Positions 1 through 64,000 of a stretch of DNA of 64,000 bases are shown here, in pieces. Within the stretch, counting starts at the first letter, position 1; the number at the start of each line of letters is the position of its first letter. The DNA lies in the NCBI GenBank assembly GCA_016234495.1, contig JACRBI010000008.1:62001-126000 (forward strand). The letters are read 5' to 3'. The position numbers and the translations under genes were made by a program. Origin of the DNA: Chloroflexota bacterium. GTDB lineage: Bacteria; Chloroflexota; Anaerolineae; Anaerolineales; Villigracilaceae. A model generated the notes under the pieces. That model did no database searches. It was not told the origin of the DNA and saw only the letters and a list, made by a program, of their open reading frames with translations.

Positions 1-2
1 GT

Positions 3-590
3 CTGCGCCGAAATTATTATTGGATATTCCTGATTCTTTATGCGGCGTGGGTCGCAAAGATATGGCTTTTCCCGTCTGCGCCATTGACCGTGCAGGAGTT
101 CATAGACCGCGCTTCTGTTGGCCCCATTTCCGGCGAGATCATGATCATGATGGGCATTGCTTTGTATGCCATCCTGACTATCTTCGCGATTGCCACGGTC
201 AACATGACGCGCGCGGCGGGCGAAGTGCTTCCACGTTTTGGAGACGAGAGCGCGACCGCCGCGCCGTCTGAGCAGGGAAAACCGAAGGGCTTGCGCGCCT
301 TGATCGCGCCCCGTCAGCGCCGCCGCCAGCTTCTCGCGCTGGTCATCACCGGCAAGCCCGATACTGTTTCAAGCCGCATCCTCACTGACCTTGGCCGCGG
401 CGTCACGGCCATCAGCGGAAAAGGTATGTATACAGGTTCAGAGCGGACTGTGCTCATGTGCGCGTTGACGGTCACCGAAGTACATAACCTGAAAACTGCC
501 GTGGCAAAAGAAGACCCGCAGGCTTTTGTGATCGTTTCTCCGGCGCAGGAAATTTTGGGACGCGGCTTCAACCCGCTTGAGGAAAAATAA
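3..590 (+). CDS. DUF2270/DUF2179-type membrane protein, 5' end outside window
   Basis: The reading frame is open at the left edge, so this is the C-terminal part of a longer gene; a TTG at 84 is only an internal codon. The visible 195 residues begin with two membrane segments (a Tyr/Trp/Leu-rich one at residues 4-22 and a Met/Ile/Ala-rich one around residues 39-58). A charged Ala/Glu/Pro linker follows, then a C-terminal soluble domain of about 90 residues resembling DUF2179, the sensor-like domain at the end of YitT proteins (motif ISGKGMYTG). The membrane part resembles DUF2270. No catalytic role is known for either family. The stop codon abuts the TTG start of the next gene, so the two are probably co-transcribed. 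The fusion assignment is from memory of family patterns. Confidence 0.6.
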   Translation: MRRNYYWIFLILYAAWVAKIWLFPSAPLTVQEFIDRASVGPISGEIMIMMGIALYAILTIFAIATVNMTRAAGEVLPRFGDESATAAPSEQGKPKGLRALIAPRQRRRQLLALVITGKPDTVSSRILTDLGRGVTAISGKGMYTGSERTVLMCALTVTEVHNLKTAVAKEDPQAFVIVSPAQEILGRGFNPLEEK

Positions 591-1211
591 TTGCGGACTC
601 TTGATCAAATTCTGGCGGAGAGCGCCAAACGCCACAAGCATCTTTGTCCGCGGCAGGTGCTTGGCGCGCGCATGGGATTGTTTGCCGCCGAACTTCTCGG
701 GCTTGAATTGCCGCGCGGCGACAAGCGGCTGCTGGTCATCTCTGAAACGGATGGCTGCGCCGTGGATGGACTCATCGCTGCGACAGGCTGCCGCGTCGGC
801 AGCCGCACGCTTCGCATCCTGGATTTTGGCAAGGTTGCTGCTACTTTTACAGATACCTACACTGAAGAATCGATCCGCATCGTTCCGCGCTTGCAGGCGC
901 GCTTCACCTCCGCCGAGCACGCGCTGGGCGCGCGAAGCAATTGGGAAGCCATGCTGCTGGGCTATCAGGTAATGCCTGTGTCTGAGTTGTTTATTACCCA
1001 GCGTGTGAAACTGGATGCGCCCCTGTCAGAGATCGTCAACCGCCCCGGCAATAAAGCGATTTGTACGATCTGCGGTGAAGAGGTCATGAACGGACGGGAG
1101 GTATTAAATAATGGCATTGTCCTCTGCCGTGCCTGTGCAGGGGAGGGGTATTATCATTCTTTCGCAGAATCCATGACTGCGGAAATTGTTGAGCGCATCA
1201 AGGGGAATTGA
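591..1211 (+). CDS. FmdE-family protein with C-terminal zinc finger
   Basis: This 206-residue protein belongs to the FmdE family, named after a protein associated with molybdenum formylmethanofuran dehydrogenase but widespread in bacteria that lack that enzyme. The N-terminal domain (about residues 1-150) has the family pattern: an HLCPRQVLGARMG stretch near residues 17-29, a redox-type Cys in SETDGCAVDG and a DFGK motif. Residues about 160-185 hold two Cys pairs (CTIC and CRAC) that should bind zinc. TTG start chosen because it directly follows the upstream stop and a GAGGAA ribosome site lies just before it. It ends 11 bp from the convergent ATPase subunit D gene. The molecular role in this organism is unknown; a link to formate or C1 handling is only inference. 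Confidence 0.8.
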   Translation: MRTLDQILAESAKRHKHLCPRQVLGARMGLFAAELLGLELPRGDKRLLVISETDGCAVDGLIAATGCRVGSRTLRILDFGKVAATFTDTYTEESIRIVPRLQARFTSAEHALGARSNWEAMLLGYQVMPVSELFITQRVKLDAPLSEIVNRPGNKAICTICGEEVMNGREVLNNGIVLCRACAGEGYYHSFAESMTAEIVERIKGN

Positions 1212-1222
1212 ACGATACTCTA

Positions 1223-1879
1223 TTAACCCATTCTGCCAGATACTTCTATTTCCCGTTTTCTTTCCAAAATATGCTTTACCATTTTCAGCCGAAAATGGTC
1301 GGCGCGTTCGCGTTCGTCGAGCGACATCTGGATAAAGTCGCGCTCGGATTTCAGACGCGGAATGACAAAATGATCGAGCGCGTTCAACCTTCTGGATGTG
1401 CGTTGTATTTCATCGCCCAAACGTGCAAGCCGCAGCTCGGATTCTGCGAGTTGAAGAATGGCCTCCACTTCCGCTTCAAATGCAGATGCAGTTTCGTCTA
1501 TCGTGATGGATTCTCCCACAATGGAATACCCGCGCTCCAACATGGAACGCGAGACCCGCTTTTGTTCGATATGCGGAACACGCACCCCCATTACGCTGAC
1601 AGTTGAAACGTTAATTCTGAAGGCTGATCGTGACGCCAGCGCCGCCGAGCGGACAACTTCTGCGCCTGCCATGGCCTTCGCGCGCGCGAGCGCCTGACGC
1701 GCATTGGCAGCAGTCAGGTTCAAGACATCCGAGCGTTCGAGGGCGGTATCGGCTGTACGCAGAAATTCCTTGAGCAGAGCCGTCCGCTTTTGCTCGAGCA
1801 AATCGCGGCCTTGACTCGCCAGCGCGATCTGCGCTTTGCGGGCTAACAAGTCCATGCGGGTGACGGAGACAGTGCTCAT
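1223..1879 (-). CDS. ntpD: V/A-type ATPase subunit D (central stalk)
   Basis: This 218-residue, almost entirely helical protein matches subunit D, the coiled-coil shaft that turns inside the A3B3 head. The N-terminus (STVSVTRMDLLARKAQIALA) and the long heptad-rich helices at both ends, which would pair as an antiparallel coiled coil, are typical, as is the length. It is the last gene of the ATPase operon, as in Thermus (order G-I-K-E-C-F-A-B-D). The gap to subunit B (1880-1947) is filled by a small inverted repeat that also supplies the stop codon of subunit B. Confidence 0.93.
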   Translation of the reverse strand: MSTVSVTRMDLLARKAQIALASQGRDLLEQKRTALLKEFLRTADTALERSDVLNLTAANARQALARAKAMAGAEVVRSAALASRSAFRINVSTVSVMGVRVPHIEQKRVSRSMLERGYSIVGESITIDETASAFEAEVEAILQLAESELRLARLGDEIQRTSRRLNALDHFVIPRLKSERDFIQMSLDERERADHFRLKMVKHILERKREIEVSGRMG

Positions 1880-1947
1880 TGTTTTTCTAGGCCATAGACG
1901 ATGGCCGATAGACGATGGAGTTCGATCTGTGGTCTATTGTCCATCGT

Positions 1948-3366
1948 CTATCGGCCGCTCTTGTGATACTGCTCAATAAATTCCTTCGGAATCCGTTTGA
2001 GCAGTTCGGCGGGCATGGGGGTTAACAAATCCCATGCGGCGTTGAGAGTTTCAGTTACGTCGCGGTTGATTCTCTTTTGACCGATAAATTTACCTTCAAA
2101 ACGTTTGGCAAAATCCAGCACGCGGCGGTCTTCGGCGGTCAACGCGCCTTCACCGATGATCGCGACCAGGCGGCGCAGGTCGCGCCCTTCTGCGTACAAG
2201 GCATAGAGTTGATCTGCCACAGAGCGATGGTCGGCGCGTGTTTTATTTGGACCGATGCCATCGTTCATCAAACGCGAGAGGGAGGGCAGCACATCAATGG
2301 GCGGATAGACTCCCTTGCGGTGCATGTCGCGGCTGAGGACGATCTGCCCTTCGGTGATGTAGCCTGTCAGGTCGGGGATCGGATGCGTGATGTCGTCGTC
2401 GGGCATGGTGAGGATGATGAGCTGGGTCACGGAACCCGGGTTGCCGTGGATGCGTCCCGAACGTTCATATAAACTTGCGAGGTCAGAGTACATGTAACCC
2501 GGGTAACCGCGCCTGCCGGGAACTTCCTCGCTGGCCGCGGAAATTTCGCGCAGGGCTTCGCAGTAATTGGTCATGTCTGTGAGGATTGCCAGCACATGGC
2601 GATGGTGCGTGAACGCCAGATATTCCGCCGCAGTCAGCGCGGCGCGCGGCGTGAGCAGCCGTTCAATGGACGGGTCATCGGCGCGGTTCACGAATAAGAC
2701 CGTGCGATCCATCGCGTTACTCGAGTGGAACTGATCCATGAAGAAGGATGTCTCGCGCTGGGTAATTCCAATTGCGGCAAAGACCACTGCAAAAGGCTCA
2801 TCATGTTTGCCAGCGCCTTCGCCGATGACGCGCGCCTGTGATGCGATCTGCGCGGCGAGTTCGTTGGCGGGCAGCCCCGCGCCTGAAAAGATCGGAAGTT
2901 TTTGTCCGCGTGTGAGTGTGTTCAATCCGTCAATTGCGGAGATGCCTGTTTGAATGAATTCGCTCGGATGTGTGCGCATGGATGGGTTGATCGGCAGGCC
3001 GTTGATGTCCAATGATCGTTCGGGGATGATGGGCGGGCCTCCGTCAATGGGCTGGCCTGAACCGTTGAGCACGCGTCCCAGCATCGAGAGCGACACGCCC
3101 AATCGCGCCACATCTCCAGTGAAGCGGACTCTCGTTCTGTCAAGACCCAGCCCCGAGGTCCCGAGAAAGATGCGAACCATACAGCGCTGCTGATCCACTT
3201 CGAGCACTTGTCCCAATCGGGTTTGATTATCCGGGCTGATGATTTCCACGATCTCGTTGTAGGCCACATCTGCAATGCGATCGACAAAAATGAGCGGGCC
3301 TTTTATCTGCGAAACGGTGCGGTGCTCGGTGGCGAACAAACGTGGGAGCGGAATTGTTTTGAGCAT
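1948..3366 (-). CDS. ntpB: V/A-type ATPase subunit B (non-catalytic)
   Basis: This 472-residue protein is the regulatory nucleotide-binding subunit that alternates with subunit A in the head. It has the beta-barrel start ([12 protein letters not shown]), then the altered P-loop region [19 protein letters not shown], which lacks the GKT of the catalytic subunit, and the C-terminal helical domain. The ATG at 3366 is preferred over an upstream ATG at 3435, because the upstream extension lies inside subunit A and is not conserved; only one base separates it from the subunit A stop. The last codons (SGR-stop) are supplied by the repeat in 1893-1955, so the C-terminal tail may be longer or shorter than in relatives. 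Confidence 0.95.
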
Positions 3367-3367
3367 G

Positions 3368-5152
3368 TTACAACTCTCCAAAACTATATTGCACGCGATC
3401 CATGATGGTCTTGATTTCCATCTCGACATTTTCAACTTCGATCTCTTTCATGCGCGCAATATCTGAAACAACAGGCAAAGATGTGATGCGCTCCAGCGGA
3501 ACTTTGGATTCCATTGCAAATTGTGCGCGGCGGTAAAAATCCATGATCGTTTTTAACATCCAATAGGCTTTATGAATGGAACAATACCGATCCGCGCCGA
3601 AAGCGGATTGCTGCAAAAAATCTTCGCGCAAGATGCGGGCGATGGCAAGCACGGCGCGCTCGGGTTCAGCCAGCGCATCGGTGCCAACAAGTTTGACGAT
3701 CTCGAGCAATTCAACTTCGCGCTGTAAAAGCGCCATTGCCTCGCGTGAAAGATCGTCCCAATCAGGCGCAACATTGCGCTCAAACCAATCGTGGAAATCA
3801 TACAGCGAATAACTGTTGGTCCAATTGATGGCGGGGAAGTGGCGGCGGCGCGAGAGGTCATAATCCAAAGCCCAGAACGTGCTCGCAACACGCATCGAGT
3901 TTTGCGTAACAGGCTCAGAGAAATCTCCGCCCGGAGGCGATACTGCTCCGACGACTGAAACAGACCCAATGCGTTTGTGCGCATTGGGGTTGATTGGCGA
4001 GCCGAGACAAATGACCCTGCCCGCCCGTTCATAAAATTCTGCGAGCCGCGCCCCGAGATACGCGGGAAAGCCTTCCTCGCCGGGCATCTCTTCCAACCTT
4101 CCAGAAATTTCGCGCAACGCCTCGCCCCAACGTGAAGTGGAGTCGGCAAGCATCAACACATCGTAGCCCATGTCGCGGTAATACTCCGCAATCGTGATGC
4201 CCGTATAAATGCTTGCCTCGCGCGCCGCAACAGGCATGTTGGATGTATTCGCAATCAACACTGTTCGCTCCATCAACGGCGCGCCTGTGCGCGGGTCTTC
4301 GAGTTTCGGAAATTCCTCCAACACATCGGTCATTTCATTGCCACGCTCGCCGCAGCCCACGTACACCACCACGTCTGCATCTGCCCAGCGCGCGAGGCTG
4401 TGTTCGGTGACTGTTTTGCCGGTGCCAAATCCGCCGGGGATGATGGCCGACCCGCCCTTCGCAACTGGGAAAAACGCATCGATGATTCGTGTGCCGGTAA
4501 CAAGCGGTTCACGCGGCGCGAGACGGCTTAGGCATGGACGCGGCTGACGGACCGGCCAACTCTGCGCGAGAGTCACTTCGATATACCCGCCCTTCGCTTC
4601 TTCATCTAACCTGATAACTGCCACTGTTTCATGGACATTAAACTCCCCCGAGCGGATGATCTCCACATGCCCGCACATATGCGGATGCACCATGATGCGA
4701 TGTTCGATCGTGCGTGACTCAGATACCACGCCCAACACATCGCCTGCGTTCACATGGTCGCCCACCGAAACGCACGGAGTAAATTCCCATCCGAAATCTT
4801 CCGGCAAAGGCGAAGCGGATACGCCGCGCTGAATAAATTCACCGCCCATTTTCGCCAGTGATTCCAACGGACGCTGCAGCCCGTCATAGACCTGCCCCAG
4901 CAAGCCGGGACCAAGTTGAGCAACCAACGGCTGACCCGTGCTGTGAACGGGTTCGCCCACGCGAATCCCGGACGTATCTTCATAGACTTGAATCGTGGTA
5001 ACGCCGTCTGAAAGATGAATGACTTCACCGACCAGCCCCAACTCGCCGACGCGCACAACATCATACAAGCGGACGTGTTCCAAGCCCGTTGCGCGCACCA
5101 CAGGCCCCGCAATGCGGACGACCCTTCCAACATGGCTTTCGCTTGAGTTCAT
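3368..5152 (-). CDS. ntpA: V/A-type ATPase catalytic subunit A
   Basis: This 594-residue protein is the catalytic subunit that hydrolyses or makes ATP. It shows the N-terminal barrel ([15 protein letters not shown]), the non-homologous bulge that distinguishes V/A subunit A from F-type beta, the P-loop [15 protein letters not shown] near residue 230, the catalytic [11 protein letters not shown] segment and the [20 protein letters not shown] motif. Length is normal for the family. The ATG overlaps the stop of subunit F by four bases (ATGA), implying translational coupling. Confidence 0.96.
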
Positions 5153-5499
5153 GTTTTGCCGCCTTCCTCTTCACCTTTAAAGGTGATATGGAAACCAATC
5201 GCTTTTCGAATCAACGCAGTGATGCGATGCCGCTGGGAGGCTTCGGGTCCCAACGGCTTGCCGCCAGGAATGGGGAGATATAACAAATGCTCGGAAGATG
5301 AAAGACGATTCAAAAAATTTACATCCATATGTTCGAGCAAGCCGTCGTCAATGGCAAGCAGACCCACTTCGCCAGCATCCAGCCATTTCGCGATCAACTC
5401 CTGCGCGGTCTCCACATCTTCCGCGCCGTGCGCGTCCACGCCTGCCAGTTGAAAGCCGGGCACCAAAGCGGGTCGGGTGAGGACAAATAATTGACTCAT
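5149..5499 (-). CDS. ntpF: V/A-type ATPase subunit F
   Basis: This 116-residue protein fits subunit F, the small Rossmann-like protein that sits on the central stalk with subunit D. The pattern is weakly conserved but clear in places: an early strand-turn (ALVPGFQLAGVDAHGAEDVE) and the EVGLLAIDDGLLEHMD segment. Assignment is supported by its place between C and A. It overlaps subunit C by four bases at its start and subunit A by four bases at its end. Confidence 0.88.
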   Translation of the reverse strand: MSQLFVLTRPALVPGFQLAGVDAHGAEDVETAQELIAKWLDAGEVGLLAIDDGLLEHMDVNFLNRLSSSEHLLYLPIPGGKPLGPEASQRHRITALIRKAIGFHITFKGEEEGGKT

Positions 5500-6572
5500 G
5501 AAACAACTTCCAGTTCGGCTTGAATCGCATCGGCTTTCAAATCCAAATTGATGCCCTGCGCGATCCAGCGGATATTTCCAACTTCATTGATCTTCAATGC
5601 AGCATACCCAAGCACAACGCCGATCCCGAGCGGATCTTTTTGAATCAAACATGCTAGCCGCTGCAAACGATAATGACGTAACTGTTTTTCGATGTCGCTC
5701 AAGCGGCTTGAACGCGAATGGACTTCCAGCCCCGCGCGCAAAGCGGATTCAAATGTCGTGCCTGAAAAAGAGTCCACAGCGGATGAAATCGAATCCTGCT
5801 TACTGGCGGTTGACAGCGTTTCAATGGGGATTCGCCCCGCCTCGATAAACAACGGCGCGATATCTTCACTTCCCATTTTTTCGCGGAGGACATCGCGCTC
5901 GCGCGGATCATGCACAAAACGCAAAACGGTGAGCAGGTTTGTAACGTCGGCTTCGAGGGCCAATGCATACGACAGTGACTCTGCTGATTCAGAACCGCTT
6001 CGCAGAAACTGTTTCGCTTGATGAAAATGCCACTGGTCCAGGGCCAGTTCCATTTCAAACACATCCGCGCCGCGATGTTCAGCCCGCAGCTTAAGCAGCG
6101 GCTGGACAAACGGCAGCGATTGACTCGCCATCAAGTCAATTGCTTCGCGCGGATTATTCAAACGGGTTAGCTCGCGCAACATGCCGATCTTTAATTCTCC
6201 GACAGGCAGTAAAACAGCAATGACTTCGCTGGATGAAACATTTTTTGAGAGTCCGCGCAAAATAGTTTTGAGATTGTAAATATCGTATGCCCGAAAAAAA
6301 ATCGCCGTTCTTGCTGCGGCTTCTTCGCTATAAAAACTACTGATCTTTCCGACGGTGTTTATCAGATCATTATGCAATGCTTCATCAATGCAGTTCATGC
6401 CCGTGGAGCGGGTTAATGCGGCTTCGATGGATTTTTGATAGGCGGTCTTGGTCAATGCGGCAATCAATCCCTGCAAGCTGCCTGTCTCTGCGAGGACTTT
6501 CAGTTCATGCCTCGAAAGCAGTCTGGATTTCATAGCGCGCAAGCGCGCATTGCCGTAATCGTAATCAGACAT
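5496..6572 (-). CDS. ntpC: V/A-type ATPase subunit C (AC39/d-type)
   Basis: This 358-residue helical protein matches subunit C, the socket that joins the rotor ring to the central stalk. It starts with the typical YGNARLRAMKSRLLS and contains DIYNLKTILRGLS near residue 110, a conserved family region. The length is close to the usual 320-350 residues. It overlaps subunit F by four bases. The 126-bp gap upstream (6573-6698) is a repeat-rich spacer, so ribosome entry here is probably independent. Confidence 0.92.
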   Translation of the reverse strand: MSDYDYGNARLRAMKSRLLSRHELKVLAETGSLQGLIAALTKTAYQKSIEAALTRSTGMNCIDEALHNDLINTVGKISSFYSEEAAARTAIFFRAYDIYNLKTILRGLSKNVSSSEVIAVLLPVGELKIGMLRELTRLNNPREAIDLMASQSLPFVQPLLKLRAEHRGADVFEMELALDQWHFHQAKQFLRSGSESAESLSYALALEADVTNLLTVLRFVHDPRERDVLREKMGSEDIAPLFIEAGRIPIETLSTASKQDSISSAVDSFSGTTFESALRAGLEVHSRSSRLSDIEKQLRHYRLQRLACLIQKDPLGIGVVLGYAALKINEVGNIRWIAQGINLDLKADAIQAELEVVS

Positions 6573-6698
6573 TTGGAAATACTTTCACCACGAAGGACAC
6601 AACACCTGCCCTGGCGGGCGGTGCCAGGGAGTACACAAAGAGGGGAAAAGAGTTGATGTTACGAGCGTTTTCCCTTCGTGACCTTTGTGTTTAAAGAA
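6573..6698. repeat. Dispersed inverted repeat between ATPase C and E
   Basis: This spacer starts with an ACCACGAAGG unit, contains the palindrome around CCTGCCCTGGCGGGCGG, and ends with the inverse unit CCTTCGTGACC. Related CACGAAGG or CCTGC-GGTGC units recur near 14850, 26935, 42600, 46460 and 56585. It interrupts the ATPase operon without obvious coding content. Confidence 0.65.
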
Positions 6699-7316
6699 TT
6701 AAATATGCTCCATTTCAAATTGATCCTCTTCAAAAAATACGGCGAGATGATGGCGCAAAAACGGGGTGGCTTGCTTGAGCCTTGCCTCAAGTGTGTTGAT
6801 GACAACCACGCGCCCGTCTTCACTTTGGGCGATCACGCCGCCCCAGCAAGACAACTCAAAACGAACCGAAATGTTTGAGCTCTGGTCTTTCAGAATCTCT
6901 TCCATTAATCCCCTGTCACGCGGGTCAGCCAGCAATTGCGGCTTTCCCTCTCCTTCGGATAACGTGAGTTGCGCCAGCGCTTCTTCTGTCAGCGTGCGCA
7001 AAACCGTCGGGTAGGCTGAATCAGACCGCAGGGAGGAAAGAAGCGCGCGCGTCTGCTCGAGGGCGGCATCCACTAAACTTTCGCGGACACTGCCAACGAG
7101 TCGCAAAGCATCCAATCTTGCGCGATGAAGGATGCGGGCGCGTTCGGCGATTGCGGGCGCGCTTGTAGTTAAGCTGGCATCCTCTTCGGCCTGCTGCGCT
7201 TCCATGCGTGCCTGCGCCAAAATCCCGCCTGCCCGAGATCGCGCGTTCCTTTCAATTTCCTGAATCTGCATCTCTCCGACTGTGCGGATCTTTTCCAGAA
7301 TGGCTTGCAAACTCAT
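6699..7316 (-). CDS. ntpE: V/A-type ATPase subunit E (peripheral stalk)
   Basis: This 205-residue protein matches subunit E of the peripheral stalk. It has an N-terminal coiled-coil region (SLQAILEKIRTVGEMQIQEIE, then Ala/Glu/Arg-rich helices) and a C-terminal globular domain with VRESLVDAALEQTRALL and a final strand ending GRVVVINTLEARLKQA. ATG at 7316 was chosen over a TTG at 7331 because it follows the subunit K stop by one base. It would pair with subunit H as the stator. Confidence 0.9.
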   Translation of the reverse strand: MSLQAILEKIRTVGEMQIQEIERNARSRAGGILAQARMEAQQAEEDASLTTSAPAIAERARILHRARLDALRLVGSVRESLVDAALEQTRALLSSLRSDSAYPTVLRTLTEEALAQLTLSEGEGKPQLLADPRDRGLMEEILKDQSSNISVRFELSCWGGVIAQSEDGRVVVINTLEARLKQATPFLRHHLAVFFEEDQFEMEHI

Positions 7317-7317
7317 C

Positions 7318-7539
7318 TTATTCGCCGCCAAGCAGTAAAAGCATTGCCGCCACTGCGAATCCTAAAATGACCATCGTCTCTGGGATGGCGATCAGCAGGA
7401 TGACCATGCCAAGTGATTCTGGTTTCTCGGCGATCACGCCAGCCCCTGCGGCTCCAATGCGACCTTGAGCGAGTCCTGTGCCAATGGCGGCCAGTCCAAT
7501 TGCAAGACCCGCTCCGATTGCGGTTAATCCAGCGTCCAT
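7318..7539 (-). CDS. ntpK: V/A-type ATPase rotor-ring subunit K, short two-helix form
   Basis: This 73-residue hydrophobic protein is a single hairpin of two membrane helices with small residues packed in the first (AIGAGLAIGLAAIGTGLAQG). The ion-binding carboxylate is Glu54 in the second helix (AIPETMVILGF). Gln25 in helix one and Thr55 next to the Glu match positions that ligate sodium in Na+ rotor rings (Gln32, Glu65, Ser66 of Ilyobacter F-type c). It is half the length of the four-helix 16-kDa proteolipid. A strong AAGGAGGAG ribosome site precedes the ATG. Sodium specificity is inference; a proton ring remains possible. Confidence 0.93.
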   Translation of the reverse strand: MDAGLTAIGAGLAIGLAAIGTGLAQGRIGAAGAGVIAEKPESLGMVILLIAIPETMVILGFAVAAMLLLLGGE

Positions 7540-7678
7540 AACTCCTCCTTATTTTTTCAAATTCTTTTTCGTACACGGATTTTACGGATTCTCGGATATA
7601 CGCGGATTTTTTCTTCGATCAAAAAAATCGTTCTTCTCCGTGTGGTCCGTGTACAATTTTTGCGCTCTGCATTATGAA
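7540..7678. repeat. Direct/inverted CGGAT repeats between ATPase K and I
   Basis: The spacer carries several short ACGGATTTT / CGGATATACGCGGATTTT units and their near-complement TCCGTGTGGTCCGTGTAC, able to pair over 7573-7665. The distal part may hold a weak hairpin before subunit K. No gene is visible. It belongs to the same class of AT-rich dispersed repeats seen elsewhere in the window. Confidence 0.5.
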
Positions 7679-9571
7679 TTACACACGACTCTTGAAAGGC
7701 GCGTACGCCCTGCCGCCGCCTTCGTAGAATTTGCGGAAGAACTCCACATAATGCAGACGCAAACTATGTATCGTAGGGCTGAACATGCCGAGCACCAAAT
7801 TCAAGGCGTGAATCAAAACAGCCACTATCACGCCTACGACCATATTACCAATGATGCCAGCCACTTCGTTTGCAACTTTTGCAAGATAGACAGAAGCCAG
7901 CCCAATTGCAGCGATGCGCAGATAAGACAGCACATTGCCGATAAGCGTAATGAATTCGATGGGTCCCATCACGATTCCCAACCAACCAAGCGATGCGCTC
8001 AACAGCACAATGCCGATGATGATGCCCGCAATAGCAGCGCTCATGAATTCTTGCGGCAGAAAATCCGTCAACACGCCGACAATGAAGAAGAGTCCGACCA
8101 GACCGATGAGCATTCCAGCGCGCTCCAATAAATGATTGCGGCTTCTGTCCCTCATGGCTTCCCACAAACCGAGAACCAGTCCGAGCGTGACATGCACCGC
8201 GCCGATGGCGACGGACATCACAAGAAGTCCAAACACATTCTGCGGGCTGGTGCGGTCAAACCACAAGGGACGCATTCCAAAATGCTCACCCAGCGTGCCG
8301 AACATTTCACCGAATAAAAATCCAAATGTGATTGCCCAGCCTGCGCCCATCGTCAAAATGATGAGGATGTCGCGAATGACTCCTTCCTTGAACCGGGTCA
8401 AAAGTCCCGCACTGATCGCCAGCGTCAGAATGCCATAGCCAACATCGCCGAGGATCATCCCAAAGAAAATCGGCATAAAGAATGCCATCAAACGTGTTGG
8501 GTCAATGTGACCATAGCGCGGCAGGGCTAACAGTTTGACCAGACTCTCGAACGGTTTTGCGGCGCGCGGATTTTGCAAAATAACTGGCGCGCGTTTTTTT
8601 AGTTCGGGCGTCATCTTCAACTTTTGAATGAAGATCGAATTGTTTGTATTTTTGCCAAGCGCAGACTCGACTTCCGCGACATGCTTTGCGGGAATCCAGC
8701 CAGCGAGGACAAATGTCAATTCTGTTTCACCAAATCTCGGCAGGATGCGAGACGCTTCTATTTCGTCCTGTAAAGCTGTCCGCCAGACTGACAGTTTTTC
8801 GCACCATTGAGTTGACAGGGCAGCCAGCTCGCTTTTGATCCCCTTGATCTGTTCGGGGATCAGGCTCATGCGGCGATGTAAAGCCGCGAGAACTACATCG
8901 GGCGATCCTTCCCCCAATTCAGACGGCAGGCGCAGGCGCGAAATGTCTTCCTTCCCAAGCAAAGCCTCGATTTGATCGGTGAACTTTTCGGGAAAGACAA
9001 TCAACATAACGCGCGTGGATGCGTCCACATCGCTGGCTATCACTTCGGCGCGCCCTTGGGTCAGGTCAAAGACACGTTTGCCGATCATATCGAGAATGTC
9101 CATATGTTCGCGGCTGACCAGCACGCCGACCGATCTGTTCCCGATTTCGCGCACAGAGCCTGGAATGATGGGCAGAAGTTTTCGCAGCGTGGCTTCGTAA
9201 CGAGGCAGCGACGCAAGCTCCGCTTCAAACTGCTCATGTTGCGAAGTCAGCGACTTCACTTTGGGCATGAGTTCTTCAACGCCCTGGTGTGCCTCGACCA
9301 GATAATTTCCAGTTGGAGACGGGACAGCCTCTGCCTTTGATTGCGTTCCGCCCAGCGCGTCGAGCAGGCCGCCGATGCGCGCGCCAAGAAAACTAAGTTC
9401 CTCCTGCTGGCGCAAGGTCTCCCGATCAAGCGTGAGCGGGCGCGCAGATACTTCGGGCATGTCGTTCAACTCTTCGATGTGCATACATCCCGCCTGACGC
9501 AGCGCGTGCAGAACGGCTTGCAGGTCGGTCTTTAAGCCGACAATTTCAACAGGAATCATTTCAAGATTCAT
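7679..9571 (-). CDS. ntpI: V/A-type ATPase subunit I (membrane stator, a-type)
   Basis: This 630-residue protein is the membrane stator subunit that forms the ion half-channels. The N-terminal half is soluble with long coiled coils; the C-terminal half (from about residue 360) has seven or so membrane segments starting at AFFMPIFFGMILGDVGYG. The motif LSYLRIAAIGLASVYLA near the C-terminus contains the essential ion-path Arg. Length and layout are normal. It overlaps subunit H by four bases. With the K-ring residues, this is the place to test ion specificity. Confidence 0.94.
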   Translation of the reverse strand: MNLEMIPVEIVGLKTDLQAVLHALRQAGCMHIEELNDMPEVSARPLTLDRETLRQQEELSFLGARIGGLLDALGGTQSKAEAVPSPTGNYLVEAHQGVEELMPKVKSLTSQHEQFEAELASLPRYEATLRKLLPIIPGSVREIGNRSVGVLVSREHMDILDMIGKRVFDLTQGRAEVIASDVDASTRVMLIVFPEKFTDQIEALLGKEDISRLRLPSELGEGSPDVVLAALHRRMSLIPEQIKGIKSELAALSTQWCEKLSVWRTALQDEIEASRILPRFGETELTFVLAGWIPAKHVAEVESALGKNTNNSIFIQKLKMTPELKKRAPVILQNPRAAKPFESLVKLLALPRYGHIDPTRLMAFFMPIFFGMILGDVGYGILTLAISAGLLTRFKEGVIRDILIILTMGAGWAITFGFLFGEMFGTLGEHFGMRPLWFDRTSPQNVFGLLVMSVAIGAVHVTLGLVLGLWEAMRDRSRNHLLERAGMLIGLVGLFFIVGVLTDFLPQEFMSAAIAGIIIGIVLLSASLGWLGIVMGPIEFITLIGNVLSYLRIAAIGLASVYLAKVANEVAGIIGNMVVGVIVAVLIHALNLVLGMFSPTIHSLRLHYVEFFRKFYEGGGRAYAPFKSRV

Positions 9572-9921
9572 TTCTCCCGCCTTTTTTGTATTCCCAGGAC
9601 GATGGTCAATGCTTCATTGACTGCCTGCTCCATGCAAAGCCGCCCCTTCCGACTCAGGTCATCTGCTTCGTGCTGCGCCTGCGCAAGGATCGCATTCGCC
9701 TCTTCCCCGGCTTTGGAGATCATCTCTTTAAATCGTTTCTGCCCCCTGCGTTTCCCATTTTCTTCCGCTTGTTTTTTTAACAGCGCTGCCTGTTTGCGCG
9801 CATTCGTCGCATTGTGTTCGGAAGATTCCCGCGCGGCGATGACCTTCCTCGTTATTTCTGCTTCAGCCAATCGAATTTGATCCAACGGCGACAGTCCATT
9901 TGCGGAAGATGGTTCTGACAT
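9568..9921 (-). CDS. ntpH: V/A-type ATPase subunit H (G-type peripheral stalk)
   Basis: This 117-residue protein is a predicted continuous coiled coil rich in Ala, Glu, Lys and Arg, as expected for the small peripheral stalk subunit (AhaH/VatG). The C-terminal part ILAQAQHEADDL followed by EQAVNEALTIVLG is typical. It is the first ATPase gene in the operon. The 74-bp gap upstream to the 82-residue gene has no clear terminator, so read-through from the redox genes is possible. Confidence 0.85.
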   Translation of the reverse strand: MSEPSSANGLSPLDQIRLAEAEITRKVIAARESSEHNATNARKQAALLKKQAEENGKRRGQKRFKEMISKAGEEANAILAQAQHEADDLSRKGRLCMEQAVNEALTIVLGIQKRREK

Positions 9922-9995
9922 TCTTCGTTTCCTTTAAATGCAAGCATACTGCCTGCGTCGATAGCCTGATCGGAACTCACGCTGTTTCCCTTGAC

Positions 9996-10244
9996 CTAGC
10001 CGCCGGTATGGATATCCTTCTGGAATCTGTCGGTTGACTCAACTTCTGCCAATTTCAAGGATGCGTAGCGGCAGGCATTGATCATCAATTGTTTGGCTTC
10101 CTCCTCCGGGAGGTTACACAGTTCCTTTATGGAGGTGATCCCGTTCTGGTTCAGGAACTCATCGATCAACATTCTTTCCAGCGCTGATTCCGGTCCTTCA
10201 AAAATTTGAACATCCGGCTTTGATTGAGGTGTTTTATGCATCAT
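9996..10244 (-). CDS. Small hypothetical protein at the end of the redox gene run
   Basis: I do not recognise this 82-residue protein. It is mostly helical, acidic, with one Cys in ELCNLPEEEAKQLM and another in NACRYAS; it has no signal peptide or membrane segment. Its ATG overlaps the stop of the fumarate-reductase-like flavoprotein gene by four bases (ATGA), so it is almost certainly translated with it. A role as a small accessory of that flavoprotein is inference only. Confidence 0.7.
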   Translation of the reverse strand: MMHKTPQSKPDVQIFEGPESALERMLIDEFLNQNGITSIKELCNLPEEEAKQLMINACRYASLKLAEVESTDRFQKDIHTGG

Positions 10245-11920
10245 ATACCTCCAGTTTCCATCATTGATAATTCTTCTTCATGCAGTGGCACGGAAATTTT
10301 CCGCGTGTAATCCGGCAGGATGACCGGAGATGACGACCCGTCACTCAAACCGGCTTCCTGGCGGAACCGCTTCCATTCATCGAGATGCGCCAATGTCGGT
10401 ATTCCAGCCTGAGCAAAGCCCGACCATGACGCAGCGGCAGCCCCCGCCCGCCGCCCAAACACACAAATATCCAGCAGGCTGTTGCCCATCAGGCGGTTGC
10501 GTCCATGGATTCCCCCGGCGGCTTCACCGGCAACATACAACCCGGGGATTGAAGTGCCGCCATCCGGCTTAATGGCAACGCCTCCGTTTTGATAATGCAG
10601 GGTGGGATAAACCAGGATCGGCTCGTGGACTAAATCGATTCCGAAGCGATGGAATTGGCGCACCATCGCCGGCAGTTCCCGCGCGATCGTACCCGGACCT
10701 TTGAGCTGGTCAATCATCGGAGCATCCAGCCACACCCCGGCTTGACCGGTGGATGTGACCACGCCTCGTTTGCGTTCCACACATTCCCGGATGAACGCCG
10801 CAGATTCAACATCGCGCGTTTCAAGCGGATAGACGAATTGCTCTCCGTCCACGTTGCAAATTTGCGCGCCGAGGCCGCGTACTTTTTCCGTCACCAATTG
10901 ACCGACGATCTGCTCCGGGAATGCCGCACCCGTCGGGTGATATTGCATCGTGTCAATGAATGCCAGCCGCGCGCCGACGCGGTATGCCAGTACGAGTCCA
11001 TCGCCGGTCGCGCCGTAATGATTCGTGGTTGGGAAGCCTTGATAATGCAAACGCCCGCTGCCGCCCGTGGCAATGACCACTGCCCTGGCGCGGACAACCA
11101 TCAGCCGCGAAGTATCCAAATCTTTCAGGAGCGCGCCTGCGATGTGTCCCTGCTCATCGAGCAGCAGTTCAATCACCGGGCGGAATTCCCACACCCGAAT
11201 CGAGGGATGTTCTGCGGCGCGCGAACGGACTTCGTCGCGCAGGGTTCGCATGATCTCGGCCCCGGTATAGTCGCGTGCGGCGTGCATCCGCTTGCGGCTG
11301 GTGCCTCCGCCGTGGATCGTGCGCATGGTTCCATCGCTTTCCTTATCGAACATCACGCCAAGCGATTCAAGCCAGGCGATCACTTTCGGCGCATCCATCA
11401 CGAGCGCTTCGACCAGGTCTGGATTGCAGGCAAAACCGCCGCCGCCCATCACGTCCAGATAGTGGATGGCGGGTGAGTCGTTTTCTTTATCCGCGGCTTG
11501 AATGCCGCCCTGTGCCATCATGGTATTGGCGTCGCCAAATCGCAGTTTGGTGCAGATCAACACATCCGCGCCGTTTTCCTGCGCGAGTAATGCCGCGCTC
11601 GCTCCCGCCCCGCCGCCGCCGATGACAAGCACATCGCAAACAGAATCAGCTTCCAGTTGGGAAAGATGCGGGTTGTCTTCATCAAGTGTGAGAATTGGGG
11701 GCGACTCGAGGATGTTAACCAATTCCACAGGCGCGCGGTCACCCTTGTTTGGGCCGACCCGAATTTCGCGAAACGCCTCGCTGATATAGTCGGGGTGATA
11801 CCTGTGCAGGATATGATCCCGCTCTTCGGGGCTAAGTTTTGGGAAAGTTTGATGCAATCTGTTCTGGCGGGAAGCTTCCACTTTTGCCAGCGAAGCCTGC
11901 ATATCAGTTGGATAAGACAT
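10241..11920 (-). CDS. FAD-dependent fumarate reductase/succinate dehydrogenase-like flavoprotein
   Basis: This 559-residue protein belongs to the SdhA/FrdA/NadB/AprA flavoprotein family. After a non-family N-terminal extension of about 95 residues come the FAD-binding DVLVIGGGGAGASAALLA, the covalent/FAD loop region TMMAQGGIQAA, the substrate motifs QYHPTG and EKVRGLGA, HYQNGGVAI, and the closing GRNRLMGNSLLD. These keep the His and Arg residues used for fumarate or succinate chemistry. There is no membrane anchor gene nearby, so the enzyme is probably soluble. ATG at 11920 has an AGGAG site; an earlier ATG lies inside the preceding gene. The neighbouring FrhB-like and 2Fe-2S/4Fe-4S proteins are likely partners. 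Substrate could also be another enoate. Confidence 0.85.
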   Translation of the reverse strand: MSYPTDMQASLAKVEASRQNRLHQTFPKLSPEERDHILHRYHPDYISEAFREIRVGPNKGDRAPVELVNILESPPILTLDEDNPHLSQLEADSVCDVLVIGGGGAGASAALLAQENGADVLICTKLRFGDANTMMAQGGIQAADKENDSPAIHYLDVMGGGGFACNPDLVEALVMDAPKVIAWLESLGVMFDKESDGTMRTIHGGGTSRKRMHAARDYTGAEIMRTLRDEVRSRAAEHPSIRVWEFRPVIELLLDEQGHIAGALLKDLDTSRLMVVRARAVVIATGGSGRLHYQGFPTTNHYGATGDGLVLAYRVGARLAFIDTMQYHPTGAAFPEQIVGQLVTEKVRGLGAQICNVDGEQFVYPLETRDVESAAFIRECVERKRGVVTSTGQAGVWLDAPMIDQLKGPGTIARELPAMVRQFHRFGIDLVHEPILVYPTLHYQNGGVAIKPDGGTSIPGLYVAGEAAGGIHGRNRLMGNSLLDICVFGRRAGAAAASWSGFAQAGIPTLAHLDEWKRFRQEAGLSDGSSSPVILPDYTRKISVPLHEEELSMMETGGI

Positions 11921-11942
11921 TTCGTGCTCCTGTTTTGTACCT

Positions 11943-13031
11943 TCAACCATTCCACGGCAGGCGCTGATTGGGATCGCCCGGCTTGTAACCCAGTTCATGC
12001 TGAATGCGGTGACTTAACGTGGTGACAATGGGGGTGAGGGCAACGCCATGCTCGCAAACTTCCTGACACATGCCGCAGCCCGAGCAGGAAGCCAGCCAGC
12101 GGCTGACGCCCACCAGTTCGGTCAAAAGCGGATGTGTGCGCTGTTGGGACTCTCTCACGCCCAACATGCCGGCGAGTTCTCCGTCATAAAGCGGACAGGC
12201 ATCAAGGCAGTCGGCGCAAAGCGTGCAGCGCGCGAACAACGCCATGACGCTGTTTAAGCTCTCCGCCTGCCCGCTGTGTTTGCTGATCAAGTCAGCTCTC
12301 AGCTTCGAGCGTTTGTCTGCCAGCTTGCCGACCATTATTTCACGATGGACAATTTCGGATTCTGCCGCCAGGCCGTCGGTATTGCGGGTCAATTTCAAAC
12401 TGGCATCCGTTTCTGCATCGGACGAGATCGCCAGCAGGTATCCCAGCGGCGCAGTGCCGATACTGCCAATGACCACATCCGCGCCGAGCGGGGCGGGCGA
12501 ATCGCACATCTGGCACGCGGCCCGCACCTGGTAGGGGATGTAACTTTCCTGCGAGCCATAAGCCAGCGCCACCTTGATCATTTCAGCATCATCGAGTTGC
12601 GCTTCAACGTGCCGCGCATATTCAGGTGGAGAAAATGTGCCGGGACAATCCACGCCGATAATGAAGAGACTCTTGTGATGATTGTTCTTTGCAGATGTCG
12701 AAAACTGAACACGATTGCGTTTTTGAAGCTCGACCAAAGCGCGCAATTCGCACGGACGCAGCATTACAGCCAGACGACCGCCGGGATGATCCTTGAGGAA
12801 GCCATCCACCATCGGGGCAGAGTTGGATGACATCACCGGCAAAAAGGGATTGACCTTCTTCAACCCATCGGGGTCTTCGATCACTTCAGCGACAACCCCG
12901 CCGCGGTCTGGAAGTTCAACCGGCGCGAATATTGCATCCAGTTCAACATGCGCCCACCAGCCGGAAAGAAAATTCCGCAAAGTATCGACGACATTGTCAT
13001 CTTGAATATGCAGGATATGATTTACATTCAT
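11943..13031 (-). CDS. FrhB/FdhB-like iron-sulfur protein, copy 3
   Basis: This 362-residue protein has the central pattern of FrhB/FdhB-like electron-transfer proteins (RPCELRALVELQK, then IIGVDCPGTFS and a Cys-rich VRAACQMCDSPAP) and a C-terminal pair of 4Fe-4S motifs, CTLCADCLDACP and CSGCGMCQEVC. FrhB-type proteins bind FAD and shuttle electrons between ferredoxin-type centres and F420, NAD(P) or formate dehydrogenase. It is one of three diverged copies in the run (others at 15420 and 22330). A GGAGG ribosome site precedes the ATG. Its place beside an acyl-CoA dehydrogenase and a fumarate-reductase-like gene suggests it links those flavoproteins to the Hdr proteins. Confidence 0.75.
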   Translation of the reverse strand: MNVNHILHIQDDNVVDTLRNFLSGWWAHVELDAIFAPVELPDRGGVVAEVIEDPDGLKKVNPFLPVMSSNSAPMVDGFLKDHPGGRLAVMLRPCELRALVELQKRNRVQFSTSAKNNHHKSLFIIGVDCPGTFSPPEYARHVEAQLDDAEMIKVALAYGSQESYIPYQVRAACQMCDSPAPLGADVVIGSIGTAPLGYLLAISSDAETDASLKLTRNTDGLAAESEIVHREIMVGKLADKRSKLRADLISKHSGQAESLNSVMALFARCTLCADCLDACPLYDGELAGMLGVRESQQRTHPLLTELVGVSRWLASCSGCGMCQEVCEHGVALTPIVTTLSHRIQHELGYKPGDPNQRLPWNG

Positions 13032-13034
13032 GGC

Positions 13035-14135
13035 TCAACCTCCATCCTTCGCAGTCAGGAGTTCAGCCGCAATCACGATGCGCGCGCCATCCAGCCCAAA
13101 CTCAAGCGCTTCCATCGGGATCGCGCTTTGAACATAGCGGTGAATATCCACCTGAGATGACGGCCCCGGCCCGCCATAGATCATGGTGGTCAGGTCTGTC
13201 GCCTTGGACAACATCTCGCCGACTGCCAAACGGACTTCAGCGGACAGCGTGCGCGACGCGCCTTGTTTATCCGCCATCCATGCGGCGTGGTAAACCAGCC
13301 AGCGTGTGCCTTCAATTTGCACTTTCACTTCGGCTAGCATACGTTGAACTGATGGCCGCTCTTTTAGCAGCGCACCCAGCGCCGTCCATGTTTTTGCGTA
13401 TTCAAGCGCCATTTCCAGCAGGCGCGTGGATAGGCCGACGTACCGCGCTCCCAGACGGATAAATGCCGCGGGCGCAGAATCAGCTCCCAGATTAAGAGCC
13501 TGACCGTATTCACCAAGCAGGGATGATGCTTCAACGCGGCATCCGTCAAACTCAAGCGACGTGGATCCATTTTTGACGAGTCGGACTCCGCCCTGAGTTG
13601 GTTCAACTAAAAAGGCGCTGACTCCCGCTGGGGCATTCGCCAGCGTCACAAAAAAATCCTGCGAAGCTGGCATGGCAGATAATAATTTTTTTCCGTTGAG
13701 AATGTACGCCTGACCTTCGGGTGTTGCGGTGGTCTTCCAATCTTGCGGCTTGATCGCATTTGGCTCGCGCGCGGCAATCAGCGGATGACGTTTGCCAGCC
13801 AGCGCGGGATTTAAAAATTTTTCAATTTGACTGCCCTGACAGGCATACAGCAGCGGAGGCACATCGCCAAGGTTCATGGGCAAAAATGTTTTGCCGAGTT
13901 CCTCTTCGAGCAGGCAGGATGTTTCCAGATCCAGCCCGCCGCCGCCAAATTTTTCAGGGACGGTGATGCCCCATAACCCCATCTGCTCGATGACGGTGTG
14001 CAGGCGCGCGCGTTCTTTTTCCTCCAACCCGCCTGCTGAAAAATATTTCATCTCCAGCGGTTTGGCTTCATCTTCAACGAAGCGGCGCAGCATGTCGCGC
14101 AGCATGAGGGCGTCAGATGAAAATTCGAAGTCCAT
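13035..14135 (-). CDS. Acyl-CoA dehydrogenase family protein
   Basis: This 366-residue protein follows the acyl-CoA dehydrogenase layout: an N-terminal helical domain (FSSDALMLRDMLRRFVEDEA), a middle beta domain containing YILNGKKLLSAMPASQDFF, and a C-terminal four-helix domain. It oxidises or reduces acyl-CoA thioesters with FAD and passes electrons to a flavoprotein or iron-sulfur partner. The usual catalytic Glu position cannot be fixed by eye here. ATG at 14135 fits an AAGAG site; a GTG at 14141 overlapping the previous stop is the alternative. In this context it may feed or draw electrons from the FrhB-like and Hdr proteins instead of ETF, which is absent from the window. Confidence 0.82.
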   Translation of the reverse strand: MDFEFSSDALMLRDMLRRFVEDEAKPLEMKYFSAGGLEEKERARLHTVIEQMGLWGITVPEKFGGGGLDLETSCLLEEELGKTFLPMNLGDVPPLLYACQGSQIEKFLNPALAGKRHPLIAAREPNAIKPQDWKTTATPEGQAYILNGKKLLSAMPASQDFFVTLANAPAGVSAFLVEPTQGGVRLVKNGSTSLEFDGCRVEASSLLGEYGQALNLGADSAPAAFIRLGARYVGLSTRLLEMALEYAKTWTALGALLKERPSVQRMLAEVKVQIEGTRWLVYHAAWMADKQGASRTLSAEVRLAVGEMLSKATDLTTMIYGGPGPSSQVDIHRYVQSAIPMEALEFGLDGARIVIAAELLTAKDGG

Positions 14136-14137
14136 GA

Positions 14138-14803
14138 TCACTCTTCGATCTGCCTCACGGCATATTGTTTCCTGAGTTCATCGAGCGGCGCGTTTTTCAG
14201 CACCCCGATTTCAGACCTGAACGATCCGCCTTCAAGTTCCTGAATGCGCTGACGTAAATGCGCGGCTTGCGGCGCAAGATATTTTCCGTAGAGTCTCCGC
14301 GCCAGCAATGCCACATTCGGCGGGACGTTTTCTGATGGACAGCGCGCAACGCACAACCCGCAGGCGATGCAGTCAAAGGAGATTTCAGCGGCGGCGGCAA
14401 TGTCGCCACGGATGACCGCAGACATATAATTCAACACGTCAATTTCCTGCGGACAGGCTTTGGTGCAGGTGTTACAGCCGTAACAGCGTAGGACTTCAGG
14501 ATAGAGATTGAAGATCGTTTCTCCTTGCGCTTCAAGCGACTCAAGATGATAGATCGGTCGCTGCGCGGGGAAGAACGGAATCTCTCCGAGGATCATGCCC
14601 GGCATGGTCACGGTCTGGCAGGCGAGGGCATAATAAAGTTTGTGGTCATTCGGCAGCCGATAGACTGTTCCACATGCGCCGCAGAATCCGCCGCGGCAGC
14701 CCACTCCGCGCGTCAGGTGAAACCCCGACCACTCGAATGCTTTCAAAATGGTCAATCCTTCGGGGACTTCGTACCGCTGTCCGAGGATAAAGATTTCAAT
14801 CAT
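14138..14803 (-). CDS. 2Fe-2S plus 2x4Fe-4S electron-transfer subunit (SdhB/FrdB-like)
   Basis: This 221-residue protein has an N-terminal plant-type 2Fe-2S domain with Cys36, Cys41, Cys44 and Cys62 and two 4Fe-4S motifs with Cys107/110/113/117 and Cys145/148/151/155. That arrangement resembles a fumarate-reductase iron-sulfur subunit but with two 4Fe-4S sites like thiol:fumarate reductase B or HdrC. It lacks the CCG domain of TfrB. ATG at 14803 has a GAGG ribosome site; the longer reading frame to 14869 lies in repeat DNA. It is likely the electron-transfer partner of the flavoprotein at 10241 or of the acyl-CoA dehydrogenase. Confidence 0.8.
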   Translation of the reverse strand: MIEIFILGQRYEVPEGLTILKAFEWSGFHLTRGVGCRGGFCGACGTVYRLPNDHKLYYALACQTVTMPGMILGEIPFFPAQRPIYHLESLEAQGETIFNLYPEVLRCYGCNTCTKACPQEIDVLNYMSAVIRGDIAAAAEISFDCIACGLCVARCPSENVPPNVALLARRLYGKYLAPQAAHLRQRIQELEGGSFRSEIGVLKNAPLDELRKQYAVRQIEE

Positions 14804-14844
14804 GTAGAACTCCTCTTTATGAGAGTGTCTAACCTTACGAACTT

Positions 14845-14945
14845 GCCAAAAGATTTCACCACGGAGCACACGGAGATCACTGAGGAAAACCTATTTAAAA
14901 TCTCTGTGGACTCTGTGATCTCTGTGGTGGAGATTCTCTAGCTCA
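14845..14945. repeat. Inverted CACGGAG/CTCTGTG repeat
   Basis: A long imperfect inverted repeat: a CACCACGGAG-GATCACTGAG arm at about 14857-14884 faces GTGATCTCTGTGGTGG at about 14917-14932. It fills the gap upstream of the 2Fe-2S protein gene and is related to units at 6585, 42615 and 46460. It could form a hairpin in the mRNA but has no T-run. Confidence 0.6.
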
Positions 14946-14963
14946 TTATTTTAGACTCTCTCC

Positions 14964-15404
14964 TCAATTCATACTCAACAACAAATCCAGCGCGTACACT
15001 TCGTCGGTGGATGCTTTTGCCAAAAGCTCAGCCATGCCTTCCGCCAGATGTGTTTGCACAAGATAATGCTTGATGGTGGGATCAACTTGCGGACAAGCCA
15101 GAGCGCAATTTCCGCAGCGGTCGCAATCTTCAGCCACCAAAGTTTCCAATGCCATGGAACTGCGCGCATCGCAGCGTTGTCTTCGTTGGGCGTCTCGCGC
15201 CAGCAGCGGACATGCATCCATGCAGCTGCCGCAGCCGAGACAAGCCTTTGAGCCGACGATATCTTCACCGATCTTGAGCATGTGCGCTGGTCCCATGCCT
15301 GAACTGAGCAGACGGCAGCGTGCAACCGGGGGGCGGGGCTGTGAAAATATCACCCGCAGGATTCTTTGAACCTTGATCGGGTCAGTTTGAATGCGCGCAG
15401 GCAT
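14964..15404 (-). CDS. 2x[4Fe-4S] ferredoxin-like protein (HdrC-like)
   Basis: This 146-residue protein carries two 4Fe-4S motifs, CLGCGSCMDACPLL and CDRCGNCALACPQV, in the spacing of HdrC/ferredoxin-type proteins, without membrane segments. ATG at 15404 has an AAGGA site. It lies 15 bp after the FrhB-like gene at 15420 in the same direction, so the two probably form a unit that passes electrons between flavins and the Hdr proteins. Confidence 0.75.
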   Translation of the reverse strand: MPARIQTDPIKVQRILRVIFSQPRPPVARCRLLSSGMGPAHMLKIGEDIVGSKACLGCGSCMDACPLLARDAQRRQRCDARSSMALETLVAEDCDRCGNCALACPQVDPTIKHYLVQTHLAEGMAELLAKASTDEVYALDLLLSMN

Positions 15405-15419
15405 AGGCAATTCCTTGGG

Positions 15420-16412
15420 TTAGATGGGCAGAGACTCAACGTGCAGGTCGCGGCGGATGCGGTCAGCGATCGCCACCAACGGCATTTCCTTTGGACAGGC
15501 CTGTTCGCACATGCCGCACTCGGCGCAGGAGGAGATCCAATCCATTACCACTTCATGGTTCATTGTGTTGTTTTGGATCGCAGAAAAGATATTCTCGCCG
15601 TCGGGGCAGGCTTCCATGCAGCTTGTGCATGGCTGGCAGTTCTCAAGGAAGGTAATAAATTGCTCGATGTTCGCGGGCAGGTCCGGGGTGAGCTCGTTCA
15701 TCTGCCGCTCGCGGATATGTTCGCGGCGTTCCTCGATGGTCTTCAACATTTTTTCGCGCTGCTGAATCAACTCGTGCGGCGCAAGACCGTCACAGACATT
15801 TTCGAGGTTGAGCTTCTCGATGATCACATCGTTGTTGATCCCGATCAGAATCGTATCCTTCGCCGGCAGCCCCAATAATTGGATGCAGATTTCCTCTTGC
15901 GGTGTTCCGGGCCTGGCGCACATTCCACAGGCCGGGCGGAATCGGTCGAGCGCAATGCTTCCCTGACGCACATTGCGCAGGACTTCGTTGGTCAATGCTT
16001 CGACGTTTCCAGCTATTTCAACGCGCCAATTAAAATCCTGCAGCGGGAAGCAAGCCGCGCAGTCCACCCCGATCAATAACCAGTTTTCGAGGTCCACACC
16101 GGTGTGCTTCACCTGTTCATAAAGCGCGCGAATCTCGCACGGGCGCAGGATCGCTGCCATGTTGTCATTTGGATGTTTGCGCGCCAGATCGGCGACCATC
16201 CTGCCCGCGTTGGCTTGCATCAGCGGCACGAATGGGTCGGCATCCCGCAGACTCCCGGGATGATGGATGACGGCCTGTTTGACAGACTTGTGATCGGCCT
16301 GATACATGGGAATTAACATGCCATCCAGATCGGCATAATCCCAAATATCTTTCAGAAAATTTCTCGTCCTCGTCAGTGGGTCATTGTTGGTTTTAAGCAT
16401 CCATGTTTTCAT
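15420..16412 (-). CDS. FrhB/FdhB-like iron-sulfur protein, copy 2
   Basis: This 330-residue protein shares the frame of its two paralogues: ILRPCEIRALYEQVK, LLIGVDCAACFPL, a Cys-rich RPACGMCARPGTP, and C-terminal CQPCTSCMEACP plus CAECGMCEQACP. It lacks the extra Cys run seen in copy 1. ATG at 16412 is preferred; an AAGGA site lies nine bases upstream. It sits between a plain HdrA and a ferredoxin-like gene, which suggests it hands electrons to or from HdrA. The identity of its soluble electron carrier is not visible in sequence. Confidence 0.75.
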   Translation of the reverse strand: MKTWMLKTNNDPLTRTRNFLKDIWDYADLDGMLIPMYQADHKSVKQAVIHHPGSLRDADPFVPLMQANAGRMVADLARKHPNDNMAAILRPCEIRALYEQVKHTGVDLENWLLIGVDCAACFPLQDFNWRVEIAGNVEALTNEVLRNVRQGSIALDRFRPACGMCARPGTPQEEICIQLLGLPAKDTILIGINNDVIIEKLNLENVCDGLAPHELIQQREKMLKTIEERREHIRERQMNELTPDLPANIEQFITFLENCQPCTSCMEACPDGENIFSAIQNNTMNHEVVMDWISSCAECGMCEQACPKEMPLVAIADRIRRDLHVESLPI

Positions 16413-16544
16413 AGTCAAATGTCCTTTCCAGTGATGGATTACCACATCTACATCGTAACCAAATCATCATTCACAGAAATCCGCCATTCATCTGAGATTG
16501 GTCAGGCATAGACCTGATTTCACCGCCAGCTATACCTGATTGAT

Positions 16545-18290
16545 TCATACCGCCTCAGCCTCGACGGGGAGGCTGAGCCTGTTCCAGTCGGCTAACGCGC
16601 TCACCTGAGACATGACCTGCTCGAATGTGGACTGGTGAACCATGATCGCTTTCGAGGGACAAGCCAGCGCGCACGACCCGCAGCCCTGACACAATGCCGC
16701 GTTGACGGTCATCTTGCCGCGCACGGGATGAAGTGACAGCGCGGAAAAACTACATACCGCCGCACATTGACCACAACCCGCGCACAATTCTTCGTCGATG
16801 TATGAAGTCGCCGCGTCCACTTGGACGATTCCACGCATGAGCGGAATCATCGCCGCCGAAGCTGCCGCGCGTGCTTGTGATATCGAATCGGCAATGTCTT
16901 TGGGAGACTGGCAGCAGCCCGCGAGAAAAACGCCCGCCATCGAAGTTTCCACTGGGCGCAGTTTGGGGTGCGCTTCCATAAAAAATCCATCGCCCGAGCG
17001 TGAGAGTTTGAACAACTGGGCCACTGCTTCGCTATTGGCGCGCGGCTTTATTCCGACTGCCAGCACGACCAGGTCCGCTTCGACTTCAACTTGCTCACCG
17101 AGTAACGTATCTTCTGCTCTGACCACAACTCTTTCGCCGCGTTTGAGAATTTCCGACGGATTGCCGCGCCGATACATCACTCCATCCTCCCGTGCCTGAT
17201 CGTAGAATTCTTCAAAGCCCTTCCCAAACGCGCGCACATCCATGTAGAAGACGGTCACATCCGCATTGGGGAATTGTTCGCGCACCAGCCGTGCTTGCTT
17301 GGCTGTGACCATGCAACACACGCGGGAACAATACGCGTTGGTCTGCGGCTTGCCATCTCCGCAACCAATTGCCTGATCGCGCGAGCCGACGCATTGAATA
17401 AAGACAATTGATTTTGGATTTACGATTTGCGATTGACGATTGAAAACCTGCTCAAATTCAAGCGTCGTCATCACCTGCGGATATTTGCCGTAACCCAATT
17501 CTGGTTTGCGATGCGGGTCGAAGGTCTCGAATCCAGTGGCGACGATGATCGCGCCTGCGGGCACATTCGTCATTTCCTCGTTGCGTTTCACCCTGACATT
17601 GAAGTTGCCCACGTAGCCGCTGACGTCCGTCACTTCGGCTTCGCTCATCAAGTTGATGTGTGGGTGAGTGGTCACGCGGTCAATCAATTCATGCACCAGC
17701 AATCCAGCAGGTTCAAGTGTCGGGAAGGTCTTGTAGAACTGCGCGGCATGTCCGCCGAGTTGAGCCGCATGTTCGACAATGGTCACATCAAAACCCGCGT
17801 CCGCCAAATCCAGCGCGGACTGCATCCCCGAAATCCCGCCGCCGACAACCACCGCTGATGGTGTGATGGAAACCTGCCTCGTTTGCAACGGCTCAAGCCG
17901 CGTCGCTTTGGCAACCGCAGACTCCACTAATTGCATTGCTTTCTCGGTTGTCATCGTCCCTGCAGGATGAACCCATGAACATTGCTCGCGGATATTTGCC
18001 ATATCGAGGCAGTATGGATTCAATCCCGCTTCTTCAATGACTGCGCGGAAAGTTGGCTCGTGCATCCGCGGCGAACAGGACGCAACCACGATGCGATTCA
18101 AGTTATGCTCGGCAATGTCATTTTTGATCAGCGCCTGACCGGGGTCAGAACACATGTAGGTATAGTTGCGCGCGATGACCACATTGGGCAAACGCGCCGC
18201 GTAATCCGTCACCGCATGTACGTCCACCGTCGCCGCGATGTTGATTCCGCAGTGACAGATATACACACCGACTCTTGGAGAATTTGTCAT
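16545..18290 (-). CDS. hdrA: HdrA-like FAD/iron-sulfur protein
   Basis: This 581-residue protein is a full-length HdrA-type subunit. Order: N-terminal Cys domain (VGVYICHCGINIAATVDV), RIVVASCSPRMHEPTF, FAD-binding AVVVGGGISGMQSALDLADAG at about residue 155, IQCVGSRDQAIGCGDG with the downstream CSRVCC, and two C-terminal 4Fe-4S motifs, CAGCGQCAAVC and CQGCGSCALACP. HdrA is the flavin site of electron bifurcation in Hdr complexes. Residues about 283-293 (NRQSQIVNPKS) come from a repeat-like DNA segment at 17411-17442. ATG at 18290 has a GGAG site; the longer frame runs through a spacer repeat. Confidence 0.85.
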   Translation of the reverse strand: MTNSPRVGVYICHCGINIAATVDVHAVTDYAARLPNVVIARNYTYMCSDPGQALIKNDIAEHNLNRIVVASCSPRMHEPTFRAVIEEAGLNPYCLDMANIREQCSWVHPAGTMTTEKAMQLVESAVAKATRLEPLQTRQVSITPSAVVVGGGISGMQSALDLADAGFDVTIVEHAAQLGGHAAQFYKTFPTLEPAGLLVHELIDRVTTHPHINLMSEAEVTDVSGYVGNFNVRVKRNEEMTNVPAGAIIVATGFETFDPHRKPELGYGKYPQVMTTLEFEQVFNRQSQIVNPKSIVFIQCVGSRDQAIGCGDGKPQTNAYCSRVCCMVTAKQARLVREQFPNADVTVFYMDVRAFGKGFEEFYDQAREDGVMYRRGNPSEILKRGERVVVRAEDTLLGEQVEVEADLVVLAVGIKPRANSEAVAQLFKLSRSGDGFFMEAHPKLRPVETSMAGVFLAGCCQSPKDIADSISQARAAASAAMIPLMRGIVQVDAATSYIDEELCAGCGQCAAVCSFSALSLHPVRGKMTVNAALCQGCGSCALACPSKAIMVHQSTFEQVMSQVSALADWNRLSLPVEAEAV

Positions 18291-18311
18291 AATGGTTTTT
18301 CTCCGTACAAA

Positions 18312-18407
18312 AGACCTGACAGGTTTCATCAAGTAACGAGTCGATTCGGTTTCCGTGAATCAAAGTCGTGCTGGTTGATTCTGGTTCTGTGGAAACCTGT
18401 CAGGTCT
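18312..18407. repeat. 16-bp perfect inverted repeat between hdrA and the hdrD-like gene
   Basis: AGACCTGACAGGTTTC at 18312-18327 is exactly complementary to the sequence at 18392-18407, with a 64-nt loop. It lies in the only sizeable gap inside this part of the run. No T-run follows on either side, so it is more likely a mobile palindrome or processing hairpin than a terminator. Confidence 0.75.
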
Positions 18408-18411
18408 GATA

Positions 18412-19560
18412 CTACAACGCCTGCGCTGCGACCTCGGCGATATCCAGCACGCGGATCTTCTCTTCCGCGTTCAAATGCTTGACCGCTTCATCGAGTGTCA
18501 GCAGGCAGAACGGACAGGCAGTGGCGAGCACCTCCGCGCCGGTATCGAGCGCCTCTTTGACGCGCAACTGTGCGAGACGTGTCGTGGGATTCGTCCCTTC
18601 CAGCCACATGCGTCCGCCGCCGCCCTCGCAGCATAGACTCTTTTCGCGCGAGCGATCCATCTCGATCAACTCGACGCCAGGGATGTGATTCAACACCTCG
18701 CGCGGCTCATCGAAGATTCCATTGTGTTTACCGAGATAACACGGGTCGTGATAAGTCACCTTCTTGGCAAACGAGCCGTTAAATTTCAAACGGTCTTCCT
18801 TGAGCAATCCCGCCAGCACTTGGGTGTAATGCTGCACCTGCGCGTCGAATTTTTCACCAGGCTCGACGGTGTGATAATCATTCTTGAAGGCGTTGAAGCA
18901 ATGCGGCGAAACAGTGAGCATCTTTTGCACGTTCAATTCTTTGAACATCTCGGTATTTTCTTCCACCATCGCCTCAAAGAGACCCGCCTCGCCCAAACGG
19001 CGGACTTCACTCGCGCAGCAGTTTTCGTCGTTGCCGAGAATCCCAAAGTCCACGCCAGCGGACTGGAGCAACTGCACCAGCGCACGCGCCACTTTTTGTC
19101 CGCGTGGATCGTAGGATGGCGTGCAGCCCGCGTAGAACAAATACTCCGCAGGCGTTTCGGCGTAGGCTTTCAAATTCAAATCCTTCGCCCACAGTCCACG
19201 GTCATCGCGCGGCAGTTTCAAAGGGTTGCCATTTCTAAACGTGCTTTCCAGCGCGGTCTTCACGTTGGGATGAACCTTGCCCTTTTCGACAATCGCGCCG
19301 CGCATGGCGATGATTGCTTCCATTGGATTAACTTGTTTTGGGCAGCGGCTCGAACAGGTGGAACAAGTCGTGCAGTCCCACAACTCATCGCGCCCTTCGA
19401 GGTTGAATCCATTTCCAGCAATCAGCACGCGGTAGATAATCATGCGCGGGTTGAGTTTGGTCTTCATCGCCATCGGACATCCGCCAGTGCATTTTCCACA
19501 TTGGACGCACGCGAATAATCCGCGCTCTTTTGCAAATGTTCGGCTTTCGATTTGAAGCAT
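18412..19560 (-). CDS. HdrC-HdrB fusion / HdrD-like iron-sulfur protein
   Basis: This 382-residue protein joins an HdrC-like N-terminus with two 4Fe-4S motifs (CVQCGKCTGGCP and CTTCSTCSSRCP) to an HdrB-like C-terminus with two CCG domains (YAGCTPSYDP...NENCCASE, and HDPCYLGKHNG...SLCCEGGGGRMW). CCG domains carry the non-cubane clusters that reduce disulfides or move electron pairs. ATG at 19560 lies one base from the stop of the upstream HdrA-GltD gene. The same layout occurs in HdrD and in glycolate/lactate oxidase subunits, but the neighbours favour an Hdr role. Confidence 0.83.
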   Translation of the reverse strand: MLQIESRTFAKERGLFACVQCGKCTGGCPMAMKTKLNPRMIIYRVLIAGNGFNLEGRDELWDCTTCSTCSSRCPKQVNPMEAIIAMRGAIVEKGKVHPNVKTALESTFRNGNPLKLPRDDRGLWAKDLNLKAYAETPAEYLFYAGCTPSYDPRGQKVARALVQLLQSAGVDFGILGNDENCCASEVRRLGEAGLFEAMVEENTEMFKELNVQKMLTVSPHCFNAFKNDYHTVEPGEKFDAQVQHYTQVLAGLLKEDRLKFNGSFAKKVTYHDPCYLGKHNGIFDEPREVLNHIPGVELIEMDRSREKSLCCEGGGGRMWLEGTNPTTRLAQLRVKEALDTGAEVLATACPFCLLTLDEAVKHLNAEEKIRVLDIAEVAAQAL

Positions 19561-19561
19561 G

Positions 19562-22333
19562 TTACGCTCCTTCTGGCACGCCAAAATCTTCGGGCGTTGG
19601 TTCAATAACTTGGATTTCTGGTACCGAATTTTTTCTTAACAGAATCATCGCGGCAGACGCCGCCGCTTTGGCATGTGCCACCGTGTCGGGAATATCCTTC
19701 GGTCCCTGACAACAACCCGCCAGGAACATGCCTGGGATGTTGCTCTCCACCGTCCGCAGTTTGGGGTGCGCTTCCTGGAAGTAGCCGTCTGCCCCTTGTT
19801 GCAGATTCAGGATTCGGGTCAGGTCTGATGCGTCAGCGCGCGGGGTGAGTCCCGCCGCGAGCACGACCAAATCCGACTCCAACTCAATCTGCTCGCCGAG
19901 CAAGGTATCCTCCGCGCGGATGATGAGTTTGTCGCCGCGTCTGAGAACTTCCGATGGATTGCCGCGCCGATAGAGAATCCCCTCCTTGCGAACGCGGTCA
20001 TAAAATTCCTCGAAGCCTTTGCCAAACGCGCGGACGTCCATGTAAAAGACCGTTATCTCCGCGCCGGGCAATCTGTCGTGCGCGAGGTGGGCTTGCTTGG
20101 CAACCGCCATGCAACACACGCGTGAACAGTTCGGGAGATTTAACGTGCGGTCGCGCGAACCAACACATTGAATGAAAGTGATTTTTTTCGGTTGCTGTCC
20201 GTTGACAATTATCTTGCCCGCCGTTGGACCTGAAGCCGAAGCGAGCCGCTCGAACTCGAGTCCCGTAATCACCTGCGGATATTTGCCATAGCCAAGTTCG
20301 GGTTTTCGGTGCGGGTCGAAGACATCAAATCCAGTGGCGACGAGAATCGCGTCCACGTCCACATCCACGCGCCTGGGTTTGTCGTCGTGGATAATTGCTC
20401 CGCGTGTACAAGCAGTGACGCATTGATTACATTCCGAGCAAACCGCGCAATTCAAACAACGCTGCGCTTCGGCAATGGCTTGTTCCTTGGTTAGACCAAG
20501 TTCGACTTCCCTGAAACCGCTGACGCGCTCTGCGGCAGGAAGTTCCTGCACTCGTTCACGCGGCGCGCGTTTGACAGGCGAAGTCGGCACGACTTCGATA
20601 TCCTTCGCTTTAGGATAATCTTTTGTGCGACCTTCGCGCATGTCGAGTCCGCGCAGATAACGGTGAATGGACTCAGCGGCTTGAATGCCCGCGCCAATCG
20701 CTTCGACTACGGAAGCGGGACCAATCACCGCATCGCCGCCTGCAAAGACTCCCTTGACCGAAGTTTCCAATGTGAGCGGGTCAACGATGACGCGATCCCA
20801 TTTTGTTTCCACGCCCAAGCCCGCGCTTTCGATGGTTTGACCAATCGCGGCGATGACTGTATCCACTTCGAGAATATATTCCGAACCCTCAACAGGCACC
20901 GGGCGGCGGCGTTCGCTTGAATCGGGCTCGCCCAATTTCATACGGACACATTCGATACCTGCAACACGTCCATCTTTTTCGATCACTCGCACGGGCGCGG
21001 AAAGGAAGGTCAACTTCACGCCTTCTTCTTCGGCAGAAGCGACTTCCCACGCGGCGGCTGGCATTTCCACCCGCGAGCGGCGATAGACGAGTTGAACTTC
21101 GGAACCGAGTCGCAAGGCACAACGCGCCGCGTCAATCGCGGAGTTGCCGCCGCCGATGACCGCCACACGCTTGCCAATCTTTGCTTCATGTCCCATGTTG
21201 AGATGGCGCAAAAATGGCACGGCTTGGAACACGCCTTGAATATCTTCGTTCGGCACGCCGAGTCGCGAACTGCCATGCGCGCCGATCGCCATGAACACGG
21301 CTTGATATTCTTTTTGCAAATCTTCGAGCGAAGGTCCGCCATCGCGTCCGATGGGCGTATTCATTTTGAGTTCAACACCCAACGCAGTGATGGAATTAAT
21401 TTCATCATCTAGCACGTTGCGCGGCAGACGATATTCGGGAATACCTGCGGCTAACATTCCACCTGGGGCGGGCAATGCGTCGAAGACGGTGACTTTGTAT
21501 CCGCGCAGAGTCAGGTTATAGGCTGTGGTCAAACCTGCGGGACCCGCGCCAATCACAGCGACGCGTTCTGCATAATGGACAGGAGCAGGCTTGCCCTGAG
21601 TTGGATCGAAGGGCTCGGGCAGAGTATGAAGCGCTCCTTCATCGTAGGCGAATCGTTTCAGCGCGCAAATCGAAATCGCTTCATCCCAATCCGCGCGTTT
21701 GCATTCCGCTTCGCAGGGATGATAGCAAACGCGACCGAGAGTCCCGACGAATGGCACGCCCGCGTCCAGCACACGTTGATACGCCTCGCGGAATTTTCCT
21801 TCGGCGATCAGCGCGACATAACCCTGCACGGGAATGTGCGCGGGGCAGGTGACTTTGCATGGCGAAGTTTTTTTCTCGATGACAAACGCGGCAGGGACGG
21901 CTTGCGGAAAGACGCGATAAATTGCCTTGTGCGTATCGAGGCCCGCGTTGAAAATATTTGTTGTAATTACGGGACACGCGTCAGTGCAAAGACCGCAGCC
22001 CGTGCAATTTTTTTCATCCACGTAGCGCGGCGCGCGTTCGAGCGTGACATGAAAATCGCCCGCGTGTCCTTCGACATTTTTTACCTGCGTGCATGTCAGC
22101 AATTCGATGTTCGGATTGCGCGGCACGTCCGCCATCTTGGGCGTGAGAATGCACGACGAGCAATCGAGCGTCGGAAAAGTTTTATCGAGTTGCGACATGC
22201 GCCCGCCGATGCTCGGCGATTTTTCAACGAGATACACTTTGAAGCCCGCGTCGGCGATATCGAGCGCGGCTTGAATCCCTGCAATGCCCGCGCCAATCAC
22301 CAGCGCGGCGTGCCTGCCATTTGCGCTGTTCAT
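19562..22333 (-). CDS. HdrA-GltD fusion protein
   Basis: This 923-residue protein places a GltD-like NAD(P)H:flavin module inside an HdrA frame. Order: HdrA FAD site (LVIGAGIAGIQAALDIADAG), PTLDCSSCILTPKM, 4Fe-4S motif CTGCGLCTDACPV near residues 108-120, GltD-type cysteines (CHPCEAECKRA), second FAD site RVAVIGAGPAGLTTA near 255, NAD(P) site RVAVIGGGNSAIDAA near 380, then CLNCAVCSECNQC, and the HdrA C-terminal half with IQCVGSRD and CSRVCC. The fusion suggests electrons enter from NAD(P)H or leave to NAD(P)+. A linker at residues about 239-249 (PEPFDPTQGKP) is encoded by a dispersed repeat at 21591-21613. ATG at 22333 overlaps the previous stop (ATGA). Confidence 0.87.
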   Translation of the reverse strand: MNSANGRHAALVIGAGIAGIQAALDIADAGFKVYLVEKSPSIGGRMSQLDKTFPTLDCSSCILTPKMADVPRNPNIELLTCTQVKNVEGHAGDFHVTLERAPRYVDEKNCTGCGLCTDACPVITTNIFNAGLDTHKAIYRVFPQAVPAAFVIEKKTSPCKVTCPAHIPVQGYVALIAEGKFREAYQRVLDAGVPFVGTLGRVCYHPCEAECKRADWDEAISICALKRFAYDEGALHTLPEPFDPTQGKPAPVHYAERVAVIGAGPAGLTTAYNLTLRGYKVTVFDALPAPGGMLAAGIPEYRLPRNVLDDEINSITALGVELKMNTPIGRDGGPSLEDLQKEYQAVFMAIGAHGSSRLGVPNEDIQGVFQAVPFLRHLNMGHEAKIGKRVAVIGGGNSAIDAARCALRLGSEVQLVYRRSRVEMPAAAWEVASAEEEGVKLTFLSAPVRVIEKDGRVAGIECVRMKLGEPDSSERRRPVPVEGSEYILEVDTVIAAIGQTIESAGLGVETKWDRVIVDPLTLETSVKGVFAGGDAVIGPASVVEAIGAGIQAAESIHRYLRGLDMREGRTKDYPKAKDIEVVPTSPVKRAPRERVQELPAAERVSGFREVELGLTKEQAIAEAQRCLNCAVCSECNQCVTACTRGAIIHDDKPRRVDVDVDAILVATGFDVFDPHRKPELGYGKYPQVITGLEFERLASASGPTAGKIIVNGQQPKKITFIQCVGSRDRTLNLPNCSRVCCMAVAKQAHLAHDRLPGAEITVFYMDVRAFGKGFEEFYDRVRKEGILYRRGNPSEVLRRGDKLIIRAEDTLLGEQIELESDLVVLAAGLTPRADASDLTRILNLQQGADGYFQEAHPKLRTVESNIPGMFLAGCCQGPKDIPDTVAHAKAAASAAMILLRKNSVPEIQVIEPTPEDFGVPEGA

Positions 22334-23457
22334 TTCTCCTCGCCTACTTCCGTCCACTCGTTGGGATGGAACGTGATGAGCGGCAGCGCTTCGGCGACAT
22401 CGTGACCCGCTTCGTATTCAAACGCGGCTTGAACTTTTTCCGCAACCGCGGAGAAGATACTGCCCACAGGAATATTTGCGGGGCAAGCCGATGTACACGC
22501 GCCGCAACTCACGCACGACGCGCTCATGTGATTCATGCGCGTCAATTGGAACAACAGCGTGTCGCCCAACATGCGCGTCGCGCCTTTGCGGTGCGTGGCG
22601 TTGAGATAATAGTCAGGCTCATGGTCGAACGCGGCGGTCTTGAACAAACACGTCTTGCAATAACAAATCGGACACGCGGTCATGCAGTTGTGACAGCGAA
22701 CGCAGGATGAAAACATGCCCGCGACTCCACCGTTGGAATTCATCTTCGCGCGGATGGATGACAACTCGCTCTCTCTTACCTTTTGCCTGATTCCGATTAA
22801 TTGAGCAGTTGCCACTCTGGAACTTTCCACGCTCCACGCCTCGCCTTGAACTGCTTCCGTCAAATGAAGTTTTTCCGCGATTTCATCTTTGACCGTCATC
22901 GGCAGAACGACCGTTGTATCCGCGCCGAACAAATGAATGTGGATGTCAACATTCTCTGGCGCGGGTCGAACGCACATCTGGCAGGCGACGCGCAGGGCTG
23001 GCTTTATCTCAGGTTCGATTCCATCGTGCGCGGCGGAAAGATACGCGGCGAGTGATTCATTGTTCCATGAATTGCTGGTGAGGAATTCATCGAGTTCGCA
23101 AGTCCCTGCACAGTCAATGCCGATGAGAGTTACATCATCCAACGTGGCTTGTTGTAACTTGACCAATTCCACCAACGCGCGGATTTCACACGAACGCAGT
23201 ACAACCCCCAACTTTGTCGGAGCCTTCTTGCCTGTCAATGCGGATACTGCGCGGGCTGTATTGATTGGCATGATGGGCATAAGCGGGTCGGCTTCATCAA
23301 GCATGGCGGAGTTTGTGACCAGTGCAGGTGAGACGCTCCCGCCATGAGTCAGCGGCACAAGCAGCGCCTCGACGATTTTTTCATCCAACAAGCGTTTCAA
23401 GAATCCGCGCAACGCGGCAAGCACGCCATGGTTTTCAACGGGGATGATTGTGTTCAT
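22330..23457 (-). CDS. FrhB/FdhB-like iron-sulfur protein, copy 1
   Basis: This 375-residue protein has the family core (LRSCEIRALVELVK, LIGIDCAGTCELD, LRVACQMCVRPAP) and a richer C-terminus than its paralogues: CVRCHNCMTACPICYCKTC, then CVSCGACTSACP. The extra Cys run resembles FdhB/FrhB from formate and F420 hydrogenases. GAGG precedes the ATG. It directly precedes and overlaps the HdrA-GltD gene, so the two are likely partners. It may link NAD(P)H or formate-derived electrons to HdrA. Confidence 0.77.
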   Translation of the reverse strand: MNTIIPVENHGVLAALRGFLKRLLDEKIVEALLVPLTHGGSVSPALVTNSAMLDEADPLMPIMPINTARAVSALTGKKAPTKLGVVLRSCEIRALVELVKLQQATLDDVTLIGIDCAGTCELDEFLTSNSWNNESLAAYLSAAHDGIEPEIKPALRVACQMCVRPAPENVDIHIHLFGADTTVVLPMTVKDEIAEKLHLTEAVQGEAWSVESSRVATAQLIGIRQKVRESELSSIRAKMNSNGGVAGMFSSCVRCHNCMTACPICYCKTCLFKTAAFDHEPDYYLNATHRKGATRMLGDTLLFQLTRMNHMSASCVSCGACTSACPANIPVGSIFSAVAEKVQAAFEYEAGHDVAEALPLITFHPNEWTEVGEEK

Positions 23458-23469
23458 TAAGCAACCTCT

Positions 23470-23632
23470 TTTCTTATGTCATTGCGAGCGATGGTTGAGT
23501 AGCCACGACCGAAGAGAGTGGCGTATCGAAACCGAGCGAAGCAATCTCATCGTTTGGGGATTGCTTCGCCGCCTTGGTCTCGATACGGGCTTCGCCCTAC
23601 TCGACCAGCGGCGGCTCGCAATGACATCATCA
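23470..23632. repeat. Composite palindromic element (GTCATTGCGAGC family)
   Basis: The element begins GTCATTGCGAGC and ends with its inverse GCTCGCAATGAC. Inside are nested arms GAAGCAATC / GATTGCTTC and GTATCGA / TCGATAC. The same family, in an 81-nt form, is inserted in frame in hemD at 50810-50890. It separates the FrhB-like gene from mvhD. Confidence 0.8.
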
Positions 23633-24055
23633 CACTGCCCACGCGACTCTCATCGGGCTGGGACCAAGTTCCTTCAATGAAGCCACCATCTCGGTGATGG
23701 TCTCCGCGAAGCGTTGACCTTCGCTCGCGCTAATCCACCGTAGCCAGATACGAGTGTCGTCCAAGCCCGTGGATTTGAGAATTTCGCGCATGGCAACATA
23801 GCGACGGCGGGTTTTGTAATTGCCCGTCTGGTAGTGACAATCGCCAGGGTGACAGCCGCCGATCAACACGCCATCCGCGCCGTCAAGCAGGGGCTTCAAA
23901 ACATACACAGGGTCAACCGCGCCGCTGCACATCATCCGCACCACGCGCACATTCGGCGGATATTGCAAGCGCGACGTGCCAGCCAAGTCCGCGCCAGTGT
24001 AGGTACACCAGTTGCACAAGAAGGCGATAATGCGGGGTTCGTATGAGTCGGTCAT
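23630..24055 (-). CDS. mvhD: MvhD-like 2Fe-2S electron-transfer protein
   Basis: This 141-residue protein matches MvhD/FlpD, the small 2Fe-2S protein that passes electrons from a hydrogenase or formate dehydrogenase to HdrA. The cluster ligands are visible as Cys14, Cys17, Cys43, Cys68 and Cys73 within AFLCNWCTYTGADLAG, RMMCSGAVDP and GGCHPGDCHYQTGN. An AAGAGG site precedes the ATG. It directly follows the giant HdrA gene, the position expected for the HdrA electron donor. No hydrogenase or FdhA gene is in the window, so its own donor must be encoded elsewhere. Confidence 0.93.
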   Translation of the reverse strand: MTDSYEPRIIAFLCNWCTYTGADLAGTSRLQYPPNVRVVRMMCSGAVDPVYVLKPLLDGADGVLIGGCHPGDCHYQTGNYKTRRRYVAMREILKSTGLDDTRIWLRWISASEGQRFAETITEMVASLKELGPSPMRVAWAV

Positions 24056-24131
24056 AGGTTTGCCTCTTCTTGAGAGAGATTGGTAATTGGCGATTGCCAG
24101 TTACCAATTTCTAATCTCCAATCTCAAATCA

Positions 24132-27100
24132 CTAAACAACCACATCCAACATGCCAAATATTTCGTCGAGCGTAAAACCTTTTTGCTGGCTGGCTTTGTT
24201 GGGACAAGCCGCCACGCACGCGCCGCAACCCTGACACAGCACTTCAATCACTTCGGCGTGACTCATGCCAGGTTCGAGTCGGCGCGCGCCGTAGGGACAA
24301 ATCTCCACGCATTGACCGCACGCCGCGCACAGTTTGGGATTGACGCTGGCGACAATCGGGGTGGATTCCAATTTCGAGCGCGCGAGTAACGCCACCGCGC
24401 GAACCGACGCGGCTTGCGCCTGCGCGATGGTCTCTTCGATGGCTCTGGGCGAATGCGCCAGCCCAGCGAGGAAGATTCCTTCCGCGGCGAAATCCACAGG
24501 GCGGAGTTTGACATGCGCCTCGAGGAAGAATCCAGCCGCATTGAGCGGGACTTTGAGCAACTGCGCCAATGTGGAATTGCTCGGTTCAGGTTCAATGCCT
24601 GCGCTCAATACCAGCCAATCAGGTTCGAGCGCGACAGTCTGATTTTCTGGCTGGACAGCGACATTGACTTTCAGTTGATTGTTTTCAATCGCAACTTTGG
24701 GTTTGTCCAACTCGCTGTATTCAAGGAAGATGACCCCCGCCTTACGCGCGTCGCGGTAAAGATATTCGCGGAAGCCGTAACTGCGCAGGTCGCGGTACAG
24801 GACGATCACCTGCGTTTCTGGAGATTGCTTCTTGATGGCAAGCGAATTCTTCAAGGCTTGGGTACAACATACGCGGGAGCAGTACGGATGTTTTTCATCG
24901 CGGGAGCCGACGCATTGAATCATCAAAACCGATTTTGGATTTACGATTTCAGATTGACGATTGGTTAGAAGTTCTTCAAGTTCTTTCTGCGTGATGATGT
25001 TGGGATGTTTGCCGTATTGATATTCGGTCGGGGTCATGCCGCGCGCGCCGGTGGCGAGGACAATCGCGCCGTGAGTCAGTTCCGCAGTCGAGCCATCGGC
25101 GAGATGAACGCTGCTGCTGAATTGCCCGGTGTAACCGCCGACGCGGGTTACTTCCGCGCCTGTCATCACGTTGATACGTGGTTCAGAATGCACTGCATCA
25201 ATCGTCTCGCGTAAAAGTCTCTGCGGGTCATCGCTTCCAAATGTGCCTGTGTGAATGTGCCGCAAATTGCCGCCGAGTTCATGCTCGCGTTCAACGAGGA
25301 AGACGCCAAAGCCCTGCTTCGCAATCGAAAGCGCGGAGGTCATCCCTGCCAGCCCGCCGCCGATGACCAGCGCATTGTGATTCACGTCAAAGGTGCTGCG
25401 CGTGATGGGGCGTAATTTTCTTCCTTTTGCGACCGCCATCGCGACAAGTTGCTTGGCTTTATCGGTGGCGGATTCGGGGACATGTTTATGCACCCACGAG
25501 TCATGCTCGCGGATGTTTGCCATTTCAAATAGATGCGGATTCAATCCCGCGCCGCGCAGCGTATCTTGAAACAGCGGCTCATGCGTGCGCGGCGTGCAGG
25601 ACGCGACAATCACGCGGTTGAGTCCCTGCTCTTTGATCCGCTCCGTCAGCCGCATTTGGGTATCCTGCGAACAGGTATAGAGATTGTGCTCTGCATACGC
25701 CACGCCAGGCAATGTCCGCGCGTACTCGACCACTTGGGGCACATTAACCACCGCGCCGATGTTGATTCCACAGTGACAGATGAACACGCCCACGCGTTCA
25801 GGCTCGTCGCTGACGTCACGCTCAGCGGGATATTCGGGGACGCGGGTCAACGTGCCGCGAGCAGTTCCCAACAGCGCGGAGACTTGCGCCGCCGCGCAGG
25901 ACGCTTCAATCACGGATTCGGGAATGTCCTTCGGCTCAGCAAATGCGCCCGCGACGAACACGCCCGGCACGGAAGTCTGTGTCGGGGAGAATCTGTCTAT
26001 GTCGGCGAATCCGCTGTCGGTGAGTCTGATGCGCAGACGTTCTGCCAAAGCGCGAGTTGAGTCTGTGGGGCGGAGTCCGACCGAGAGTACGATCATGTCA
26101 AATTCGTCTTCATGCGAAATCGGTTTGCCATCCCAAGTCACGTAAGTGAGGCGCAGATTGTGGTTGATGGGATTTTCTTTGACCGATGAAACCATGCAAC
26201 GCAGATAGCGAATGCCATGCTCGTTACGCGCGCGTTCGATGTACGGGTCGAAGCCTTTTCCGAATGAGCGGATGTCAATGTAAAAAACCGTCGGCTCGAT
26301 GTGCGCGTCATGTTCCTTGGCGATGATGGCTTCTTTCGTTGTATACATGCAACAAACAGAGGAACAATAATCAGCCCTCTCCCCTTCCCCTCCCCCAATT
26401 TGGGAGAGGGGTGCAGAGGTGTGGGTACAATCGCGCGAGCCCACGCATTGAATCCACGCGACCTTGCGCGGATGATTTCCATCGGATGGGCGTTGGACAC
26501 TTCCCTTGAAGGGACCCGACGCGGAAAGCATTCGCTCGAATTGAATGCTCGTGACGACGTTGGGATAACGCCCGTATCCATATTCGGGACGGATGTTCCC
26601 ATCCATCGGTTCGAGTCCTGGCGTGAGGATGACTGCCCCCACATTCAACTCGGTGAGATGTTCGATTTCGGTGTGACTGATGGCATTGGCGCGGCAAACA
26701 TAAACGCATTGATTACATTCGGAGCAAACGCCGCAATGCAGACAACGCGCCGCTTCGGCGCGGGCTTGGTTTTCGGTGAGGGCATACGCAATTTCGGAGA
26801 AATCCGCAATGCGCTCGGCGGGAGTCCGCTTGGACATTTCGGCGCGGATGGCGGCGGAAGCTTTGCCAGTGACGATGCGTTCGTGGACTTCGTCTGCTGT
26901 GAGTTTGGCAATTGGTGATTGGTGATTGGAGACACCTGCACTTGCGTGCGGTGCAAGTGTTGGTAATTGAGATTCGGTTAAGTAGATATTGATAGACTTC
27001 GCCGCGCGATGACCAGCGGCAATGGCATCCACGATGAAGGCGGTACCTGTCACCGCGTCGCCGCCCGCGAAGATTCCCGCGATGTTGGTGGCGAGTGTTT

Positions 27101-28694
27101 CCTTGTCCACTTCAACTCGCCCGCGTGGATGATTGACCTGCTTGAGACAATTCGATTCCACGCGCTGACCGATGGCAAAGATGACCACATCTGCTGGGAT
27201 GACTTCCTCAGTTTCGGGGAATTCTTCGAAATCGGGGCGACCATCTACAAAGCCGTGGAAGTCAACGGTCACTGTGCGGACGCCCGTCAATTTGCCGTTG
27301 TCGTTGGTGACTTCCTTGAATGTGCGGGATGGGAAAATCTCGATATCTTCTTCTTCTGCGTCGCGCAATTCCCACTCGTGGGCTGGCATTTGTCCGCGCC
27401 CTTCGAGACAGGTCATGCCGACCCAACTTGCACCCAAACGAACGGCGGTCATGGCAGTATCTACTGCGACATTGCCGCCGCCGAGGATGAGGACGCGCTT
27501 GTTGGTAATTGGTGATTGGAGATTAGGAATTGGAGATTGGAGACTTGTGTTTCGCAAAAATTCTGTGGCTAATAAAACATCTGGCAAATCATTACCTGGA
27601 ATTGGCAACTTGATTCCGCCGTGCGCGCCGATGGCGACGAAGACTGAATCGAATTCATTGAGCAAGGCTTCCACATCTTCGACGCGGTGATTGAGTTGCA
27701 AGTCAATGCCTTCAGCGATGATGGCGTCAATCTCGCGCTGAATCACGTCATGCGGCAGGCGGTGAGCAGGGACTCCGACGCGCATCATCCCGCCTGGGAT
27801 GGGCAACGCCTCAAAAACCGTCACCTTACATCCCTGACGAACAAGGTCACGCGCGCAAGTCAAGCCTGCGGGTCCCGCGCCGATGATGGCGACTCGTTTA
27901 TCTTGTAATTGGAGATTGGTGATTGGTGATTGACTGTCACCTACTAATCTCCAATCTTTAATCTCTAATCTCTGCTCTTCCGCCCAATCCGCCACAAACC
28001 TCTTCACGCCCATCACATTCACCGCCGAGTCAACCTGTGCGCGGTTGCAGGCGTCTTCACAGCGATGACTGCACACGCGTCCGCAGATGGATGGGAACGG
28101 ATTATCTTCAAGGATGGTGCGATACGCGTCGGCGAAACGTCCCTCAGCCACCAAAGCCAAATAGCCTTGCGCGCGTTGATGAATTGGACACGCGTCACGG
28201 CACGGAGCAATTCCATTTTTCTCAATTGCAAACGCATTCGGGATGGCTTGCGGATATAGTTTATAGATTGCTTTGCGCTTTGAGAGTTCGCCGTTGAATT
28301 GGTCGGGCAGGCTGATGGGACAAGCCGCGGCACAGTCGCCACAACCCGTACATTTTTTCAAGTCCACGTAACGCGGATGCTGGCGGATGGTCACGGTCAA
28401 ATCGCCAGGCTCGCCCACAATTGATTCAACTTCGGCGCAGTTCATTAACTCGATGTTGAGATGCCGTCCCACTTCCACCAACTTGGGCGACATAATGCAC
28501 ATCGCGCAGTCGTTGGTGGGGAAGGTTTTATCCAGCATGGACATCGTGCCGCCGATGGCGGGCGCTTTATCGAGCAGGTAGGTTTTGATTCCCGACTCAG
28601 CCAAATCGAGCGCGGCTTGCATGCCCGCAATGCCCGCGCCGACGACCAGCGCAGAGCCAACGGGAGATTTGTCGAGTTTGCCATCTGTGTTCAT
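24132..28694 (-). CDS. hdrA: Giant HdrA-GltD-HdrA fusion protein (1520 residues)
   Basis: One unbroken frame encodes two HdrA units around a GltD-like module. Order: FAD site near 20 (LVVGAGIAGMQAALDLAESG), 4Fe-4S CTGCGDCAAACPI near 113-126, GltD cysteines (CRDACP near 163, CGRVCSHRCEDAC near 204-218), FAD site near 266, NAD(P) site near 400, CLHCGVCSECNQC near 651-668, CVGSRD near 750, a second HdrA start VGVFICHCGIN near 966, a third dinucleotide site LVIGGGLAGMTSAL near 1105, a second CVGSRD...CSRVCC, and C-terminal 4Fe-4S motifs from 1453 (CAACGQCVEICP, CQGCGACVAACP). At least five linkers are encoded by dispersed repeats. It overlaps hdrB by four bases. It is predicted to be the flavin core of a bifurcating complex using NAD(P)(H). 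Confidence 0.88.
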   Translation of the reverse strand: MNTDGKLDKSPVGSALVVGAGIAGMQAALDLAESGIKTYLLDKAPAIGGTMSMLDKTFPTNDCAMCIMSPKLVEVGRHLNIELMNCAEVESIVGEPGDLTVTIRQHPRYVDLKKCTGCGDCAAACPISLPDQFNGELSKRKAIYKLYPQAIPNAFAIEKNGIAPCRDACPIHQRAQGYLALVAEGRFADAYRTILEDNPFPSICGRVCSHRCEDACNRAQVDSAVNVMGVKRFVADWAEEQRLEIKDWRLVGDSQSPITNLQLQDKRVAIIGAGPAGLTCARDLVRQGCKVTVFEALPIPGGMMRVGVPAHRLPHDVIQREIDAIIAEGIDLQLNHRVEDVEALLNEFDSVFVAIGAHGGIKLPIPGNDLPDVLLATEFLRNTSLQSPIPNLQSPITNKRVLILGGGNVAVDTAMTAVRLGASWVGMTCLEGRGQMPAHEWELRDAEEEDIEIFPSRTFKEVTNDNGKLTGVRTVTVDFHGFVDGRPDFEEFPETEEVIPADVVIFAIGQRVESNCLKQVNHPRGRVEVDKETLATNIAGIFAGGDAVTGTAFIVDAIAAGHRAAKSINIYLTESQLPTLAPHASAGVSNHQSPIAKLTADEVHERIVTGKASAAIRAEMSKRTPAERIADFSEIAYALTENQARAEAARCLHCGVCSECNQCVYVCRANAISHTEIEHLTELNVGAVILTPGLEPMDGNIRPEYGYGRYPNVVTSIQFERMLSASGPFKGSVQRPSDGNHPRKVAWIQCVGSRDCTHTSAPLSQIGGGEGERADYCSSVCCMYTTKEAIIAKEHDAHIEPTVFYIDIRSFGKGFDPYIERARNEHGIRYLRCMVSSVKENPINHNLRLTYVTWDGKPISHEDEFDMIVLSVGLRPTDSTRALAERLRIRLTDSGFADIDRFSPTQTSVPGVFVAGAFAEPKDIPESVIEASCAAAQVSALLGTARGTLTRVPEYPAERDVSDEPERVGVFICHCGINIGAVVNVPQVVEYARTLPGVAYAEHNLYTCSQDTQMRLTERIKEQGLNRVIVASCTPRTHEPLFQDTLRGAGLNPHLFEMANIREHDSWVHKHVPESATDKAKQLVAMAVAKGRKLRPITRSTFDVNHNALVIGGGLAGMTSALSIAKQGFGVFLVEREHELGGNLRHIHTGTFGSDDPQRLLRETIDAVHSEPRINVMTGAEVTRVGGYTGQFSSSVHLADGSTAELTHGAIVLATGARGMTPTEYQYGKHPNIITQKELEELLTNRQSEIVNPKSVLMIQCVGSRDEKHPYCSRVCCTQALKNSLAIKKQSPETQVIVLYRDLRSYGFREYLYRDARKAGVIFLEYSELDKPKVAIENNQLKVNVAVQPENQTVALEPDWLVLSAGIEPEPSNSTLAQLLKVPLNAAGFFLEAHVKLRPVDFAAEGIFLAGLAHSPRAIEETIAQAQAASVRAVALLARSKLESTPIVASVNPKLCAACGQCVEICPYGARRLEPGMSHAEVIEVLCQGCGACVAACPNKASQQKGFTLDEIFGMLDVVV

Positions 28695-29536
28695 ACGGCA
28701 ACCCTTTCGAGAACAGGTCTCGGATCAATCAAATGTTTGCTGAACCATTTTTCTGAATCAGATAAACCAAACGCCAGACCCAGCAATTCGGTGAAATAAA
28801 ACGCAGGGACTTTCGGCTCGGCGGTCTGACGCATTTCAAGGTTGACCTGACACAACGGGCAAGCCGTTGCAATCGTGTCCGCACCTGCTTCACGCGCGCG
28901 CTCCGCCAACTTCCCCACGAGATTTTGCACAACGTCCGAACGACTCAACGATAGACTTCCCCCGCAACAATCCGTCGCATGTGACCACGGCATGACTTCC
29001 GCGCCCACAGCCCGCAGCAACTCCGCCATCACCTGCGGATTGTCGGGATCGTCGAATTGTGCGATCTCTGGCGGACGCACCAACAAGCAGCCGTAATAAG
29101 TAACGACTTTCAATCCATTAAGCGGATGTCTCGTCTCTTCTGCGATTCTTTTAACTCCAACATCTTCTGCCAAAACAGCGAGGACGGGTCTGACTGCGAC
29201 CGAGCCTGTGTACTGGAACCCAAGCATGGATTCCAGCTGTGAGCGAGTCGCCGCGTCGTTACGCATGGCCATGTCTGCGCCTTTGAGTCGGTTGTAGCAA
29301 GCGGCGCATGGGATGACGAGGTCGCGGTCAAATGCCTGGGCCAGGGACAATGTCTGGGCTGGCAGAGCAAGCGCCAGATTATGATCGAACACGTGCGCGG
29401 ATGATGCTCCGCAGCAGTTCCAGCCATCCAGTTCAGTTAATCCCAATCCAAGATGTTTGAACACTGCGCGGGTTGAGAGTCCATATTCAAGTCCAGTGGA
29501 ATGCAGGGAGCAGCCGGGGTAATAGGAGTAGTTCAT
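28691..29536 (-). CDS. hdrB: HdrB-like disulfide reductase subunit
   Basis: This 281-residue protein has both CCG domains that bind the non-cubane 4Fe-4S clusters of HdrB: YYPGCSLHSTG with WNCCGASSAHV and CAACYNR, then TYYGCLLVRPP with DCCGGSLSLSR and ACPLCQVNLEM. All expected cysteines are present, so it should be active. It overlaps hdrC upstream and hdrA downstream by four bases each, a strictly coupled hdrC-hdrB-hdrA order. Confidence 0.92.
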   Translation of the reverse strand: MNYSYYPGCSLHSTGLEYGLSTRAVFKHLGLGLTELDGWNCCGASSAHVFDHNLALALPAQTLSLAQAFDRDLVIPCAACYNRLKGADMAMRNDAATRSQLESMLGFQYTGSVAVRPVLAVLAEDVGVKRIAEETRHPLNGLKVVTYYGCLLVRPPEIAQFDDPDNPQVMAELLRAVGAEVMPWSHATDCCGGSLSLSRSDVVQNLVGKLAERAREAGADTIATACPLCQVNLEMRQTAEPKVPAFYFTELLGLAFGLSDSEKWFSKHLIDPRPVLERVAV

Positions 29537-30060
29537 TTTTTGCTCCGCTGAAAAATTTGTCGCACCTGCGCGGACGCGGTGATTCGCGCGGGCAACAATG
29601 GAACTTTGCCGCGCACGAACAAGCCGATGCCCGCGGGGATGTCGTTCATCAATGGAACTTTGGAAAGTATCTTGAACAGCCCCAGCATGAAAGCTTCATG
29701 CGAGCGTCCGAATCTTTTCACTACGCCCATGAACAAACGATGGAACAAGAGCGCGTCGCGTTCGCCTGCCGCATACCCGCGCGCCAACGAAATTTGACGC
29801 AGCCCGTCCATCGTCGCCGCTATGTTGATACCGTTGGGACAGCGCGTGGCGCAGGTGTAACATCCCACGCACAGCCAGATGTCGCGGCTCTTGAAGATGG
29901 CATCATCCCGCCCAAGCGCAACCATCCGCAAGAGCAGGTCGGGGCCGTATTGCATCGCGTCCACTACGGGGCAGCCCGCCGTGCATTTGTGGCAGTGATA
30001 GCACAATCCGATTTGTTGACCCGACAGGCGGTCAACTTCCAGAACAAGATTGCTGTTCAT
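29533..30060 (-). CDS. hdrC: HdrC-like 2x[4Fe-4S] subunit
   Basis: This 175-residue protein carries two 4Fe-4S motifs with Cys20/23/26/30 and Cys64/67/70/74 and a helical C-terminal part, the HdrC layout. It carries electrons between HdrA and HdrB. ATG at 30060 has an AAGGAG site five bases upstream; a second ATG at 30075 has none. It follows the channel gene (stop at 30119) after a short hairpin-containing gap. Confidence 0.92.
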   Translation of the reverse strand: MNSNLVLEVDRLSGQQIGLCYHCHKCTAGCPVVDAMQYGPDLLLRMVALGRDDAIFKSRDIWLCVGCYTCATRCPNGINIAATMDGLRQISLARGYAAGERDALLFHRLFMGVVKRFGRSHEAFMLGLFKILSKVPLMNDIPAGIGLFVRGKVPLLPARITASAQVRQIFQRSKK

Positions 30061-30076
30061 GTGGACTCCTTGCACT

Positions 30077-30111
30077 CAAGTGACATTCACCTCCAAGGTG
30101 ACAGTCACTTG
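30077..30111 (-). other. Hairpin between the channel gene and hdrC
   Basis: CAAGTGAC-TCACCT and AGGTGA-GTCACTTG form a stem with two mismatches and a small loop, immediately upstream of the hdrC ribosome site. There is no T-run, so it is not a typical terminator. It may be a repeat or a processing/stability element that sets different levels of channel and Hdr mRNA. Confidence 0.55.
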
Positions 30112-30118
30112 TAACCCT

Positions 30119-31018
30119 TTACGGATGATGTTCGGCAGGCTTCATTTGAGTTGGATTGGCGGCCGTTTTTGCTGCTGTCCGCAGGTAAATGGACCAGTAC
30201 ACCAAACCCACCATTACCGCGCCGCCGATGATGTTGCCGATGGTGACGGGAATCAGGTTGGCCAGGAAGAAATTGCCCCAGGTGAGGTTCGGAAAATCGG
30301 CGGCGGTTTTTCCGATCTGCGTCCAGAATTCGGGGCTTGCCCCTGCTTTGATGAATAAAGCCGCCGGGATGAAGTACATGTTGGCGATGCTGTGTTCGAA
30401 CCCTGCCGCCACAAAGGCAGTGATAGGCGGCACGATGGCCAGCACTCGGTCGGTGGTGGAACGCGCGCTCATGCATAACCAGACCGCCAGACACACGAGG
30501 GCGTTGCAGAAGATGCCCAGTACGATGGCTTGCATAAATTCCAGGCCTGACTTGGTATGAGCGATAGTCAAGGCGTTCAGCCCCAATGTCCCGCCGCTGA
30601 ACAGATATTGCTTGGAGAGGAACATCATATAGGCTGTGAGAACCGAACCGATAAAATTCCCCAAATAGACGATGATCCAATTGCGGAGCAACTGCGCGGT
30701 TGTCACTTTGTGGCTGGCCCAGGCCATGACGATCAGGTTGTTACCTGTGAACAGTTCAGCGCCTGCGACCACCACCAAAATCAGACCGAGGCTGAAGGTT
30801 AGCCCTCCCACAATTCTGACAATGCCGTAGGGCAGGGCGCTCCCGCCGGTTGTGGCGGTGGTGGAAAATACAGCGCCGAGGGCGATGAATGCGCCGGCAA
30901 GTACTGCCAGTGCAAACATCCTGAACGAATTCAGCTTGGATTTGTTGACGCCCGTATTTTCAGCCTTTCCTGCCATTTCGGGCGGCATTAAAGCATCAAA
31001 GGAAATTTGGTCTTGCAT
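30119..31018 (-). CDS. focA: Formate/nitrite channel of the FNT family
   Basis: This 299-residue protein is a six-helix FNT channel. Its family residues fall at the same numbers as in FocA: Thr91 (LFTGNNLIVMAW), Lys156 (AHTKSGLE) and His209 (GFEHSIANMYF). FNT channels pass formate, nitrite or hydrosulfide; substrate cannot be fixed from this sequence. It is the first gene of the co-directional redox run and is divergent from a histidine kinase gene. A likely promoter (TTGACC, 17 bp, TAAAAC) lies at 31060-31088 and AAGGAG precedes the ATG. Formate fits the FrhB/FdhB-like and PurU genes, but nitrite fits the NarX/NarL-like regulators. Confidence 0.93.
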   Translation of the reverse strand: MQDQISFDALMPPEMAGKAENTGVNKSKLNSFRMFALAVLAGAFIALGAVFSTTATTGGSALPYGIVRIVGGLTFSLGLILVVVAGAELFTGNNLIVMAWASHKVTTAQLLRNWIIVYLGNFIGSVLTAYMMFLSKQYLFSGGTLGLNALTIAHTKSGLEFMQAIVLGIFCNALVCLAVWLCMSARSTTDRVLAIVPPITAFVAAGFEHSIANMYFIPAALFIKAGASPEFWTQIGKTAADFPNLTWGNFFLANLIPVTIGNIIGGAVMVGLVYWSIYLRTAAKTAANPTQMKPAEHHP

Positions 31019-31059
31019 GGCATCTTCTCCTTAAATGAAGCCTCAACGAAGGAACTTCA

Positions 31060-31088
31060 GTTTTAGGTTACACCGGATGACAGGTCAA
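31060..31088 (-). promoter_or_regulatory. Candidate promoter of the channel and hdr genes
   Basis: On the minus strand, TTGACC (31083-31088) and TAAAAC (31060-31065) are 17 bp apart, placing the start about 35 bases before the channel ATG. The -35 box is one base from consensus; the -10 box is weaker. Confidence 0.45.
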
Positions 31089-31118
31089 AATCATCCATTT
31101 CCCGCCTGAAATGTGGCC

Positions 31119-31166
31119 GGGCATATGCCCTAGCGGCCGAAGAATTAGACCTGAATCGGGCGATTC
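31119..31166. promoter_or_regulatory. Two palindromes in the divergent channel/kinase promoter region
   Basis: GGGCATATGCCC at 31119-31130 is a perfect 12-bp palindrome, and GAATCGGGCGATTC at 31153-31166 has perfect 5-bp arms around four bases. They sit between the channel promoter and the kinase promoter, so they could be binding sites for the adjacent NarL-like regulator. They do not match the E. coli NarL heptamer. Confidence 0.45.
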
Positions 31167-31182
31167 TGTCCTCGCAGTTTGC

Positions 31183-31211
31183 TTGTGTCTGCCAAATGCT
31201 TATGCTATGAT
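31183..31211 (+). promoter_or_regulatory. Candidate promoter of the two-component genes
   Basis: TTGTGT (31183-31188) and TATGAT (31206-31211) are 17 bp apart. The start point would fall within a few bases of the kinase ATG at 31220, and no ribosome site is visible there, so the mRNA may be leaderless. Confidence 0.45.
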
Positions 31212-31219
31212 AAATCTTG

Positions 31220-32323
31220 ATGAACCCGCCTCATGGTTTATATGCCCGATATCATCAATTTGTACTGCGATTTTCGATCTTCAATCGTGTTTTAATTGGT
31301 AATTCCTTGATTATAATTTTTGGGGCTGTTGCAGGCACGTACTTTACCCGCCGGCTGGCGCTTCTTGGGGATATCAGGCTGGTTTTTCTTTTTTCCTTCT
31401 TTGGCATATTAATTACACTTGCTGTAAATTATTTGATTATTAAATCTGCTTTGAATCCCTTGCGTGAACTGGGTCAGGCGCTTGAGCAGGTCAGTGTTGA
31501 ACAGGTTAAGATTCCCGCAGACCTCAAAAAATATGAAGATCAGGATATTCACCGCCTTGTGACCACTGTCGACGCGATGCTGACCCGCCTCGAAAAACGC
31601 ACCAGCCTGCTGAAAGCCATTTCAGAGCGCGCCATCCATGCGCAAGAGGAGGAACGAGTCCGCATTGCCCGCAGCTTGCATGACGATACCGCCCAGACGA
31701 TATCCATGTTGATCATCAACCTCGAAAGAATCGAAAAGAAGATTCCGCAGGATGACCCTGACTTGTCACGGCGGGTGAGCGAATCTTATAAAGTGGCGAC
31801 CTTGTTGCTGGAAAATTTACGGAAGGTGATTTGGGATCTGCGCCCCTCGATTCTGGATGACCTTGGGCTGATTCCGGCCATCCGCTGGTATGCCCAAACC
31901 AACCTTGATGAAAAAGGCATTCAGGTTGAAATGAAAGTTGGGATCGGAGCAATGCGTCTGCCGCCTCATCTGGAGACGATGTTATTCCGCATTTTGCAGG
32001 AGGCGGTGAGCAATATCGTCCGTCATGCCAAAGCCAGCAACGTGATCATCAGTCTTCGGCCCGAGGGGAATCATGTGATACTGGAAGTCCGGGATAATGG
32101 CCGCGGCTTTGATGTGGAAAGAACCACAGGCGATGCCGTGACACGGAAACAACTTGGGCTACTGGGGATGCAGGAGCGCGCCTCTTTGGTGAATGGGCTT
32201 GTGAAAGTCGAATCAACACCGGGTGTGGGAACGACTCTGCGGGTTTATATCCCTTTGAATGTTGAAGACGCGATTGGATCGAACACCACTGTGGATATGG
32301 AATTGCAGAAAGAGATGAGATAA
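31220..32323 (+). CDS. NarX/LiaS-type sensor histidine kinase
   Basis: This 367-residue kinase has two membrane segments (about residues 24-41 and 54-74) with only a very short extracytoplasmic part between, a HAMP-like linker, a HisKA_3 dimerisation domain with the phospho-acceptor His154 (IARSLHDDTAQT), and an HATPase_c domain with NIVRHAKASN, DNGRGFD and GVGTTL. HisKA_3 kinases pair with NarL-type regulators, and the next gene is one. The lack of an external domain suggests it senses the membrane or cytoplasm. ATG at 31220 chosen; TTG at 31217 is the alternative. It is divergent from the channel gene. Confidence 0.92.
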   Translation: MNPPHGLYARYHQFVLRFSIFNRVLIGNSLIIIFGAVAGTYFTRRLALLGDIRLVFLFSFFGILITLAVNYLIIKSALNPLRELGQALEQVSVEQVKIPADLKKYEDQDIHRLVTTVDAMLTRLEKRTSLLKAISERAIHAQEEERVRIARSLHDDTAQTISMLIINLERIEKKIPQDDPDLSRRVSESYKVATLLLENLRKVIWDLRPSILDDLGLIPAIRWYAQTNLDEKGIQVEMKVGIGAMRLPPHLETMLFRILQEAVSNIVRHAKASNVIISLRPEGNHVILEVRDNGRGFDVERTTGDAVTRKQLGLLGMQERASLVNGLVKVESTPGVGTTLRVYIPLNVEDAIGSNTTVDMELQKEMR

Positions 32324-32330
32324 TACGACC

Positions 32331-32987
32331 ATGAGTCAAAAAATCAGCATTTTGATCGCAGACGACCATACCCTGTTTCGAAGCGGAATCCGCGCCCTGC
32401 TCGAAGATGAGCAGGATATTGTCATCGTGGGTGAGTCGAACGATGGGCGGGAAACTGTCCGACTAGCGGGTCAACTTAAACCAAATGTGATTCTGATGGA
32501 TATTGCCATGCCCCTGCTCAACGGTCTTGAGGCGACCCGCCAGATCAAGCATGAACACCCAGAGATCAATGTGCTTGTACTGACGATGTACGACCACGAG
32601 GAATATTTCCGCCAGATGCTGGAGGTGGGCGCATCGGGATACATTATTAAAAGAGCGGCAGCTCATGAACTTGTTTCCGCAATCCGCGCTGTTTATAACG
32701 GTGAGGCAGTCCTGTCTCCGGTAATCACGCGCCTTGTGTTGGAAGATTATCTCAGGCGGGATTCTGCCACAAAAGTGGAAGATGACCCAAACACACTTTC
32801 ATCGCGCGAACGCGAAGTGTTGCAGCTCATCGCAGAAGGAAAGACCAGCCGCGAAATTGCCGAGATATTGAGCCTCTCGGTTAAGACGGTGCAATCTCAC
32901 CGCACCAATCTAATGCAAAAGCTTGACCTGCACGACCGCGGCGACCTCATCAAGTACGCGATCCAGAAGAAGATTATTGAGCTTTAA
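32331..32987 (+). CDS. NarL/FixJ-family response regulator
   Basis: This 218-residue regulator has a receiver domain with the acidic pair Asp11-Asp12 and phospho-acceptor Asp57 (VILMDIAMPLLNG), and a C-terminal LuxR-type helix-turn-helix (LSSREREVLQLIAEGKTSREIA). It follows the kinase gene by seven bases and is its partner. Candidate targets are the divergent channel/hdr genes, given the palindromes between them. A terminator follows at 33118. Confidence 0.95.
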   Translation: MSQKISILIADDHTLFRSGIRALLEDEQDIVIVGESNDGRETVRLAGQLKPNVILMDIAMPLLNGLEATRQIKHEHPEINVLVLTMYDHEEYFRQMLEVGASGYIIKRAAAHELVSAIRAVYNGEAVLSPVITRLVLEDYLRRDSATKVEDDPNTLSSREREVLQLIAEGKTSREIAEILSLSVKTVQSHRTNLMQKLDLHDRGDLIKYAIQKKIIEL

Positions 32988-33067
32988 GAGAGTAACCACA
33001 GCGGGTGTCTTTGGTGCTTTATTGTTTTGACCGCCGCGAGCGACGTTTGCCATAAGGCTAAAAAAGG

Positions 33068-33105
33068 GCAAGCAGGCATTAAGATGGAATTCAATGCCTC
33101 CTTGC
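33068..33105. other. Strong hairpin downstream of the response regulator
   Basis: GCAAGCAGGCATT (33068-33080) and its complement at 33093-33105 pair over 13 positions with one C-C mismatch and a 12-nt loop. It lies just ahead of a better terminator; it may be part of a tandem terminator or a repeat. Confidence 0.55.
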
Positions 33106-33117
33106 TAAGAGAGATAT

Positions 33118-33141
33118 GCGACCATGTGGGGTCGCGTTTTT
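33118..33141 (+). terminator. Rho-independent terminator of the two-component genes
   Basis: GCGACC (33118-33123) pairs with GGTCGC (33130-33135) around a six-base loop and is followed by GTTTTT. It is 130 bases after the response regulator stop. Confidence 0.65.
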
Positions 33142-33307
33142 ATAATACGCAAAAAATCATTGGGTGGGTTATTGACTGATTATGCCGTGGTTATGATTGA
33201 ATTAATTTTTTATAAGGGAAAGTTTAGGGGGGTAATCCAACTTTAACCAGACAAGAATATTACATTAACCCATCAAGCTCCTGATACGTCTAAACTTTGG
33301 CCGATAA

Positions 33308-33571
33308 TTTCAAATTAATCTCAGGAGAAAATATGAACACCAGAAAGTTTTATGCCCCGAAGAAATAAACCCCGGCTTCCTCGAAGGCGCGAACAACCTG
33401 ACCGGCACAGTGAATTCCATTACCTATCTTGGTTCAATCATTCGCGTGCGCATTGACATCGAAGGCCATCTCATCTCCATGGACATGTTCAATGAGCGGA
33501 AGGTGCAAATGCCCATTGTTGGCGACCAATTTCCAGTTAATTTCGATGCGGACGCCTGCTGGCTGCTGTAA
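33308..33571 (+). pseudogene. C-terminal remnant of an ABC transporter ATP-binding protein (TOBE domain)
   Basis: The frame ending at the TAA of 33569-33571 reads as the last part of a PotA/CysA-type ATPase: CPEEINPGFL, then NNLTGTVNSITYLGSIIRVR, then a typical GDQFPVNFDADACWLL end. The ATPase core (Walker motifs) is missing and there is no start codon. A separate tiny frame with a good ribosome site (ATG at 33333, 11 codons) runs into the same place, as if a deletion fused another gene's start to this tail. The following phnW remnant points to a former aminoethylphosphonate uptake operon. Confidence 0.65.
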
Positions 33572-33583
33572 GGAGGCAGAATC

Positions 33584-33889
33584 ATGTTTCCAGGTTTGGA
33601 CGTGCTCTCGAGTCAATTGTCATCATGGAAGGAGAAGGCATTATTCACGCCGGGTCCGTTGACCACAAGCCGCACTGTCAAACAAGCCATGCTTCGTGAT
33701 CTTGGATCGCGCGACTCTGAATTCATCAGCATCGTAAAAGATGTGCGACGGAGGCTGGTTGAATTGGGCGGCGCGTCAGATGAATACACTGCCATACTGA
33801 TGCAGGGCAGTGGCACGTTTGGAATCGAAGCGGCTATTTCTTCGGTCATCCCGCCGGAAGGGAAACTGCTCATTCTGGTCTTTACTTGA
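33584..33889 (+). pseudogene. phnW: Truncated 2-aminoethylphosphonate-pyruvate transaminase
   Basis: The 101-residue product keeps the PhnW N-terminus: [18 protein letters not shown], then [18 protein letters not shown] and [19 protein letters not shown]. Intact PhnW has about 360 residues; here homology stops at the KLLILVF segment and a stop follows, so the PLP lysine domain is lost. The GGAGG ribosome site is intact. It follows the transporter remnant by 12 bases, as expected for an operon of phosphonate uptake and breakdown genes. The other end of the break faces an unrelated fragment on the minus strand. Confidence 0.75.
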
Positions 33890-34080
33890 AGTAAGCCAGA
33901 AGCGGATCCATGCTTTCCGATCTCGCGGTCAAGCCCCAGCGCGATTTCAGAAAGCCGCCAGGTGGCGTTGCCAAAGATAAAATTGATCAACGCTTGAATG
34001 CCCATTGATTGCGGCAGCGCCATTGCCTTTGTAATTTCAAAGAGACACGCTTCGTTCAGCTTTTGATGAGTTGATTGCAT
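33890..34080 (-). pseudogene. Unidentified N-terminal gene fragment facing the phnW remnant
   Basis: On the minus strand about 63 residues starting at ATG 34080 look protein-like (NEACLFEITKAMALP, IFGNATWRLSEIALGLDREIG), but the frame then runs into the antisense of the phnW remnant at about 33890. This looks like a gene cut by the same rearrangement. I do not recognise the family. A TATAAT box (34127-34132 on the minus strand) is present but no ribosome site. Confidence 0.35.
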
Positions 34081-34171
34081 ATTAATGGGTGTTGAAAAAA
34101 AAGTTTTTGCCGGCCGCGCCAGCAAAATTATACACATACAATAATAGACAATATCGGAAATAATCCACTCA

Positions 34172-34261
34172 CTTGACCCTTCGGCATCGCTGCGCGAATG
34201 CGACAGTGCTTTGCGATGCGAAGCAATGCAAAGAGTCGATGCAACGGGCAGTGCCGGGGAG
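34172..34261 (+). repeat. 90-bp dispersed repeat, copy A
   Basis: This segment is about 88% identical to the reverse complement of 42682-42772. It contains the palindrome TTTGCGATGCGAAGCAATGC and ends with GGGCAGTGCCGGGGAG. It lies in non-coding DNA upstream of arsR. Confidence 0.85.
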
Positions 34262-34320
34262 TGTTCGCGTTAAGGATTTCCTGACTTTGCTACAGCCAGG
34301 CAGAAGGTGACAACTGTCAT

Positions 34321-34349
34321 ATTCATTTGTTTGAATGCGTTGGTATAAT
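34321..34349 (+). promoter_or_regulatory. Promoter and candidate ArsR operator
   Basis: TATAAT at 34344-34349 preceded by TG at 34341-34342 is an extended -10 element, about 19 bases before the arsR start codon. The inverted repeat ATTCA-TTTGTT-TGAAT at 34321-34336 overlaps the -35 area and could be the site through which ArsR represses its own operon. Confidence 0.5.
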
Positions 34350-34367
34350 ACATTCAGGATTACGAAT

Positions 34368-34766
34368 ATGAAAAAGCTGTCCATACCCGATCTTTCAGAA
34401 AAATTAGCCGCCCCCCTGCAAGCCATCGCCTCCCCGCAGCGTATCGCCATTTTGCTTGCCATTGGCAAAGGCGAAGCCTGCGTCTGTCATCTCGAAGCCG
34501 CGCTCGGCTGGCGGCAGGCGTACATCTCTCAACATCTGATGGCGCTCCGCAAAGCGGATATTTTGCAGGATCGCCGCTCAGGGCGCTATGTCTATTACCG
34601 ATTAAAAACCGCCTCTTATCTGGGCCTGATTCTTGATTCTGCGCCCCTAAGCGGACTCTCCGCTGAAACTGTTTCGGCAGTCATCAACACCCAAACCTAT
34701 CCCTCCTGCGAATGTCCACACTGCACGCCCGCGCTCATTTCGGTTGAGAGCCTCAAAACCGCGTAA
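34368..34766 (+). CDS. arsR: ArsR/SmtB-family repressor
   Basis: This 132-residue winged-helix repressor has the fold LAAPLQAIASPQRIAILLAI, a metal-site pair Cys38 and Cys40 in GEACVCHLEAAL (as in As(III)-sensing ArsR), and the recognition helix RQAYISQHLMALRKADIL. A second Cys group (SCECPHC) sits in the C-terminal tail. ATG at 34368 is preferred over ATG 34335, which overlaps the promoter. It leads the operon with a permease, a thioredoxin and an ACR3 pump and should respond to arsenite or a related thiophilic ligand. Confidence 0.92.
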   Translation: MKKLSIPDLSEKLAAPLQAIASPQRIAILLAIGKGEACVCHLEAALGWRQAYISQHLMALRKADILQDRRSGRYVYYRLKTASYLGLILDSAPLSGLSAETVSAVINTQTYPSCECPHCTPALISVESLKTA

Positions 34767-34803
34767 TGCGGAATTAATTCCGCACACGATAAAGGACTGA
34801 ATT

Positions 34804-35865
34804 ATGCAAATGAATCTCACCAAACCTCCCCTGCAAAAAAATCCAGACCTGCGCTCATGGGCGCTGGTTGCTCTCGCCGCGTTCGTGTGGATTGTTCTTT
34901 ACAACATCATCCAACCCGCCGCAGATTGGCTGGCGTATGGTTTGCTTGCCCTGCCGCACGGTTCACACTTGGGCGAATCGCTGGCTTTCTTTTTCTATGA
35001 TGTGCCCAAATTGCTGTTGTTATTAAGCGGCATGATCTTTTTCATTTCGCTGCTTCAAACTTTCATTGACACTCAAAAAGTACGCACATTGGTGGAGAAG
35101 CGCGGCGAAGGGATTGGCAATATCATGGCAGCATTCTTTGGCGCAGTCACCCCATTTTGTTCCTGCTCGTCCGTGCCGCTCTTTATTGGATTTGTTCAGG
35201 CGGGCATTCCTTTGGGCATTACGTTGACATTTCTCATCACGTCTCCGTTGATAAGCGAAGTCGCTTTCGTCATGTTAATTGGCATGTTCGGCTGGAAGAT
35301 CGCGCTGCTGTACCTGATCTCAGGCACCACAATCGGCATGATCAGCGGATTTATTCTGGGGCGCATGAAATTGGAGCGCTATGTGGAAGGCTTTGTGTAC
35401 GACATCAAGCCGCGCGCCAATATCGACTTGAAACTCGAAGAAAAACTGACCTGGTCAGACCGCATCAGCCGCTCATGGGTTAGCGCAAAGGACATTGTCG
35501 GTAAAGTATTCTGGTTCGTCATTTTTGGCATTGCTGTTGGCGCTGGAATTCATGGCTTTGTACCGGAAAACGCGCTGACCGCTATCATGGGCAAAGATGC
35601 CTGGTGGTCTGTGCCTGTTTCGGTGCTTATCGGCATTCCGTTGTATTCCAATCCCGCCGGAATTATCCCCATTGTCAGCGCGTTATTATCTAAAGGCGCA
35701 TCGCTTGGCACAGCATTGGCATTCATGATGTCGGTGATCGCCTTGAGTCTGCCGGAGGCCATCATTTTGCGCCGCGTGCTCAAGCCGCAGTTAATCGCCA
35801 TCTTTATTGGCGTGATCGCTGCTGCAATCATTCTGACTGGTTATCTGTTCAATCTGGCCATGTGA
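34804..35865 (+). CDS. Permease of the ArsP/YraQ family (COG0701)
   Basis: This 353-residue membrane protein has eight or so predicted helices and the family motif TPFCSCSSVPLFIGFV near residue 118, with the Cys trio that in ArsP handles trivalent organoarsenicals. A second repeat of the fold occurs near residue 275 (IPLYSNPAGIIPIV). It is the second gene of the arsenic operon, 37 bp after arsR. Export of methylated arsenicals is a family-based guess; several members have other substrates. Confidence 0.85.
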   Translation: MQMNLTKPPLQKNPDLRSWALVALAAFVWIVLYNIIQPAADWLAYGLLALPHGSHLGESLAFFFYDVPKLLLLLSGMIFFISLLQTFIDTQKVRTLVEKRGEGIGNIMAAFFGAVTPFCSCSSVPLFIGFVQAGIPLGITLTFLITSPLISEVAFVMLIGMFGWKIALLYLISGTTIGMISGFILGRMKLERYVEGFVYDIKPRANIDLKLEEKLTWSDRISRSWVSAKDIVGKVFWFVIFGIAVGAGIHGFVPENALTAIMGKDAWWSVPVSVLIGIPLYSNPAGIIPIVSALLSKGASLGTALAFMMSVIALSLPEAIILRRVLKPQLIAIFIGVIAAAIILTGYLFNLAM

Positions 35866-35916
35866 CACAAATGTCAGTTTGTTCGCTGTTTCAAACACTC
35901 AAAAGGAGATTTCAAA

Positions 35917-36189
35917 ATGTTAACCATCAAAATTCTAGGTTCGGGCTGTGCCAATTGCAAGAGGTTGGAGCAAATCGCCCGCAAGGTTGTGGAAGAAACT
36001 GGCACGCAGGCAGAAGTGCTCAAAGTGACCGAATACCCCGACATCATGGCGTATGGCATAACATCTACACCAGGGTTGGTGATTAACGAGAAGATTGTAT
36101 CCTACGGCAGAATCCCAACACCAGCCGAAGTCAACACCTGGGTTGCTGATGCGTTGCAATCTGCAGATTCTTCTTTAACAAGACGATAA
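35917..36189 (+). CDS. Small thioredoxin-like (redox-active disulfide) protein
   Basis: This 90-residue protein has the CxxC site Cys11-Ala-Asn-Cys14 and the cis-Pro region TSTPGLVIN, the layout of the MTH895/TM0996 small thioredoxins often found next to ArsP-type permeases. An AAGGAG site precedes the ATG. No arsenate reductase gene is seen; this protein may supply thiol reduction for the operon or act with the permease. The partner is inference. Confidence 0.85.
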
Positions 36190-36227
36190 CAATTTTCCTT
36201 CATCTACTCGAAAGAATGGAGAAACCC

Positions 36228-37286
36228 ATGACCCAGCAGACCAGTGTTTCCAAACAACTTTCTTTTCTTGACCGCTACCTGACATTATGGATTTTCCTTG
36301 CGATGGCAGTGGGCGTGTTGATCGGCTTCCTGTTTCCAGAGTGGGTCAAGCGGTTCAACGATGCGGTTTCAATTGGCACAACCAACATCCCAATTGCGCT
36401 CGGTCTTATTTTGATGATGTACCCGCCCTTCACCAAAGTGAAGTATGAGGATCTGGGCGAGGTCTTCCGCAACAAGAAGGTGCTTTCGCTCTCCCTCATC
36501 CAAAACTGGGTGATCGGCCCCGTGCTGATGTTTGCGCTGGCGGTGATCTTCCTGCGCGGCTACCCTGAATACATGGCGGGTCTGATCATGATCGGGCTGG
36601 CGCGCTGTATTGCAATGGTGATCGTGTGGAACGAGCTGGCGCACGGCGATACGGAATACGCTGCTGGATTGGTGGCGTTCAACAGTATCTTTCAGGTGTT
36701 GTTCTACAGCGTGTATGCCTGGGTGTTTATCACCGTTCTGCCGCCGCTGTTCGGGTTGAGCGGTTCGGTGGTGGAGATCACGATTGGCGAGATCGCGCAG
36801 AGTGTGTTCATTTATTTGGGCATTCCCTTTTTGGCTGGTTTTCTGACCCGCTTCATCATGTTGAAATTCAAGAGCAAGGAATGGTATTACACCCAATTCG
36901 TTCCGCGCATCACCCCGCTGACGTTGATTGCATTGCTGTTTACCATCATGGTGATGTTCTCGCTCAAGGGCAATCTGATTGTGCAAATTCCAGGTGACGT
37001 GGTGCGAATCGCCATTCCATTGCTGATCTACTTTGTGGCTATGTTCCTGGTCTCGTTTTGGATGGGGCATCGTCTCGGCGCGGATTATTCCAAGACCACC
37101 ACGCTCTCCTTCACTGCCGCCAGCAACAATTTTGAATTGGCGATTGCGGTGGCTGTGGCAGTCTTCGGTATTAACAGCGGCGCGGCATTCGCGGCGGTTA
37201 TCGGTCCGCTGGTGGAGGTGCCGGTGATGATCGGTCTGGTCAATGTGGCGTTCTGGCTTCAAAAGCGAATGTTATGGGCGGCGTAA
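36228..37286 (+). CDS. acr3: ACR3-type arsenite efflux transporter
   Basis: This 352-residue protein has ten membrane segments and the ACR3 features: [37 protein letters not shown] with the essential Cys after ARC, and [20 protein letters not shown]. It exports arsenite. ATG at 36228 was chosen because GGAG lies six bases upstream; ATG 36216 has no such site. It is the last gene of the operon; downstream is a decayed aminotransferase end. Confidence 0.95.
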
Positions 37287-37292
37287 GTTCGT

Positions 37293-37383
37293 CGCCTAAA
37301 ATGGTTGCCGCCCTATCATCCAACTGCTCCCTCGCAGTGACCAGCGGTGGGGTGGTGATGAAGATGCAGTCATGGCTTTGTTT
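37293..37383 (-). pseudogene. Remnant of a class III aminotransferase C-terminus
   Basis: On the minus strand this stretch translates to DCIFITTPPLVTAREQLDD, which aligns with ILIIAPPLIITKEQLDEG at the end of the intact aminotransferase at 38250. No start or other part of the gene remains. It suggests that a second aminotransferase gene once lay beyond purU, or that purU was inserted between duplicated ends. Confidence 0.5.
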
Positions 37384-37392
37384 TGAAATTCA

Positions 37393-38238
37393 TTAATCTC
37401 GAAATACCACCGTCTTGTTTCCATGCAACAGCACGCGTTCTTCAAGATGATAATATACCGCGCGTGACAGGACGCGGCTCTCGATCTCGCGCCCCTTGCG
37501 GACCAAATCTTCGGGAGAGTCGGCGTGGCTGATGTGTTCGACATCCTGCACGATGATAGGACCCTCATCCAGGTCGGGGGTGACGTAATGCGCCGTCGCG
37601 CCGATAATCTTTACGCCGCGTTCGTATGCCTGATGGTACGGCTTGGCACCCTTGAACCCTGGCAGAAAACTGTGATGGATGTTGATGCAGCGACCCGACA
37701 GGTACTGCGTCATGTCGTCGGACAGGATCTGCATGTAGCGCGCCAGGACGATCAGTTCGGCTCCCGTTTCTTCGACGACACGTTTGATCTGCGTCTCCTG
37801 TTGGGGTTTGGTCTCTGGCGTGATGGGCAGGTGATAAAAAGGAATGCCTTCGAGAATGGAGTTCTTCAACACTTCGCGGGGATGATTCGAGACCACGCCC
37901 ACCACGTCCATGTTGAGTTCGCCGATGCGCGCGCGATAGAGCAGGTCGCCGAGGCAGTGATCGAACTTGGAAACGAGGATCAGCACACGCTGTTTATGCT
38001 CGGCGGGACGCATGTTCCACGTCATGTTGTATTCCGTTGCCAGCGGCTCGAACTTGTTTCGCATGTCCTGAATATCCGCGTCCGATTCGAACATGACGCG
38101 CATGAAGAATGTCTCGCGGTCGTTGAATTGCTGGGCGTCCAAAATATTCCTGCCGCTTTGAAACAGCAAGCCCGTCACCTTTGCCATCAGCCCGGGGCGA
38201 TCTGCACATGAAACTTTTAAAATGGTTTTCTCGGTCAT
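37393..38238 (-). CDS. purU: Formyltetrahydrofolate deformylase
   Basis: This 281-residue protein has an N-terminal ACT domain (LKVSCADRPGLMAKVTGLLF) and a C-terminal formyltransferase-like hydrolase domain (VGVVSNHP, INIHHSFLPGFKGAKPYHQA, TPDLDEGPII). It splits 10-formyl-THF into formate and THF. ATG at 38238; a GAGAG site is upstream. It is 11 bp after the aminotransferase and likely in one operon with it. Formate release could connect to the FNT channel and FrhB/FdhB-like proteins, which is inference. Confidence 0.93.
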   Translation of the reverse strand: MTEKTILKVSCADRPGLMAKVTGLLFQSGRNILDAQQFNDRETFFMRVMFESDADIQDMRNKFEPLATEYNMTWNMRPAEHKQRVLILVSKFDHCLGDLLYRARIGELNMDVVGVVSNHPREVLKNSILEGIPFYHLPITPETKPQQETQIKRVVEETGAELIVLARYMQILSDDMTQYLSGRCINIHHSFLPGFKGAKPYHQAYERGVKIIGATAHYVTPDLDEGPIIVQDVEHISHADSPEDLVRKGREIESRVLSRAVYYHLEERVLLHGNKTVVFRD

Positions 38239-38249
38239 AATGTTTTCTC

Positions 38250-39575
38250 TCAACGGGCTGTTTTTTCGTCCATCATTGTCAAGCCTTGATCCACCCACGC
38301 GAGACCCTCATCCAACTGCTCCTTTGTGATAATCAACGGCGGCGCGATGATGAGAATATTTTTGAACGTGAACACGTACACGCCGTTTTGAATGAGGAAA
38401 TTTTTGAGAGGGGCAATATCGAGCGGTTCTTTCGTCTCGCGGTTGTTGACCAGTTCAATGCCCGCGAACAGCCCAATATAGCGGACATCTCCCACGCAGG
38501 GATGCTTCGCCTTCAATTCCTCCAGCCGCTGACCGAGGTGCGCGCCCATCTCACCCACACGCTCGAAGATGTTTTCCTCTTCATAGGCTTCGATGGTCGC
38601 AACCGCCGCCGCGCAGGAGAGGGCGTGACCGTTGTAGGTCAGCCCCGCATAGAGAACATGGTCGTCGAAATAATTCGCAATCTTTTCTGAAACGATCACC
38701 GCGCCGAGCGGCATGTACCCAGACGTGATTCCCTTCGCGGTGGTGATGGTGTCTGGGACGACATTCCAGTTATCCACCGCGAACCATTTACCCGTGCGCC
38801 CCCAGCCGCTCATCACTTCGTCGGAGATGAGCAGGATGCCGTACTTGTCGCAGATCTCGCGCATACGAGGCCAGTAATCATCGGGCGGAAGGATCAGACC
38901 GTTTGTGCCTGTCACGCCTTCGAGGAAGATTGCCGCGATCTGATCCGCGCCTTCATGCTGAATCACCTCTTCGACATGGCTAATGCACTGACGTTTGCAG
39001 GTATCCTTTGTCCAGCCGAATGGACAGCGATAACAGTATGGATCAAGAAAATGGACAACGCCCGAGATTCCAGGCTCGGAAGCGAGGCGGCGATAATCGC
39101 CCGTCAGCGCCACCGCGCCGTGAGTCGCGCCGTGATACGAGCGATACCGCGCCAGAATCTTGTGACGTCCCGTATATTGACGAGCGATTTTTATCGCGTT
39201 CTCATTCGCATCCGAGCCGCCCAATGTGAAGAAAGTCTTCTTCAAATCCCCAGGCGTGACCTCTGCCAGTTTTTTGCCGAGGCGGGCACGCGGCTCTGTG
39301 GCATGGAAGGGACTGATGTAGGTCAACCTGGCGGCTTGCTCCTGAATCGCTTTCACCACCTTGGGATGTTGGTGTCCCAGATTTGAGTTCGCCAACTGCG
39401 AAACCATGTCGAGATAACGCTTGCCGTTCGCGTCCCAAAAATACACGCCCTCCGCGCCCGTGACGGGAATTGGGTTCAATTTCCCCTGCGCCGACCATGA
39501 GAAGAAAGTGTATTCTTTGTTGAAGTCAACGATTTCTTCGGCAGTCAGTTCGTCGGTCTGTTCAAGAATATTCAT
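38250..39575 (-). CDS. Class III (omega-type) aminotransferase
   Basis: This 441-residue PLP enzyme shows the class III pattern: VSQLANSNLGHQHPKVV, TLGGSDANENAIKIARQYTG, the Cys segment DPYCYRCPFG common in this subgroup, LISDEVMSGWGRTGKWF, and the PLP lysine in TTAKGITSGYMPLGAV. Substrate cannot be read from sequence; omega-amino acids or beta-alanine-like compounds are typical. ATG at 39575 has an AGGA site; an in-frame upstream ATG at 39653 would add repeat-derived residues. Part of the Lrp-PanB-unknown-aminotransferase-PurU run. Confidence 0.9.
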   Translation of the reverse strand: MNILEQTDELTAEEIVDFNKEYTFFSWSAQGKLNPIPVTGAEGVYFWDANGKRYLDMVSQLANSNLGHQHPKVVKAIQEQAARLTYISPFHATEPRARLGKKLAEVTPGDLKKTFFTLGGSDANENAIKIARQYTGRHKILARYRSYHGATHGAVALTGDYRRLASEPGISGVVHFLDPYCYRCPFGWTKDTCKRQCISHVEEVIQHEGADQIAAIFLEGVTGTNGLILPPDDYWPRMREICDKYGILLISDEVMSGWGRTGKWFAVDNWNVVPDTITTAKGITSGYMPLGAVIVSEKIANYFDDHVLYAGLTYNGHALSCAAAVATIEAYEEENIFERVGEMGAHLGQRLEELKAKHPCVGDVRYIGLFAGIELVNNRETKEPLDIAPLKNFLIQNGVYVFTFKNILIIAPPLIITKEQLDEGLAWVDQGLTMMDEKTAR

Positions 39576-39584
39576 TCGCTTCCT

Positions 39585-39660
39585 ATCTGGAGATTGGAGA
39601 TTAGAGATTGGAGATTTTTTCCCAATTACCAATCTCCAATCTCTAATTACCATTTACCAA
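39585..39660. repeat. GGAGATTGG tandem/inverted repeat
   Basis: This spacer is made of GGAGATTGGAGATTAGAGATTGG units followed by the inverse CCAATCTCCAATCTC, giving a long imperfect hairpin. Identical units occur at 24085-24130, 27505-27560, 27910-27970, 48000-48050 and 49205-49255, including inside coding sequence. Confidence 0.8.
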
Positions 39661-40914
39661 TTACTTATGCAGATTTTTTGCCGCCACAAAACTCAAGCCC
39701 TTCTCGGTCAACGCCCATGCGGTGCGATTGCAGGCATCCACTTTGTCGAGGTAATTTTGCAGCAGGTTATCCCAGTCGCCGCTTTCGATGACTTCCTTCT
39801 TCTCACGGAAGTAATCCAGCACGTCGGAGAGATGGCCGCGGGTCACGTCTACTTCGGGGTCGCCGCCTTCATGTTTGGCGGCGATGTTTGCCACACGCGC
39901 GGCAACTTTCACCAATTCGGCGCGGCGGTTGTACGGTTGGATGACGATATTCTTCTGCGGCTCGGTGATGTGATGCTCGAAGCGCACCACGTTCTCGAAG
40001 CCCAGCGCCTTGCGGAAGTCCGCGCTCAGCTCCATCGTCTCGTTATTGATCGAGTTCGACCAATTGAAGCCGATCAGCGGACTTGTCCCATCGTCGCGGC
40101 TAAACAGTTTCGCCATCGTCATGATCCACAGCGCGTTGTAGGGGTTGTCCGCGCCGAAGAAAACAGAAATCTTGAATTGAATGTCCACGCCGAGTTTGTA
40201 GAGCATGAAGCCGAGCAGGATCGTCCCCGCGTTGAAATTCAAAACGTGTTGCACGCCGTAATTGGTGTAGTAATACAAAAACTCATCCAGCCATTGCAAC
40301 GCGTGTTCGTTCGGCTGACCAATGCCGCCGAAGTACCCCGTGATGGTCGCCGCGCCGCCGAGATGTGGGTTCGAGCCGTCGGTCCCCTTCGTGTCGAGCG
40401 TCTCCACGAACGACGCGCCGATGATATCCAGCGCGGCGACGATGGCAGGCAAGTCTCCATCCGCTTCAGATTCCTTCATCTTGCGCACGGCGATGTACCG
40501 CCCAGGCATGAGCGTCTTGTTCGCAATTGCCTGCTCCGCCATGACGCGAATCCACGGGAAATATTGTAGCGCGGATACTTCGAGAGTTACGGCATTCTCA
40601 TCCATGAATTTCATCGTCTTCGCCGCTTCGCCCCTGACCTTTTGCCTGTATTCCGCGACCGAGATGAATGCGCCGCTGTCACGTTGTTCGATCAGCCAAT
40701 TGAGGTCTTTGATGTATTCAGGCGCTTTGGCTTCCACCTGTTTGAAAAGATTCTCCATCTTGCGTGATTCGCGGTGTTTGCGGTTGATCTCTTCAGGCGT
40801 GCCATATTTGGCAACAATATCGAGAAAAGCCTTCATCACCCGCGAGGTCGGGTCAAGCAAAACGGAATTGATCGCATCGAGGCGGTTGGGGTCTATTTTT
40901 AGTAGAGATTGCAT
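39661..40914 (-). CDS. Conserved-looking protein of unknown family
   Basis: I do not recognise this 417-residue protein. It has no signal peptide and no clear membrane segment. Notable stretches are TKGTDGSNPHLGGAATITGY near residue 180 (a Gly-rich turn with Asp and His), QHVLNFNAGTILLGFMLYKL, ISVFFGADNPYNALWIMTM and a C-terminal helical region ending in KNLHK. A strong GGAG site precedes the ATG. Its fixed place between PanB and the aminotransferase suggests a step in the same amino- or keto-acid pathway; a TIM-barrel lyase or mutase would fit but is a guess. Confidence 0.75.
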   Translation of the reverse strand: MQSLLKIDPNRLDAINSVLLDPTSRVMKAFLDIVAKYGTPEEINRKHRESRKMENLFKQVEAKAPEYIKDLNWLIEQRDSGAFISVAEYRQKVRGEAAKTMKFMDENAVTLEVSALQYFPWIRVMAEQAIANKTLMPGRYIAVRKMKESEADGDLPAIVAALDIIGASFVETLDTKGTDGSNPHLGGAATITGYFGGIGQPNEHALQWLDEFLYYYTNYGVQHVLNFNAGTILLGFMLYKLGVDIQFKISVFFGADNPYNALWIMTMAKLFSRDDGTSPLIGFNWSNSINNETMELSADFRKALGFENVVRFEHHITEPQKNIVIQPYNRRAELVKVAARVANIAAKHEGGDPEVDVTRGHLSDVLDYFREKKEVIESGDWDNLLQNYLDKVDACNRTAWALTEKGLSFVAAKNLHK

Positions 40915-40980
40915 TTTGTCTCCTTGCCTTGTAGTCGCTGAGTCAGATAGTCCAGATTATTCGACTACTTGACTATCAAA

Positions 40981-41838
40981 CTATCCGACTAATTTCAACA
41001 ACTCGTCATACTCTTCATCAGGCATCCCGAACCAATTCTCTTTGGCAGGGAACGTCTTCTCGGTCACTTCCTTGACGTAGCCGTTGAGTCCCTCACGGAT
41101 GACTGCGCCTGCATCGGCAAAGACCTTCGCCATACGCGGCTTGAATTTAGGATAGAGCGCGAACGCATCGTGATAGATGAGCAATTGTCCATGCGCTCCC
41201 AAACCCGAACCCAGCGACATGATGATGGCATTCTTTGCGCGTTCGGTGATGAGTTGACATAATCTATCGGGGACAAGCTCAAGCAGAATGCAGAACGCGC
41301 CAGCTTCTTCCAATGCTTTGGCGTCGTCCACGATCTTCTTTGCCAGCGTGGCAGACTTTCCCTGCAACTTGAACCCGCCCAGGGCGGAGACAGATTGAGG
41401 CGTGAGTCCCAAGTGACCAATAGCGGGAATGCCCGCGTCCACGATCCCCTTGATGCGATCCGCCATCGCCACGCCGCCTTCGAGCTTGATGCAGTCGCAG
41501 CCCGCTTCCGCCATGAAGCGACCCGCATTGCGGATGGCGGATTCGACGCTCGGTTGGTAGGTCATGTACGGCATGTCGCCTACCAGCCAAACGTTCGGCG
41601 CGCCGCGACGCACTGCCGCCGCGTGACGGATCATATCCTCCATCGTGACAGGCAGGGTTGAGTCGTAGCCGAGCATGGTCATGCCGAGGCTGTCGCCGAC
41701 GAGGATCATATCCACGCCTGCTTGATCCTGCATATATGCGGTTGGATAGTCGTAACAGGTGAGCCAGGTGATGGGCTTGCCCTCCGCCGCCTTTTGATAG
41801 AGAGCGGGCAGAGTCATTTTCTTGCGTGGTTCAGTCAT
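40981..41838 (-). CDS. panB: 3-methyl-2-oxobutanoate hydroxymethyltransferase
   Basis: This 285-residue protein matches PanB throughout: LTCYDYPTAYMQDQAGVDMI, GDSLGMTMLGYDSTLPVTME, LVGDMPYMTYQ, AGCDCIKLEGGVAMADRI and PAIGHLGLTPQSVSALGGF. It adds a one-carbon unit from methylene-THF to ketoisovalerate to make ketopantoate. No panC or panD is nearby, and the neighbours are an aminotransferase and PurU, so it could instead serve a related keto-acid reaction. Its ribosome site lies inside a perfect hairpin at 41844-41881. Confidence 0.93.
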   Translation of the reverse strand: MTEPRKKMTLPALYQKAAEGKPITWLTCYDYPTAYMQDQAGVDMILVGDSLGMTMLGYDSTLPVTMEDMIRHAAAVRRGAPNVWLVGDMPYMTYQPSVESAIRNAGRFMAEAGCDCIKLEGGVAMADRIKGIVDAGIPAIGHLGLTPQSVSALGGFKLQGKSATLAKKIVDDAKALEEAGAFCILLELVPDRLCQLITERAKNAIIMSLGSGLGAHGQLLIYHDAFALYPKFKPRMAKVFADAGAVIREGLNGYVKEVTEKTFPAKENWFGMPDEEYDELLKLVG

Positions 41839-41843
41839 TCGTT

Positions 41844-41881
41844 CCTCCGTGTGCAAATTTTTATCGCATCGCACACGGAGG
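41844..41881. promoter_or_regulatory. panB: Hairpin that pairs with the panB ribosome-binding site
   Basis: CCTCCGTGTGC at 41844-41854 is exactly complementary to 41871-41881 (11 bp, 16-nt loop). On the minus strand the 3' arm contains the panB GGAGG, six bases from the ATG. On the plus strand the same hairpin is followed by CTTTTTTT, so it would be a good terminator for plus-strand transcripts. Translational control of panB is inference. Confidence 0.65.
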
Positions 41882-41890
41882 CTTTTTTTC

Positions 41891-42373
41891 TTACTCCAAT
41901 GGCAATGCGGTTGTGGACTTGACTTCGGTAAACACTAAACTTGTGTGAATGCGCGAGACGCCAGGAATGGGTGTGAGGCGGTCAACAACGAAGCGTTCGA
42001 GGTCTTTGCGATTGCGAAGCACAACCTTCAGCAGATAGTCATACTCGCCAGTGATGTGATGACACTCCAGCACTTCGGGCAACTTCTGAATCAACTTGCG
42101 GAACTTGTCCACTTGCTCGTATTGATGCATCTGCATCGCAATGTGGATGAAGCACAGCAAATCGTAGCCAGCCTTTTCACGATCCACGACGGCGGTGTAT
42201 TGGCGGATGTAGCCGTCCTTTGCGATGCGCTTCAAGCGTGAGTGCGTGGCAGGCGGCGAGAGGCTGATCTTGCGCGCAAGTTGCACGTTGCTCAAGCGGC
42301 CATCGGATTGCAGCGCGCGCAGAAGGGATTTGTCCACGTTGTCTAATGTAAGGCTCTTGGAATTTTTTATCAT
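41891..42373 (-). CDS. Lrp/AsnC-family regulator
   Basis: This 160-residue regulator has the N-terminal helix-turn-helix (LDNVDKSLLRALQSDGRLSN, then VQLARKISLSPPATHSRLKR) and the C-terminal RAM ligand domain (HHITGEYDYLLKVVLRNRKDLERF). It probably senses an amino acid and controls the panB-aminotransferase-purU run that follows it. GGAG precedes the ATG. Confidence 0.92.
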   Translation of the reverse strand: MIKNSKSLTLDNVDKSLLRALQSDGRLSNVQLARKISLSPPATHSRLKRIAKDGYIRQYTAVVDREKAGYDLLCFIHIAMQMHQYEQVDKFRKLIQKLPEVLECHHITGEYDYLLKVVLRNRKDLERFVVDRLTPIPGVSRIHTSLVFTEVKSTTALPLE

Positions 42374-42514
42374 ATTGAAGTCTCCAAATCAATAGAAATT
42401 CGTTTTTTTCTAGAAAAGTCAAAATAAAATTATAAACCATGCCGCTAATATAGCAGAAAATTTCAGGGAAATCTATTCCGAGACCGCTCGCGCGAACAAA
42501 AAGGAAGTATTTGA

Positions 42515-42554
42515 GTAAAAACAAACACCCCTGCGTCAGATAGGGGTGTTTGTT
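42515..42554 (-). terminator. Rho-independent terminator downstream of the haem operon
   Basis: AACAAACACCCCT (42520-42532) pairs perfectly with 42542-42554 around a nine-base loop. On the minus strand the stem is followed by TTTTTAC. It lies about 420 bases after the last gene of the haem run. Confidence 0.7.
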
Positions 42555-42681
42555 CACTTATCAGGGAGTGGCTAATCTCGTGGGCTTTCCAAAAGATTTA
42601 CACTTGCGCCGCACGCCAGTGCAGGTGACCACAAAGCACTCAGAGGTCACGGAGAAAAAAACTATTAAAAACCTCTGTGCG

Positions 42682-42772
42682 CTCCCCTGGCACTGCCCGC
42701 CACATCGGCTTTTTGCATTGCTTCGCATCGCAAAGCAATACCGCATTCGCGCAGCGATGCCGAAGGGGCAAG
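42682..42772 (-). repeat. 90-bp dispersed repeat, copy B (inverse of copy A)
   Basis: It is the reverse complement of 34172-34261 with about 88% identity. Together the two copies bracket the arsenic and panB-purU genes in inverted orientation. No target-site duplication is obvious. Confidence 0.85.
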
Positions 42773-42972
42773 TGTGTGCCGCGCGTGATTTGCCCGCCAA
42801 ATCATGCGGTGTGACGCGAATTTCTTATTGATTTTCGCGAAACTTCGCCCGATTTGCGTTTTTCGCGTTAAGCCTTGCTTCACAAATAAAAAGACGTCAA
42901 GCGACCTTTGAAAAACGATGATGTCGTTGTAAGGATGTAATGAAAGCCATCTTACGCAAATTTACTCGAATG

Positions 42973-43382
42973 TCAACTTGCCTTTTTGGATAACCACAGG
43001 TTAACCGCCAATAATCCAACCCCGCCCAACACTCCCGTCAAGTGATATGGCAGATAATCCATCACTTCAACGGGTTGTTGAACCGCCTTCAAATAAAAAT
43101 ACGGCGCCCAGACCAGAATTCCCGCAAAGATCATAATATGTCCAACTGTTCGCAGGTGGCTTTTTTTCGGAGGCGCCATCCTCAACTCCTTGCGGGCATA
43201 CACGCGCAAACGCGAGCCGCCGATGACACCAGCCAAATGAAACGGCAGATACCAAAACAATGATGGCTTCTCTCCTGCGATTCGCAAAACGATAAAAGGC
43301 AGCCAGGTCAGCACGCCAAGCCAGATCAACAAATTTCCCAAACGATACCGCATCACCGCGGCGTTATAAATTTTCTCATCGG

Positions 43383-43389
<7 letters not shown>
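42973..43389 (-). CDS. Small four-helix membrane protein with internal duplication
   Basis: This 138-residue protein has four membrane segments arranged as two similar halves: [20 protein letters not shown] with [12 protein letters not shown], and [20 protein letters not shown] with [12 protein letters not shown]. No family recognised. Its ATG overlaps hemL by seven bases, so it is co-translated as the last gene of the haem operon. A role in haem or electron transport is only suggested by position; each half keeps one His. Confidence 0.75.
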
Positions 43390-44666
<1,277 letters not shown>

Positions 44667-44704
44667 TAAATGACTCCAATGAATTTGATTGAAGGTTTCA
44701 ACGT

Positions 44705-46120
44705 TCAAACTTTCGAACCTTCCAACTTGCAAACCCGTTTTAATGCTTCTTCCCCCGAATGAATGCAATCAGGGATTCCAATTCCGCGATAGCCATTGCC
44801 CGCCAGCGCGAGGGTGGGATATTTTTCAAGCGCGGCGTCAATGCGTTTGAGAAGCTCGGGATGACCGAGGTTGTATTGCGGCATGGCGTTCTCCCACATG
44901 AAGACGCGGGAGAGAAGCGGCTCGGCGGTGATGCCAAGCGTTAATTTCATTTCTTCTTTGGATAACTCCAGCAAATCATTTTCATTCCAGGGAATATCCT
45001 GCCCAGCACGCCCGACGAACACGCGAATGAGAGCATACCCTTCGGGCGCGCGGTGCGGAAATTTGGTGGATGTCCACGTGCAGGCGAGGGCTTTGCGTCT
45101 TTCGCGGCGCGGGATGACGTAGCCGTAACCGTCCAACTCGCGGGGCAGGTCGCTTTGTCGGTAGGCGAGGGAGACGGTGGCGGTTGAGGCGTAGGGAATG
45201 CTTTGGAGGGTCGAGCCAAGCTCGGGGTCGAATGAGGCGAGCAGTTGTCCGCTGATAAAGGCAGGGGTGGCAAGGATGAGGGCGTCGGTGTCAAGTGTTT
45301 CGGTGTCAAGTTTCAGGTTCCACGTTCCAAGTTCCAAGTTACGGGTTACGGAAGTTACACGGGTGTTGAGACGCAACTCGACTTTCGACTTGAGGCGTTC
45401 GACTAGCGCCTCGACAATTTCGGCGAGACCTGTGGTGGGTGTAAGAAACGCAGAGCGAGAGCCTTGAAGTGATTTGCCGTTCGATTGCTGCCGCATTTTC
45501 AACGCGCCGCGCGCGAGACTGCCATGTTTGAGTTCGAGGTCGCGCAAATATGGGAAAGTGGACGCGAGACTGAGCGCGTCGCCGTCGCCCGCGTAGATGC
45601 CAGACATGAGCGGCTCGATGAGATTCTCGTACGCTTCGCGCCCCAGCCGACGACTGACAAACGCGCCCAGGCTTTCATCGCCATTGACGTTTTTCGCGGG
45701 GAGCAGAAAATCGAGTCCCATGCGCGTTTTGCCAACCCATGAAATTAACTGTGAACGCAAAATGGATGGCACATCCGAAGGGATCATCATGGCGAGACCT
45801 TCGGGCAACGGAAGCAAACGCCCGTTGTTGAGAACGTAGGTGTTCTTTTTGTTCGGGTTCGTGCCGTGCAAACGTTCGCAGAGACCGAGTTCTTTGCAGA
45901 GCGCAACGCCCCAGGGCTTAGACGCGAGGAAAGTATCGGGGCCGCCTTCGATGATGAACGCATCCGCGCCATCGTTGAACGTAACGCGGTCGGTGGAGAT
46001 TTTTCCGCCCCAGCGAGAGTCAGATTCGATGAGTGTGATCTCTGAGTATTGCGTGTTGCGTGTTGCGTAATATGCGGCTGATAAGCCTGCGATGCCGCCG
46101 CCAACGATGGTTAATTTCAT
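44705..46120 (-). CDS. hemY: Protoporphyrinogen/coproporphyrinogen oxidase (HemY/HemG type)
   Basis: This 471-residue FAD protein has the dinucleotide site [17 protein letters not shown], the [17 protein letters not shown] motif and the C-terminal [20 protein letters not shown]. It oxidises protoporphyrinogen IX or coproporphyrinogen III; sequence alone does not settle which. Two segments are repeat-derived: ATRNTQYSE near residues 17-26 and [17 protein letters not shown] near 256-272 (DNA at 45305-45352 is made of AGGTTCC/AAGTTCC units). ATG at 46120 overlaps the previous stop (ATGA). Confidence 0.92.
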
Positions 46121-46449
46121 AGATGAGGCGCCTTCCATTTCTTGATGGTTTCCATAAAGGGCAATCTCACTTTATCTGCATTGAAAGGGAACCAGCCCAA
46201 TTCCGCGCGGACGGCTTGCTCTTTGAGTTCAGTGCTTCCCCAGACGAAAGTCGCGCCGATGACGCCGACGATGACCGAACCCCAATCGCTTTGAATGAAG
46301 AGGGAGGCAAGGAGGATGAGAAAGCCGATACTCATCATGTATGGCCATGACCAGTAACCGAAATAACGTTCGCCGCGAATAACCAATGGAAAGCCGAGTC
46401 CGATGATGGTGAAAGTGACGATGCCGATGAGGATGCCGAAGGGGTTCAT
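46117..46449 (-). CDS. DUF4491-family membrane protein
   Basis: This 110-residue protein has three membrane segments and the DUF4491 end pattern: WGSTELKEQAVRAELGWFPFN. Function unknown. ATG at 46449; the longer frame from 46476 has no ribosome site. It overlaps hemG by four bases, so it is translated with it. The tandem neighbour at 46514 looks like a distant paralogue. Confidence 0.75.
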   Translation of the reverse strand: MNPFGILIGIVTFTIIGLGFPLVIRGERYFGYWSWPYMMSIGFLILLASLFIQSDWGSVIVGVIGATFVWGSTELKEQAVRAELGWFPFNADKVRLPFMETIKKWKAPHL

Positions 46450-46513
46450 AAAAAACCTTTTAACCACGAAGGTCACAAAGGAACACGAAGAAGTTCATAA
46501 GACCTTTGTGTCC
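46450..46513. repeat. ACCACGAAGG-type inverted repeat
   Basis: AACCACGAAGGTCACAAAGG faces CCTTTGTGTCCTTAGTGGT, forming a 20-bp imperfect hairpin in the gap between the two DUF4491-like genes. The same unit occurs at 6585 and in degenerate form at 14857 and 42615. Confidence 0.65.
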
Positions 46514-46918
46514 TTAGTGGTGAATTAGTTTAGGTGCTTCTACAGGTGAGACGGAGCGTCCAATGGGATCGCGTTTGAGAAGATCAAGGGTGGTGGCGGT
46601 GGAATGTTCCGCAAGAATTTTTATATGGCGCGGATTGTTCGGGTTGGCGGGGGCGTGTCCGTGTTTGATGCGATTTTGCTGGCGATAGAGTTCGAATGCG
46701 TCCCAGAGCAGGGTGATGCCGAGGATGCCAAAGACAGTTTTCAGTGACCAGTTATCAGTGACCAGTGAACCGTATTCAGTGAGTAATCCGAGTGTGATGG
46801 CAATGATCATCGGCAAACGAATATCTCTTGCTTCCGCTTCCACTTTGCGGACAGCAACGTGACCAATCCAAATCGCAAGAAATGCAGTAACCGCAGCGAT
46901 TAATCCAAGTGTGTTCAT
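46514..46918 (-). CDS. DUF4491-like membrane protein
   Basis: This 134-residue protein has three membrane segments and an end (LWDAFELYRQQNRIKHGHAPANP) that resembles the DUF4491 pattern, with a longer acidic tail. Residues about 44-59 (GSLVTDNWSLKTV) are encoded by CAGTGACCAGTTATCAGTGACC repeat DNA at 46741-46785, so part of its second membrane loop may not be ancestral. AAGGA precedes the ATG. It lies between hemE and the first DUF4491 gene; function unknown. Confidence 0.65.
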   Translation of the reverse strand: MNTLGLIAAVTAFLAIWIGHVAVRKVEAEARDIRLPMIIAITLGLLTEYGSLVTDNWSLKTVFGILGITLLWDAFELYRQQNRIKHGHAPANPNNPRHIKILAEHSTATTLDLLKRDPIGRSVSPVEAPKLIHH

Positions 46919-46948
46919 CCAAAAATCCTTGACTACTCGATCACATGA

Positions 46949-48025
46949 CTATTCAACTACCTGACTAAACTCATGCACCATATCCACGACCGCCTTCACG
47001 TTGTCCACTGGCGTGTGTTGGAGAATGCCATGTCCAAGGTTGAAGATGTGGCCAAGCCTGCCGTCCGCGCGGCGGAGAATATCGTGGACGCGCTTTTTGA
47101 TTTCATCACGTGGGGCGAAGAGGATGGCGGGATCGAGATTACCTTGCACAGCGACATCGTCCCCGAGCAGAGACCAGCCATCGTCAAGCGGGATGCGCCA
47201 GTCGAGTCCGATCACATCGCCGCCTGCGCGTTTCATCAGCGGGAGGAGAGTCGTGGTGTTCGTCCCGAAGTGAATGACAGGCACGTTCTCTTTTTTCGCG
47301 GCCTGCAAAATCTTTTGCGAGTAGGGAAAAACAAATTCTTCGTAATCCGCTGGACTCAATGCGCCCACCCACGAGTCGAAAACTTGAACGGCTTGCGCCC
47401 CCGCGCGGATTTGCGCGACGAGATAATCGCTCAACACGATGGAAAGTTTTTCCATCAACGCGTGCCAGGTCTGCGGATCGGAATACATCATCGTTTTGGT
47501 TTTGAGAAATTCACGCGACGAACCGCCTTCGATCAGATAGGAGGCAACCGTGAACGGAGCGCCACAAAAGCCGATGAGGGGCACGCCGCCCAAAAGTCCG
47601 CGCAAGATTCGAATCGCGTCCATGACGTAGCCCAAATCTGATTCTACTTCGACAGGTCTCAGCGCCCGAACATCCTCCATCGTGCGGACTGGGTTCTGCA
47701 AAACGGGTCCTTCACCTTTGGCAAATTCCAATCCTACGCCGAGCGGAATGGCAGGCAGAAGAATATCGGCGAAGAGAATCGCCGCGTCCACGCCGAGCGC
47801 GCGGACAGGTTGAAGCGTCACTTCCGCGGCGATCTCGGGATGATGACAAATTTCAATGAGCGAGTACCTCTCGCGGATGGCGCGATACTCTGCCATGTAA
47901 CGTCCTGCCTGGCGCATGAACCAGACGGGGGTGGTGTCGGTGGAGAGGCGGTGGCAGGCGCGGAGGAAGGGTGAGGCGATATCGGAGACTGGAGATTGGA
48001 GATTGGTCAATTGCGGAGTCGTCAT
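46949..48025 (-). CDS. hemE: Uroporphyrinogen decarboxylase
   Basis: This 358-residue protein carries the HemE motifs WFMRQAGRYMAEYRAIR, DAAILFADILLPAIPLG, GFCGAPFTVASYLIEGG and FNLGHGILQHTPVDNV. It decarboxylates uroporphyrinogen III to coproporphyrinogen III. The first 15 or so residues (QLTNLQSPVSD) are encoded by GGAGATTGG repeat DNA, and the ribosome site GGAGA at about 48035 is itself part of the repeat. The remainder is of normal length. Confidence 0.95.
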   Translation of the reverse strand: MTTPQLTNLQSPVSDIASPFLRACHRLSTDTTPVWFMRQAGRYMAEYRAIRERYSLIEICHHPEIAAEVTLQPVRALGVDAAILFADILLPAIPLGVGLEFAKGEGPVLQNPVRTMEDVRALRPVEVESDLGYVMDAIRILRGLLGGVPLIGFCGAPFTVASYLIEGGSSREFLKTKTMMYSDPQTWHALMEKLSIVLSDYLVAQIRAGAQAVQVFDSWVGALSPADYEEFVFPYSQKILQAAKKENVPVIHFGTNTTTLLPLMKRAGGDVIGLDWRIPLDDGWSLLGDDVAVQGNLDPAILFAPRDEIKKRVHDILRRADGRLGHIFNLGHGILQHTPVDNVKAVVDMVHEFSQVVE

Positions 48026-48042
48026 TTTAAAGTCTCCAATCT

Positions 48043-49185
48043 CTAATCTCTAGTTACCAAGACGCACGCAGGATCGCTTTCCAAATAATCCCCCGTCATA
48101 CCATACGCCCGTCCACGTTGACCGCCACAGACATCGTTGTAAGTGCAGGTTCCGCACACGCCCTTGTACTTGGATGGGTTACGTAGGTCTTTGAAGATTT
48201 GCGAGTTGCGATAGACATCCACAACATCGTCGTCGCGCACCATGCCAGCAGTGACGGGAAGGAATCCGCTCGGCTGGATTTCGCCGATGTGCGAGATGAA
48301 TAAAAATCCATTGCCATCGTTGACGCCTTTGGTTGGACGGTTGAGTCCGTCGGCATATTGGAAGCCTGCGCTTTGAAAGGTAACAGGCTTGCCCGTGTTC
48401 TCGGCGCGTTTACGCTCGATCGCTACACGGCGATACATCGGCGCGGCAGTGGCTTTGATGTCGAAGGGCGCGTTTTGTGAAAGGTCATACAGCCAGTTGA
48501 ACACTTTTTCATGCTGCGTGGCGCTGACCATCTGCTCGCGCATGGCGCGTCCCGTGGGGACAAGGAAAAACACCGACCATTGCACCGCGCCGACTTCCTG
48601 AATGAACGGAACCATCTCGTGCAGAATGTCCACGTTATGTTTTGCAACCGTGGTGTTGACCTGCACGCTCATGCCAACATCGTGTGCGCGATGGAGCGTG
48701 TCCATTGTCCGCTGCCACGAGCCTTTGACCTTGCGGAAGTCATCGTGAACTTCGGGACGCGGCGCATCAAGCGACAATGCCACACGTTTGATGCCCGCAT
48801 CGCGCGCCTTTTCGAGTCGTTCTGTTGTTGGAAGTGCGGTCGCTGTCGGAGTGAGCGAACAACGCAGTCCGCGCTCGGCGGCGTAAGCAATCAACTCAAA
48901 GAGGTCGGGACGCATCATCGGGTCGCCGCCTGTGAAAATCAAAATGGGATTGTTGCCAAACGCGGCGAGTCGTTCAATCAATGCCTTGGCTTCGACTGTA
49001 CTCAATTCGCGCGGGTCGCGATGATGCTGCGCGTCGGCGCGGCAATGCACGCAGGCATACGCACAGGCGCGGGTCACTTCCCAGGCGATGGTAAATGGCG
49101 CCTGATCAAAATCCACATGCGTCATGCGCTCGTTTTGATACTGCCGTTCAGCGGCGGCGCGGGGGGATAGGGTTTCTAAAGCCAT
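48043..49185 (-). CDS. Radical SAM/SPASM protein in the haem operon
   Basis: This 380-residue protein has the radical SAM site CAYACVHC near residues 40-47, IFTGGDPMMRPDLFEL, and a C-terminal SPASM-like Cys group (GVCGTCTYNDVCGGQRGRAYG, then DPACVLV). It resembles the AhbD/NirJ-like radical SAM proteins found with tetrapyrrole genes (TIGR04053-type). Its place between hemB and hemE points to a porphyrin or haem modification step, perhaps replacing an absent enzyme. A TAAGGAG site precedes the ATG. Confidence 0.85.
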   Translation of the reverse strand: MALETLSPRAAAERQYQNERMTHVDFDQAPFTIAWEVTRACAYACVHCRADAQHHRDPRELSTVEAKALIERLAAFGNNPILIFTGGDPMMRPDLFELIAYAAERGLRCSLTPTATALPTTERLEKARDAGIKRVALSLDAPRPEVHDDFRKVKGSWQRTMDTLHRAHDVGMSVQVNTTVAKHNVDILHEMVPFIQEVGAVQWSVFFLVPTGRAMREQMVSATQHEKVFNWLYDLSQNAPFDIKATAAPMYRRVAIERKRAENTGKPVTFQSAGFQYADGLNRPTKGVNDGNGFLFISHIGEIQPSGFLPVTAGMVRDDDVVDVYRNSQIFKDLRNPSKYKGVCGTCTYNDVCGGQRGRAYGMTGDYLESDPACVLVTRD

Positions 49186-49194
49186 TGTGTCTCC

Positions 49195-49253
49195 TTAGTG
49201 GTAATTGGAGATTGGTAATTGGTAATTGCCAATCTCTATTTACCAATTACCAT
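49195..49253. repeat. GGAGATTGGTAATTGG repeat between hemB and the radical SAM gene
   Basis: The 68-bp gap is almost entirely GTAATTGGAGATTGGTAATTGG units followed by the inverse CCAATCTC-ACCAATTACC. It forms an imperfect hairpin just before the TAAGGAG ribosome site of the radical SAM gene. Confidence 0.75.
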
Positions 49254-50303
49254 TTACTTCAACCACCGCGCCGCATCCACGGCGTGATAGGTAATGATCA
49301 CATCCGCACCTGCGCGTTTGATGGATGTGAGCGTTTCAAGCGTGACCTTGGCTTCATCCACCCAGCCATTTTGCGCGGTGGCTTTGACCATCGAATACTC
49401 GCCGCTGACGTTGTACGCCGCCATCGGCAACTCGGGGTACGCATCCTTCACCACGCGAATCACATCCAGATAAGCCAGTGCAGGTTTCACCATCAACATG
49501 TCCGCGCCTTCTTCCACATCCAGCGTGGCTTCACGCAAGGCTTCGCGCACGTTGGCAGGGTCCATCTGGTGCGACTTTCTATCACCAAATTTTGGCGCTC
49601 CTTCCGCCGCATCGCGGAACGGTCCATAAAATGACGAAGCATACTTCACGGCATACGACATGATCGGCAAATTTTCATAGCCCGCAAAATCCAAGCCTGC
49701 GCGGATCGCCGTCACCATGCCATCCATCATGCCGCTCGGCGCAACAATGTCCGCGCCGCATTCGGCGTGCGAGACCGACACCTTCGCGAGCACATCCAGC
49801 GTCGGGTCGTTCAGCACATATCCTTCAGGCAAACCAACATGAAAATGTTCGCCCGTGTTTAAAATGCCGCAATGTCCGTGATCGGTGTATTCGCACAAAC
49901 AAACATCGGTGACAACAACCATCTCTGGGATTTCTTTTTTTATAGCCCGAATAGCCTGCTGGACAATTCCATTTTCCGAGAAATTTTCAAGCCCGATCGG
50001 ATCCTTCTCTTTGGGGATTCCAAATAAGATGACGGCGTTCACACCCGACCTTGCGGCTGATTCTGCTTCTCGAACCGCTTCCTCCACTGATAGTTGATAC
50101 ACGCCCGGCATCGAGCCGATGGCAGTTCGCCCAGTCCCATGCCGCACAAAGAGCGGATAAATAAAATCGCGCGCGTTGAGTTCCGTCTCGCGGATCATGG
50201 CGCGGAGGGCGGGGGTGGCGCGGAGGCGGCGCGGACGATGGACGATAGACGATAGACGATGGTCTGTGGTCAATGGTCTGCGGTCAATTTCCAAGAGTGT
50301 CAT
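49254..50303 (-). CDS. hemB: Porphobilinogen synthase
   Basis: This 349-residue protein joins two 5-aminolevulinate molecules. It has the metal-site pattern [14 protein letters not shown] (zinc-type cysteines), the Lys regions [18 protein letters not shown] and [15 protein letters not shown], and the start [16 protein letters not shown]. The ATG overlaps the hemD stop by four bases, so translation really begins there; yet residues about 4-23 ([18 protein letters not shown]) come from GACGATAGACGATGG repeat DNA. The N-terminal arm is variable in HemB, so the addition may be tolerated. Confidence 0.95.
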
Positions 50304-51100
50304 GATTTCTCCAATCTCGTGATGGTTTCCAGCAACCCATCGGTGGTGTATTCTTTTGCCACGATCAGGTTTTGAAATCCCGCTTCTCTCGCCGCCTGTT
50401 CTGTGATGGGTCCAATGCAGGCAACAAGCGGGTTATTTGGTAGGCTAAGCGGATCGAGTCCGTTTTGGGTGCAGATGGCGAAGAAGTTTTCAACGGTTGA
50501 CGCGCTGGTAAAGGTAATCACATCCACGCCTGATTTCAGCGCGGTCAATCCGTCCATGTCAATGCTTGCTGGCAAGGTTCGGTAAACGATAATTTCATGA
50601 GCAATGCCGCCTGCTTTTGAGATGGCTTCGGGTAATTCCGCGCGGGCAATTTCAGCGCGGGGGAGCAAAAACCATTTTCCCTGTACATTGCCCAATCCCG
50701 ACATGAGTGCTTCACCAATATATTCATCGGGAATGAAATCAGGTTCAAGCCCGTGTTTGCGTAATGCGTCGGCGGTTTTGGGTCCGATGGCGGCAACTTT
50801 TGTTGCGCTGTCATTGCGAGGACGGCGTTCTTCCGTCCGAAGCAATCTCCCCAAGACACGCGGGGATTGCTTCGCTTCGCTCGCAATGACGTTGAAAACC
50901 ACATTCACTGCATTGACCGATGTGAACGCAACCCACGCATACTTTTCGATGTTCCTGATTGCGTTTTCAAGTTCAGTATTATTTTCAATGGGACAAATTT
51001 CGATGACAGGAAAAAGAATCGGCTCAAAACCCGCAGAACGCAATTTATCTGCGAAGTCGTCGGCTTGGGCGCGGGGGCGGGAGATTAAGATCCGTGTCAT
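50300..51100 (-). CDS. hemD: Uroporphyrinogen-III synthase with repeat-encoded insert
   Basis: This 266-residue protein matches HemD: start [63 protein letters not shown] and [18 protein letters not shown]. It closes hydroxymethylbilane to uroporphyrinogen III. Residues about 71-97 ([10 protein letters not shown] to RPRND) are an exact 27-codon insert from a palindromic element at 50810-50890 and fall in the linker between the first domain pair. Without it the length would be about 239, normal for HemD. The enzyme is likely still functional because the frame is kept. Confidence 0.9.
50810..50890. repeat. 81-nt palindromic element inserted in frame in hemD
   Basis: It starts GTCATTGCGAG and ends with the inverse CTCGCAATGAC; inner arms GAAGCAATCTCCCC and GGGGATTGCTTC face each other. 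Length is exactly 27 codons with no stop in the reading frame. The same family forms the intergenic element at 23470-23632. Confidence 0.9.
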
Positions 51101-51123
51101 GTGTTTAAGTGTCAGGTGTCAGG

Positions 51124-52047
51124 TTACACGTTACAAGTTGCGAGAATTTCATTTGCGCCCTGTGTGAGGGCTTCGTTGGCAAGGCGTTTTCCAAGTTCAA
51201 GAGCGTCAGCGCCTTCACCAACAACCTTGATTGCTTTCTTGCCGTCTACCGAAATTACCAAGCCCGTTAATTCAATTCTGAATTCTGAATTCTGAATTCT
51301 GAATTTCCCATACGCCGCAACCGGCACCGCGCATCCACCACCCAGACCTTGCAAAAACGCGCGTTCTGCTGTCACACACCTGCGGGTGGATTCATCTTCC
51401 AGTTTGGCGAGCAGGTTGAGGGTCGTTTGATCGTCCGCGCGGCATTGGACGGCAAGCGCGCCCTGCCCGGGAGCCGGCAGCATCACATCCAGTGACAACC
51501 ATTCGGTGACATGTGAGTCCAAACCCAAACGAGTCAACCCCGCGCCTGCAAGGATGATCGCATCGTATTGACCATCGAGCGCTTTTCGTAAACGCGTATC
51601 CACGTTGCCGCGCAGGGATTCGGTCTTAATGTCTGGGCGGAGGGAAAGGACTTGGGCAGCACGGCGCAGGCTCGAGGTCCCGACTGAAGCGCCGATTGGT
51701 AAAGTTGAAATTGTATGACCGCGAGCAGAGATCAAAGCGTCACGCACTTCCGCGCGGGCGGGGATGCATCCAACGGTTAATCCAGCAGGGTTTTCAACGG
51801 GCAAATCTTTTAGCGAATGAACCGCGCAATGCACCGCGCTTGAAAGTAATTCTGATTCGAGTTCCTGTGTGAAGAGTCCCTTGCCGCCAATTTCGGGCAA
51901 TGGCTTATCTAAAATTTTGTCACCCTGCGTGGTGATGACTTTTTCTTCACATTCAAGATCGGGGTGGATTTTTTGCAAAGCGTTGATGACCCATTGGGTT
52001 TGCCAGCGGGCGAGGGCAGAGGGGCGGGTGGCGAAAGTTAGTCTCAT
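51124..52047 (-). CDS. hemC: Hydroxymethylbilane synthase
   Basis: This 307-residue protein polymerises porphobilinogen. Motifs: TFATRPSALARWQTQWV, VHSLKDLPVENPAGL, GTSSLRRAAQVLSLRPD and the cofactor Cys in LGGGCAVPVAAYGK. Shortly after it, residues about 247-262 (GKFRIQNSEFRIELTG) are encoded by tandem GAATTCTGAATTCT units at 51262-51306, in frame, in a surface loop of the C-terminal domain. It lies between hemA and hemD. Confidence 0.94.
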   Translation of the reverse strand: MRLTFATRPSALARWQTQWVINALQKIHPDLECEEKVITTQGDKILDKPLPEIGGKGLFTQELESELLSSAVHCAVHSLKDLPVENPAGLTVGCIPARAEVRDALISARGHTISTLPIGASVGTSSLRRAAQVLSLRPDIKTESLRGNVDTRLRKALDGQYDAIILAGAGLTRLGLDSHVTEWLSLDVMLPAPGQGALAVQCRADDQTTLNLLAKLEDESTRRCVTAERAFLQGLGGGCAVPVAAYGKFRIQNSEFRIELTGLVISVDGKKAIKVVGEGADALELGKRLANEALTQGANEILATCNV

Positions 52048-52061
52048 AGTTTGATAGTCGG

Positions 52062-53396
52062 TTAGTCGGCAGAGGGAGCGGTCGAAGGTTGAAGTTCACA
52101 TACCTTTCCAGCAAACCCGCACAAGCCTTCACTTTGCAGTCCAAACAACGTGCGGGCGACGGCGGCATATTCGGGCGCGTGTGGACAGGACGCTTCGGCG
52201 CGCAATCGGTTAGTTGGTGCGTGCAAAATTTGCTTGACCAGCGCCTGAGTCATGGCTTCGATGCGGGCGCGTTCGGCATCGGTCAGCTCGGGAAGTCGGC
52301 GCAATGTTTTTTCGAACATCTCCTTGCGGATGATTTCAGCTTGCTGGCGAATATTGGAGATGATCGGAATCATCTCCAGTGATTTCATGTACTCGTCGAA
52401 TTCTTTGATCTCTTCATCGAGAATGGATTTGACTTGCGGCACTTCTGCCATGCGTTCGGCAAGCGCGCCTTCGAGTTTTGCGTTCAGGTTATCAATGTCA
52501 TAAAGTTTGACATGCGGGATATTCGCCGCGTCGGAGTCAATGTCGCGCGGCACGGCGATGTCAATCAACACGAGTGGACGATGTTCGCGCGCGGTCATCG
52601 CGTCGCTGACCATGCGCTCGGTCAGGATCAGATGCGGCGCGCCCGTGGACGAGATGAGGATGTCGGCGGAGATGAGCGCGTCGTTGATATTTTCGAAGGT
52701 GGCAATGTCCGCGCCCCAACGGTCAGCGATGGCGCGCGCGCGATCGAGCGTACGATTGACGACGAGAATCTTTTGCGCGCCGCGCTTGCGCAGGGCTTCG
52801 ACAGCGAGCTCTGCCATTTCGCCCGCGCCGATGATCACGACTTGTGCCTCGGCAATCGGATGAACGACTCGCTCTGCCAATGATGCGGCGAGTGACGACA
52901 CTGAAGCAGGGTTGCGGCTGATGGCTGTATCGGTGCGGGCGCGTTTCCCAGCATGGATGGCGGATTGGAAGAGGCGGTTGAGGATGGGTCCCGCCATGTT
53001 TTGTCCGCGTGAGAGTTCGAGGGCGCGGACGATCTGGCCTAAAATTTGCGGTTCGCCAATGACGAGAGAATCCAATCCCGCCGCAACTTCAAAGAGATGA
53101 CGAGCCGCATCCAGATTTTTATATTGATATGAATGAGGTCGAAACTGATTTGCAGGTATGCCGCACACATCCGACAAAAAATCCTCCAGTTCCGAAAAAT
53201 TCGATTGACCGGAGGCGGTGTAGATTTCAATGCGATTACAGGTGGAAATAATGATTAGTTCTGCAATGGCTGTGGAAAGATATCCGCAGGCAAGCCGGGC
53301 TAGCGCGGAACGGATCGCATCTTCGCTGAGCGAGAATTGCTCACGAAGGTTGATGGGCGTGGTTGTATGGTTGAGTCCGAGGCAGTAGATGTGCAT
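52062..53396 (-). CDS. hemA: Glutamyl-tRNA reductase
   Basis: This 444-residue protein makes glutamate-1-semialdehyde from glutamyl-tRNA. Start MHIYCLGLNHTTTPINLREQ, catalytic Cys in IISTCNRIEIYTA, GLDSLVIGEPQILGQIVRA, NADPH site VVIIGAGEMAELAVEAL and the C-terminal dimer helix are all visible. ATG at 53396 is the conserved start; the frame is open upstream to 53630 but that part is not family-like. It is the first gene of the haem operon, with an AT-rich promoter region before it. Confidence 0.95.
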   Translation of the reverse strand: MHIYCLGLNHTTTPINLREQFSLSEDAIRSALARLACGYLSTAIAELIIISTCNRIEIYTASGQSNFSELEDFLSDVCGIPANQFRPHSYQYKNLDAARHLFEVAAGLDSLVIGEPQILGQIVRALELSRGQNMAGPILNRLFQSAIHAGKRARTDTAISRNPASVSSLAASLAERVVHPIAEAQVVIIGAGEMAELAVEALRKRGAQKILVVNRTLDRARAIADRWGADIATFENINDALISADILISSTGAPHLILTERMVSDAMTAREHRPLVLIDIAVPRDIDSDAANIPHVKLYDIDNLNAKLEGALAERMAEVPQVKSILDEEIKEFDEYMKSLEMIPIISNIRQQAEIIRKEMFEKTLRRLPELTDAERARIEAMTQALVKQILHAPTNRLRAEASCPHAPEYAAVARTLFGLQSEGLCGFAGKVCELQPSTAPSAD

Positions 53397-53660
53397 TGAC
53401 CGGCCGCTTTTGATATTGAATGTGCCAACTTTATTCTCAAAACGAAGTACATGCCAGATAGATTTATAAAGTTTTTCTTTAATAATGGATGAGAGTATAT
53501 AGTTTGGTCTTGAATGGATTGAATTATTTTGCAGAAAAATGTTGTTTGTCGTAACTTGCATGATGAATGTCAATTGCGGCGTTTCTGCCTGACCTTGCAG
53601 TGTGCCAATGGGCTGGATATCAAAGGTCATTAGAAATATTCAAGAGCGCCAGCCAAAATA

Positions 53661-53695
53661 AAAAGCAGGCCAGCAATTTTGCTGGCCTGCTTTTT
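53661..53695. terminator. Bidirectional Rho-independent terminator
   Basis: GCAGGCCAGC (53665-53674) and its complement (53681-53690) form a perfect stem around AATTTT, flanked by AAAA on the left and TTTTT on the right. It ends the minus-strand hydrolase gene whose stop overlaps the right edge. Confidence 0.9.
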
Positions 53696-54812
53696 ATTTG
53701 AAAATCCCATACGCGGCAAAGACACCTTCCATCGCCTGCCTGCAATCTTGCATGGCTTTTTCGCGCCATTTGGTTTCAGCGGGAAAGAATAACTCTTCGT
53801 ATTCTTTCCTGACTGCGCTGCGCTGCGCATCTGATTTTGCGCCGTGTTGAAATAAACGGTTTTCCAAAATGGTGGCGCGCATGCTGCGGATTTGATTCGG
53901 AAGGCCGTCCCCGAATGTGCCGAATTCAAAACAGGTGGCGAATAATTTTTTGGATGGATATTTTTCATCGCGCAATTTATAAAAATATTCGGTGATGTCG
54001 CCGCTGACGCTGTAGAAATCGGACGGGGTGGCGGCCACGATCAGCGGATAATTAAAGCGCCGCGTCAATTCCTGGCTGGAGGCTGGTTCGCGCGTCGAGT
54101 TTACGAAACTCATCTGGTAGCGCGGACCGTAGCCCGTGTGCATGTCGAGATGAATGACTTGCTCATACTCATCGAATGCGCGCTGGAAAAGTCCGCGCAT
54201 CACCTGCGTGCTCTCCTGCGTGGACTGCCCGCCGAACTGCACGCCGCGCGGGTGGCGGTACTGCCCGCTTAACATGCCTTGTCGAATGCGAAGAATGCCC
54301 AACTTGACGATCCTGCCGATCAGGCGCGAGAGAAAAGCAACATCGCTTGCGAATAGATTTGTAATAGGGCGCGCAGGATTTAATAGCGGAGTCAACGGCT
54401 CGTAATCTGGGTTGATCTTCGGGTCGAAGTTTTCATCCCAGATGAAATTGCGGTTTAAGTCGGCGTTGTTTTCGTTATAGCGGCGGCGATTCTTCATGCC
54501 CCATGGATTGATGGCATGGACGAGGAGCAAGCCTGTATTTTCTACATTGAGTCTCGGCGCGAATTCATCCATGAAGATTTTAAGCATCACCGAACCGACA
54601 TAACCTTCAATTCCATGCAAGCCTGTTGAGATGACGATGAGATTCTCTTTTTTGCGCGGCTCTGCCCAGGCGTAGTCAATGCTGAGGGCTGGGTCGGTTT
54701 TTAGCGGAACAGACTCAAGGCGAGATGAATTCCACTTGGGACGCAGCAATTCAAAGTCACGAATGAAGCGCGCGCGGGAGTCTTCGTAAGATGAGGGGAA
54801 GAGAGTGTCCAT
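53694..54812 (-). CDS. DUF2817/M14-like metallohydrolase
   Basis: This 372-residue protein resembles the DUF2817 branch of M14 zinc carboxypeptidases: ISTGLHGIEGYVGSVML gives His66 and Glu69 as zinc ligands, VHAINPWGMKNRRRYNENN continues the fold, and VIHLDMHTGYGPRYQ supplies the later His. It likely cleaves a peptide or amide substrate. ATG at 54812 overlaps the last base of the upstream transporter stop (TAATG), so it is translated with a YfcC-type carrier, which could import its substrate. Confidence 0.82.
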   Translation of the reverse strand: MDTLFPSSYEDSRARFIRDFELLRPKWNSSRLESVPLKTDPALSIDYAWAEPRKKENLIVISTGLHGIEGYVGSVMLKIFMDEFAPRLNVENTGLLLVHAINPWGMKNRRRYNENNADLNRNFIWDENFDPKINPDYEPLTPLLNPARPITNLFASDVAFLSRLIGRIVKLGILRIRQGMLSGQYRHPRGVQFGGQSTQESTQVMRGLFQRAFDEYEQVIHLDMHTGYGPRYQMSFVNSTREPASSQELTRRFNYPLIVAATPSDFYSVSGDITEYFYKLRDEKYPSKKLFATCFEFGTFGDGLPNQIRSMRATILENRLFQHGAKSDAQRSAVRKEYEELFFPAETKWREKAMQDCRQAMEGVFAAYGIFK

Positions 54813-56260
54813 TAGAAAGGTCCAAATCCAATCACCACGGCGATTCCCAAAAAAGCAACAGTGGCGAGAATCACCCATAGCCAGAGTTTGGCTGTCCAGC
54901 GCAGCCACTTGGGGTAGCTGACAACCGTCAGGCCGAGGCTGATGAGCAGCACGGGGTTGGTGGGGTAGGCGAGGTTGGAGAAACCGTCGCCGAAGATGTA
55001 GGCGAGCACGGCGGTCTGGCGGGTGACGCCGATCAGGTCGGCGAGCGGCAAAACGATGGGCATCATCAGGAAGGCTTTGGCCGAGCCTGACGCGATGAAG
55101 AATTCGATGCCGAGGGCGAGGATGTAAACCACGAGCGCGCCGGGAAAAGCGCCGAGTTTTTGGAACGGTTCCGCCGCTGCGTGAAGAATGGTGTCGGTCA
55201 CGCCTCCGCTGTCAATAATGAATCGGATGCTGGCTGCCATGAGAATCAGCGGGACGGAGGGAGCGAGTCCGCCCCAACCTTCGACCAGTCCCTGCCAAAC
55301 TTTTTTGCCGCCCGCGCCTGAAAGGAATCCTGCTCCCAGCCCGCCGATGAGGAAGAGGATGCCAACGATGGGCAGGGAATAATCTGAAATGGCGGGTACG
55401 AATGGCCCCATGAGCATGACGGCAAAGATGAAGATGAGGAAGTAGCCAAAGAAAGCCAGCGCGCGATTCTGTTTTGGGTCTTCGGCGATGAGTGAAGCAT
55501 CTACGCCTTTATATTTTTCGCGCTCGGCATTGTCTTCACCGTGGACGAGAGACGCTTTGGGGTCTTTGTCTATTTTGCGGGCGTAGGCGGTTAGGAAGGA
55601 GATGAAGATCAGGTAGATCACAAGGAAGATGATGATGCGAAACCATGCGCCTGAGAAAAGCGGCAGCCCTGCGAGTTGTTGTGCCACACCGAGTGTGTAT
55701 GGATTTGAGATGGCGGCAGAGAAACCCATGTTGGTGGCAAGGATGGACATGCCCAGCCCGACCAACGCATCCCAACCGAGGGAGTACGAGAGTGCGATCA
55801 TCACCGGCACAAGCAGGACGACTTCTTCAAAGGTGCCGAGGGTGGCGCCGAGGAACATGAATGCGAGCGAGACCATCCACAGAAGCGTATATTTTCGTCC
55901 GCTGAAACGGCGCACGATGTTGCCGATGAAGGCGCGCAGTGTGCCGGTCTTGTCCATCACGGCGAAGGCGCCGCCTGCAAAGAACAACACCACGATGATG
56001 ACGATGACGGTCAATCCGCTGGAACTGCCGAGGACTTCAAACGGTGCAACGAACCAGCGCCAGATGGGGTAGTCGGGACGGTCAATGAGTTGGTAGGAGG
56101 TGGAGTCTATCGTTTCGCGCCCGTCCACTTGAATGCGGGTGTACTGCCCTGCGGGAACGACGAGAGTCAGAAGCCCCGCGACCATCATCAAGATAAATAA
56201 AATAACGAGCGATTGAATGAACGCTCGTTTGCCGATCTGCGCGCCTGCTTTTTGTTCCAT
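54812..56260 (-). CDS. YfcC/C4-dicarboxylate-type anaerobic carrier
   Basis: This 482-residue protein has about 12 membrane segments and the family features: LVVPAGQYTRIQVDGRETID after the first helix, GTFEEVVLLVPVMIALSYSLG, NMGFSAAISNPYTLGVAQQLAG, and YPTNPVLLISLGL near the end. Members of YfcC (related to ArcD/DcuC) carry amino acids, peptides or dicarboxylates. A GGAG site precedes the ATG. Pairing with a DUF2817 hydrolase suggests uptake of a peptide-like compound. Confidence 0.88.
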   Translation of the reverse strand: MEQKAGAQIGKRAFIQSLVILFILMMVAGLLTLVVPAGQYTRIQVDGRETIDSTSYQLIDRPDYPIWRWFVAPFEVLGSSSGLTVIVIIVVLFFAGGAFAVMDKTGTLRAFIGNIVRRFSGRKYTLLWMVSLAFMFLGATLGTFEEVVLLVPVMIALSYSLGWDALVGLGMSILATNMGFSAAISNPYTLGVAQQLAGLPLFSGAWFRIIIFLVIYLIFISFLTAYARKIDKDPKASLVHGEDNAEREKYKGVDASLIAEDPKQNRALAFFGYFLIFIFAVMLMGPFVPAISDYSLPIVGILFLIGGLGAGFLSGAGGKKVWQGLVEGWGGLAPSVPLILMAASIRFIIDSGGVTDTILHAAAEPFQKLGAFPGALVVYILALGIEFFIASGSAKAFLMMPIVLPLADLIGVTRQTAVLAYIFGDGFSNLAYPTNPVLLISLGLTVVSYPKWLRWTAKLWLWVILATVAFLGIAVVIGFGPF

Positions 56261-56833
56261 GGGGATGCTCCTGTGTTGGATTTAAACGAACTTTACCATA
56301 GAACCAAAAGATCATTTGTTAACGAAGTCGGATGCCCTGCAAGCCATTCATAACCCACCACATAAGGTGAGCAGAGGCCGCTGATGATTCCGCATTCCAA
56401 CCCGCCAATATCAAATTTACCTATCATTGTTGGTTTCGATACAACAGATCAATACTGCCTCTCAACCAGCGGCATGTTCGTTTATTTATATTGGCTCTCC
56501 CGTTTCTCCCGAAAAGGCATCGGGACGATGTGGCGGGAAAATCTTTACAAGGAGATTTTTAGGCTTTTTTCCTTCGTGCCCCTCACCTGCACTGCGCGGC
56601 AGCGCGGTGCAGGTGTTGTCTCCTTTGTGGTTGAAAAAAAAGATTCCCGTTAAAAACGGTAGAACCTTAATATTGTATTCTCTATTTGGCGGGTATAGTC
56701 CAGGCAGGTCTGAAATAATACCCGTATACATGATATGTACCCCGCGATAATTCTATTCCTCTAAATCCAGTCAGGTCAATAAACAGACAAGGACGATGGA
56801 AAAGGGAGTTTTTTATTCATGACTTCTGGTGCT
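56261..56833. other. Gene-free stretch upstream of the YfcC gene
   Basis: No supportable gene in about 570 bases. It contains a palindrome around CACCTGCAC/GTGCAGGTG (56584-56615) of the family also seen at 6605, 26935 and 42600, and a weak minus-strand terminator candidate for the light cluster: CCGTT/AACGG stem (56647-56659) followed by eight T on the minus strand. Confidence 0.55.
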
Positions 56834-57841
56834 TTATGAGTCTGTGGAGGTTTGTACGGCTTGGGGTCTTGGTTTAAAGAGATTTATGACCCAGTTAACG
56901 ATTAAGAAAATGCCGTAGAGCAGGAAGATCGTGAAATAGTCTATGAACGGGATGCGAATGACTTCGTTCCATGCCCCGAGACGGCCCATGTAGGCACATG
57001 TTCCAACGGTGACGACAAGGAAGATCGCTGCGATGATGCGCTTTGTCCATGTACTGAGCCCGAGCCCGTGCATTTGTGTCAGCACGATCATGGCGCCAAA
57101 CCCGAAGGCAAACATCGGCCACATATCCCGCCCCTGAAATATAGCTACGGCTACGCCGTGAATCAACACAAAGACCTCAAGGAAGAACGTCCACCACTTG
57201 TTTAGGTGGGCGCGGTTGAATAACAACACGGCTTGAACAATGATCAGGAAGTTGTAGTAAAAGCCCATCAAATGGCCGGCGGTGTTGGTGGTGGGGTGAT
57301 ACCAGTAATCGTAGATGATCGCCCAGGTGAAGAAGTATCCATGATAATGCCTGATGATCTCTGTGAAGGCCTGGCGGAATTTGAACTTTTTTCCGAAGAT
57401 CAATCCCCGGCGCGGCGCTTCGAGAATGATGATAAAGATCAGCATGAGAGCCACCGAACCGAGTGCAGTGACTTCGGGTACATCCTGCGCAAGACCATCA
57501 TAAAACAATTGAGTCTGAACGATGTGCAGGAGCGAAAAGGCGACGTTTACCGCGATCATCGCCCAATTGAACCAACGCAGGTCGTTGGCGTATTTTGGTT
57601 TCTCGCGGCGCGCGAACCAGATGATGCCCCATGCCAGCAAATTGTGCAAAATGTAGCCCAGCCAGGCGGTCAGTCGCGCCAGATCGCTCCGCTCAACCAG
57701 ACGATATGGATATGCAAAGGGAACCGTGTGCCCGACGATTTCGAAGCGCGTCAGGTTGATGGCAGTGATGCCAATGATCGCCGTCAGTGCGGCAGATGCG
57801 AATACACCGATCCAGATATATTTCAAAGATGAATTTTTCAT
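56834..57841 (-). CDS. Polytopic membrane protein of the heliorhodopsin cluster
   Basis: I do not recognise this 335-residue protein. It has nine or ten predicted membrane segments and an unusual His/Tyr-rich stretch (EIIRHYHGYFFTWAIIYDYW, then YHPTTNTAGHLMGFYY) plus a conserved-looking LLHIVQTQLFYDG. The histidines could bind a metal or cofactor. ATG at 57841 has a GGAG site and lies two bases from the stop of the DUF1295 gene, so the two are coupled. Its position makes it a candidate partner or target of the heliorhodopsin system. Confidence 0.75.
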   Translation of the reverse strand: MKNSSLKYIWIGVFASAALTAIIGITAINLTRFEIVGHTVPFAYPYRLVERSDLARLTAWLGYILHNLLAWGIIWFARREKPKYANDLRWFNWAMIAVNVAFSLLHIVQTQLFYDGLAQDVPEVTALGSVALMLIFIIILEAPRRGLIFGKKFKFRQAFTEIIRHYHGYFFTWAIIYDYWYHPTTNTAGHLMGFYYNFLIIVQAVLLFNRAHLNKWWTFFLEVFVLIHGVAVAIFQGRDMWPMFAFGFGAMIVLTQMHGLGLSTWTKRIIAAIFLVVTVGTCAYMGRLGAWNEVIRIPFIDYFTIFLLYGIFLIVNWVINLFKPRPQAVQTSTDS

Positions 57842-57843
57842 GG

Positions 57844-58731
57844 CTATCTCCAGAGAATCAAGACAGGCGTCTTCTTCTTGTATTCTTCGTAATCCGCCTG
57901 CCCGCCCCATTTTGCGTCCGCTTTCTTCTCAAGCAGGGGGATACCGCTGACGCGGGTGAGGAGCAGGGTCACGAACAGCGGGGAGATCATCGTGACCCAT
58001 TGCCAGCCTTGCAGAACAGGGATGGCGATGATGGCGATGCCGATCCACAGCACGATCTCGCCGAAGTAGTTGGGATGACGCGAGCGCGACCACAATCCTG
58101 TGCGGATGAACCTGCCCTTGTTGGCGGGGTCGGCGTTGAAGCGGCTCTTTTGCGCGTCGGCAACGATTTCGATGACGAAGCCGGTCAGCCAAACCAGGGC
58201 GCCGACGATAGCGAACGCGTCCAAATCCTTTCGTGTGGCAGATGTGATTGCCACCAGCGCGGCCGCGGCAGTGAAGGTGACCCACAGTCCCTGGATGGTC
58301 CACACATTGAGGAAGTGCATGAAGTTCGGCTTGAGTTCGTCGAAGCGGTCATCCTTGCCAGCCTTTTGGATGCGGCTGAAGAGGAATGTGCCGAGACGAA
58401 TCGCCCAGACGATGACCAGCGCCGCCATGAGGATCGAACGCGCGTCGAGTGGAACGGTGTAGCGGCTGTAGCAAAGCGTGACGCCTGTCACGGTGATGTA
58501 GGTGATGCTCCCAGTGATGTCGAAAAACTTTTCGGTCTGATAAATGTAGGCAGGGATGAAGGCCAGCCACTGGATAAGGAAGGCCAGAGCGACGGCGATG
58601 GCGAAGACGGGAATCGTGCCGAGCATCGCGCCGCCCTGACTTCCCGCGAGAGCAACCAGATAGCCAGCCAGAATCAAAATGGGAAATATGATGAGCGAAC
58701 TGCGGTCCGTCTTTTTAATGGAATTTTTCAA
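57844..58731 (-). CDS. DUF1295 / steroid 5-alpha-reductase-like membrane protein
   Basis: This 295-residue protein has about seven membrane segments and the DUF1295 pattern: QTEKFFDITGSITYITVTG, ADAQKSRFNADP, and LWSRSRHPNYFGEIVLWIGI with the family's invariant Arg-His-Pro-Asn-Tyr. Relatives reduce double bonds in lipids or isoprenoids with NADPH. The start is TTG at 58731 (GAGGAG site), since no ATG fits. It lies 29 bp after the heliorhodopsin gene. A role in modifying a membrane isoprenoid or retinoid is an attractive guess, not shown. Confidence 0.8.
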   Translation of the reverse strand: MKNSIKKTDRSSLIIFPILILAGYLVALAGSQGGAMLGTIPVFAIAVALAFLIQWLAFIPAYIYQTEKFFDITGSITYITVTGVTLCYSRYTVPLDARSILMAALVIVWAIRLGTFLFSRIQKAGKDDRFDELKPNFMHFLNVWTIQGLWVTFTAAAALVAITSATRKDLDAFAIVGALVWLTGFVIEIVADAQKSRFNADPANKGRFIRTGLWSRSRHPNYFGEIVLWIGIAIIAIPVLQGWQWVTMISPLFVTLLLTRVSGIPLLEKKADAKWGGQADYEEYKKKTPVLILWR

Positions 58732-58760
58732 GGTTTTCTCCTCGAGCGTCTTTTTTCGTT

Positions 58761-59540
58761 CTATACTGGAGCCAGCGTACCGGCAAAAATCATCCAGGCT
58801 AAAACTGTTTTTGCAACAAGGCTGAGGATAACGAAAGCGCGTTCGCCATACAGGTAGTCTTTCCACGGCCCGATCTTTTTGTATTGCAGGTACATGTTGA
58901 TCGCGAATGTGTTGAAGAACACAAACAGCGTCGGGATGATGGCGTAAACAAAAGCGGGTGGTTTCGCTTCACCGCCGGAGGCGATGGAGCCGAAGAAATA
59001 GATGAAAATTACCAACCAGGGGATGATGCCGGCAATCGAGCCGAAAGTGAATGGTGTCCAGTCCAGTTTTTCCCGGCCCTGATTCAGGCTTTCCATTAGC
59101 AGGCCAAGCAGGTTCATCATGGCGTTCAAACCGAACATCAGGAGGATGGCGCCCAGGTCCCAGACCCCGGCTAACATGCCAATCAGCACAATCATCAATG
59201 ATGAACTGAGGGCATATTCGTAGAAGCGAACGGGATTCTTACCCAGCTTAAGGTTTTCAACATAGTGCGAGTAGCCAATGGTTGAAAGATAGAAGTGCGC
59301 AACCGCCGAGAGTAGCAGGAAGATCGCCACCGAGGGGCCGAGCGGTAGTTCGTAGAAGAGTTTGGCTTGCGGGGAAAGCGAGAAGGTGGCAGTATCAAAA
59401 CTGAGGAAATTTGTAAAGACAGGATAAGTGGTGTCGTTGCTGACGACCCACATAAATGCTCCCTGAATCAAGTGCAGAAATCCCATGATTAAGTTGAAGC
59501 GACGCAGTTTTGAATACTGCTTATCGTTGGTTGCAGACAT
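58761..59540 (-). CDS. Heliorhodopsin
   Basis: This 259-residue protein has seven membrane segments and the heliorhodopsin signature rather than that of type-1 rhodopsins. The retinal-binding lysine is Lys244 in YGERAFVILSLVAKTVLAW, the counter-ion is Glu108 in VRFYEYALSSS, and the conserved His23 (GFLHLIQG) and His82 (AHFYLSTIGYSH) are in place, agreeing with known heliorhodopsins. Residue GREKLDW after helix five is also typical. ATG at 59540 has an AAAGGAG site. It does not look like a pump; function of the family is debated. It lies 130 bp after a CarH-like regulator gene. Confidence 0.93.
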   Translation of the reverse strand: MSATNDKQYSKLRRFNLIMGFLHLIQGAFMWVVSNDTTYPVFTNFLSFDTATFSLSPQAKLFYELPLGPSVAIFLLLSAVAHFYLSTIGYSHYVENLKLGKNPVRFYEYALSSSLMIVLIGMLAGVWDLGAILLMFGLNAMMNLLGLLMESLNQGREKLDWTPFTFGSIAGIIPWLVIFIYFFGSIASGGEAKPPAFVYAIIPTLFVFFNTFAINMYLQYKKIGPWKDYLYGERAFVILSLVAKTVLAWMIFAGTLAPV

Positions 59541-59670
59541 TGGTTTTACTCCTTTGAGTTTGCGGGTTGTTTTTTTAAGTTTGATACCCGTCGCGGCTTT
59601 TGAGTGGCTGCAACGGGGTGTAGGCTTTGAACAGATACAATAGTGGAAAATAGATTTAAGATCTCCTTGT

Positions 59671-60984
59671 TTATGTTTTGAGGCCGGCGCTTTCAAGTTT
59701 CAACCAATCGCTGATTTCCTTTCCTTCGTCTTTCATCACCATGTCAACTGATTGGGCATACGCCGTTAGATAGGCTGGCAACATGGCAGCGGAAATTTGA
59801 TGGCTGGTCAACAGGTTGCTGATCCACATGATGTCTGTGGACAGGTGGGAGATGTCTCCGAGTTCGAGCGCGGCGATCAGGCTGTCGCCGAGGAAGCGGT
59901 TGGCGAAGTCGATATATTCGGCGGGGCGGACGCGCGTCTCGATGGCGTCGGTCAGCGCGGCTTCGATTTGATGGCGCGCGGTTTGAAATGCCGATGACAT
60001 TTGCAGGAGTGATTTCTTGACTCGCTCCTCCGCAGGCGTGGGGCGCGGATTGACGACCAGTTCTTCGATCACGGGAAGTGACTGCTCGATGGTGTTGCCG
60101 AGAAAGTGGGCAGGGATGCGCGCTTGCAATCCGCTGATAGAGTTGAACACGCTGCCGCCGAACGCCGATGCAATTCCCTTTTTGTTCAGCGCGCGCGCCA
60201 TCTCTCGCAGAGACACTGCGTTGACAAGAGTCTGCGCGGCAAGGATCACCAGTTTGGATTTCGTGACAGCGAGCGTCTCTTCGATCTGGTCAATGGGTAC
60301 GTTCGCACCGAGGTGGATCGCGTTCCAGCCGCGGCGCCGCAAAAACAGGGTGAGCAACAACAATGGGAACGCGTGCCCCTCGTTGGGAGGGCAGGCCAGC
60401 AAAATGGCTTCGTTTCGAGCGGGCGGCGGCGTGGCGCTGATGAGCGCCTGCAATTTGCGTGTGGCAATTTCCGACGTGAAATGCTCCTGCTGAACGGTGG
60501 CTTTTCCCTGATGCCAGAGTCCTCCGATCTCGGACATGCCGCGCATGACGATTTCCACGCAGGCGACCTCAACCGAATTGGCGGCAAACGCCTGATTTAA
60601 GATTTGCTCGGCGTGGGATGTTTCGTACTTGAGACAGGCGGATAGCCAATCGCTTCGCATCGCTTCCAGGCTGGAAGTGGGTGCGCCGGCCCGGGCAACG
60701 GTCAGCGCTGACGAGGCCGCACCAGCCAACGGGTCGGAGCCTGACGCGAGTTGTTCGTTCCACATGTCCACCGCGTGAGAAATCGAAAGTCCCTCGGCTT
60801 GTCGCGCCAACAGCCATCTGATCGTCTCGATGTCAAATTGCGAATAGAGACGGTGGCCGCCTGCGGTGCGCTGGGGGAGGGGCAGGCCGTAGCGGCGTTC
60901 CCAGGCGCGCAGAGTGTCGGCGGGAAGGCCTGTCTCGTTGAGCACGACTTTTAAATTGAAGGTGGGAGATTTGCTGATGGACAT
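59671..60984 (-). CDS. MerR-family B12-binding (CarH/LitR-like) light regulator
   Basis: This 437-residue regulator has a MerR helix-turn-helix (FNLKVVLNETGLPADTLRAW, then RRYGLPLPQRTAGGHRLYS), a helical B12-cap region with the CarH W-x9-EH motif as Trp157 to Glu167-His168, and a cobalamin domain with His204 in PPNEGHAFPLLLL as likely axial ligand. CarH proteins hold DNA in the dark with adenosyl-B12 and release it in light. About 125 residues at the C-terminus are extra to CarH and may form another sensor or oligomer domain. AGGAG precedes the ATG. It very likely controls itself and the heliorhodopsin operon. Confidence 0.88.
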   Translation of the reverse strand: MSISKSPTFNLKVVLNETGLPADTLRAWERRYGLPLPQRTAGGHRLYSQFDIETIRWLLARQAEGLSISHAVDMWNEQLASGSDPLAGAASSALTVARAGAPTSSLEAMRSDWLSACLKYETSHAEQILNQAFAANSVEVACVEIVMRGMSEIGGLWHQGKATVQQEHFTSEIATRKLQALISATPPPARNEAILLACPPNEGHAFPLLLLTLFLRRRGWNAIHLGANVPIDQIEETLAVTKSKLVILAAQTLVNAVSLREMARALNKKGIASAFGGSVFNSISGLQARIPAHFLGNTIEQSLPVIEELVVNPRPTPAEERVKKSLLQMSSAFQTARHQIEAALTDAIETRVRPAEYIDFANRFLGDSLIAALELGDISHLSTDIMWISNLLTSHQISAAMLPAYLTAYAQSVDMVMKDEGKEISDWLKLESAGLKT

Positions 60985-61016
60985 GTTGGACTCCTCATGA
61001 ATTTCGTTCGGAGCGT

Positions 61017-61044
61017 ATTATACACGGCGTCCATTATTTGTCAA
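61017..61044 (-). promoter_or_regulatory. Consensus promoter of the light-cluster regulator
   Basis: On the minus strand TTGACA (61039-61044) and TATAAT (61017-61022) are exact consensus hexamers, 16 bp apart, about 33 bases before the regulator ATG. Such a strong promoter fits a repressor-controlled gene. Confidence 0.75.
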
Positions 61045-61070
61045 GATATACTGTGCAAAATATTGACAAA
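61037..61070. promoter_or_regulatory. Candidate operator of the CarH-like regulator
   Basis: TTTGTCAA (61037-61044) and TTGACAAA (61063-61070) are perfect inverted arms 18 bases apart; the first arm overlaps the -35 box. A repressor bound here would block the promoter. CarH sites elsewhere contain repeated TGTACA-like units, and TGTGCA is present at 61052-61057. Confidence 0.55.
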
Positions 61071-61122
61071 GCGGACGAATCTTGTGCATTAGGGATTTGG
61101 GGTGCCTGTTCTGGATGGGTAA

Positions 61123-61317
61123 GAAGCGACCCGTCGGGTCAAGTCAAATTTCCCCGTGTGCAGAGTTGTCGCGCTGACCGTACCCGATTACGAGTCGACG
61201 CGTGAGAAAGCCAAACAATCTGGGGTGGACGATATCCTTGTCAAAGGCGCGCCAGTCAAAACAATCATTCTAGCTATTTTGAATCAAATTCCCGCGACTT
61301 TCCCCATGTCAGGATAA
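61123..61317 (+). pseudogene. Remnant of a response-regulator receiver domain
   Basis: The plus-strand frame reads VCRVVALTVPDYESTREKAK, then GVDDILVKGAP and ILAILNQIP before the stop at 61315. This matches the second half of a NarL-type receiver (LT..D, GAD..L.KGAP). The first half with the phospho-acceptor Asp and the output domain are missing. It overlaps the end of the minus-strand gene at 61274 by 44 bases. Confidence 0.5.
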
Positions 61318-61471
61318 CGCCGAAAATAACCGCGAAGCGGAAACTGGTTTCCCAGTCTATGATACTTTCGCCGTGTCCAATGAGGTTCCAGAGAAATGCC
61401 ACGAGCATAACAGTGACCAGGGTCACTGCGAATACGGTTACAAATTCAATGACCAGTTTTTTGATATTCAT
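61274..61471 (-). CDS. Small two-helix membrane protein
   Basis: This 65-residue protein has two membrane segments (VIEFVTVFAVTLVTVMLVAF and FRFAVIFGVILTW) and a basic start. ATG at 61471 has an AAAGGAG site, which supports a real gene. Its start overlaps the end of the preceding gene by 26 bases. No family recognised; it belongs to the run of small membrane proteins at the right edge. Confidence 0.6.
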   Translation of the reverse strand: MNIKKLVIEFVTVFAVTLVTVMLVAFLWNLIGHGESIIDWETSFRFAVIFGVILTWGKSREFDSK

Positions 61472-61904
61472 TTTTCTCTCCTTTGGAAAGGGAATAGCCC
61501 GACAAGCCAATGCCTACAATATATAAAATACTCTGAAGGACATTGACCTGCCAGCGTCCATGCCCAATGTATGAGGAGGCAAGAAAAGCCATCACTTCGA
61601 TAAAACCGATCACGAAAACCAGCGTCCAGAAAGCTGATTTTTCACCGGCGACCAGATTTTTGCGGATGAGCGGCCACGTCAGCACGGAAACCATCAGCGC
61701 GCAGGAGTTGTACAGGATCGTAAAGCAATTGAGCGCAGCAATCGTCTTGGCGCTAAGCCCTGCAATTTCAGCTTCTGAAAAAGACGCCACCTGCAAAATT
61801 GGGGAGTCTTTCTTGAGCACGATGACATAGCACAATATGGTAAAGGCAAGGATAAAGTTGATGTCACACCAGATTGAAAGGACTATCGAACCTTTTTTCA
61901 ACAT
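61446..61904 (-). CDS. Hypothetical four-helix membrane protein
   Basis: This 152-residue protein has four membrane segments (starting SIVLSIWCDINFILAFTIL) with short loops. No family recognised, though the pattern recalls small DUF-type membrane proteins next to DUF4386 genes. AAGGAG precedes the ATG. Co-directional with the neighbours on both sides. Confidence 0.65.
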   Translation of the reverse strand: MLKKGSIVLSIWCDINFILAFTILCYVIVLKKDSPILQVASFSEAEIAGLSAKTIAALNCFTILYNSCALMVSVLTWPLIRKNLVAGEKSAFWTLVFVIGFIEVMAFLASSYIGHGRWQVNVLQSILYIVGIGLSGYSLSKGEKNEYQKTGH

Positions 61905-61937
61905 TTCTTCTCCTTGTGATGGGTAGTCAAATTTAAC

Positions 61938-62621
61938 TCAGGAAGGTTTCTGCTCTTTTGCGCCCATGATTAGAAGCCACAAGGTTAGCCCAAATTCTGC
62001 AATGAAGCCAAGCGGATAGCTTACATAGGTGATGGCCGTGAAACCTGGGAAGAGGAAAGACTGAAGGAAGGTTGACAACCAGGTAAAACAATGAACCATC
62101 AGCACGACTCCTAAAAATTTGGGAAAGAAGCCTGACTTGTAAACCAAATAGCCAAGCGGAAAGAGCCAGGCGCCAGAGAATAGCCAGGCGACAGTAAACG
62201 TTTTTTCGCGTAGATCGAGAAAGAACATTGCCAGAGATTGCAATTGATCCACCTGGAATACGTTCAAGTAATCAGGACCATTCATCAACAACTGGCTGGC
62301 AACCAGAAAAAGATCACTAGCACATTGGATAACGAAACTGCCCATGTTTAATAACAAGAACAGGAGAGCAAGGTTCTTATTAACCGGTTTGAGCAAAACG
62401 TAGAGAGCCCAGGCGGCCAAAAAGAAAAGCGCAGCGGCGAGTAGATCGCCTACAACAGTGATGGTGAATAACCCTTCATGAGCCATGATATTATTGACTG
62501 TTGTTGCGGCATCTCCAGACACGATATAGCTATCGCGCCATACGTCACTACTGATATGAGTCACCATGTAAACGAGGTACAGGAGCCCCGCCATTCTTGC
62601 GGTTTTATTGATTGAATTCAT
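61938..62621 (-). CDS. DUF4386-family membrane protein
   Basis: This 227-residue protein has six membrane segments and the DUF4386 pattern: TARMAGLLYLVYMVTHISSD, VGDLLAAALFFLAAWALYVL, and FPLGYLVYKSGFFPKFLG. Function unknown. AAGGAG precedes the ATG. A related protein is encoded at 62742. Confidence 0.85.
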   Translation of the reverse strand: MNSINKTARMAGLLYLVYMVTHISSDVWRDSYIVSGDAATTVNNIMAHEGLFTITVVGDLLAAALFFLAAWALYVLLKPVNKNLALLFLLLNMGSFVIQCASDLFLVASQLLMNGPDYLNVFQVDQLQSLAMFFLDLREKTFTVAWLFSGAWLFPLGYLVYKSGFFPKFLGVVLMVHCFTWLSTFLQSFLFPGFTAITYVSYPLGFIAEFGLTLWLLIMGAKEQKPS

Positions 62622-62673
62622 TTTTTATCTCCTTGTTGTGATTAATTTTGATGAGTTTCATTTCGCTGAGCGG

Positions 62674-62716
62674 GCAGGGTTTTAGAGATGGCCTTCAGCC
62701 CTCCCTAAAACCCTGC
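62674..62716. repeat. 12-bp perfect inverted repeat between DUF4386 genes
   Basis: GCAGGGTTTTAG (62674-62685) is exactly complementary to 62705-62716, with a 19-nt loop. No T-run follows, so it is more likely a repeat than a terminator. Confidence 0.6.
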
Positions 62717-62741
62717 AGGAAATCTATGCTGCGCTCAAAAG

Positions 62742-63467
62742 CTAGTTCGTCTCTGTTTTCGCAGACTGAGAAGCGATTACAGATGGATTGAATCCTTTAA
62801 CGATCAGCCAGACCGCCAGCACCATTTCTTGCAGCATGATCGGGAGCATGAGGAGCATCTGGGGCGGAGAAAATGCCTCAATCAATCCAAACATCGCGGT
62901 AAAGGCGCCTATCAACATCAGCAGCAGACCCAACAGGCCCCAGGCAGATAACCAACGGGGCAGGAGCCTGGTTCGGTAAAATACTGTGTAGTAGATGGCA
63001 GCCCCCATGCACCAGGGAAAGAGGTAGAATCCGTTGCTCATCCATTCCCTCACCGATTTGATGGCTGCGGCAGCGGGCTGGAAAAAGGAATCGGCAGGGC
63101 TGCCGGCCTTTACAAATTCCTGGCTCAAAGCCAACAGAACCGCCAAACTGACGGCGCTTGCGACCTGGAGCGTCCCTTCCATAACACGGAAACCCACCAC
63201 GCCTAGGGCCAGTGTCTCGTCATGGGGTTTAAGAACCGAGTACATCGAGATACCGATACCGGCGCAGGCCAAGCCCATGAACATGCCGCTGAGAGCCAGC
63301 AGCAACACCTCGTTGCTGTATGCCGCCATCAGAGACAGGTAGTCCGGGGATGAAACGGACTGCCCCCACAAGGACATCGCAACCATCACCGGTACAGTTC
63401 CCAGAATGAACAAGATGCCTGTGATTCGAGCGCTTTTTCTTGAATTACTCATGCTGTATGCGTTCAT
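62742..63467 (-). CDS. DUF4386-like membrane protein
   Basis: This 242-residue protein has six or seven membrane segments and starts SRKSARITGILFILGTVPVM, a diverged version of the DUF4386 opening; the segment TRLLPRWLSAWGLLGLLLML near the end matches the family. ATG at 63467 has an AAAGGAG site. Function unknown. Confidence 0.75.
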   Translation of the reverse strand: MNAYSMSNSRKSARITGILFILGTVPVMVAMSLWGQSVSSPDYLSLMAAYSNEVLLLALSGMFMGLACAGIGISMYSVLKPHDETLALGVVGFRVMEGTLQVASAVSLAVLLALSQEFVKAGSPADSFFQPAAAAIKSVREWMSNGFYLFPWCMGAAIYYTVFYRTRLLPRWLSAWGLLGLLLMLIGAFTAMFGLIEAFSPPQMLLMLPIMLQEMVLAVWLIVKGFNPSVIASQSAKTETN

Positions 63468-63489
63468 TTTTCTCTCCTTTTTACTGTGC

Positions 63490-63891
63490 TCAAATAGGTT
63501 CAACTACCGGTTTCCATTTCCAGGTAAACCAGATAGTTAGTAATATGCATGCAACTTCCACTGTTTCAAACAACACATAATACAAACCGTGCCCGCCTAT
63601 AACGATATGTACAATCATGTAGGCGCCAATGATGATGCTTACCCAGCGATTTACTTTGTAGCTCAATACCCAGGACAGCATAACCGGGGAAATTGAAGCA
63701 ATCATTAATATTGCGCCCGCCAGCAAACCACCCGCAGGCAATGGAGCTCCCGCCATTACTTCACGGATCGGAGATGTGGGATCCAGCAATGAAACAATAT
63801 CCGCATAAACCATAAGCAAGACTACAAATATCCATAGCAATGAGAGTTTTACCCTTGGGTCAATTCCAGCTGCTGATTTTTGTGTGTTCAT
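63490..63891 (-). CDS. Hypothetical four-helix membrane protein
   Basis: This 133-residue protein has four membrane segments (LLWIFVVLLMVYADIVSLL, LLAGAILMIASISPVMLSW, VSIIIGAYMIVHIVIGG, VEVACILLTIWFTW). ATG at 63891 has a GGAG site. The frame is open further upstream to the window edge without a stop, so a fusion with the preceding gene cannot be ruled out. No family recognised. Confidence 0.65.
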   Translation of the reverse strand: MNTQKSAAGIDPRVKLSLLWIFVVLLMVYADIVSLLDPTSPIREVMAGAPLPAGGLLAGAILMIASISPVMLSWVLSYKVNRWVSIIIGAYMIVHIVIGGHGLYYVLFETVEVACILLTIWFTWKWKPVVEPI

Positions 63892-64000
63892 TTCTATCTC
63901 CTTTTTTGAATGATGTTGAATTTGACTGACCGAGACCAATGGCATTCCCAGATCACGCACCTTTTTTAGCAATCCATGCAGGGCGGCTTGATCAGTCACG
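63892..64000 (-). other. C-terminal tail of an upstream gene in the same frame
   Basis: The sequence reads TDQAALHGLLKKVRDLGMPL, a tail pattern I associate with the C-terminus of various small bacterial membrane proteins, and then runs in frame into the next ATG at 63891 with no stop codon. The upstream gene lies outside the window. Either the stop was lost, giving a fusion, or this tail belongs to a longer single protein. Confidence 0.45.

Follow-up and report, generated by a model that had tools for sequence, protein, structure and literature searches.

The CarH regulators of Thermus thermophilus, Bacillus megaterium and Myxococcus join a MerR HTH to a B12 domain with the W-x9-EH and ExH motifs, have carotenoid genes as neighbours and use operators of 11-bp repeats that overlap the -35. 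In the available excerpts of the published work, the operator consists of 11-bp TnnACA repeats in tandem, and the -35 can lie within one of them (PMC9304148, PMC8156234). These traits are shared by the regulator analysed here, whose operators are putative, but it differs from CarH in an extra C-terminal domain of ~125 residues, in a score of only 134.6 bits against the NCBIfam CarH equivalog NF052513 (curated cut-off 400), and in its apparent control of a heliorhodopsin (HeR) in this clade. A further likeness exists to the photocobilins SasPcob and AbPcob (8j2w, 8j2x, 8j2y), in which B12 binding is combined with a C-terminal five-helix globin-type domain. The same arrangement and an equivalent of Trp296 are found here, whereas the window regulator has a DNA-binding HTH and lacks the bilin-contact Asp270, and its hosts gave no heme oxygenase match in the genomes searched.

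Concerning heliorhodopsins, an operon classification places MerR proteins among ten frequent HeR neighbours, and HeR beside a MerR-family regulator in one operon is common to that work and to the present locus; B12 binding, operators and a photoprotection cluster are not described in the available part of it (PMC11109279). HeR has also been linked to photolyase and oxidative stress, at least in the accessible portions of two reports (PMC9769723, PMC8612252), and proximity of HeR to light-damage genes is shared with them, but in the present case a B12 photoreceptor regulon would provide the link, and no photolyase match was obtained in the window genome. A literature search returned no paper joining heliorhodopsin with CarH or with DUF1295, and the available text of PMC7110647 does not connect heliorhodopsin with cobalamin.

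The window, that is, the whole 64,000-nucleotide stretch of a Chloroflexota genome that was analysed, contains a tight minus-strand operon (60984-56834), whose four reading frames lie where a preliminary description of this DNA had placed them. The features are as follows:

61052..61068, (+) orientation: upstream arm of a putative operator, half-sites TGTGCA and TTGACA, 11 bp apart (match of the looser pattern at 61053-61069)
61017..61044, (-): promoter TTGACA-16-TATAAT (consensus sigma-70, 12/12), ahead of the operon
59671..60984, (-): regulator, 437 aa; MerR HTH, cobalamin-binding domain with the CarH photoreceptor motif, and C-terminal photocobilin-like five-helix domain
58761..59540, (-): heliorhodopsin, 259 aa, from profile matches, aligned residues and dN/dS
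57844..58731, (-): DUF1295 membrane protein (steroid-reductase/ICMT-like), 295 aa, TTG start, from Pfam
56834..57841, (-): polytopic protein, 335 aa, whose family is unnamed and has seven conserved histidines

The intergenic gaps measure 130 bp (regulator-HeR), 29 bp (HeR-DUF1295) and 2 bp (DUF1295-polytopic), and the four genes are probably co-transcribed. The promoter scan yielded four promoter-like sites, against 3.9 expected in shuffles, and only one of them scores 12/12. A 49-residue stretch at 61168-61314 (+), taken by eye for a receiver-domain remnant, had no Pfam match and was dropped.

In the regulator, the MerR-HTH is followed by the B12 domain and then by the five-helix domain, the last ~125 residues forming a separate domain that the preliminary description had overlooked. 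The W-x9-EH motif and the cobalamin-binding histidine that it had reported are present, since W157, E167 and H168 (W157-x9-E167-H168), together with H204, are kept in 53/53 homologues. E202 of the E202-x-H204 motif is kept in 52 of the 53, with one Asp. As to the CarH ExHx2G...GG motif, GG is found in 52/53, and the glycine after x2, which is Pro207 in the window, in only 6/53. The operon is headed by a light-type B12 regulator, as had been proposed, but not by a plain CarH, considering the extra C-terminal domain; a PduO-type adenosyltransferase is encoded in the host genome. When a model of the regulator (pLDDT 84.4) was compared with known structures, photocobilins were matched over residues 102-437 (Z 29.9, 321 residues, 2.6 A), with most rows of the match table barely testing the parts outside 104-326. 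The whole B12 plus C-terminal unit gave Z 29.2-29.9 with 8j2x, 8j2w and 8j2y, and the CarH B12 domain gave Z 22.8. According to this model, the B12 and C-terminal globin-type domains are in the photocobilin arrangement, and a widespread MerR-B12-globin-type regulator, distinct from CarH, is described in the class.

The second gene matches the heliorhodopsin profiles PF18761 (8.9e-99, 330.2 bits, cut-off 26.7) and NF038020 (353.4 bits, cut-off 100), and the Lys244, Glu108, His23 and His82 read from it earlier are invariant across nine aligned HeRs. We take Lys244 to be the Schiff-base lysine and Glu108 the counter-ion. The dN/dS values, 0.04 for the window versus L032 and 0.04-0.08 in four unsaturated pairs, indicate that HeR is under purifying selection. 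The reading-frame list also holds a longer, TTG-start version of this gene than the 259-aa call. The third protein, previously described as reductase-like, matches PF06966 (DUF1295; 2.6e-66, 223.9 bits, gathering score 20.4).

A survey of neighbourhoods demonstrated that the regulator-HeR pair recurs. The regulator lies directly upstream of HeR in six of nine close relatives, with two genes between them in one more and the locus ending at a contig edge in the other two, and the pair is also found in one distant genome, L116 (= G285). The link is recurrent but rare, because adjacency was observed in only 2/48 HeR-bearing class genomes (the host's own and G285; 45 of the 48 examined) and HeR in 0/41 regulator stretches. 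The larger proposal, a complete four-gene light-response unit, was not supported: the exact gene order of the window occurs in 0/9 close relatives, HeR and DUF1295 are adjacent in 0/8 of the relatives' loci that reach DUF1295, several extra genes missed by the preliminary description separate the two, and the polytopic gene is intact in 4/9. Additionally, a HeR-less version of the cluster was found at all nine same-family regulator loci examined, with CrtI in nine, CrtB, photolyase and P450 in eight each and DUF1295 in seven, and one or more of 12 module genes occur in the stretch examined at 25/41 regulator loci, against 0/20 in the control. Measured by the refuting condition set in the preliminary description, the neighbours are conserved, though with the regulator and the photoprotection genes as their partners and not HeR. 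Judged by these comparisons, the older unit is the regulator with photoprotection genes, of which HeR is an optional part.

Ahead of the regulator gene, TnnACA pairs 11 bp apart were detected at 18/53 loci, against 0.47 in shuffles (sd 0.72, max 3) and 0/166 control ORFs, and 11 bp is the sole spacing peak, with 22 pairs as opposed to three or fewer at any other distance. The strict pair is missing at 35/53 regulator loci. It is also missing from the window, where the region upstream of the regulator matches only a looser pattern (KKRCAA) that was derived from the same sequences and has a chance expectation of 0.72 per 64 kb. In the window, the putative upstream arm is looser than the published pair in one half-site, TGTGCA, and the promoter -35 doubles as a TnnACA half-site, with TGGACG 11 bp further on (read by eye). 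The looser version also occurs 49-87 bp from crtB in nine loci, and L126 has it upstream of HeR; TnnACA pairs were found upstream of HeR in 3/42 cases and of the polytopic gene in 4/39. On the basis of these repeats, a tie between the regulator and the operon appears supported, and the window itself has a putative operator of this kind.

Considering the above, HeR is probably an acquired and optional part of a photoprotection regulon that a B12 photoreceptor controls and light derepresses, the window operon being a shortened copy of such a locus. Without light, the adenosylcobalamin-bound regulator would occupy the 11-bp-repeat half-sites, which overlap its own promoter at the -35, and keep the operon off. 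In the light, the Co-C bond would break and the regulator oligomer dissociate, so that the regulator, HeR, the DUF1295 protein and the polytopic protein would be produced. HeR, acting downstream of light induction, may then serve as a slow membrane photosensor or as a protective partner beside lipid- and membrane-related proteins. Comparison would place HeR in a regulon whose light switch is defined (B12 chemistry acting on an operator of 11-bp repeats), as are its companions there (carotenoid synthesis, photolyase, DegV and DUF1295); the prediction is that HeR is made on light exposure in a B12-dependent manner. HeR-bearing and HeR-less versions of one cluster can now be compared.

A different role would follow if HeR acted by direct contact with the DegV-type fatty-acid-binding protein, the DUF1295 protein or the polytopic protein, the last two of which the preliminary description had proposed as possible partners or outputs. 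DegV directly follows HeR in 8/9 close relatives, adjoins it in L116 and lies near it in L128, and in published precedents the partner of HeR is glutamine synthetase, photolyase or an ABC transporter, as far as the available sections report (PMC9529153, PMC9769723, PMC11109279). Such a partnership is nevertheless unlikely, given that neither the window operon nor L036 has DegV, that DegV, DUF1295 and others stay in the cluster when HeR is absent, and that the DUF1295 and polytopic genes usually occur without HeR. HeR could also be an ordinary passenger, brought in by recombination between related clusters and functionally unconnected with the regulator. In Fisher tests with counts rebuilt from rounded proportions, HeR differs less than DUF1295 at fourfold sites in window-L035 (.34 vs.62, p 7e-5), window-L033 (.39 vs.63, p 4e-4) and L033-L034 (.24 vs.65, p 1e-9); in window-L032 the two do not differ (.32 vs.35, p.6), and comparisons with L036 show the reverse order (HeR.60-.62, DUF1295.47, for L036 with L033 and L035). 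HeR thus appears younger than DUF1295 in several pairs, though not uniformly. On the regulator tree, the HeR-bearing state requires six changes (at least three gains/losses) and clusters no more tightly than shuffled labels, 120/500 shuffles being as low. A mere passenger would hardly be expected to turn up at one and the same position after the regulator in six relatives or to be held at the low dN/dS given above, and module genes are enriched at HeR stretches in other families (at least one of 13 at 10/45, versus 0/20 in the control), which makes this origin very improbable.

The rivalry extends to the regulator, which might be a true dual-chromophore photocobilin, binding B12 and bilin and responding also to red light. 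The fold match over the B12 plus C-terminal unit speaks for this, as does W387, the equivalent of SasPcob Trp296, which is kept in 53/53 homologues. The position of the bilin-contact Asp270, mapped by ungapped counting from Trp296, is Ala361 in the window and Asp in 0/53 homologues. AbPcob also lacks an Asp270 equivalent, and its biliverdin binding is weak according to the excerpts available. A second chromophore is doubtful because this Asp is absent from all 53 homologues and heme oxygenase (PF01126) from all 43 regulator-bearing genomes. Additionally, when the C-terminal domain by itself was searched against the PDB by sequence, nothing was matched significantly, 8j2y appearing at E 1.8 and 1.0 below chance-level matches. 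Overall, the dual-chromophore reading is quite unlikely, and regulation through B12 remains the preferred one.

Searches of the host genome for known phytoene-synthase, photolyase and retinal-forming genes gave no match. Among the 48 HeR genomes, PF15461 (Blh/BCD dioxygenase) has no match above the cut-off and one below it, RPE65 occurs in three and the phytoene synthase family in 19, the host's own genome having none of these. A rhodopsin that functions where known retinal genes are absent has been described before, as reported in the accessible part of PMC7734400. The conserved histidines of the polytopic protein suggested a retinal-forming enzyme, an idea that was set aside and left it as a weak candidate, since it has no PF15461 match and seldom accompanies HeR: of 396 class genomes, 62 carry the polytopic family, 48 carry HeR and five carry both, where 7.5 are expected. 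The family thus occurs mostly without HeR. As the preliminary description had stated, this His-rich protein is unrecognised, neither Pfam nor NCBIfam giving a match at E 0.01. At E 5, a scan of five members gave no Pfam family for the protein, the one match, at 0.47 in a single member, being to an unrelated family. No sequence relative was found in the PDB at E 1, and AlphaFold gave no usable model (mean pLDDT 44.6).

A far-reaching extension, for which the chances seem slim, would be a two-tier light circuit, in which a DNA-binding photocobilin-type repressor licenses the synthesis of a retinal membrane photoreceptor, the lineage having none of the known genes for carotenoids, retinal, photolyase and bilins that were looked for. 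It would imply an unrecognised retinal source and possibly a new ligand in the globin-type domain of the regulator, and the seven-His polytopic protein could then be a metal or heme enzyme of the response. This protein belongs to an unnamed seven-His membrane family that is widespread and tied to light-response loci.

The four-gene heliorhodopsin (HeR) operon of the preliminary description is real. On the minus strand of the window (G000:C45:62001-126000) its genes follow one another in the same direction, separated by 130, 29 and 2 bp and preceded by a promoter:

61044-61017, sigma-70 promoter upstream of the regulator, the sole 12/12 match in the region
59671-60984 (-), regulator, matching MerR and two B12-binding families
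58761-59540 (-), HeR (PF18761/NF038020)
57844-58731 (-), DUF1295 protein (PF06966)
56834-57841 (-), polytopic protein, 335 residues, for which no Pfam or NCBIfam family was found

The operon places HeR under a MerR-B12-globin-type photoreceptor, a new combination, and its hub is the regulator, not HeR; light derepression of the operon and HeR output are predictions. Upstream lie two tandem DUF4386 membrane proteins (61938-63503) and, near this pair, a further unnamed membrane protein of 152 aa (61446-61904). A short open stretch at 61168-61314, taken by eye for the end of a receiver domain, had no match in Pfam.

The CarH W-x9-EH motif and cobalamin-binding His previously claimed for the regulator are present as W157-x9-E167-H168 and H204, kept in 53/53 homologues, and these residues define light-type B12 regulators according to the available text of PMC8156234. 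The last ~125 of its 437 residues form five helices in a predicted model built from 7 sequences (mean pLDDT 84.4), and photocobilins were the top PDB matches of this model in Foldseek. With VIA-align, residues 102-437 reached Z scores of 29.9 (8j2x), 29.8 (8j2w) and 29.2 (8j2y), the best CarH B12 domain scoring 22.8. The HMM match to 8j2y was unbroken over 145-409, with the B12 domain giving most of the score, and the C-terminal domain alone had no significant sequence match to photocobilins. As modelled, the architecture is thus photocobilin-like. In the photocobilin SasPcob, Asp270 contacts the bilin, whereas its equivalent in the regulator, mapped by counting from Trp296 (W387, kept in 53/53 homologues), is Ala361. 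Bilin use is doubtful, because Asp was found at this position in 0/53 homologues and heme oxygenase, in a search that included positive controls, in 0/43 regulator-bearing genomes.

CarH operators consist of TnnACA in tandem 11-bp repeats, one including the -35 element, in the available text of PMC9304148 and PMC8156234. Such pairs at 11 bp were found within 150 bp upstream of the gene in 18/53 regulator loci, the window not among them, against 0.47 in shuffles (maximum 3) and 0/166 upstream of control ORFs; 22 pairs were spaced at 11 bp and at most three at any other distance. On each strand the window has a single TTGACA half-site accompanied, at a distance of 11 bp, by a weaker one; these lie over and beside the -35. 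The window matches a looser KKRCAA pair, a pattern drawn from these same sequences, which occurred in 16/53 regulator loci (shuffles 0.14, maximum 2), once in the whole window (0.72 expected) and twice in 20 control stretches. This pair was also located beside crtB in nine loci, and ahead of TIGR01777-photolyase-polytopic clusters (L202, L208) and a TIGR01777-polytopic one (L212). In L194 and L211 it precedes the polytopic gene, and in L126, from another family, it lies 135 bp ahead of HeR. Strict pairs, counted over 200 bp and without shuffles, were found upstream of HeR in 3/42 stretches and of the polytopic gene in 4/39.

A survey of relatives for the same four-gene neighbourhood had been proposed. 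Of 158 relatives from a scan, 80 were retained, among which nine loci (L032-L039 and L045) carry close HeRs with 86-97% identity. The regulator lies directly upstream of HeR in 6/9 (two genes intervene in L038, and contig ends cut the neighbourhood in L037 and L039). DUF1295 lies downstream in 8/9 and adjoins HeR in none, and the polytopic gene is whole in 4/9, with a 125-residue piece in L033. By Pfam names, DegV directly follows HeR in 8/9, and DUF1475, DUF3159 and others intervene before DUF1295. Several of these clusters include carotenoid genes, photolyase, P450, pyrimidine-dimer glycosylase and Rieske genes. The regulator was not found in the other 66 kept loci (L046-L111) within the stretches examined, short for many. 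A DUF1295 gene with 55% identity to that of the window abuts HeR on the opposite strand in L100, and DUF1295 lies 5-8 kb from HeR in five Lokiarchaeota loci. L100 (8031-9600) is an Acidimicrobiaceae locus. The HeR frame of L045 (8001-9022) is in two pieces (117 and 153 aa) with neighbours intact, a broken copy or an assembly error. Pyrimidine-dimer glycosylase (PF03013) in the HeR clusters of L037, L038 and L032 (9889-10329) forms another UV-repair link.

The 41 best-scoring regulator loci contained a TIGR01777-type oxidoreductase in 19, photolyase in 17, phytoene synthase in 16, CrtI in 14, DUF1295 in 8, the polytopic gene in 2 and HeR in none. Nine same-family regulator loci likewise had HeR in none, with CrtI in 9, CrtB, photolyase and P450 in 8 each and DUF1295 in 7 (one at 32% identity); in G027, the one genome of this set known with HeR, HeR lies ~387 kb from the regulator locus. 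At least one gene of the photoprotection-cluster set was found, at fixed thresholds, in 25/41 regulator stretches, 10/45 HeR stretches (from 44 of 48 HeR genomes, the own genome and three fragments being left out) and 0/20 arbitrary stretches of the same genomes. These counts and the clusters without HeR indicate that regulator and photoprotection genes make up the older unit, of which HeR is the variable member. In a tree built on 22 regulators, six changes were needed to account for HeR presence, three of them forced by well-supported branches, and HeR presence was not more clustered than shuffled labels; one supported clade groups the window with L032 and L036, all three having HeR.

Searches of the own genome gave no match for phytoene/squalene synthase, photolyase, Blh, RPE65, heme oxygenase or CobO, and a PduO-type adenosyltransferase is present; as the 4.1 Mb genome is 98% complete, a gene may have been missed. 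These results make the operon look like a remnant, preserved whole by selection, of a larger cluster for light protection. Among HeR, DUF1295 and the regulator, HeR is under the strongest constraint, having the lowest dN/dS against L032 (0.04, 0.13 and 0.21, respectively). At fourfold sites, HeR was younger than DUF1295 in the pairs window-L033, window-L035 and L033-L034, and not in window-L032, whereas pairs with L036 gave the opposite pattern, DUF1295 being younger.

The polytopic protein, described beforehand as His-rich and unrecognised, indeed has seven histidines conserved in at least 42/44 homologues, five of them in 44/44. Co-occurrence did not support its suggested role as a HeR partner: clear homologues occur in 62/396 class genomes (64 at E 0.001, two marginal), and five of these also have HeR, against 7.5 expected (P 0.20 for so few). 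The 40 class loci of the family had HeR in none, a TIGR01777-type gene in 13, the regulator in 4, and photolyase and phytoene synthase in 3 each. The family is tied to light clusters and, by co-occurrence, is not a HeR partner. This seven-histidine family is widespread in the class, often adjoining a TIGR01777-type gene, with examples in the window and in, among others, L194, L202, L208, L211 and L212.
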